DNA of 34,703 bases, taken from assembly GCA_022573485.1 (NCBI GenBank), contig JACZTW010000003.1, positions 1 to 34,703 of the forward strand, given 5' to 3'. Every line of letters starts with the position of its first letter. The stretch's first letter is position 1. The notes beneath the pieces are model-generated. The model made no database searches, was not told where the DNA came from, and saw only the letters and a list, made by a program, of their open reading frames with translations. A program made the position numbers and the translations under genes. Shown here piece after piece: positions 1-34,703 of the stretch. The DNA comes from Planctomycetota bacterium (lineage in GTDB: Bacteria; Planctomycetota; Phycisphaerae; UBA1845; CAIVHJ01).

Positions 1-57
1 GCGGATTGCGATAAAGTAGATCCCGCTGAAGGTCGCTCGCCGGCCTTCCCACTCGCA

Positions 58-99
58 GCCGGAGTGGCGGAATTGGCAGACGCGCGGGATTCAAAATCC
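58..99 (+). pseudogene. 5'-half copy of tRNA-Leu(CAA), truncated in the 3' side of the anticodon stem
   Basis: GCCGGAGTGGCGGAATTGGCAGACGCGCGGGATTCAAAATCC is identical to the first 42 nt of the intact tRNA at 2088-2171, then diverges; no T-arm or 3' acceptor strand follows. Confidence 0.9.
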
Positions 100-415
100 A
101 AGAAAATCATTGAGACACAAGGAGTTATGATCGTTTCTACTCCGTATCTTCCCTTATCTTCCGCAGCTTTTTGATAGTCGGAGTTTACGGAATCTAGGCA
201 TCAAAGAGCACCATATCGAAGTGGTCGCCATTGCGCCGACGAGATGAAATGCTTTGGTGGTCGCGCTTTGACATTCCTCCCCTCGCTCCTCTATTCTTGG
301 ACTATTACCTGTTCACCTTCTGTATGCTGCGACCGACACCACTTGCGAAGTAACCCCGCGTCCGACCTGGGGCGTTGACCAATGGTTTTTCATGTGATAA
401 TGTGAGTGCCGAACG

Positions 416-1909
416 ATGTCAAGGATCTTGCTCATTCTCGCAGCTGTCTGGCTTTCGGGAGATCCGGAACGTGCTTCTGGCGACCTCAGTGCAGAACAGC
501 TTGCTGAACATGTGGAAGTCATTAGCGGCGGATTCACCGGCGGTGATCGGGCCTACGTTCGTGTTGGTGATCATGTGTTCTTCGACGAGAGGCGCCGTGG
601 GCCACAACTGGCCGGCTTGTATGTTGTGGCAATCCACGGAAACAAGATCCTGCAGCAATTCCACTACAACACGTACGCGGTGCCTGGCGCCAGCGAAGGA
701 CTGGCCCGGGACATCGATTCGTTTCCTGATGGCACGCTGGTGATCGTTGCCGCCAAGGACGAAGCAACTCGCTTATTCGATCGCCGCGGACAGGAGGCCC
801 TGAAGCAGATCGGTGCCCAAACCGGCTTACTCGGTCAGCCCCCGCGCGGATCGTATTTGTGTATCGGCGTGAAAGGGATGGCTCCCGGCGAAGCCCGCGA
901 GCAATACGGAGACAAGAGGCAACAGTTTCGAGGGGCAAGAGCCGCCCATGCCGCCAACCTGGCTCCGTTGGAGGAACCTGCCCCACCGAAGATCTCAAGC
1001 ACATCAGGCGCTCACGTCCTGCATGTTGGCATTGACGTGTTTTATTACATTCCCCAAAACTTCGACCCGATGACCGCGGAGTACCTTGTTTGCATTCACG
1101 GGGCCGGCGATTGGCATCACATCGGTGCCGAAGCCAACATCAAGCGCTTCCAGTCCACCGCAGACAACAACAACCTGGTCCTCATCGCCCCGGCTTTCGA
1201 TTGCCTGCTCAATTGGCCGTTCAACCGCAAAAAGGACTACAGGAATCACAAATTCACTGATCCGAAAATCATCAAGGATTGGCACTATCACGATTTCATT
1301 GCTTTGCTGAATCGCCATACTGACAAGAGAAGCGATCTGAAGGTCCTTGAGGTGTTCCGACTGTTCAATGATCAGTTGATGAAACGTGATCAGTTCCATC
1401 TATATGGACACTCGGGGGGCGCCCAGTTCGTCAATCGTTTTGTCACCTTCCATCCTGAGCTGGTGGGCAAAGTGGCTTTATCCGCGGCAGGCAGCTTCAC
1501 TTTCCCGCAAAGATCCAAGGACTACCCATGGGGCCTGCGAACCAGAAACCTCAAGAAGTTCTTCGGTGAACAGATTGATACGAGTGGCATTCGATTGTCA
1601 TCGAGCGAGCTAGATGAAAAACTCGGGAGATTGCTTGATAGGCAGCTCTTCATCATCGTTGGAGAAGAGGACCCAACGGTGGTCAATACGGATTGCCCCT
1701 GGCAAGGATCCAACACGCTCGAACGTTCGCGTAACTACGTCGAGGCCATGCGGGACGAACACCAACGCCAGGTGCGGCGAGGAATGCGTCCACTGGACGA
1801 TCCGTTTCGGTTCGAACTGCATGCGCTTCCCGGCGTCGGGCATGATTCCGCTACCGGTGCATCCAAAGCCATCGAGTTGCTGTTTCCGTCGGAAGAAAAG
1901 AAACCGTGA
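416..1909 (+). CDS. Secreted ILEI/FAM3-like domain fused to an alpha/beta-hydrolase
   Basis: 497 aa; short hydrophobic N-terminus (MSRILLILAAVWLSG). N-terminal part has ILEI-like features (LYVVAIHG..ILQQFHYNTY..FPDGTLVIVAAKDEATR..GQEALKQIGA..PPRGSYLCIGVKG). C-terminal part has hydrolase features: CIHGAGDWHH, nucleophile elbow YGHSGG, GEEDPTVV, GVGHD. Confidence 0.8.
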   Translation: MSRILLILAAVWLSGDPERASGDLSAEQLAEHVEVISGGFTGGDRAYVRVGDHVFFDERRRGPQLAGLYVVAIHGNKILQQFHYNTYAVPGASEGLARDIDSFPDGTLVIVAAKDEATRLFDRRGQEALKQIGAQTGLLGQPPRGSYLCIGVKGMAPGEAREQYGDKRQQFRGARAAHAANLAPLEEPAPPKISSTSGAHVLHVGIDVFYYIPQNFDPMTAEYLVCIHGAGDWHHIGAEANIKRFQSTADNNNLVLIAPAFDCLLNWPFNRKKDYRNHKFTDPKIIKDWHYHDFIALLNRHTDKRSDLKVLEVFRLFNDQLMKRDQFHLYGHSGGAQFVNRFVTFHPELVGKVALSAAGSFTFPQRSKDYPWGLRTRNLKKFFGEQIDTSGIRLSSSELDEKLGRLLDRQLFIIVGEEDPTVVNTDCPWQGSNTLERSRNYVEAMRDEHQRQVRRGMRPLDDPFRFELHALPGVGHDSATGASKAIELLFPSEEKKP

Positions 1910-2030
1910 AACTCGGCGCTGCGGAAGACAATGCTGGTCATGCGGTCCGCAAGTCGTCGATTCCGACGTCTCGAGTAAGCCCTTGAGTCTGAAGAACTCC
2001 GATGGTACGTTACTGAAGCTTGGAAGATTT

Positions 2031-2068
2031 GATAGGAAGATCAGGTGGTGCCTATTGATCTTCCTGTC
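2031..2068 (+). terminator. Stem-loop between the hydrolase gene and tRNA-Leu (possible terminator or processing signal)
   Basis: GATAGGAAGATCA - 12-nt loop - TGATCTTCCTGTC: 13-bp stem with one G-U pair; no strong U tract follows. Confidence 0.45.
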
Positions 2069-2087
2069 AGTCTTTGCCACCGAATAC

Positions 2088-2171
2088 GCCGGAGTGGCGG
2101 AATTGGCAGACGCGCGGGATTCAAAATCCCGTTCTCGCAAGAGAGTGTGGGTTCAAGTCCCTCCTCCGGCA
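2088..2171 (+). tRNA. tRNA-Leu (anticodon CAA)
   Basis: Acceptor GCCGGAG/CTCCGGC plus discriminator A; anticodon stem-loop CGGGA-TTCAAAA-TCCCG (CAA); long variable arm; T-arm GTTCAAGTC. CCA is not encoded. Confidence 0.97.
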
Positions 2172-2235
2172 ATGACTTACGTTCAGGGCGTGCCTCGCAA
2201 ACGGCCATTTTCGCAAGAATTTCGCAAATCACAGG

Positions 2236-2364
2236 TCACGCCAGCCTTTGTACCGCGTCCCGCTTCGTGCCGTCGTCGATGTGCTGGTAGTACACCGCCG
2301 TCGTCCGCCCGCATTCGTGTGCGGCCAATCTCTGGACGACCAATTGATTTACACCCATGCGGGC
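2236..2364 (-). pseudogene. C-terminal remnant of a tyrosine recombinase/integrase
   Basis: In-frame minus-strand peptide ARMGVNQLVVQRLAAHECGRTTAVYYQHIDDGTKRDAVQRLA* matches the C-terminal end of phage-type integrases (AH...TTAVYY). Upstream part is missing where the IS630 left end begins (~2365). Confidence 0.8.
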
Positions 2365-2455
2365 TAGTGGTCCATTCCGCATGAAGTTGCGGGTATTGGG
2401 GTGAAAGCGTCGATCTTCATGACCGGGATTTGTTCCGAGATCATGGAGGATCGAC

Positions 2456-2902
2456 ATGAAAAGGTACCTGGTTCGGCTGGAGGCCGAGGAACGTGGGCGA
2501 CTGGAGCAACTCGTGCGGGTCGGTAAAGCCGCAGCCTACCGGATTCGTCACGCAAACATTCTGCTGGCGGTGGATGAATCGGAGGCCGGGCCGAAGCTGA
2601 AGGACGCCCAGGCCGCCGAGGCGTTTGGCGTGGCGGTGCGGTCTATCGAGTCGTTGCGGAAACGGGTCGTGGAAGAGGGGCTTGACGCGGCACTGGAGCG
2701 CAAGAAGCAGGTTCGTCCCAGCGTCGAACAAATGTTCGACGGCGAGAAGGAGGCCCAGCTGATCGCGATTGCCTGTGGCGCCAAGCCCGCAGGGCGTGTG
2801 CGCTGGACGTTGGAACTGCTGGCCGAGAAGGTCGTGGCGCTGAAGATCGTGGATCACTGTTCGCCGCAGACGATCATGCGGACGCTTAAAAAAACGAGAT
2901 AA
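2456..2902 (+). CDS. IS630-family transposase, N-terminal (HTH) part
   Basis: 148-aa ORF MKRYLVRLEAEERGRLEQLVRVGKAAAYRIRHANILLAVDES..; continues in the -1 frame after the A7 run at 2888-2894. Confidence 0.85.
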   Translation: MKRYLVRLEAEERGRLEQLVRVGKAAAYRIRHANILLAVDESEAGPKLKDAQAAEAFGVAVRSIESLRKRVVEEGLDAALERKKQVRPSVEQMFDGEKEAQLIAIACGAKPAGRVRWTLELLAEKVVALKIVDHCSPQTIMRTLKKTR

Positions 2903-3594
2903 AGCCGTGGCAGCATAAGATGTGGTGCATTCCGCCGAAGTGCAACGCCGAGTTTGTCTGCGCCATGGAGAACGTGCTGGCCGTTTACACGCGGCCGTAC
3001 GACGCCAATCATCCGGTGGTGTGCTTCGACGAAAAGAGCAAGCAACTGGTCGGGGAGGTCTGCAAGCCGATCCCGGCGGCGCCGGGACGGGCCGAGTGCC
3101 ACGACTACGAATACGTCCGCAACGGCACGGCGAACCTGTTCCTGCTGGTCGAACCGTTGCGTGGCTGGCGACAGGTGGACGTGACGACGCGGCGGACCAA
3201 GCTCGACTTCGCGAAACAGATGAAGGAACTCGTCGATGTCCACTACCCCGATGCCGCGAAGATTACGCTGCTGATGGACAACCTGAACACGCATCGGTTG
3301 TCGTGCCTGTACGAGGCCTTTGCGCCGACCGAGGCGCGCCGGTTGATCGAGAAGACCGAGGTGGTGCACACGCCCAAGCACGGCAGTTGGCTGAACCTGG
3401 CTGAGTGCGAGCTCAGCGTGCTGGAGAAACAATGCCTCGGTGAACGCATCGCTGACCAGGCGACCTTGCGGAGGCGAATGCAGGTGTGGAATGACAATCG
3501 AAACAGCCGGTCCAAGAATATCGACGGGCAATTCCGAACAGCCGATGCACGGATCAAGCTAAGAAGGCGCTACCCGCAGACTGAAATGGAATGA
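2893..3594 (+). CDS. IS630-family transposase, C-terminal DDE part (-1 frame continuation)
   Basis: After a -1 shift the reading is LKKNEIKPWQHKMWCIPPK..; VVCFDEKSK, LLMDNLNTH and GSWLNLAECEL give a plausible DDE triad. ORF track lists 2920-3594. Confidence 0.85.
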   Translation, partial: NEIKPWQHKMWCIPPKCNAEFVCAMENVLAVYTRPYDANHPVVCFDEKSKQLVGEVCKPIPAAPGRAECHDYEYVRNGTANLFLLVEPLRGWRQVDVTTRRTKLDFAKQMKELVDVHYPDAAKITLLMDNLNTHRLSCLYEAFAPTEARRLIEKTEVVHTPKHGSWLNLAECELSVLEKQCLGERIADQATLRRRMQVWNDNRNSRSKNIDGQFRTADARIKLRRRYPQTEME

Positions 3595-3601
3595 ACCACT
3601 A

Positions 3602-5116
3602 GTCGTCCCTGAAAAACACGTCAAACGGCTGTGACTGTAGCGTGCCATGGGGTTTCTGGTGGAGATACTCGTGGTATCCTTTGCAAGGTAGTTACGGATG
3701 ACGAACGAAAACCTTGCAATTTCGGCCACGACATGGAGGCTCTATGAAGCCCAAACCGCAGCCCGGCGACGCGTTCGAACTGTTCCAATCCCATTTCGAT
3801 CAGTTGCTCAATCCCGACCATGAGTTGGTGCTTGTGGCCAAGAAGATAAACTGGCCTGGGCTGGAGGCGGCGTTTGCCGATTGCTACTGCCCGGACATCG
3901 GCGCACCGGCAAAGGCTGTTCGCCTGCTGGTGGGCTTGCATTATCTCAAATACGCTTTCAGCGAATCGGACGAATCGGTCGTGGCGCGCTGGGTCGAGAA
4001 TCCCTACTGGCAATACTTTTGCGGCTACACGCACATGCAGCACGACTGTCCGATCCATCCGACCAGCATGACCAAGTGGCGGAATCGGGTCGGTGCCGAG
4101 CGGCTGGAGCAACTCCTCGCCGAAACGATTGCCCTGGCTGTTCGTGAGAAACACCTGCCCCAAAACGATCTTCAGCGTGTCACGGTGGACACGACGGTGC
4201 AGGAGAAAAACATCACTTTTCCCACCGACTCGAAGCTGTTGTACAAGGCCATTGTCCAACTTGGCGACGCGGCGAAAGCGCGCGGTATTCCGCTTCGACA
4301 GTCGTACGTCCGGGTGGGCAAGCGGGCGGCGGTCAAAGCCGGTCGTTACGCTCACGCCAAGCAGTTCAAACGCATGCAGCGGCGACTCCACAAGCTGCGC
4401 ACCTATGTGGGCCGACTGATTCGCGACATTCGCCGTAAGACGACGGACCTGGATGAGGGGCTGGCCACCTTGCTGGAGGGTGCGGAGCGGATTCGTTGCC
4501 AACAACCCAAAGACGCCAAGAAGCTCTACAGTTTGCACGAGCCGGAAGTGCCGTGCATCAGCAAGGGCAAAGCCCGCCAGCGTTACGAGTTTGGTCAGAA
4601 GGTGGGGTTGGCCACCACGAATCGCAGCAACTGGATCGTAGCGGCCCACCTCCTTCCAAACAATCCGTACGACGGCCACACGCTCACGGCCACGTTGACC
4701 GCGGTCGAGCAGATCACGGGAGTGGCACTGACGGATGCGTATGTTGATAAAGGCTATCGCGGTCATGGCTACACCGGCGGCGTAACGGTTCACATTGCCG
4801 GGCAGCGTCAGAAGAACGGGACACGCGCCGAACGAAATCGGAGGCGCCGGCGCAGCGCGATCGAACCGAAGATCGGCCACCTCAAGAGCGATCATCGCAT
4901 GGACCGGTGCTTCCTGGCCAGGCTTGCCGGCGATGCGATCAACGCCGTGCTCGCCGCCGCCGGGTCCAACCTGCGAAAGCTGCTGGGATTGTTCGGTAGC
5001 CAGAGGCGGCGGTTGGTTCTTGCGCTGATTCGCTGGCTCGAACACCTGAACGGTGGCCGCCCATTCTACTGGCTCAGTTATCTCGCCGCCGCGTAGACGG
5101 CTTTTTCAGGGACGAC
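3602..5116 (+). mobile_element. IS5-family-type insertion sequence
   Basis: Perfect 15-bp inverted repeats: GTCGTCCCTGAAAAA (3602-3616) and TTTTTCAGGGACGAC (5102-5116), flanking one transposase ORF. Confidence 0.88.
3744..5096 (+). CDS. IS5-family-type transposase
   Basis: KAVRLLVGLHYLKYAFSESDESVVARWVENPYWQYFCG, VTVDTTVQEKN, YVDKGYRGHGY, AIEPKIGHLKSDHRMDRCFL. Start chosen at ATG 3744 (MKPKPQPG) after a GGAGG; ORF track starts at 3714. Confidence 0.92.
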   Translation: MKPKPQPGDAFELFQSHFDQLLNPDHELVLVAKKINWPGLEAAFADCYCPDIGAPAKAVRLLVGLHYLKYAFSESDESVVARWVENPYWQYFCGYTHMQHDCPIHPTSMTKWRNRVGAERLEQLLAETIALAVREKHLPQNDLQRVTVDTTVQEKNITFPTDSKLLYKAIVQLGDAAKARGIPLRQSYVRVGKRAAVKAGRYAHAKQFKRMQRRLHKLRTYVGRLIRDIRRKTTDLDEGLATLLEGAERIRCQQPKDAKKLYSLHEPEVPCISKGKARQRYEFGQKVGLATTNRSNWIVAAHLLPNNPYDGHTLTATLTAVEQITGVALTDAYVDKGYRGHGYTGGVTVHIAGQRQKNGTRAERNRRRRRSAIEPKIGHLKSDHRMDRCFLARLAGDAINAVLAAAGSNLRKLLGLFGSQRRRLVLALIRWLEHLNGGRPFYWLSYLAAA

Positions 5117-5124
5117 CAAGTATC

Positions 5125-5421
5125 TCAGGATACGTTTGATTCGGGAATGACGAGTTGCTCGTCGGACTCGGAGAGGTTTGACTCTGGCGGCGGCAGGCCC
5201 GCTTTCTCGGGCAACAGCTTGAGCAGCTTTTCGACCTCGCTGCACGCGAACATCATCGCATCGACCGCATCCGACCACGCCTGCGACAAAGGCGTCTCAC
5301 CCTCGAAGTCGCCGCTAAGGTACTCATCCGGCGCGGCGGTTATCAAGATACCGCCCGCGCTGCGCAGCTCATCGAAGGCGTCTGAGACCCTTCTATGTTT
5401 CATCCGTGGTCGGCCTGCCAT
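5125..5421 (-). CDS. Small hypothetical protein (MAGRPRMKHRR..)
   Basis: C-terminal 98 aa of ORF 5125-5706; acidic, coherent composition (DEYLSGDFEGETPLSQAWSDAVDAMMFACSEVEKLLKLLPEKAGL). Start at ATG 5421 is a judgement; upstream ORF sequence looks non-coding. Confidence 0.5.
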   Translation of the reverse strand: MAGRPRMKHRRVSDAFDELRSAGGILITAAPDEYLSGDFEGETPLSQAWSDAVDAMMFACSEVEKLLKLLPEKAGLPPPESNLSESDEQLVIPESNVS

Positions 5422-5668
5422 CGTCGCAACTCCATTCGCATCATCCCCATTGTAGGCCTTGCGGCACGGTCTTGCTACACCTGCGTACGCCCCGCGCATG
5501 GCAAGACGGACAGACGGGAGATTTATGCTTTCACCCCATCCCATCACGTCATCACTACGTTGTCCCGTGCATCCTGTCCGCTGCCATTCTGATCCCTCAC
5601 AGAATCGTTTGCGTCGTCGTACGAAAGACTTCTTGTCCGACGCGACCGGGAAGATGCGCCCCGAATGC

Positions 5669-5839
5669 TCAGATCGCCTGCATTCGCGTCTGCCACTCGC
5701 TGGCATCGCTTGACACTCCGGCTACTTCAATGAGCGTGACGATCGTTTCTTTGACGTGGTCGGGAAGGTCGGGCCATGCAGTTGCGATCTGATGCAAGTC
5801 GGGTTCGTTTTGCTTCAGGAACGACATGCAAGACGACAT
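5669..5839 (-). CDS. Small helical hypothetical protein or C-terminal remnant
   Basis: Minus-strand reading MSSCMSFLKQNEPDLHQIATAWPDLPDHVKETIVTLIEVAGVSSDASEWQTRMQAI*; below the track's length cutoff. Frame stays open upstream (..GLKGRCGNSLSPNQTTTCEPQELG). Confidence 0.4.
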   Translation of the reverse strand: MSSCMSFLKQNEPDLHQIATAWPDLPDHVKETIVTLIEVAGVSSDASEWQTRMQAI

Positions 5840-5971
5840 GCCGAGTTCTTGAGGTTCGCAAGTTGTTGTCTGATTGGGGGATAGCGAATTGCCGCATCGG
5901 CCTTTTAAGCCGCTGGTCGGAGGTTCGCCTGGTGGTCCGCGTTCTCGGTGTCCGAAGGGTTAAGATGTGAC

Positions 5972-8900
5972 TCAAGGAATGCCCAGCCCGGTAAGGCATT
6001 GGATGTCGGCTGCAGGGTCTGCCAACCACAGATCGGAATGGCCGTCGGCGGTGATGTCGCCGAATCTCACGGCCTGACCGGTGTCCTGTCCGCTCAGCAA
6101 GGCCATATCAAAGTCGTTGTCCGTGTCTGAGTACCGCAGGGGCGGACCGTTCGAACTGATCGGGCCGAACAAAACGTACGCATCGCCCGTGCCGTAGTTG
6201 CCGACGATCAGGTCGAGATCCCCGTCACCATCGAGATCGCCCAACGCCGTCGCGTGGCCTAGAATCCCTATGCTCACGGTTCGCGTATTGATGATCTCCA
6301 CGATGCCGTTGCGCGTGATCGGACCGCTGGTATTGATCGTCGGCGGAATGATCCGCACGGCGTTCTCGCCCGGCAATCCCACGATGACGTCGTCGAAGGT
6401 GCCGGCGCTGCTGGTGAAAGGACCGCTGACGATGTCTCCCGGCAAGCCGTCGCTGCCGAGCATGTCCGTCGATCCCGCGTATGTGTACTGGATCGCGGGC
6501 TGGGCGCTCAGGCTCCCTTCCGCACCGGGGAATAAGAACAGCCCTCCCGTGGTCGTGCCTGCCCCAGCAGTCGCCACCCAGAGATCCATCGGCCCGCCGT
6601 CGAAGTTGCCCACGCCCAGCGAGGCGCCGAAAAATTCGTCGCTGCCGGCCGTGCCGTTGAGCGCCACTCCGTTACTCCCGGCGACAGCGACCGTGAGCGG
6701 CCCCGACGGCGGCAAGTTGTTGGCCGGGAGCGTGCTGGGCCGGCCGTAGATCACGTAGACAGCGCCCTCATCGTTGCTGACACCGTCTTCGTCCTCGCCG
6801 GGGGCGCTGACCGCCAAATCGTCAATGCCGTCTGCCGTAAAATCCGCGACAGCCACGTCGGCGTGCAGGCCTTCGCCGGTGGTCGCATTCTGTGTGCCGC
6901 GAGTCGTGTAGGTGCGCAGCGAGGCGCCGTCGGCCGGATCGGGACCGCCCGACAGCAGCAGCACGTAAACGTGGGACACCGTGTTGGCCGAGGCAGTATT
7001 GCTCACCACCGCGATGTCCCGATGGCCGTCGCCGTTGAAATCACCGGAGCCGATGGCGACGATTCTCTCGTCAGGACCGTTGGCAGGCAGGATGATCGCG
7101 GTGCCGATCCCCGGCGTGAAGCTATTCACCGGGGAGCTCCAATCGCCGTTGACAGCCTCGGGACCGCCATTCGCATCTGCACCGGCGGTCAGCAAGTGCG
7201 GGGCGCCGAACATGATGTGGATTACCGGGGACAGGCCCGGTGTGTTGGCAGCTCCGATCGTGCAAACGTCGCCATAGCCGTCGCCGTCAAAGTCTTCCCC
7301 CACGATCGTCTTCCTCTGGGCCACGCCCGGGCCCGTACGCCGGAAAGTATCGCCGTTACCCACGCCCACGCCGGGATGCACGACCTTGTTGGCTTCGAAC
7401 GGCTGAACTCCCGTTCCCGCCGTAAGAGCCCTCGGCTCTCCCACCTCCAAGTCCAGATTGATGAACGGCGGCTCAGCCGCCTCCACGCCGGCCTCACCAT
7501 TCACCTGCGGGTTGAGTGGGGCATCCGGCGCGTTGCCGATGTACAGCACTACCGCGCCCGACACCGGATTCGTGGGATCGGTGAGCGCCCTATTGCCGGT
7601 CACCGTGCTGCCAATGGCTTGATTCGTACCCAGCAACACCGTTGCCGCACCGACGCCCAGTTCAGTCGTGTCGATGGTGATGGTGGTGTCGATATCCTCG
7701 CCGGGCGACACTTGGACTTGCCCGAGCAAAACCACGTTGTCTGAGGGCGGCAGTCCGCTGGGCCGTGAGTAGACATTGATGAGCGTCATCAAGGTCGTGG
7801 TGTATCGGATCGGCAAAGTAAGACTGGCTCCGGGCTCAATGTAGTAGCGGGTTCGAGCGCCCGGTTGGAGTAAGACTTCCGGAGGCTCAAGCAGACCCCA
7901 GCACCCCAGCATCAGGGCCAAGTCGAACGCACCCACCGCGCCGTCTTCGTCGAAATCCGCGGGATGGCCGGGGTTCGGACCCCACGCACCGAGCAACTCT
8001 GCCAAATCCGGAGCATTGATCACGCCGTCTTGAGTCAGGTCTACCGGCAGGCAGGGATTCTCGCATTCATCCGGGACGCCGCTGCCGTCTTCGTCCGGAC
8101 TCGTGCCGTCGGCGATGTCGCACTCGTCGGGCACTTCGTTTTCGTTGCAGTCCGGGCTTCCGCCGTCGGCAATATCGCAGGAATCGTCGTTATCGTTGCC
8201 GTTGCAGTCGGTAATCACGCCCGGCTGGCACGTGCCATCGACTGGCGCGCAGAATTCGACGCCGTTGCACGCATCGCCGTCGCTGCACACGATGCCCTCA
8301 TTGACGCATCCCACGCTCGGATCGCAGGTGTCGTCCGTACAAGCGTTGAGGTCATCACAGTCCAGCGGCGTACCCGCCTGACAGGTTCCGCCAACGCACA
8401 ACTCGTCACCGTTGCACACATCGCCGTCGTCGCAGGAATTGGCATCGTTGGGCGTATTCACGCAGCCGTCCAGCGAATCGCAAATGTCGTCCGTGCAGGG
8501 ATTGAGGTCGTCGCAATCCAGTAGCGCACCTGCCTGGCAGATTCCGCCAACGCAGGTCTCGGCACCGTTGCAGACATCTCCGTCGTCGCAGGAGTTGAGA
8601 TCGTTGGGCGTATTGACACAGCCGCCCAGCGGATCACAGGCGTCATCCGTACAGGGATTAGCGTCGTCGCAATCCAGCGGCGTGCCCGCCTGACAGATCC
8701 CGCTAACACAGGCCTCGTCACCGTTGCAGACATTGCCGTCGTCGCAGGAGTTGGTATCGTTGGGCGTGTGGACGCAGCCGGCTACCGCATCGCAGGCGTC
8801 ATCCGTACAGGAATTAGCGTCGTCACAATCGGGCGGCGTACCCCCCTGACAGATCCCGCCCAGGCAGGTCTCGTCACCGTTGCAGACATCGCCGTCATCG

Positions 8901-11224
8901 CAGGAGTTGGTATCGTTGGGCGTGTTCACGCAACCGACCAGTGGATCGCAACCGTCGGCCGTGCAGGGATTAGCGTCGTCGCAATCCAGCGGCGTACCTG
9001 CCTGACAGATCCCGCCGACGCACAGCTCGTCACCGTTGCAGACATCGCCGTCGTCGCAGGACGCTCGGGCAGGCTGATCGGTACAGTCAAACCCCGGGCT
9101 GGTGCAACGCGGATCGGCGCAGCCCACCGGGTTGTCACCTTCGCCATCACCACAGCAGAACCGATTGTTAGGATTGCCGCTTTGCAGGCCGTTGCAATCC
9201 TCCGGACAGGACAGGCAATCCTCCCCATCGCCGATCTCGCAGACGCCGTTGCCACAGCTTGCACCAGCGACGGGATCGTTCACGCAGCCAATCGCAGGGT
9301 CGCACGCGTCCGTCGTACAGGCGTTGGCGTCGTCGCAATCGAGCGGCGTGCCCGCCTGACACGTCCCGCCCACGCACAGCTCGTTGCCGTTGCAGGCATC
9401 GCCGTCGTCACAGGAATTGGCATCGTTGGGCGTATTCACGCAACCACCCAGCGGATCGCAACCGTCATCCGTACAGGGATTGAGGTCATCACAGTCCAGC
9501 AGCGTACCCGCCTGACAAGCCCCGCCCACGCACAGCTCAGCGCCGTTGCACACATCGCCGTCGTCGCAGGAGTTGGCATCGTTGGGCGTGTTCACGCAAC
9601 CAGCCAGCGGATCGCAACCGTCATCCGTACAGGGATTGAGGTCATCGCAGTCCAGCGGCGTACCCACCTGACAGGCCCCGCCCATGCACAGCTCGTTGCC
9701 GTTGCAGGCATCGCCGTCGTCGCAGTTGGAATCTGCAGGCGTGAACTGGCAATCGTTCAGGGGATCACACGTATCTTCCGTGCAGCTTACACCATCATCG
9801 CAATTGGCATCATTCGCGATCGACGTGCAATCGTTGACTGGATCACAGATGTCGTCCGTGCATGCCACGCCGTCGTCGCAGATCGTGTCGTAGGGTACAT
9901 TCTGGCAATCGTTTGTAAGGTCACAGAAATCCGTAGTGCATTCGACGCCGTCGTCACACAGGCTGTGGTGCGGCAGATGCAAGCAACCAACCAACGGATT
10001 GCAGCTGTCCGCAGTGCAGCCCACCTCGTCGACACAGTTGGCGTGATTGGGCGTGTTGACGCAGCCGATGGCAGAATCACAAGTATCATCGGTACACGGG
10101 ATCCCGTCGTCGCAAAGCGAAAGATCGACGGGCTCGTTGACGCAACCGGAATTCGGATCACACGTGTCGTTCGTGCAGATATCGGCGTCATCGCACGTCG
10201 CAGGATCGATCTGGGTAATCACGCATTCGCCCGCAATCGGTTCACAGAAATCGCTGGTGCAGAAATTGAGGTCATCACAATCGCTCGATGTCATGCAGAA
10301 GCAGAAAACCGTGATTTCGTCAACGAAGATGTGGGAATTCGTTTCACGAATCTTGAACGTGGTCGTCGCCAGCCCGTCGGGGACGGATGAAAACAAGGCG
10401 AAATCGACGGTGCCCCGTGATGGGCCGGTGCTGACGAACGCAGCCAGAATCTCCGACTCCGTGATCACATAGTCGATACCATCATTTCCCGAAATGAAGA
10501 TCACGGGATCATCATTGGAGAAGTCAATCTGGTTCAAGCCAAGGAGAATCTTGTCCGCGCGCACCGGGCCATCGAAGGTGAAGATGACTTCCTCATCTTT
10601 GGCGTTTCCCTGGCCATCGATTCCCAATCCGCCGATGCCGCAGTCTGTGCGGCGAACACCCGTGCCATCGAGAGTCAGCACAACGGAGCCGGGATTACCG
10701 GGGGCATTGGGATCAGTCGGGCTGCCGGTGGCGACGCTGGTTCTCGCCGTCAGGACCACAGAAGCGGCCTGGCCTTCGCTGTTCTGGGGGCGATAAACAT
10801 CTTGACAGACGCTTCCCTGGGCAGAATCCGTCAAAACGACCGACTCAAGGATGCACGGCACAGGCTGGTTGCAGACCCCATCGAGACATGCTTCATCGCC
10901 GGGACAGACGACAGGAGTGTGGACACAAGAGAAGTCGATGCAACTATCGATGGTGCAGCCATCGCCGTCGTCGCATTCCGCGGCGCCCCCGCAGCCGACA
11001 CCCGCAGCCGAACGTCTCTGTGTGCCGGCGACATCGTGCGGTGCTACAAGCGACGAGGAATAATCCGATGGAGACCAATCGCGAGGCCGGTCCACTGAAA
11101 CGCGTGGTAACCATGCTGGCAGGAGCACCATGCTCTGCAACTGACCGACTGCAGACGGCAATCTGAGCAGCGTTTGAACTCCGAGGAGCGCCAACGCCAA
11201 TGTGAGGACCGCCCACTTATTCAC
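5972..11224 (-). CDS. Giant secreted Cys-rich CTDC-like repeat protein with dockerin-like pair and FG-GAP-like C-terminus
   Basis: 1750 aa; N-terminal signal-like MNKWAVLTLALALLGVQTLLRLPSAVGQ. Many CDDGDVCNGDELCVGGTCQAGTPLDCDDLNPCTDDGCDPLGGCVNTPNDANS units; DLTQDGVINAPDLAELLGAWGP..ADFDEDGAVGAFDLALMLGCWG; then ADFTADGIDDLAVSAPGEDED, GDLDGDGDLDLIVGNYGTGDAYVLFG, GDITADGHSDLWLADP. Confidence 0.9.
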   Translation of the reverse strand: MNKWAVLTLALALLGVQTLLRLPSAVGQLQSMVLLPAWLPRVSVDRPRDWSPSDYSSSLVAPHDVAGTQRRSAAGVGCGGAAECDDGDGCTIDSCIDFSCVHTPVVCPGDEACLDGVCNQPVPCILESVVLTDSAQGSVCQDVYRPQNSEGQAASVVLTARTSVATGSPTDPNAPGNPGSVVLTLDGTGVRRTDCGIGGLGIDGQGNAKDEEVIFTFDGPVRADKILLGLNQIDFSNDDPVIFISGNDGIDYVITESEILAAFVSTGPSRGTVDFALFSSVPDGLATTTFKIRETNSHIFVDEITVFCFCMTSSDCDDLNFCTSDFCEPIAGECVITQIDPATCDDADICTNDTCDPNSGCVNEPVDLSLCDDGIPCTDDTCDSAIGCVNTPNHANCVDEVGCTADSCNPLVGCLHLPHHSLCDDGVECTTDFCDLTNDCQNVPYDTICDDGVACTDDICDPVNDCTSIANDANCDDGVSCTEDTCDPLNDCQFTPADSNCDDGDACNGNELCMGGACQVGTPLDCDDLNPCTDDGCDPLAGCVNTPNDANSCDDGDVCNGAELCVGGACQAGTLLDCDDLNPCTDDGCDPLGGCVNTPNDANSCDDGDACNGNELCVGGTCQAGTPLDCDDANACTTDACDPAIGCVNDPVAGASCGNGVCEIGDGEDCLSCPEDCNGLQSGNPNNRFCCGDGEGDNPVGCADPRCTSPGFDCTDQPARASCDDGDVCNGDELCVGGICQAGTPLDCDDANPCTADGCDPLVGCVNTPNDTNSCDDGDVCNGDETCLGGICQGGTPPDCDDANSCTDDACDAVAGCVHTPNDTNSCDDGNVCNGDEACVSGICQAGTPLDCDDANPCTDDACDPLGGCVNTPNDLNSCDDGDVCNGAETCVGGICQAGALLDCDDLNPCTDDICDSLDGCVNTPNDANSCDDGDVCNGDELCVGGTCQAGTPLDCDDLNACTDDTCDPSVGCVNEGIVCSDGDACNGVEFCAPVDGTCQPGVITDCNGNDNDDSCDIADGGSPDCNENEVPDECDIADGTSPDEDGSGVPDECENPCLPVDLTQDGVINAPDLAELLGAWGPNPGHPADFDEDGAVGAFDLALMLGCWGLLEPPEVLLQPGARTRYYIEPGASLTLPIRYTTTLMTLINVYSRPSGLPPSDNVVLLGQVQVSPGEDIDTTITIDTTELGVGAATVLLGTNQAIGSTVTGNRALTDPTNPVSGAVVLYIGNAPDAPLNPQVNGEAGVEAAEPPFINLDLEVGEPRALTAGTGVQPFEANKVVHPGVGVGNGDTFRRTGPGVAQRKTIVGEDFDGDGYGDVCTIGAANTPGLSPVIHIMFGAPHLLTAGADANGGPEAVNGDWSSPVNSFTPGIGTAIILPANGPDERIVAIGSGDFNGDGHRDIAVVSNTASANTVSHVYVLLLSGGPDPADGASLRTYTTRGTQNATTGEGLHADVAVADFTADGIDDLAVSAPGEDEDGVSNDEGAVYVIYGRPSTLPANNLPPSGPLTVAVAGSNGVALNGTAGSDEFFGASLGVGNFDGGPMDLWVATAGAGTTTGGLFLFPGAEGSLSAQPAIQYTYAGSTDMLGSDGLPGDIVSGPFTSSAGTFDDVIVGLPGENAVRIIPPTINTSGPITRNGIVEIINTRTVSIGILGHATALGDLDGDGDLDLIVGNYGTGDAYVLFGPISSNGPPLRYSDTDNDFDMALLSGQDTGQAVRFGDITADGHSDLWLADPAADIQCLTGLGIP
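8220..10290 (-). repeat. Tandem 156-bp (52-aa) Cys-rich coding repeats
   Basis: The core 'gttgggcg' recurs at 8447, 8603, 8759 and 8915 (exactly 156 bp apart) and at 9425 and 9581 (156 bp), with more divergent units at the flanks. Outer limits are approximate. Confidence 0.9.
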
Positions 11225-11740
11225 AGATTCTTCTCCACAGCTAAATGAGCCGAAATGACCGCCTGACAGAGGTGGAGCGCTTCTCTCCTAAACCGATGCG
11301 CAGGTGCGCCATGCCGATAACCAAGTCGAGTATACAGACTTGATCCAAAAAATCACAACCGATCCGACTGACCCCTCGGGATTTGCCCGCTCATCAATGA
11401 TCCTGAGCCTCTCTGCAAGCGGGCGAGCGAGTGTAACTCCCGTTCTATAATAATGTTACGATCGCACTGCCGGACCCGACAGCGGCGTGGCGCATTCTCT
11501 CCTGACCCGGATTTCAGAGTTTCTTCGTGGCAAAAACAATGTGAGAAATACGGGCTAGTGACATGTCAGTATAGGCGCACGTCGATTCAGGATCACCGTC
11601 CTATAAGAGGATTTCACCTTGGACGCAGCGCTGAAAGTCTGAATATCCGCAGTCTTCCGGGCTGGAGATGGAGCCCGTGTCTGGAATCGGACAACCGCAC
11701 GCGATACGCTCGACGCAACTCCGAAAGGAAGTCGGTGCCG

Positions 11741-13009
11741 CTACGAAATCGCCTGCAGTGCGATATCCTTGCGGTAGAATACGCCGTTGTAGTCGATCAT
11801 TCCCGCCGCACGATAGGCCAGATCCCGGGCGGCAGAGACATCCTCTCCAAGAGCCGTGACGCCCAGCACGCGGCCGCCGTTGGTCACGATCCGGCCTTGG
11901 GCCTGGGCGGTTCCCGAGTGAAAAACGACGACGTCTTCGAGTTCGCCGGCGGGGTCGAGCCCCGAAATCGGTTTGCGCCTCAAGTACGCACCAGGGTAGC
12001 CCTCCGAGGCAAGAACGACACAGACGGCTGCCCGGCGATCCCAATCGAGCGTGATGTGCTCCAGATTCCCATCGATCACGGCTTCGATAACGTCGAGAAG
12101 GTCTGTCTGAAGTCGCGCCAGGAGCACCTGCGCCTCCGGATCACCGAAGCGGCAGTTGAATTCCAGCACTTTCGGCCCCGCCGCTGTAAGCATGAGCCCG
12201 GCGTACAGCACGCCTTTGTACGGTGTTTCCCGCCGCGTCATGGCGTCGATAGCCGGCACAAGAATCTCCGAGCAGACCTGCCGCATCGTGCTCTCATCGA
12301 GAATCGCCGCCGGAGAATACGCCCCCATGCCTCCCGTGTTCGGTCCGGTGTCTCCTTCCCCGATCGGCTTGTGATCTTGCGTCGGCTCGAGAACATAGAT
12401 ATTCCGCCCATCAACCAGGGCGTGAATGGAAATCTCCGGGCCGCTAAGCCGCTCTTCAACGACGACTTTGTCACCCGCAGCGCCGAACTGCTTTTCGATC
12501 ATGATCTTGTCCAGCGCGAGCAAGGCCTCAGCCGGCTCCGAACAAACCAAGACGCCTTTGCCTTTGGCCAGTCCGGAAGCCTTGACCACCAGGGCGCAGT
12601 CCCGCGTGGCCACATACTCTCGGGCCTGCTCATAATTATCAAAGATGCGCGCTTCCGCCGTCGGGATGGCGGCGCTCTTCATGAATTGTTTGGCATAGGC
12701 CTTATCGCCCTCGATTCTGGCGGCGCCCGACGAGGGGCCGAAAATGCGCAAGCCCGCGCCCGTGAACAGATCGACGATGCCGGCGCACAAAGGATCTTCA
12801 GGGCCGACGATGGTGAGATCGATCGACTGCTGCCGGGCGAAATCCAGCAAACCGGGCAGGTCTTCCGCATCTATATTGACATTCTCGGCGATGCCCGCCG
12901 TGCCGGCATTGCCCGGGGCGCAATAGAGCTTCGTCAATCGGTCCGATTGATCGATCTTCCAGGCCAGCGCATGCTCGCGGCCGCCACTTCCCACTATCAA
13001 TACTCTCAT
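11741..13009 (-). CDS. purD: Phosphoribosylamine--glycine ligase
   Basis: MRVLIVGSGGREHALAWKI.., VGPEDPLCAGIVD, FGPSSGAARIEGDKAYAK, KGVLYAGLMLT, EFNCRFGDPEAQ. Start set at MRVL; the longer ORF start is unlikely. Confidence 0.96.
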   Translation of the reverse strand: MRVLIVGSGGREHALAWKIDQSDRLTKLYCAPGNAGTAGIAENVNIDAEDLPGLLDFARQQSIDLTIVGPEDPLCAGIVDLFTGAGLRIFGPSSGAARIEGDKAYAKQFMKSAAIPTAEARIFDNYEQAREYVATRDCALVVKASGLAKGKGVLVCSEPAEALLALDKIMIEKQFGAAGDKVVVEERLSGPEISIHALVDGRNIYVLEPTQDHKPIGEGDTGPNTGGMGAYSPAAILDESTMRQVCSEILVPAIDAMTRRETPYKGVLYAGLMLTAAGPKVLEFNCRFGDPEAQVLLARLQTDLLDVIEAVIDGNLEHITLDWDRRAAVCVVLASEGYPGAYLRRKPISGLDPAGELEDVVVFHSGTAQAQGRIVTNGGRVLGVTALGEDVSAARDLAYRAAGMIDYNGVFYRKDIALQAIS

Positions 13010-13070
13010 GGTCCTGATAGGATGCCCGACCAATTGAGCTGGGTCAACACTGTTTGAATGCAGGCCGCCC

Positions 13071-14756
13071 GTGCTGCCAACATTGCAGAAGTACATTTTT
13101 CGCGAGATGGGCAAGACTTTCCTGCTCACGGCCATCGGCCTGACCGCCGTCTTGAGCACTTGCGGCGGGGCGGCGAGCATTCTCCCGCTGGAAAGCCTCA
13201 GCGCCCGGCAGACTCTGTTCCTGCTGGCGCTGTCCGTGCCGATCAGCACCGCTTTCACGCTACCGATTGCGGCTCTGTTCAGTGCCACCATCACCTACGG
13301 CCGACTTGCGGCGGATAATGAATTCACTGCTGTTCGCAGTGGCGGTATCAATATTCACGTGCTGTTCCTGCCGTGCCTTTTGATCAGTCTGGTGTCCGGC
13401 ATGGTGACATTCGTGCTTTTCAATTTTGCGATCCCGGGCATGATGCGCCAGATGCGCGTCATCGCTCAAAACAGCGCCGTGGACATCGTGGCCGGCGTAC
13501 TCAAGAGCGGTGAAAGCATCGATGTTTTCAGAGGCTATCGTATCCGAGCCGATGGCGTTCGACGCGTGACGCCCAATTCCGGATCGAACGATGAGGAAAC
13601 CGCGTTGTACCTGGAGAATGTCGTTTTTCTGCAGTTTGAGTCGAGTGAAGATGAATCCGGCTCTGATTCGCGGCCCGCCGGCACGAGCGCAATTAAGCAG
13701 TGGGGATGGGGCGAATCGGCGGTGATCAAGTTCTTCCATCATCAAGGTCGCCCGCAAATCGAGGTCGGTCTGGAGAACGTTACCCGATTCGGCAGCGATG
13801 GCAAGGCAGAACCTCGAGCGCCATACGTGCATCTGGGACCGCTTGAGTTTTCCCCGGGCGGACGGAGGCTTCGTCCCAAGCATCTGTCGTTGCCGGATCT
13901 GCTCGACTATCTATCGCGGCCCGAGGAGGTCTTCTCCGCTGTGACCAAAGAACTTCATCGAGCCAGAGAGGCCGTCCAGACGATGCTCCTCTTTGACCAC
14001 TTGCTGGCCTGCCTGGATCGTCAGGGAGACGGCTGTGAGCTGAAGTCCACGGGTATCACCCTCCGAATTGAGGCCGACCACGCGGAGATCGCCCGGGACT
14101 CCGCACGCAAAAGCGCTCAGCTTCGGGTGGCCGGCTTGAAGGCCATTGAGCAAACCGCAGGCCACACCAGAGAGTACCAAGCCAAGGAAGGGCGAATCCG
14201 CCTTTTGATTCAAGAAGATCAGCAACCGAGAGTTCAATTACTTTTGACCGAGGACGTCACCCTCCAGGAGATCGGCCGTCAGAACCCGGCCACCTCAATC
14301 AGAGACGTGCAGCTCGGTCCTTTCGAGCTCCCGCCGGAGGTTCAAGCGAAGTTGAACAGCGACCAATACACGGATGAGCAATTGTGGAACAAGGACGCCA
14401 GGTTTGGGCTTGGGCCTGAAGTCGATTGGCAGTTGAAGCGACTTCGCAAGCAGCGCAGCAAGTATCTGCACCAGATACTCGCCGAAATCAATGTACGAAC
14501 GGTCTACAGCATCAGCGTCCTTGTGCTGGCCGTCCTGGGCGCCGCTCTGGGGATGATCTATCGTGGCGGCCACCTCCTGGTCGCCTTCGGGATCAGCTTC
14601 GTGCCGACGTTGTTCGTCGTCGTGCTCACGATCCTGGGCAAGAACATCGCCAAGGGCGAGAGTACCTTGCTCGTCGGCCTGGCCATCATGTGGCTCGGTT
14701 TGATCATCGTAACCTCCGTGGACTATGTCGTCCTCAAACGCTACGTGCCAAGGTGA
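13071..14756 (+). CDS. LptF/LptG (YjgP/YjgQ) family permease
   Basis: N-terminal TM region with LAADNEFTAVRSGGI, a large periplasmic-type middle, C-terminal TM helices. GTG start at 13071. Confidence 0.85.
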   Translation: MLPTLQKYIFREMGKTFLLTAIGLTAVLSTCGGAASILPLESLSARQTLFLLALSVPISTAFTLPIAALFSATITYGRLAADNEFTAVRSGGINIHVLFLPCLLISLVSGMVTFVLFNFAIPGMMRQMRVIAQNSAVDIVAGVLKSGESIDVFRGYRIRADGVRRVTPNSGSNDEETALYLENVVFLQFESSEDESGSDSRPAGTSAIKQWGWGESAVIKFFHHQGRPQIEVGLENVTRFGSDGKAEPRAPYVHLGPLEFSPGGRRLRPKHLSLPDLLDYLSRPEEVFSAVTKELHRAREAVQTMLLFDHLLACLDRQGDGCELKSTGITLRIEADHAEIARDSARKSAQLRVAGLKAIEQTAGHTREYQAKEGRIRLLIQEDQQPRVQLLLTEDVTLQEIGRQNPATSIRDVQLGPFELPPEVQAKLNSDQYTDEQLWNKDARFGLGPEVDWQLKRLRKQRSKYLHQILAEINVRTVYSISVLVLAVLGAALGMIYRGGHLLVAFGISFVPTLFVVVLTILGKNIAKGESTLLVGLAIMWLGLIIVTSVDYVVLKRYVPR

Positions 14757-14761
14757 AGCGC

Positions 14762-15853
14762 ATGGTGACCACGCTGGATCGATACATCGCGAGGCAGTTT
14801 GTCCTGAATTATGTCATTGCCTTCAGCGTACTCGTCAGCTTGTACATCGTTCTCGATTTGTTCTTCAATCTTGACGAGTTCTACCAGGGCACGGATCTGG
14901 GGATTGTTGAGATCGCGATCGCGGTGGTCAAGTACTATACCACGCAGTTGTTTTGGTATTTCTCGCAGATTTCAGGCGTGATCACGTTGTTCGCAATGGC
15001 GTTCACGTTGGCCCGGATGCAGCGCGACAATGAATTCGTAGCCATCATTTCGTCGGGTGTCAGTCTGTACCGCATCGCCCTGACGGTGATCGTCCTGGGC
15101 GTCGCTCTGAACGGGCTGTGGCTGGTGGATCAAGAGTTGATCATTCCGCGACTGGCGCCCAAGCTCGCCCAGAGTCACAAAGCCGTCGCCCTTAACGCGC
15201 CCTATGGGATCTGGTTGCTGCGTCAAAAGGATGGCTCTCTGCTCTCAGCGTCCCAATTTGACCACAACTCAGGCGTGCTCCGCGACGTCTTGATCATGCC
15301 CTCTCCTGCGGATCAGCTCGCCGAAACCATCGTGGCCGACCGGGCGACCTGGGAACCGAACCCGCAAGAAGGCCCCGGCACTTGGATTCTGGATCGAGGC
15401 CAACGGTTGTCCATCATACCCAATGACGACGGCGGCTACGACACGCTGAAAAGACCCCTGGCCAGTTTTCGGAGCGAGACGGGACCCGATGAAATCGCCC
15501 AGCGTCAATCGACTCAATGGGTTGATTTCCTCAGCCGGTCTCAACTGATGGAACTCGGTGACAGTGGGATGGGCCTGCCGGCTCGAATCGCCGCCGCCAT
15601 CCACAACCGTTTTTCGACGCCGATTGTCAACATGCTGATATTGATCATCGGCGTGCCCATTTTTCTGGATCGGCATCCGAGCACAGTCATCCAACGCGGC
15701 GGCCGGTGTTTGCTCATTTGCGGTGCGTGTTTTCTCTTCGCCTACTTTTGCCGAAGTATGACCTTCAAGGATTACGTAGCGCTTGCGGCGTGGTTGCCGA
15801 TCATTCTGCTGGCACCGGCCATGGTCGTTATGCTGGACCGAATGAAGACTTGA
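14762..15853 (+). CDS. LptF/LptG (YjgP/YjgQ) family permease
   Basis: MVTTLDRYIARQFVLNYVIAF.., ARMQRDNEFVAIISSGVSLYRIA, C-terminal TM helices; immediately downstream of the paralogue. Start set at ATG 14762. Confidence 0.88.
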   Translation: MVTTLDRYIARQFVLNYVIAFSVLVSLYIVLDLFFNLDEFYQGTDLGIVEIAIAVVKYYTTQLFWYFSQISGVITLFAMAFTLARMQRDNEFVAIISSGVSLYRIALTVIVLGVALNGLWLVDQELIIPRLAPKLAQSHKAVALNAPYGIWLLRQKDGSLLSASQFDHNSGVLRDVLIMPSPADQLAETIVADRATWEPNPQEGPGTWILDRGQRLSIIPNDDGGYDTLKRPLASFRSETGPDEIAQRQSTQWVDFLSRSQLMELGDSGMGLPARIAAAIHNRFSTPIVNMLILIIGVPIFLDRHPSTVIQRGGRCLLICGACFLFAYFCRSMTFKDYVALAAWLPIILLAPAMVVMLDRMKT

Positions 15854-15880
15854 GCATCCGGCGAGCTGCCTGCGGAACGG

Positions 15881-16447
15881 TCATACCGCGGTCACTTCTT
15901 TCTGCTTCGCTGAGGATTGTTCGTCAATCTTGGATTCGAATTGCTTGGTCAACTTTTGGATTTCGTCTTTGGCATCGGCAGCCTGATCTTTGCTGAGTTG
16001 ATGTTCATTTTCCAGGGCGTCGATATGCTTGTTGGCGTCGCGTCGGGCGTTTCGGACGGCGACTTTCTGCGCCTCCGCCATCCGCTTGATTTCCTGGGTT
16101 AGTTGCTGGCGTCGCTCGCCGGACAGCATGGGAATGGGCAGGCGGATCGTGGGGCCGTCGACGTTTGGCGTCAGCCCCAGATTCGAGGCCAGAATCGCCT
16201 TTTCGATGTCTTTACTCGTGGCAGGGTCATAGGGCTTGACAATCAAGAGGGCCGGCTCCGGAGTGGAAATCGTCGCCAGCTCACGCAGGTCCATCGACGA
16301 GCCGTAGGCCGTCACGTCGACCTTGACATGCTCCACCAGTCCGGGCGATGCCCGCCCCGTTCGAACACCCTTGAGTTCTTCGGAGAAGTAATCCTGCGCT
16401 TTGCGCATGTGATTCTTGCAATTGTCGAGGATTTCCTGCGCCGGCAT
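15881..16447 (-). CDS. frr: Ribosome recycling factor
   Basis: FSEELKGVRTGRASPGLVEHVKVDVTAYGS..LRELATISTPEPALLIVKPYDPATSKDIEKAILASNLGLTPNVDGPTIRLPIPMLSGERRQQL. Start set at MPAQEIL (16447). Confidence 0.96.
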   Translation of the reverse strand: MPAQEILDNCKNHMRKAQDYFSEELKGVRTGRASPGLVEHVKVDVTAYGSSMDLRELATISTPEPALLIVKPYDPATSKDIEKAILASNLGLTPNVDGPTIRLPIPMLSGERRQQLTQEIKRMAEAQKVAVRNARRDANKHIDALENEHQLSKDQAADAKDEIQKLTKQFESKIDEQSSAKQKEVTAV

Positions 16448-16557
16448 CTGCGCACCTCCAACGTGGACAGCGATCTTGACTATGTACAGTCTAGCCGGGC
16501 TGGAGGCAACGAGCAAGACGTGAGCACCTGTCGACGAATGGACGGCTTTCCAACAAG

Positions 16558-16601
16558 AAAAAAGCGTTTGCGGCGGTCTGGAAAGAACCGCCGCAAACGC
16601 G
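16558..16601 (-). terminator. Rho-independent-type terminator for the pseudopilin gene
   Basis: 14-bp perfect stem GCGTTTGCGGCGGT (16565-16578) / ACCGCCGCAAACGC (16588-16601); 7 A on + strand at 16558-16564 gives U7 on the minus-strand transcript, just past the stop at 16635. Confidence 0.9.
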
Positions 16602-16634
16602 AATGTCGCATCTCTTAACGATTAACGTCCTCAG

Positions 16635-17807
16635 CTACGGCCAGAGGTAGGTGTCGGTCGTGCCATTCGTGAACACGTCCGAACCCTCAACGATCTCAAC
16701 GGTCTCAAACCCCGGCGGCAAGATCTGGAGGTTTCCGCGCCAGGGCGTTGCGCCCCAGTCATTCCCTGGTGGAGGAGGAAGAGCATCCGCATCCGTCGCA
16801 GTCGGGGGGGTAACAGGCTCGCCCTGCCTGAGATAAATATTGTCGTTGTCGACGCCGACGCAGGGCCTTTCTTTGAACGATGCGCTGCCATCCACTCGAA
16901 AGACATTCTGTCCGCCCCCGTTGCCTCGACCGCCGTGGTTCGGGGAGTTGCCGCGCCGCCAGCGGATGGGCGTGTGCTTCGGCAACAGGTTCGCAAGGGT
17001 GTCGGTATGAACCGTGCCCGGGTTGTTCGGATTCCGATAGCCGCTGTTGCCGGAGTAAACCGACTCGATCGAACTATCCGGCGGGGGAACCAAGGGAGTG
17101 TCGGCGCCGCCCATTTCGATTACTTGCGGGACGTTTTTGCGGTTAAACGGCCCTTTGTCCGCCATGACCACGAGCCGAGGATCCGCCCGGCCACTCGGCT
17201 TAGCCTTATTCGCTTTTGAATTCCCGAACGGCACCTGGTAAGCGTAGCTGCACGTGCGATAGCCCTCAAAGTCATAGAAAACATCCGGCGAGCGCACGTT
17301 CCGATCCCCAGCGTCCGTGTTGCCATCGGGGTTGTCCCGAAGTGGATCAATCACATCATCATCCGAACTCGGACAAACCACCTGTTTGGGAGCGATTCGG
17401 GTTTCCCGAATCAACTGCCAGAAGACCCGGCTGACGCTGACTCTCGTCGCTACGAAGGGATCTCCCCATGGCTGAGGAGTATCGCCGTTGCTCCACAGAG
17501 ATTGGCGGAATTTCTGATCGACGCCGGCGTCGTGGCCACCCATTGTTCCGGGCCAGATGATTATGTCACTAGGAAGGGCCGAGTCAAATCCGACACTCTT
17601 GTGCGGCGGAATCATCCACGAGCCCGCGTTGTCATTGCCGTACATGACGGTTGCGCTGCCCACGGCTTTCAGATTCGTGCCGCAGACGGTGCGCTTGGCC
17701 AACTCCCGGGCCCGTGCTAGGCTGGGCAGCAGGATCGCGATCAACAGGGCGATGATCGCGATGACCACCAAGAGTTCGACCAATGTGAATCCTTTGGTTC
17801 GTCGCAT
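16635..17807 (-). CDS. Type II secretion/pilin-like prepilin (planctomycete-type pseudopilin)
   Basis: [52 protein letters not shown]..: prepilin cleavage/methylation motif. Start set at MRRTKGF (17807). Confidence 0.92.
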
Positions 17808-18536
17808 GAGAACCTCCTGTGCAAAAGCACATTGTTGTGAACGACGGTTTGACGCAAGGCAGTTTCGCCGCATCAACGGTGATTCGAATAAAACGGATGA
17901 TAGCATGGGCCGACAATTACGAGCGGCTCCAGCATCTGATGCGTCGACACTATGTCACCCAAACCGAGCTTTCACTCGGGCACGGTCACAACGAGCGACC
18001 TGCCCGAACATCGGAAACGCGGAAGGCGAACGCCGCCATCCTCTGAAACACAAACCTACGCAGATACAACATCTGCGTCAATTTCGCAGTCGGGAAACGG
18101 TTTAATATCACCGAGTGAGGGCTTCGCTGGAATGAATACGGACGCACGAGCCCGTGGTAGGCCAGTCCGGTAATAGTGTGGATATTATAATAGCTGCTTG
18201 GTTCGCGAAGCTCTCCGAACCATTATCCGCATAAATTCTACAACGCGTATGGCCTAGTGTCAATGCCGAGTTTCGCGGGCAGCCATATTATTAGAAGAGC
18301 CTGTTCTGGCCCAACAAGCCACCTGTACCGTTCCTGTTAGGCAGCCCCACGCCCTCCGAAACATGGGGGAATTCATGGGGATCGGGCAGAACGAACGCAG
18401 GGTGTGCTCCAGAATAAAATGGCCCGCTGTGCCGGCGGAAACAAGAATTAGACTTATTGCCGCTGTTTCGGATAGAATGAAGGGGACGAAGCCTCGATCG
18501 ACGATTCCCGCATTGTTCATAGACCAGGAGTTCTTT

Positions 18537-19805
18537 ATGCCCAAGCACACCAATATCTTAGGTGCAGTGGTGTTCGTGCTGGTGACGCTGCCAGCGGTCG
18601 GCCAGGATTTGATCACCAGCCCCGACCTTGCCCAAGTCGAGCACTACAAGTTCTGGCAAGTGCAGCTGCCTCTCTTGGCCGACGACGTGGTCTCGCGAGT
18701 GTACTTGGTCGAGGAGAACATCTACGCCGTCACGGCGCGCTCGAATCTCTATGCCGTGCATGCTGACGTAGGGACGATTCGGTGGGCAGTGAACCTCGGC
18801 GGTCCGGGCAATCGCATCTTTCAGCCGACCCACGTCCGCAGCTTCTGGGGCCGGGATCTGACACTCGTGTCGACCTCCGAAACAATCAAGTGGCTCGACC
18901 GCGCCACTGGCGAGCAAGTCGCCACTCTCGATCTGGACTTCATTCCCTCGACTTCCGCATTGAGCGACGGCGTACGCACGTATGTCTGCGGGCTCGACTC
19001 GATGCTGCACTGCATCGAACTCGTGCCTTCCGGCGGAGGTGTGGCGGCAATCGAGAAATGGCGGATCAGAACTCAAGCGATCACGGTGTCGTCACCGGTG
19101 CTCTGGGGAGGCGGTCTGTTTTTCGCGTCACAGGACGCCAAGATTCGGGCCTGCGATTCCTATGACAAGAGTCGTTTCTGGGTATTCAAAGGAATTGCTC
19201 CGATTACGGCGGACATCTATGTGGACAGCACGGGCGTCTATTTTGGATCCGGCGATCACAATCTTTACAAGTTGGATGTTAACACCGGCAGAGGGCTGTG
19301 GCGTTTTCGCACGCCGGGCATGATCCGGAGCCAGCCCGTCTTGATCGGTGAGACGCTTTATCAACAAGTCGAGGAAAACGGCATTTACGCGGTCCACACC
19401 GACACGGGAAAGCAACTCTGGCACGCCCCCGACGCGGCTGAGTTCATCTCCGCTTCGGACGATCAAATCTACATACTGTCCCGCTATGGCGAAATTGTCG
19501 GCGCCAACCAGTTGACAGGCCGCGTGCAAAGTAGGATGGATGCGGGAAACGTGGAATTGGTGGCCCGCAACACCGCCAGCGCTGCCATGTACTTGGGCAG
19601 CCGTGACGGCCGGCTGATGTGCGCCCAGCACAAGTCGATCCCGTACTTGAGGTTCGAGGATGTTCAGGCCCGCCAGACAAGTCAAGGGCGCGTCGCGGCA
19701 CAGACGAGCATGTCGGCCGAGGACACCGTCGCCGAGCAGGGACCGAGGCTGATTGACTTGCTACGCAGCAAGAGCGATGCTATGCCGGTGAGCAACGAGA
19801 ACTGA
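18537..19805 (+). CDS. Secreted PQQ-type (BamB-like) beta-propeller repeat protein
   Basis: Signal-like MPKHTNILGAVVFVLVTLPAVGQ; repeats NLYAVHADVGTIRWAVNLGG, NLYKLDVNTGRGLWRFRTPG, GIYAVHTDTGKQLWHAPDA. AGGAG before ATG 18537. Confidence 0.85.
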   Translation: MPKHTNILGAVVFVLVTLPAVGQDLITSPDLAQVEHYKFWQVQLPLLADDVVSRVYLVEENIYAVTARSNLYAVHADVGTIRWAVNLGGPGNRIFQPTHVRSFWGRDLTLVSTSETIKWLDRATGEQVATLDLDFIPSTSALSDGVRTYVCGLDSMLHCIELVPSGGGVAAIEKWRIRTQAITVSSPVLWGGGLFFASQDAKIRACDSYDKSRFWVFKGIAPITADIYVDSTGVYFGSGDHNLYKLDVNTGRGLWRFRTPGMIRSQPVLIGETLYQQVEENGIYAVHTDTGKQLWHAPDAAEFISASDDQIYILSRYGEIVGANQLTGRVQSRMDAGNVELVARNTASAAMYLGSRDGRLMCAQHKSIPYLRFEDVQARQTSQGRVAAQTSMSAEDTVAEQGPRLIDLLRSKSDAMPVSNEN

Positions 19806-19820
19806 GTACGGTCCCCAAAC

Positions 19821-21476
19821 ATGCCTGAGCGCAAGATCAAGCGGGCGCTGATCAGCGTCCATGACAAGACCGGTATCGTCGAGTTCGCTCGCGGGCTGGT
19901 TGAGCTGGGCATCGAGATCATTTCCACCGGCGGTACCGCAGCCTTATTGAAAGAAAACACTGTTCCCGTCACGCTCGTTGAAGAAATCACCGGCTTTCCC
20001 GAGATGCTCGACGGCCGGGTCAAGACGCTGCACCCGAAGATCCACGCCGCCATCCTCGCCGACCGCGACAATCCCGAGCACATGCGACAATTGGCAGAGC
20101 AGGGCATCGAACCGATCGACATGGTTGTGGTGAACCTCTATCCGTTCAAGGAAACCGTCGCCGATCCCGATTGCACGTTCGAACAGGCCATCGAGATGAT
20201 CGACATCGGCGGCCCCTGCCTACTCCGCGCTGCGGCGAAGAACCACAAACATGTATTGGTAGTGGAAGGGGCAGGGCTGTACGACATAACACTGCGGCAA
20301 CTGCGCGGCGAGCCAGAATACTGCAGCCATGACGACTTCCTCCGCTCTGGCGCGTTCGGTGCCTTCTGGGCTACCTCGCGATACGATGCAGCCATCACAC
20401 AGTGGCTCGGATTCAACGAGGATGAGCAAGAATCCGATGTTCATCTCCTGCAGCTTTGGTGTGAGGGGCGGCTGCGATACGGCGAGAATCCGCACCAGAA
20501 GGGTCTGCTGTATGGGTCCGTAGACGGCGATAGGCCCAATGATCTGACCGCGGCGGACACTGACTTAGAAGGGCAGCAAAACAAGACTTCGTACAACAAT
20601 TACGCAGATGCGCACGCGGCCTTGGAACTGTGTGGTGAGTTGTCTCGCGGGTGGTCCGAAGCAAGCGCGTGTGTCTTCATCAAGCACACCAACGCCTGTG
20701 GTGCAGCCGTGGCGGAGAATCGAGTCCAGGCTTATCAGCAGGCTTTCCTCGGCGATCACAACGCTGCGATGGGTGGAATACTGGCTTGTAATTTCGAGGT
20801 CGATGCGGGGTTTGCCGGTACGGTGATGGACACGTACGCGAAGTGGGGCAAAGCGGCCGGTGCCGGCGGGTTCTTTGTCGAGGTCTGGGTTGCGCCGGCG
20901 TTCGAGGAGCGCGCCATCGAGGTCATCCGCAAGGCCAAAGCGTGGGGAAAGCGCGTCAGGCTCCTTGCCGTCGAGGATTTAGGGAAACCGTTCGATCCCG
21001 ATCCCGAACTCGAATACAAATCCATCAGCGGCGGAATGCTCGTTCAAAGCCGCGACTTGGTCGGGCTTAACGAAGATGAATGGAAGACCGTCACGAAGCG
21101 AGCGCCAACAAATCAAGAGCTGGACGATTTGCGGTTGGCTTGGCTGGTGTGCAAGCATACCAAGAGCAACGCGATCTCGATTTGTAAGGACGGCATGTTG
21201 ATCGGCAATGGCGCGGGGCAAATGTCACGGGTGATGAGTTGCCGGATCGCGACGTGGCTGGCGAAGGAGAATGGGCACGCGGACCAACTCGCCGGCGCGG
21301 TGGCGGCCTCTGACGCTTTCTTCCCATTTCGAGACGGGCCGGACTTGCTGATCGAGGCGGGCGTGAAGGCCATCATTCAGCCGGGCGGCTCAAAGCGGGA
21401 CGCCGAGACGATCGCAGCCTGCGATGAGCAAGACGTGGCCATGATTTTCACGGGCACCCGGCATTTCAAGCACTAG
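19821..21476 (+). CDS. purH: Bifunctional AICAR formyltransferase/IMP cyclohydrolase
   Basis: [95 protein letters not shown]. Confidence 0.97.
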
Positions 21477-21666
21477 CTGACGGCGCGCAATTGTCAGACA
21501 TCCATCTGAGCCCCAAGCGCCCGCGCGGGGTCTTCAGCCGATTCCAGGCACCCGAATTCTCAGCTCGCAATGCCGCCGGGACGATGCTGTTTCACCGGCG
21601 TCGGCCGGGATATACATCACTGCGGGGTTTGGATACGATAAGCGCAGAATTCTGGAGGCCGAACGC

Positions 21667-22224
21667 GTGAAGTTGTATACCCGGACCGGCGATGACGGCA
21701 CCACGGGGCTGATCGGTGGGGGCCGAGTGCCCAAGGATCACGTCCGCGTGTCGGCCTACGGCGAAATCGACGAACTCAACGCCGTGCTCGGCTGGTGCGG
21801 TTGCGCAGCGGAAGAAGCCCGCGTGCAACGCCTTCAGCACGCCCAGCATCAGTTGTTCGCAATCGGAGCCGAATTGGCCACGACTCCTGGGAACACAGCC
21901 CGTCCCTCGTTCGTACCCATTGAGGATGCGGAGGTCGAGCGCCTCGAAAGCTGGATCGATGAATCGACCGATCATGTGCCGCCCTTACGCAATTTCATCC
22001 TGCCCGGCGGATCGGAAGGGGGCGCCCGTCTGCACGTGGCCCGGAGCGTGTGTCGCCGGGCGGAGCGGGCCGTGATCACCCTGGCGAGTTCGGAAGAAGT
22101 TCGCCCGGTAATCATTCACTATTTGAACCGTCTCAGCGACTTGCTCTTTGCCTGGGCCCGAGAGACAAACCACAACCAGAGCCAACCGGAAATACCTTGG
22201 GAACCAACCCACCCGCAGACATAG
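21667..22224 (+). CDS. Cob(I)alamin adenosyltransferase (PduO/MMAB type)
   Basis: MKLYTRTGDDGTTGLIGGGRVPKDHVRVSAYGEIDELNAVLG..NFILPGGSEGGARLHVARSVCRRAER..YLNRLSDLLFAWAR. Confidence 0.94.
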   Translation: MKLYTRTGDDGTTGLIGGGRVPKDHVRVSAYGEIDELNAVLGWCGCAAEEARVQRLQHAQHQLFAIGAELATTPGNTARPSFVPIEDAEVERLESWIDESTDHVPPLRNFILPGGSEGGARLHVARSVCRRAERAVITLASSEEVRPVIIHYLNRLSDLLFAWARETNHNQSQPEIPWEPTHPQT

Positions 22225-22271
22225 ACGATCAACAGCGCGCACAGGGAGACCTCACGCCGCTCAATGTGGTA

Positions 22272-25175
22272 ATGATCTTCGTGGTCATCGCGACGTGCTT
22301 CGCGGTCTGCTTTCTGAACAGTCCGCCACCCGAACGAACCCCGGATGGGGCAGTGCCGTGGGCGGATGGCTCGGTGCTAAAGGCGCTGACCGACGCACTG
22401 GCGTTTGATTTTAGCATCCCTACGCCGCTCGGGATAGGCGTCAAGAATCTGGTGTTCGGCATCGCTTGCGGCGTGGGGGCGATGATCGTGTCGCTGGGAC
22501 TGTTCGCCGCTTCACGCTCACGCGAACGGGATTTCACGCTCGTGGAAGATCAGCCCGCGGAACAACCCGTCAGTCACTTGCAGAAGCAAATCGACGCGTT
22601 TCAGGGGGCTCAGGTGCTTTTGGTTCTCCTGTTGGCAATGTCGTTTCTGAGCAGCTTGTGGGCGCCGATGGCGGAGTTGGCCATCGGAGGGTCCATTCTC
22701 CTCCTCGGCCAGTGCCTGTGGGTATTTGCGATCCGCCACGGGCTCAACGGCCGGGCCTGCCGGGTGGCGGTAAGCGGCTTGGCGGTCGTGCTGACTTTGA
22801 CTGCTGCTCTGGCAGTCGCGTATTACTACGAACGCAACAGAACGATGCGCGCCGGATACCCGATCGGTAATCCCTTGTTCTTCGCTGCCTGCCTGATGCC
22901 CGCCGTGTTGATTTGCTTCTGCTGGATCGCTTCGAGCTTCAGCGCGCTGCTGCGAGGTCAACGCCGCGCCTTGATTTGCCTTGGCCTTTGTGCCGGAGCG
23001 CTCGTGCCGCTCCTTTGGGGAACGTTCTTGGCGGATCCGCGAAGTACGTACGTCGGCCTGGCGGCGGGATTCGTCGCGATTGTGTTCTTCGCCGTTCGCG
23101 GAAGGGGGGCCAAGAGTGCCGTGGCCGCACTCACCCTGGTCAGCGTGGTCATCGGCTATGTTGCGTGGCTTGGCCCCATTCTGGAACATCGCTCCGAGAC
23201 GATCCGGACGCGCCTGTATGCCTGGGATTATGCCGCGCAACTGATTGAACAGGCGCCGGCCGTAGGCCACGGGCAGGGGAGCTTCGCACTTCTGGGTGAT
23301 TCACTCACCGTTCAAGACGTGCTCGATGATCCTCGGGCGCTCCATGCGCGGCTGTCTCATGCTCATAACGAATGGCTGGAGACGTGCGTCGATCTGGGCA
23401 GCGTCGGTCTGGTCATCACGCTGGGCTGTTTCGCGCTGACCTTTTGGGCCGGCGTTCAGGCTTTGCGCCGCGACTCGACTCCGCATCTGCGTTGGTTGCT
23501 CATTGGGCTGCTGTCTTCTTTGGTCGCGCTGATTACGGAGGAATGTTTTGATGTGGCCTTACGCGTCGCGGGGTTGCCGACCATCTTCTACACGGTGTTG
23601 GGCCTGACCTGGGCGGTCATTGGGGCAGGCCGCTCCAGCGAACCGCCGGCAGCGGCGCCGAAGGGCAGGGCGGTGCTTCGGGGCCTGCTGACAGCCTGTG
23701 TGGCTGCGCTGGGTTTGCTCGTTAGCACCAGCGCGCTTCTGGACTTTCAGGCGTCGAGGGCGCTTTATGATTTCCAAGAGAAACTCCAGCAGCGGCAATG
23801 GGACGCCGCGACCACAGACCTGGAGTTCGCCCGCCGCTACCGCCTGAATCCGAGCCGCAAGCTCACCGCATACGCCACGCAGGCGTGGTGTCATTTGCGG
23901 ATCGCCGAAGCAGCGATGCAGGATTTCCTGACGCGCGCCCGAGCTGATGCCGATCCACAGAATCCCATGCCCGCCGAACAATTGTTGTCGGCTGGGCAAG
24001 AAGCTGTCAGCCGGGCAAGCAGAGTCCTCGAACTGGTTGATCATCTGTCCCGGCAGACGACACAGTATTACGGCACGTACCGCCTCGCCGGCGAGGCGCT
24101 CGAACTCATGCGGCGCGTGGCGCTCGCCACGGGCGATCTGGCGCGGGCAGAGCAATACCGGCAGGCGGCGCTGGCGGCGCTTACCAAAGAGCATGAGCGG
24201 CAGCCCTACGATGCGGGCTTGGCTTGGCACATCCTCGAACTCTCAGGCGAACTCAGCGTGCGCGAGGTTGTCGAGCTCATTTGCCCGCCCATGCAGTATC
24301 ACCAGGTCGATGAGCGGTATTACCAACTGGTCCAGGAAATGGCACAGCGCCCAAGTTTCAACACGGAATTTCAGCCGATCCTCACCGAAGCGCTGGCGAC
24401 GCTAATTGCCCAGCCGGCGGGCAACGCACCGGTCCGCTATGCAGCCCAGAAACTTCGAATCGCAGCTTGGGTCGCTGCCGGCAGGGGGGAATTTGCTGAT
24501 GGGCGCGCCTACACCCGCAACGCCTTGAATCTGACGGAAAAGGAGCGCGAGAGGTTCCCCATCGCGTATGCCATCGCTCACCGCGAACTCGCCCATTTCA
24601 CGTTCCTGAATAGCCCCGGCGATCCGCAAGCAGCCGTGGAGATCGCCCTCAAGGGCATGTCGCTGCTGCCCGCGTCGCACGAGGCGGAGCCGGTCAAAAT
24701 GCGGATGCGCGAACGGCTAGCGATGTATTACCTCGCTGCCGGCGAGGAGCAGGCCGCGCTCGATCTCATGGTCGGGCGCGATCAACTCAAGCCGGAAGCC
24801 ATGCGGGCGGGGATGGCTTCTCGGTATCTGTCGCTGTGCCAGTTGCTGTCCTCCTTTGATGCGCCGCGCAGGCCGGACTATCTCCCGGCGCGCCTGGATC
24901 GATTCGATGAGTTGTGTCAGACGAGTCAAGTGGCGCCGCAAATCAAGCCCGTTGCGGCCATGCTCAAGGCTAATCTGGCCATGCAGGCCGGAGATCTGTC
25001 GGAGTGTGTAAAGCACTGGGAAGACGCAATTGCGAAGGGCGCCAATCCGGCACAGATCCTCGTGCAAGCCGAGAATGCCGCGAAAGAACATCCGCAAGAC
25101 GAGATCCTCGGCCGGTATCTCCTGGAACTGAGAATTCAGTTGACGGGTCCCGGCTTGCTCGATGCCGGTCAGTGA
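22272..25175 (+). CDS. O-antigen ligase-like polytopic membrane protein with C-terminal TPR-like region
   Basis: Multiple TM helices; HAHNEWLETCVDLGSVGLVITLG resembles the Wzy/WaaL core; helical repeat C-terminus. True start uncertain (22198-22272); ORF start 22050 overlaps the upstream CDS and is unlikely. Confidence 0.78.
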   Translation: MIFVVIATCFAVCFLNSPPPERTPDGAVPWADGSVLKALTDALAFDFSIPTPLGIGVKNLVFGIACGVGAMIVSLGLFAASRSRERDFTLVEDQPAEQPVSHLQKQIDAFQGAQVLLVLLLAMSFLSSLWAPMAELAIGGSILLLGQCLWVFAIRHGLNGRACRVAVSGLAVVLTLTAALAVAYYYERNRTMRAGYPIGNPLFFAACLMPAVLICFCWIASSFSALLRGQRRALICLGLCAGALVPLLWGTFLADPRSTYVGLAAGFVAIVFFAVRGRGAKSAVAALTLVSVVIGYVAWLGPILEHRSETIRTRLYAWDYAAQLIEQAPAVGHGQGSFALLGDSLTVQDVLDDPRALHARLSHAHNEWLETCVDLGSVGLVITLGCFALTFWAGVQALRRDSTPHLRWLLIGLLSSLVALITEECFDVALRVAGLPTIFYTVLGLTWAVIGAGRSSEPPAAAPKGRAVLRGLLTACVAALGLLVSTSALLDFQASRALYDFQEKLQQRQWDAATTDLEFARRYRLNPSRKLTAYATQAWCHLRIAEAAMQDFLTRARADADPQNPMPAEQLLSAGQEAVSRASRVLELVDHLSRQTTQYYGTYRLAGEALELMRRVALATGDLARAEQYRQAALAALTKEHERQPYDAGLAWHILELSGELSVREVVELICPPMQYHQVDERYYQLVQEMAQRPSFNTEFQPILTEALATLIAQPAGNAPVRYAAQKLRIAAWVAAGRGEFADGRAYTRNALNLTEKERERFPIAYAIAHRELAHFTFLNSPGDPQAAVEIALKGMSLLPASHEAEPVKMRMRERLAMYYLAAGEEQAALDLMVGRDQLKPEAMRAGMASRYLSLCQLLSSFDAPRRPDYLPARLDRFDELCQTSQVAPQIKPVAAMLKANLAMQAGDLSECVKHWEDAIAKGANPAQILVQAENAAKEHPQDEILGRYLLELRIQLTGPGLLDAGQ

Positions 25176-26266
25176 CTCAGGTTCGCTCCGCGCTCCAGCT
25201 CACTAACCTCGCGATACACTCTCGCAGTCTCCCTGGCCATCTCGCTAAGTGAGTGCTTGTTCTTGCAGTGCTCCAAGGCCCGGCTGGCCAGCAGGCGGGC
25301 GGCGGCGCGGTCCCTGAGCAGTTGGCGAATGGCCCCGGCCAGTGCTTCGGATGAAGGGTCCGGGCGAACCAGGACGGTGCGGTTGTCGATCACGAAGTCT
25401 GAATTGGGCATGGCTCCGGTCACGGCGGCCATACCTGCTGCCAAGGCATGCAGCAGCCGAACATCAACGCGGTCGACGTCACCCGGGACGACGAAAATAT
25501 CGGCGGCCCGCATGGCGGCGGACCAATTCGTAAGCGGCAAGCCGATGGTGACGTGCTTGATCAAGTTCTCCTTCTCGACTAACTTTCGCAAACGTGATTC
25601 CATGCGCCCCGTGGCGACTAGAAACAGCATCAGATCGTGCTTCTCGGTGATGAGGATCTTGGTCGCTCGAATGAGCCGATCGACACCCGTCGAAGACTCG
25701 AATGCCGACATGCACAGCATCGTGGGGATGCGGTCCTCGTGATCGAAGCAGGTCGGCGCCGACGCCGGCAGCAGACCGGGCCTGACCAGCACAATGTCCT
25801 CCGCATCCAGCAAGTGACGCTCGCAGGCCGCCTCGAGCAGCGGCTTGCTCGCAGCGATGAGCTTCTTCATGCGACCGAAGACGCCCGAATCTTTGGGGTG
25901 CAGGTCTTCGGAGCCTAACAAGTGCCCAACCAGTGGTCGTCCAGTCTCCAATGCCAATTCATCAGCCAATCCGAACGATCGGCTCGTGATGGCATGGATC
26001 ACCGTCGGCGGCTGGCGTTTCAATTCGCTGAGGATCTGCTGGACAGTCCGATCGCGCATAGGCCAGCGCAATCGCGGATGCTCGATCACCCGCACCGGGC
26101 CCAGCGACAGTCGCCGCGCCGCGGTGGCCGGCGTGATGAGAATGACCTCGCTGACGAAATCAAGCAAGCCGACCGACAGATGCTCGATGACGGGGCCCAG
26201 GCGATCGAAGGTCCGCTGATCGATCACCAGGGCAGCCCTAAATGCTCCGGCATCTTCATTCGTCAT
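25169..26266 (-). CDS. Glycosyltransferase (GT4-like)
   Basis: MLCMSAFESSTGVDRLIRATKIL..HDLMLFLVATGRMESRLRKLVEKENLIKHVTIGLPLTNWSAAMRAADIFVVPGDVDRVDVRLLHALAAGMAAVTG. Confidence 0.78.
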   Translation of the reverse strand: MTNEDAGAFRAALVIDQRTFDRLGPVIEHLSVGLLDFVSEVILITPATAARRLSLGPVRVIEHPRLRWPMRDRTVQQILSELKRQPPTVIHAITSRSFGLADELALETGRPLVGHLLGSEDLHPKDSGVFGRMKKLIAASKPLLEAACERHLLDAEDIVLVRPGLLPASAPTCFDHEDRIPTMLCMSAFESSTGVDRLIRATKILITEKHDLMLFLVATGRMESRLRKLVEKENLIKHVTIGLPLTNWSAAMRAADIFVVPGDVDRVDVRLLHALAAGMAAVTGAMPNSDFVIDNRTVLVRPDPSSEALAGAIRQLLRDRAAARLLASRALEHCKNKHSLSEMARETARVYREVSELERGANLSH

Positions 26267-26281
26267 CTTTTCCTCGCTCGT

Positions 26282-29014
26282 TCAATGCGACTTGCCTTCC
26301 AGCCAGTTCCGACCCCAACACGTATCCACGGCCAGAGGCACCTTCAGCGGCAGGGCGCTGCACATTTGCTCCCGTATCTTCTCGGCTTCACACGCTGCGC
26401 TGTCCTCATGCACCTCGAACACGAGTTCGTCGTGTACTTGAATGAGCATTCGAGGTCCGGCGGGATTCTCCTTGATTCGATCATGCACGTCGATCATGGC
26501 CTTCTTGATGAGATCGGCGGCGGAACCTTGCAACACCGTGTTGACCGCCAGGCGCTCTCCCAGCATTCTCTGCTGTCGGTTGCGTGATTGCAATTCCGGC
26601 ACGGGCCGGCGGCGGCCAAGGATCGTCGTGGCATATCCCGTCTGTTTGGCCTTTTCGACGCACTCGTCGATGAACAATCGAATACCGGGGTAGCGCATGA
26701 AGTACATGTCGATGAAATTCTGGGCCTCCGGCACGGACATGCCCGTGGTGCGGGACAGGCCGAAGGCCGACTGCCCGTAAATGATGCCGAAGTTGACTGC
26801 CTTGGCCCGACTTCTTTGATCGGCCGTGACTTCTGCCGCATCAACTCCGAAGACCTGCGCTGCCACAAACCGGTGGATGTCTTCATTGCGCTCAAACGCG
26901 GAAACCAATGCGGCGTCCTGACAATAATGCGCCAGCAAACGCAATTCGACCTGCGAGTAATCCGCCGTCAGCAGCACATGATCCGGCTTGCCGGCGACGA
27001 AAGCTTTGCGGATCTGCCGGCCCAGAGCGGTCCGAATCGGGATATTTTGCAGGTTAGGGTCGTTGGATGCCAGCCGGCCCGTGACCGCACCGATCATGTT
27101 GTAACTGGCGTGTACTCTTCCGGTCTTCGCGCAGACCATCCTGGGCAATGTGTCGACATATGTGCTCTTCAACTTGGTCAACTCGCGGTAATGCAACACT
27201 AACTCCGGCAGCGGATGGTCCGTCTCCGACGCCAGCGTGCCCAGGGAATCCGCGTCCGTGCTCCGGCCGGTCTTGGTCTTTCTAACCACGCGGAGCCCCT
27301 GTTCATCAAAGAGCACTTCCGCCAGTTGCTTCGTGGAATCGATATTGAAGTTGCGGCCGGCCTCTGCGTAAATCTGCGCGGTGACTTCAACACGCTGGCG
27401 CTCGAGGTCCTTTCCCATTTCAACCAGCAATGGAACGTCCAGGGCGACTCCGTTGCGCTCCATTTGTGCGAGAACCTGCACCAGACGCATCTCGGTTTCC
27501 GCAAACAGCGGCAAGAACGATGATTCATCGAGCTGGGGTCGCAGGGTTTCATAAAACCGCCACGTGAAATCCGCATCCTCCGCCGCATATTCACAAACAC
27601 GCGTAATATCGACGTTGTCGATGGTAATTTGCTTCTTGCCCTTACCGATCAAATCGGAAATCGGAATCATGGTATGGTCGTACAATTCCCGAGCCAGCCA
27701 GTCCATGGAGTGCGATCGACGCAGCGGATCGAGCAGGAAACTGGCCACCATCGAATCAAACAACTCGCCCACGACGGCGATTCCCGCCTCCGCCAGCACG
27801 ATTAAATCGTATTTGATATTTTGGCCACACTTGGCAACTGTCGCGTCTTCAAACATCGGCCGCAGCGCGCGAACAACATCATCCTGAGGCAAAGTGTCAC
27901 CGCCAACGCCACGTACCGGGACATAAAACGCTCTGCCCGCCTCCCAGCTAATCGAGATGCCGACGAGATTCGCAGCGACTGGATTGAGGCTGGTCGTCTC
28001 GGTGTCGAAAGCGAAGATCTTTTGCCGCCGCAGTTGCCCAACGAGCGCTGCCAACTTCTCGGGAGTGTCAACCAGTACGTATTCGGTATCAGCGGACGAT
28101 GCGATCGGAGCGACGCTGCGTTCGGGCGGCGTTTCACGTGTCGTGCCCCCGCGATCGACGATCAAGTCGAGCTGTTCCAAAAGGCGTGTGAAGCCCAGCT
28201 CCCTGAAGACGGGCTCCAGCTCCGCAAAATTCAGCGCCGTAACCCTGGCCTGTTCGAGGTCGAATTCCACCGGCAGATCGGCCCGCAAGGTCACGAGTTT
28301 GCGGGTGGTCGCCAAATGCGGCGCGTAGGCTTTGACTTTCTCGCTCATCTTCGGCGTCAATTCGTCGGCATGTTCGATGACAGCCTCCGCGGTGCCGTAC
28401 TTGGCAATGAGCTTTGCTGCCGTCTTGATTCCGACGCCGACGATGCCCGGAATGTCATCGACGTTATCACCCATGAGGCTCTGAATCTCGATGGCCTTGT
28501 CGGGCAGATAGCCTTTGGAGGCTTCAAGGGCGGCCGCGTCGATTACGGCGTCTTTGGCAGGATCGTAGAGCTTCACTCGTTCGCTGATGAGCTGCTCAAA
28601 ATCTTTGTCTTTGCTGACCAGAAACGTCTCAATACTTTGCTTCTCGAAACGCCGCGCCAGGGTCGCCAGTATGTCATCGGCTTCATAGTTCGCGACGGAC
28701 AATACAGGCATGCCGATCGCTTTTAGTGACGCGACGATGCGCTCGATCTGGGGCGGCAAATCATCCGGCGGCGGCTCGCGTGTCGCTTTGTATTCCGGGT
28801 AGATCTCACGCCGCGATTTCGCCGAATCGATTGAATCAACGGCCATTGCAAAATAAGTCGGTTTTCGGTCTTTGAGCAGGTTGAAGAACATGGAAAAGAA
28901 GACGTAGGTGGCCCGCGTCGGTTCGCCGGAGGGGCTCGTCAAATCGCGAAATGGGGCATAGTAGGCGCGATAAATCTGTGCATGGCCGTCAAGAAGGTAC
29001 AGCGACTCGGGCAT
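26282..29014 (-). CDS. polA: DNA polymerase I
   Basis: MPESLYLLDGHAQIYRAYYAPF; 3'-5' exonuclease motifs FAFDTETTSL, CGQNIKYDLIVL, YAAEDADFTW; polymerase motifs LLTADYSQVELRLLAHYC, RSRAKAVNFGIIYGQSAFGLS, MLIQVHDELVFEV. Start set at 29014. Confidence 0.97.
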   Translation of the reverse strand: MPESLYLLDGHAQIYRAYYAPFRDLTSPSGEPTRATYVFFSMFFNLLKDRKPTYFAMAVDSIDSAKSRREIYPEYKATREPPPDDLPPQIERIVASLKAIGMPVLSVANYEADDILATLARRFEKQSIETFLVSKDKDFEQLISERVKLYDPAKDAVIDAAALEASKGYLPDKAIEIQSLMGDNVDDIPGIVGVGIKTAAKLIAKYGTAEAVIEHADELTPKMSEKVKAYAPHLATTRKLVTLRADLPVEFDLEQARVTALNFAELEPVFRELGFTRLLEQLDLIVDRGGTTRETPPERSVAPIASSADTEYVLVDTPEKLAALVGQLRRQKIFAFDTETTSLNPVAANLVGISISWEAGRAFYVPVRGVGGDTLPQDDVVRALRPMFEDATVAKCGQNIKYDLIVLAEAGIAVVGELFDSMVASFLLDPLRRSHSMDWLARELYDHTMIPISDLIGKGKKQITIDNVDITRVCEYAAEDADFTWRFYETLRPQLDESSFLPLFAETEMRLVQVLAQMERNGVALDVPLLVEMGKDLERQRVEVTAQIYAEAGRNFNIDSTKQLAEVLFDEQGLRVVRKTKTGRSTDADSLGTLASETDHPLPELVLHYRELTKLKSTYVDTLPRMVCAKTGRVHASYNMIGAVTGRLASNDPNLQNIPIRTALGRQIRKAFVAGKPDHVLLTADYSQVELRLLAHYCQDAALVSAFERNEDIHRFVAAQVFGVDAAEVTADQRSRAKAVNFGIIYGQSAFGLSRTTGMSVPEAQNFIDMYFMRYPGIRLFIDECVEKAKQTGYATTILGRRRPVPELQSRNRQQRMLGERLAVNTVLQGSAADLIKKAMIDVHDRIKENPAGPRMLIQVHDELVFEVHEDSAACEAEKIREQMCSALPLKVPLAVDTCWGRNWLEGKSH

Positions 29015-29117
29015 GAGGGCATCGTACTTCAGATCATTGCAGTGCTCAACTCCCACCGGCCCAGGGCCGATGAGAATGCCGGGCAAGTTGTTCGGAAGCT
29101 CAGTGACGAGGTGCTGC

Positions 29118-29486
29118 ATGTCGGACTTTGAGGAAATGACCTTCGAAACTTTGCCGGAAGCTCTGGTCGTCGGCGTGCAGTCTGAGAAATTGGACTACAT
29201 GGTGCTCGACAAACTGGAGCGCCGCATTACCGCCCAGGCGACAATGGCGGGCAAGTTCAACGTCATACTCGATCTCGGGGAGGTTGAGTTCATTCCCAGC
29301 ATGCTCATGAGCGTGTTGGTCAAGACGCTCAAGAGTCTCGGCGATCAAGGTCGCAAATTCCTTCTCGTCGGCATGAATCGCCACATTCGGGCGTCTTTGA
29401 AATTGACGCGAATCGACGTCTTGTTCGACCTCCACGATTCCGTCAACGCCGCGCGCACGGCTCTGGGTGCGGGAGTATGTCCGTAG
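29118..29486 (+). CDS. STAS-domain protein (anti-sigma factor antagonist-like)
   Basis: NVILDLGEVEFIPSMLMSVLVKTLKSLGDQGRKFLLVGMNRHIRASLKLTRIDVLFDLHDSVNAA. Start set at MSDFEEM (29118). Confidence 0.8.
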   Translation: MSDFEEMTFETLPEALVVGVQSEKLDYMVLDKLERRITAQATMAGKFNVILDLGEVEFIPSMLMSVLVKTLKSLGDQGRKFLLVGMNRHIRASLKLTRIDVLFDLHDSVNAARTALGAGVCP

Positions 29487-29658
29487 CCACGCTGGCCAAT
29501 CCCCACTATTCCAGCCTTCGCTTCCACACGTGGCAGATCCCTCGCACGGGTCGGAAAAGCCGCTAAACACGACCGTATTCCATTGACCCGCATCGGCAGC
29601 GTCGATAGCATGGCAGTAGTATCGATTCTGGGGATGATGCTGGTCGAGGGAAGCAAAC

Positions 29659-30480
29659 ATGAAGCACACCGCCTTGCTTTTGTCGTCGTGTATGGTTTTT
29701 GCGACATCCCCGGCCTCCGCCGATACGTTTATCGAATCCTTTGATGGGGGTTCAAACGAAGGCAGTTGGACATTCGGATCGCCCAACGGAGCTATCGAAC
29801 CGTTCGGGGGCAATCCCTCGTGGTTCTTCCACGACTCATTTCTTGACACCTTCGCGCCCAGACCTCGTACCGCGTTCGGCGCGGCCTCGGAATTCACGGG
29901 CAATTATCGTGAAATGCGTGTCACTTCAGTCGGTATCGACCTCATCCTCTTCGACGTCGATTTCAGCGCCGGCGGTCGCCCGCTGACGGTGATGCTGATC
30001 AGCGATAACTCCACGCCCGGTGATTTCAGCGACGACTGGGCTGCGTACTTGATAGGGCCGGACAACGTGCCCTTGGTGGGCCAGGGTTGGCTCAGTTACG
30101 ACTTCGAGATTCCTTCGCAGTCCGAGACCTTGCCGATCGGCTGGCAGACGGTCATCTTCGGACCGAACTCACCCGTCGATCCGGATTGGAACGATGTAAT
30201 CACGAATGTCGCCCAGTTGCGATACTTCTACGGCGATCCGACCTTCTTCTTCATTTTCCAAGGCTGGGACTTGGGCATGGACAATCCGCGCATCATCACG
30301 ACTGCCGAGCCCTGTCCGGCGGACTTCGACGGGAACGGCACGGTAGAGGCATTTGATCTGGCGATGCTTCTGGGGAACTGGGGCGCCTGCGCGGGTTGCC
30401 CAGCCGACCTGAACGGCGACGGCACCATCGGCGCCGCCGATCTGGCAGAGCTGCTGGGCAGTTGGGGGCCCTGCCCCTGA
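29659..30480 (+). CDS. Secreted protein with C-terminal dockerin/EF-hand-like pair
   Basis: Signal MKHTALLLSSCMVFATSPASADT; C-terminus CPADFDGNGTVEAFDLAMLLGNWGACAGCPADLNGDGTIGAADLAELLGSWGPCP. Confidence 0.85.
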   Translation: MKHTALLLSSCMVFATSPASADTFIESFDGGSNEGSWTFGSPNGAIEPFGGNPSWFFHDSFLDTFAPRPRTAFGAASEFTGNYREMRVTSVGIDLILFDVDFSAGGRPLTVMLISDNSTPGDFSDDWAAYLIGPDNVPLVGQGWLSYDFEIPSQSETLPIGWQTVIFGPNSPVDPDWNDVITNVAQLRYFYGDPTFFFIFQGWDLGMDNPRIITTAEPCPADFDGNGTVEAFDLAMLLGNWGACAGCPADLNGDGTIGAADLAELLGSWGPCP

Positions 30481-30636
30481 GAAACTTCTAAACAATCTCG
30501 ACAACGAAGATGTGGTCCCGGCGCCCCTTGTTGCCGACGTACCGCTGTCTGCTTTTCCGCCCGGCGAGAGGGGGCACCGCGAGGCCGGCACCCGCTCTAA
30601 CATCATGCGTTGCTCGGAAATACGGAGTATCGGCGC

Positions 30637-30668
30637 TTGACAAACGCCGGCCGGATGCCGAGAATCGA
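30637..30668 (+). promoter_or_regulatory. Possible sigma70-type promoter upstream of the 30751 CDS
   Basis: Perfect TTGACA at 30637-30642; -10-like GAGAAT/AGAATC at 17-18 bp spacing is weak. Confidence 0.25.
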
Positions 30669-30750
30669 ATAGTGTGTCAGTGTGCGTCCGCCTACCCCGG
30701 ACAGCGCGCATCATCCTTTGTTGACAATTGGCTGAATGGGAGGCCCGTGA

Positions 30751-32163
30751 ATGGCAGGCAGACCCCCGGCAGCGAGTCCGACTGGTCTTCTCGTGGGCAT
30801 GTGTGTATCGGTCGGCATCGCCTTGATCGCACTCGTGCTCTTGGTCGTATTGTGGACCAACCAGGAAGAGCTCAAGGCCGCCGCAGACAAGGCAAACAGT
30901 GATGCGCAGCGCCTCATGACGCCCGGCGAGAGACAGGGCGCCTGGGCCGATTGGTTCAATCAGGCGACCGGAGGGAAATCTGTCGCCAAGCTCATGCACG
31001 ACGAAATGGCTGATCTGGGCGAGATCATCTCAGCCGAGTCGGCCACGCCCGCTCCGGGTTTGGCGGCCCGCCTCCACGACAACCAATTGAACGGGTTGTG
31101 GAACATGATGGAGGACGACGAAATCCTGGATGATCCTTCCGCCGTGGTTGAAAGACCGCTCGTCGACGCGCTGACCACGATGTACGACCTGTACAAAGCG
31201 GAACATGAAGCACATCAGCGGGCCAATGAGACGGCCGCCGACCGCCAAGAGCAAATCGACATGCTCATCGAGACGAACGAGAACCTGGGTAAGGAATTCG
31301 AGCAGGAGGTGGGTACGCTCCGGGCCCGGCTTGATGTCATCGATGAGGAATGGAAGAGCTATCGGCAGCAAAAGGAAGATCAATTCGCCGCATTTGAAAA
31401 GTCAACCCAGGATCGCGCGGATGCCAGCTTCGCTGCGGAGCAGGAACTACGCGGCCAAATCACTGGACTCTCTCAGGAGCTGAGCAAGAAGGCGGACCGC
31501 GCCCGGGAACTGCAACACAAACTCCGCGAGTTTCAAATCCTGCCGCAGAGCTTGATGGCCGCACGCCAGACGGACGGCAAGGTGCTGATGGCCAAGCCCG
31601 GTGAAGACACCGTGTTCATCAACCTGGGCGCCCGTGATCGCCTGGTGCTCGGCATTCGATTCGCGGTCTACCCGCCCGACACGGGCATTCCCAGCTCCGG
31701 CCAGGCGAAGGCCACCATCGAGGTGATCGATATCGACGAAAACGTCTCGACATGCCGTATTTTGCGGGACAATGCACTGTTCCCCATCCTCGAAGGCGAC
31801 CTCATAGCCAATCCGGTCTACGACCGAGGACGCAGCTTGACGTTTTATGTGCTCGGCAAGTTTGATTTTGACTACGACGGCCGGGACGATCCTAACGGGA
31901 AAGCGACGCTCCAAGCGCTCATCAAAGAAAACGGTGGCCTCATCGCCGACGAACTCAGCGCCCGGATTGACTTCGTGATCGCCGGAGCGCGCCCCGCAGT
32001 GCTGCGCCTTTCCAGTAACCCCAGTCCGGAGAACCAGGCCGTCCACGACGATCAGAGTCGCAAGAAGGACACCTACACCGCAGCCATCAACGACGCCCAG
32101 GCACTGTCGATCCCGATTTTCACGCAGGAAACCTTTCTGCAATTCATGGGCCGAGTGCGTTGA
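30751..32163 (+). CDS. Membrane-anchored coiled-coil protein of unknown function
   Basis: One N-terminal TM segment (LLVGMCVSVGIALIALVLLVVLW), then a long heptad-rich region and a C-terminal globular region (VFINLGARDRLVLGIRFAVYPPDTG..). Confidence 0.8.
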   Translation: MAGRPPAASPTGLLVGMCVSVGIALIALVLLVVLWTNQEELKAAADKANSDAQRLMTPGERQGAWADWFNQATGGKSVAKLMHDEMADLGEIISAESATPAPGLAARLHDNQLNGLWNMMEDDEILDDPSAVVERPLVDALTTMYDLYKAEHEAHQRANETAADRQEQIDMLIETNENLGKEFEQEVGTLRARLDVIDEEWKSYRQQKEDQFAAFEKSTQDRADASFAAEQELRGQITGLSQELSKKADRARELQHKLREFQILPQSLMAARQTDGKVLMAKPGEDTVFINLGARDRLVLGIRFAVYPPDTGIPSSGQAKATIEVIDIDENVSTCRILRDNALFPILEGDLIANPVYDRGRSLTFYVLGKFDFDYDGRDDPNGKATLQALIKENGGLIADELSARIDFVIAGARPAVLRLSSNPSPENQAVHDDQSRKKDTYTAAINDAQALSIPIFTQETFLQFMGRVR

Positions 32164-32190
32164 GTCTTCACCGCGCTCCGCGGACGCAGT

Positions 32191-33003
32191 ATGGCGCCTG
32201 TTGACCTGCAACACATCCTGACCCGCGCGAAGGCGTGGGCACGCGAAGCAGGGGAGTTGGCCCGCACTCGCCAGGGCTCAGACTTCGCCGCCTCCACAAA
32301 GAGCGATCAATCCCTCGTCACCGAAGTCGATATTCAAATGCAGCAGTTGATTGTCGATCACGCAGCGCGCGAATTCCCGGAGCATGGAATACTGGCCGAG
32401 GAAAGCGCCTCGATTGCTTCGGAAGCAACCGGGCGCGGCAGCGCGGAATACTATTGGGTGATCGATCCGTTGGACGGCACCCGGAATTACGTACACGGGT
32501 TGCCGTTTTATTGTGTCTCCATTGCCCTGATGGATCGCGGTGTGCCGGTCGTCGGCGTAATCCACGATCCCAACTGTGACCGCACCTACACTGCGATCAA
32601 AGGGCGGGGCGCATTCGCCGGTGAGCGGCGGATGCACGTCTCAGCCGCCGACTGGTCGGACGGCCCACTCCTGGGCATCCCCACACCGAGGCGAACGCCT
32701 CTGCCGGCTGCGATTTATCAGGATTGGGCTTCGCGGGGTGTCCTGCGCCACATTGGTTCAACTTGCTTGAATCTGGCCCTGACCGCCTGCGGGGCGCTGG
32801 ATGCCTGTTTCGCTCAGGAAATTAAGCTCTGGGACGTCGCGGCGGGGGCGATATTGGTCACCGAGGCGGGCGGGTGCGTGACGTCGCCGACTGGGCAGAC
32901 CATTTTTCCCGTCGACCCCGAACGGTATGAAGGCGAGAACATCGCATTTCTGGCCGGCGGCCAGCCGCTGCACGATGAGTTGATGGAATCCCTGCGGAGC
33001 TGA
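32191..33003 (+). CDS. Inositol monophosphatase family protein
   Basis: LVTEVDIQMQQLIVD, HGILAEES, YWVIDPLDGTRNYVHGLPFYCVSIAL, KLWDVAAGAILVTEAGG. Confidence 0.95.
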   Translation: MAPVDLQHILTRAKAWAREAGELARTRQGSDFAASTKSDQSLVTEVDIQMQQLIVDHAAREFPEHGILAEESASIASEATGRGSAEYYWVIDPLDGTRNYVHGLPFYCVSIALMDRGVPVVGVIHDPNCDRTYTAIKGRGAFAGERRMHVSAADWSDGPLLGIPTPRRTPLPAAIYQDWASRGVLRHIGSTCLNLALTACGALDACFAQEIKLWDVAAGAILVTEAGGCVTSPTGQTIFPVDPERYEGENIAFLAGGQPLHDELMESLRS

Positions 33004-33055
33004 CTTTGTCCGTTCTTGATCGCGGACCATCCGCCAAGCTCAGTCGGCCCACTGT

Positions 33056-33439
33056 CTAACGTGAAGTTTCTTCCGTATCGCCGGTGATCACGCGCTGAAT
33101 AGACTGACGAACGAACGTCATCTTTGTGTTGTTGGTTTCGTCGACGCGCACCACGATCTCGTCTTCTTTCGTGGTGACCACGGTTCCGACAATGCCCCCG
33201 ATCGTCACGACGCGGTCGTTCTTCTTCAATCCCTGGATCATTTTGGCGAGCTCTTTCTTCTTCCTGCCCTGGCCTCTGAACAGAAAAATGTAAAACACGA
33301 CCATGGCCAGCATCAAGCCAAAGAAAATGTTCGGGAAGCCACCGGCTGACTTGCCTGTGCCGCCTGGCTGAGTAGGAGGGCCGGTGGGAACAGGGGTTTG
33401 GGCCACGAGTTCGATCATCGATTGATTCATGTTTTCCAC
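33056..33439 (-). CDS. yajC: Preprotein translocase subunit YajC
   Basis: Single TM (IFFGLMLAMVVFYIFLFRGQGRKKKELAKMIQGLKKNDRVVTIGGIVGTVV); next to tgt, a common arrangement. Confidence 0.93.
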   Translation of the reverse strand: MENMNQSMIELVAQTPVPTGPPTQPGGTGKSAGGFPNIFFGLMLAMVVFYIFLFRGQGRKKKELAKMIQGLKKNDRVVTIGGIVGTVVTTKEDEIVVRVDETNNTKMTFVRQSIQRVITGDTEETSR

Positions 33440-33467
33440 GTCAAAATCCTATCCATGAGAGTCGCGC

Positions 33468-34604
33468 TCAAGTGGCGACGGGGTATTCTGAATAAATGGC
33501 CTGTAGATTGTCCTGTTCGATCAATTCCCGAATCCTAACCATCAACCGCTGGTAGAATCGGATGTTGTGGATCGAGGCCAGAATCGGTCCCAGCATTTCG
33601 TCCACCACAAACAAGTGCCTAATATAACCTCTGCTGAAGTGCGTGCAAGCATGGCAATCGCAGCCGTCCTCGATCGGCTGATCCGCGGTCTTGTGCTGCT
33701 CATTACGGAGCTTTACAGGCCCGTTGGCAGTGAAGGCTTGGGCGTTCCTCCCGTTGCGGGTGGGCAGCACGCAGTCGAACATGTCCACGCCGCGGCGGAC
33801 CGCCTCTACGATGTCCCTCGGCATGCCCACGCCCATGAGGTAGCGCGGGCGATCCTCGGGCAGCTCGTCCGGCAGGTAGTCCAACACTTCCATCATTTGC
33901 TCGTGCGACTCGCCCACGGACAGCCCGCCGATCGCATAGCCCGGGAAATCCAGTTCGCACAGCTCCGCCGCACAGCGCATCCTCAGGTCCTCATACACCC
34001 CGCCCTGCACGATCCCAAAGAGCGCCTGATCTTCCCGCGTGTGAGCCTGGCGGCAGGCCTGCGCCCAGCGCAGCGTTCGCGAGACTGCCTCTTCGACTTG
34101 GCTTCGCTCGCACGGGTAGGGCGGGCATTGATCGAAAGCCATGATGATGTCCGCGCCCAGCTTGTTTTGCACGTCGATGGCGGATTGCGGATCGAGCTTC
34201 AACTTCGCGCCGTCGATGTGCGATCGAAACGTCACGCCCTCGTCGCTGATCTTGGCCAGCGATGCCAGCGAGAAGATTTGGAATCCGCCGCTGTCGGTCA
34301 GGATCGGCTTGTCCCAGCCCATGAAGCCGTGCAGTCCGCCGAACTCCGCGACGACCTCGGGCCCGGGCCTCAGCAACATGTGGTACGTGTTCGCCAGGAT
34401 GATTTCGGTTCCAGTGGCGACGATTTGGGAAGGCGTCAGGCCTTTGACCGAGGCCTTGGTGCCGACGGGTATAAACGCAGGAGTCTCCACCACGCCGTGC
34501 GGCGTGTGAAGCCGCCCGCGGCGGGCCTTGCTGCCGGAATCGCTGGCCGTTAGTTCAAAGGAAAACACCGCACAATCTTTACAGCTCCGCTGCGCGCGAG
34601 CCAC
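33468..34604 (-). CDS. tgt: tRNA-guanine transglycosylase
   Basis: TPAFIPVGTKASVKGLTP, ILANTYHMLLRPG, ILTDSGGFQIFSLA, FGIVQGGVYEDLR, YLMGVGMPRDIVEAVRRGVDMFDCVLPTRNGRNAQAFT, CDCHACTHFSRGYIRHLF. A GTG at 34568 (VFSFELTASD) is an alternative start. Confidence 0.97.
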   Translation of the reverse strand: MARAQRSCKDCAVFSFELTASDSGSKARRGRLHTPHGVVETPAFIPVGTKASVKGLTPSQIVATGTEIILANTYHMLLRPGPEVVAEFGGLHGFMGWDKPILTDSGGFQIFSLASLAKISDEGVTFRSHIDGAKLKLDPQSAIDVQNKLGADIIMAFDQCPPYPCERSQVEEAVSRTLRWAQACRQAHTREDQALFGIVQGGVYEDLRMRCAAELCELDFPGYAIGGLSVGESHEQMMEVLDYLPDELPEDRPRYLMGVGMPRDIVEAVRRGVDMFDCVLPTRNGRNAQAFTANGPVKLRNEQHKTADQPIEDGCDCHACTHFSRGYIRHLFVVDEMLGPILASIHNIRFYQRLMVRIRELIEQDNLQAIYSEYPVAT

Positions 34605-34703
34605 GGGGATCGGGCAGTCGTGTCGGAGTTTATCTAGATTCCAACAACTTCAAAATATCCACAAAGAAGCCACCATGTCTGCCCCCTGCCCAGGACGAGT
34701 AAT

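Follow-up and report, generated by a model that had tools for sequence, protein, structure and literature searches.

The window, by which the whole analysed stretch of 34,703 nucleotides from a Planctomycetota bacterium is meant, contains a gene whose product joins an N-terminal ILEI/FAM3-type domain to a C-terminal alpha/beta-hydrolase domain. The fusion recurs in a second genome of the same class (G654), where a second ILEI domain and a GH43-like propeller are added, and in both genomes the gene lies in a short segment bounded by an intact tRNA gene and a tRNA fragment. We lean towards the view that the window protein is a secreted two-domain serine esterase directed at carbohydrates, with the ILEI domain in a role like that of a carbohydrate-binding module. 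The features of the gene and its product are:

416-1909, forward strand: ILEI-hydrolase fusion gene, 497 aa, the sole credible gene between the tRNA copies (open reading frame listing; ortholog)
416-475, forward strand: probable signal peptide covering roughly the first 20 aa, judged by eye from the hydrophobic start (MSRILLILAAVWLSG); the model has a helix at 2-13
503-940, forward strand: ILEI/FAM3-like domain, aa 30-175 (PF15711; AF2 model; Foldseek)
611-847, forward strand: equivalents of POMGnT1 R129/D179/R207 by alignment, namely Ala66 (611-613), Asp115 (758-760) and Arg144 (845-847)
1007-1906, forward strand: alpha/beta-hydrolase domain, aa 198-497, PahZ1/LpqC-like (phmmer, profile, Foldseek)
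1097-1102, forward strand: candidate oxyanion-hole segment His228-Gly229 (HG invariant in 17 sequences)
1202-1327, forward strand: insert aa 263-304, candidate lid (pLDDT below 50; conserved in the G654 ortholog)
1412-1414, forward strand: Ser333, predicted nucleophile in GHSGG (invariant among 17 aligned sequences)
1670-1672, forward strand: Asp419, predicted catalytic acid in GEEDPT (invariant among the same 17)
1841-1843, forward strand: His476, predicted catalytic base in GVGHD (likewise invariant)

The ILEI domain and its putative sugar site

The initial annotation had proposed the fusion of an ILEI/FAM3 domain to a secreted-type alpha/beta-hydrolase on the basis of short motifs. The open reading frame was confirmed, and the motifs were located at aa 112-118 (AAKDEAT), 142-149 (PPRGSYLC), 331-335 (GHSGG), 416-421 (GEEDPT) and 473-477 (GVGHD). 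Pfam PF15711, phmmer and the ortholog alignment agree on the fusion. Judged from its N-terminal sequence, the protein is probably secreted, and the signal peptide is more obvious in the G654 ortholog (MKVSSKLHIFTILAVTLNLFIASLVVAA).

PF15711 (ILEI) matched aa 67-154 (614-877) with 44.4 bits, well over the curated cut-off of 27 bits (E=2.4e-11). A profile built from 14 Planctomycetota ILEI sequences found FAM3A (3e-16), FAM3B, POMGnT1 (6e-15), FAM3C and TMEM2 (8c6i). The AF2 model of the ILEI domain alone had a mean pLDDT of 91.7, and a Foldseek comparison with the PDB yielded 21 matches with E<=0.001, every one of them POMGnT1, FAM3A/B/C or TMEM2, after which E jumped to about 0.3. The stem of POMGnT1 matched best (TM 0.78-0.80, rmsd 1.9 A). 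The expected similarity to FAM3B and FAM3C was thus found, and the modelled domain has the beta-beta-alpha sandwich fold of these two proteins (PMC9802357). The jelly-roll fold that had been assumed at the outset was therefore rejected.

FAM3 cytokine-like proteins are secreted single domains that stand alone and are marked by conserved cysteines. Unlike POMGnT1 and FAM3, the ILEI region of the window protein has a single cysteine (Cys149), and the domain does not stand alone but is fused to a hydrolase, so that a reading as a FAM3 cytokine was also discarded. The ILEI domain had been described as best known from animals. It is in fact common in the tail-fibre proteins of phages and, in Planctomycetota, appears in several further architectures, so that the domain is not particularly characteristic of animals; among viral models, Foldseek matched the window domain to phage tail-fibre and hinge-connector proteins.

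The stem of POMGnT1 binds GlcNAc via Arg129, Asp179 and Arg207, and sugar binding has also been described for FAM3C and FAM3A (PMC9802357). Hyaluronan degradation requires the GG/ILEI domain in mouse TMEM2 as well as in HYBID/CEMIP (PMC10276149). At the three POMGnT1 positions, all three fused ILEI copies (one in the window protein, two in the G654 ortholog) have Ala/Asp/Arg, so that the window domain retains two of the three residues, while the full Arg/Asp/Arg triad is kept in 6 of 11 other aligned Planctomycetota ILEI domains. Because the equivalent of Arg129 is an alanine in every fused copy, the ligand may differ from that of POMGnT1, and sugar binding by the fused domains may be altered or lost.

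The latter case would leave the ILEI domain as a structural or protein-protein module and the enzyme as a general secreted esterase. The uniform loss of the first arginine in the fused copies would fit this explanation, as would the presence of ILEI domains in phage tail fibres. Against it stand the retention of the Asp115 and Arg144 equivalents in 3 of 3 fused copies and the duplication of the ILEI domain beside the glycosidase in the G654 ortholog, and we regard it as distinctly unlikely.

The window domain shares with the POMGnT1 stem and FAM3A/B/C the fold, a significant sequence match, and the aspartate and second arginine of the sugar site, and, as in POMGnT1, a non-catalytic ILEI domain would precede a sugar-active enzyme. 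Unlike POMGnT1, the window protein is bacterial, has a hydrolase instead of a glycosyltransferase as partner and carries the alanine at the Arg129 position. With the GG domains of TMEM2 and CEMIP it has in common the domain family and a putative sugar-degrading context; it differs from these proteins in having neither a G8 domain nor a parallel beta-helix, and the active site is provided by a separate hydrolase domain. Even for the animal ILEI/FAM3 domains, ligand and role are not settled. A bacterial ILEI-hydrolase whose relative also has a GH43-like glycosidase provides a soluble system for testing ILEI as a general carbohydrate-binding module, and the change from Arg to Ala at a known sugar site leads to a testable prediction about specificity.

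The hydrolase domain

The assignment of the C-terminal half to the alpha/beta-hydrolases held in a phmmer search against PDB sequences, which found the poly(aspartic acid) hydrolase PahZ1 (9o7u, 1e-12) and LpqC (3d0k, 5e-8), but not at the level of Pfam, where Abhydrolase_1 remained below the cut-off (23.8 vs 25.8 bits). No match of the window protein to PF00756 (Esterase) or PF10503 (Esterase_PHB) was listed at E<=10. With a hydrolase profile the PDB matches were led by PahZ1 (6ve6, 7.6e-77) and LpqC (7.9e-66); far weaker were monoacylglycerol lipase and the feruloyl, chlorogenic or cinnamoyl esterases. The same two proteins were the best structural matches of the full-length model (pLDDT 84.5), with a Foldseek E of 1.7e-18, a TMt of 0.72 and about 21% identity for PahZ1 (9o7u). 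The suggestion of a feruloyl-esterase-like enzyme finds no specific backing in these matches: the nearest solved hydrolases are PahZ1 and LpqC and the profile matches to cinnamoyl/feruloyl esterases were weak (2e-6 to 2e-4).

The proposed Ser-Asp-His residues fared well: Ser333, Asp419 and His476 are unchanged in 17 of 17 aligned relatives, an alignment that leaves out the G654 ortholog. In the latter the Ser and His motifs are kept and GEEETN stands where the window protein has GEEDPT, so that its catalytic acid would be a glutamate. Homology over the full domain and the conserved Ser-Asp-His residues, as read from the sequence, mark the domain as PahZ1/LpqC-like. It shares with its two best solved relatives the HG, GHSxG, Asp and His motifs, and it differs from them by an identity of only about 20%, by a longer insert around 263-304 and by the N-terminal ILEI domain. 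The insert is also longer than that of single-domain relatives in alignments in which some of the leader sequences of these relatives were misplaced.

The G654 ortholog and the proposed substrate

An ILEI domain over the cut-off was present in 12 of 392 genomes sampled from the phylum and in 2 of 347 from the class, and these two were the window genome and G654. The G654 protein has 981 amino acids in the order signal peptide, ILEI, hydrolase, ILEI and GH43-like propeller. Its first 507 residues are 50% identical to the window protein over 492 aa (E=1e-166), which excludes that the window fusion arose by chance. The second ILEI copy is 46% identical over 147 aa. The C-terminal part matched Glyco_hydro_43 (E=1.5e-15) and is by sequence nearest to a GH43 beta-galactosidase and endo-1,5-arabinanases; within the order of G654, this propeller was also found on its own or with a DUF2961 or ADP_ribosyl_GH domain as partner. 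The fusion thus recurs within the class, with G654 supplying the only ortholog found. Scans of genome contigs and viral contigs with the whole window protein revealed no confirmed relative. With a small ILEI alignment, the genome contigs gave two Planctomycetota matches, both already among the ILEI carriers found, and the viral contigs none. A tblastn search of plasmids and phages returned, among the matches listed, only homologs of the hydrolase half (23-30% identity).

In other Planctomycetota the ILEI domain is C-terminal to glycosidase-like regions in two proteins (L033, as judged by eye, and L034, where Glyco_hydro_2_C matches weakly), and it is fused to YfhO-type membrane proteins (L037). 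Two further architectures were observed: a kinase fragment followed by an FGE-sulfatase domain and, at the C-terminus, by an ILEI domain that has the full Arg/Asp/Arg triad (L003, G036:C340), and an ILEI domain within an open frame of 3,434 aa (L032, G071:C127).

The recurrence of the fusion together with a second ILEI domain and a GH43-like propeller is the reason why a carbohydrate-directed esterase is favoured, and it suggests that both proteins trim sugar polymers. The glycan-targeted esterase proposed in the initial annotation thereby receives independent support. In the proposed mechanism the ILEI domain would hold the enzyme on a polysaccharide, like a carbohydrate-binding module, and the predicted Ser333-Asp419-His476 triad would cleave off a substituent held by an ester bond, such as an acetyl or hydroxycinnamoyl group. 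Such a deacylation could open the chain to glycosidases, for example the GH43-like module of the G654 ortholog. Several observations count against a carbohydrate esterase: the alanine at the Arg129 position, the cleavage of amides by PahZ1, the glutamate as putative acid in G654 and the single ortholog. In addition, the incomplete genome to which the window belongs (assembly 81% complete, 5.8% contamination) yielded no GH43. The arabinose genes araB and araD close to the G654 ortholog, and with them a Fucose_iso_C-type isomerase, give weak support for a glycan role because they lie outside its tRNA-bounded segment.

The similarity to PahZ1 also opens another possibility, namely a depolymerase of the PahZ1/LpqC type that would attack polyesters or the amide bonds of poly-amino acids, its ILEI domain serving only to anchor or position it, e.g., at a capsule or matrix. 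PahZ1 hydrolyses beta-amide linkages in poly(Asp), and a common ancestry with PHB depolymerases has been suggested for it (PMC4456602); LpqC is named a putative PHB depolymerase. PahZ1 and LpqC lead the matches by sequence as well as by structure, and in another Planctomycetota genome (L013, G369:C4) a PahZ1/LpqC-like hydrolase is fused to a PGA_cap capsule-synthesis domain. Nevertheless, the low identity to PahZ1 in the structural alignment, the fusion to a GH43-like glycosidase in G654, which points to sugar polymers, and the lineage-specific insert around 263-304, which suggests a different substrate site, make this alternative unlikely. An ester rather than an amide would be the substrate of the carbohydrate-directed enzyme that we prefer.

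The tRNA-bounded segments

The surroundings of the gene in the window contain the following features:

58-99, forward strand: displaced 42-nt fragment of tRNA-Leu(CAA), 5' half to the anticodon arm, left segment end
2088-2171, forward strand: intact tRNA-Leu(CAA), right segment end (ARAGORN)
2236-2400, reverse strand: C-terminal part of a truncated tyrosine recombinase, shortly beyond the segment end and broken off ahead of the IS elements; reads LVVQRLAAHECGRTTAVYYQHIDD
2456-2902 (HTH_32) and 2920-3594 (DDE_3), forward strand: IS630-like transposase, split in two open reading frames
3714-5096, forward strand: DUF772/DDE_Tnp_1 transposase

It had been noted that the gene lies in a tRNA-bounded segment, and this could be specified. 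The fragment is 100% identical to 2088-2129, and its 42-nt sequence occurs only twice in the genome with 3 mismatches allowed. Joining 1-99 to 2130 onwards restores a complete tRNA-Leu (ARAGORN). The segment is 2.0 kb long, and the contig starts just 57 nt before the left fragment. In G654 the ortholog gene is flanked by an intact tRNA-Arg(TCT) and, at a distance of 3,467 bp (3.5 kb) from it, by a 42-nt repeat of the 3' half of this tRNA (41 of 42 positions identical). The fragment is thus a 5' fragment upstream in the window and a 3' fragment downstream in G654. In both segments the repeats end in the anticodon arm, the gene and the tRNA have the same orientation, and the ILEI-hydrolase gene is the only credible gene. 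The G+C content is lower inside than around the segments (0.55 vs 0.59 in the window, 0.40 vs 0.47-0.51 in G654).

Both loci therefore have an intact tRNA together with a correctly placed and oriented end fragment, and an integrase was absent from the inside of both segments. Elsewhere in the window genome and in G654, 14 and 3 matches to tyrosine recombinases were found, respectively. The recombinase remnant beside the window segment comprises 54 aa (2239-2400) with a weak match to PF00589 (E=0.011, profile positions 140-168 of 172), and the two transposase loci (2456-5096, forward strand) directly follow this truncated gene. The surroundings of 35 and 45 tRNA predictions in the two genomes contained no other kb-scale pair of a tRNA and a fragment on the same strand, a count that could miss pairs because contig ends cut many of the scanned regions. 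Three congeners of G654 share its nusA region and have no tRNA-Arg there; for this reason a clean empty site was not obtained and the insertion could not be polarised.

Islands with 5' fragments are known but rare in the Islander collection (159 of 3,919), and Islander rejects candidates without an integrase (PMC4383910). The two segments, in two genomes, resemble Islander-type islands in that a tRNA is paired with a correctly oriented end fragment and that the crossover falls within the anticodon arm. They differ from such islands in that they hold one gene, lack an integrase and are only 2.0 and 3.5 kb long, and the integrase filter would discard both. Their appearance is that of tRNA-integrated islands that are either minimal or decayed. 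A more far-reaching proposal, which we put forward tentatively and consider doubtful, is that integrase-less, tRNA-targeted mini-islands with the ILEI-hydrolase gene as their only cargo would be moved in trans by tyrosine recombinases of the host or resident in it, and that glycan-degrading genes would thus spread one at a time among Planctomycetota in the form of minimal tRNA cassettes. If true, island finders that require an integrase miss a class of cargo.

The same setting could also mean that a genomic island has died and that the gene, left in it as a passenger, is decaying and no longer has a function. The lack of an integrase in either segment, the truncated recombinase and IS elements next to the window segment, and the low G+C content of both segments are compatible with such a decay. 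It is highly improbable, as the reading frame is intact and the nucleophile and histidine motifs are kept in both genomes, at 50% identity across the shared length.

Other traces of tRNA sequences were also observed. Positions 5894-5927 (forward strand) of the window are an exact 34-nt fragment (positions 24-57 of 73) of tRNA-Lys(TTT), the intact gene of which is on another contig, far from the fragment, and this is possibly a second integration scar. Among the tRNAs scanned in the two genomes, a tRNA-Asn(GTT) (L088, G000:C342, 89-568) is accompanied by three partial same-strand copies within 0.4 kb, an apparent integration hot spot. Further downstream in the window, an open reading frame of 1,750 aa (5972-11224, reverse strand) shows by eye many near-identical cysteine-rich repeats of the type CDDGD.CNG.E.C..G.CQ.GTPLDCDD, followed by dockerin-like and FG-GAP-like stretches.
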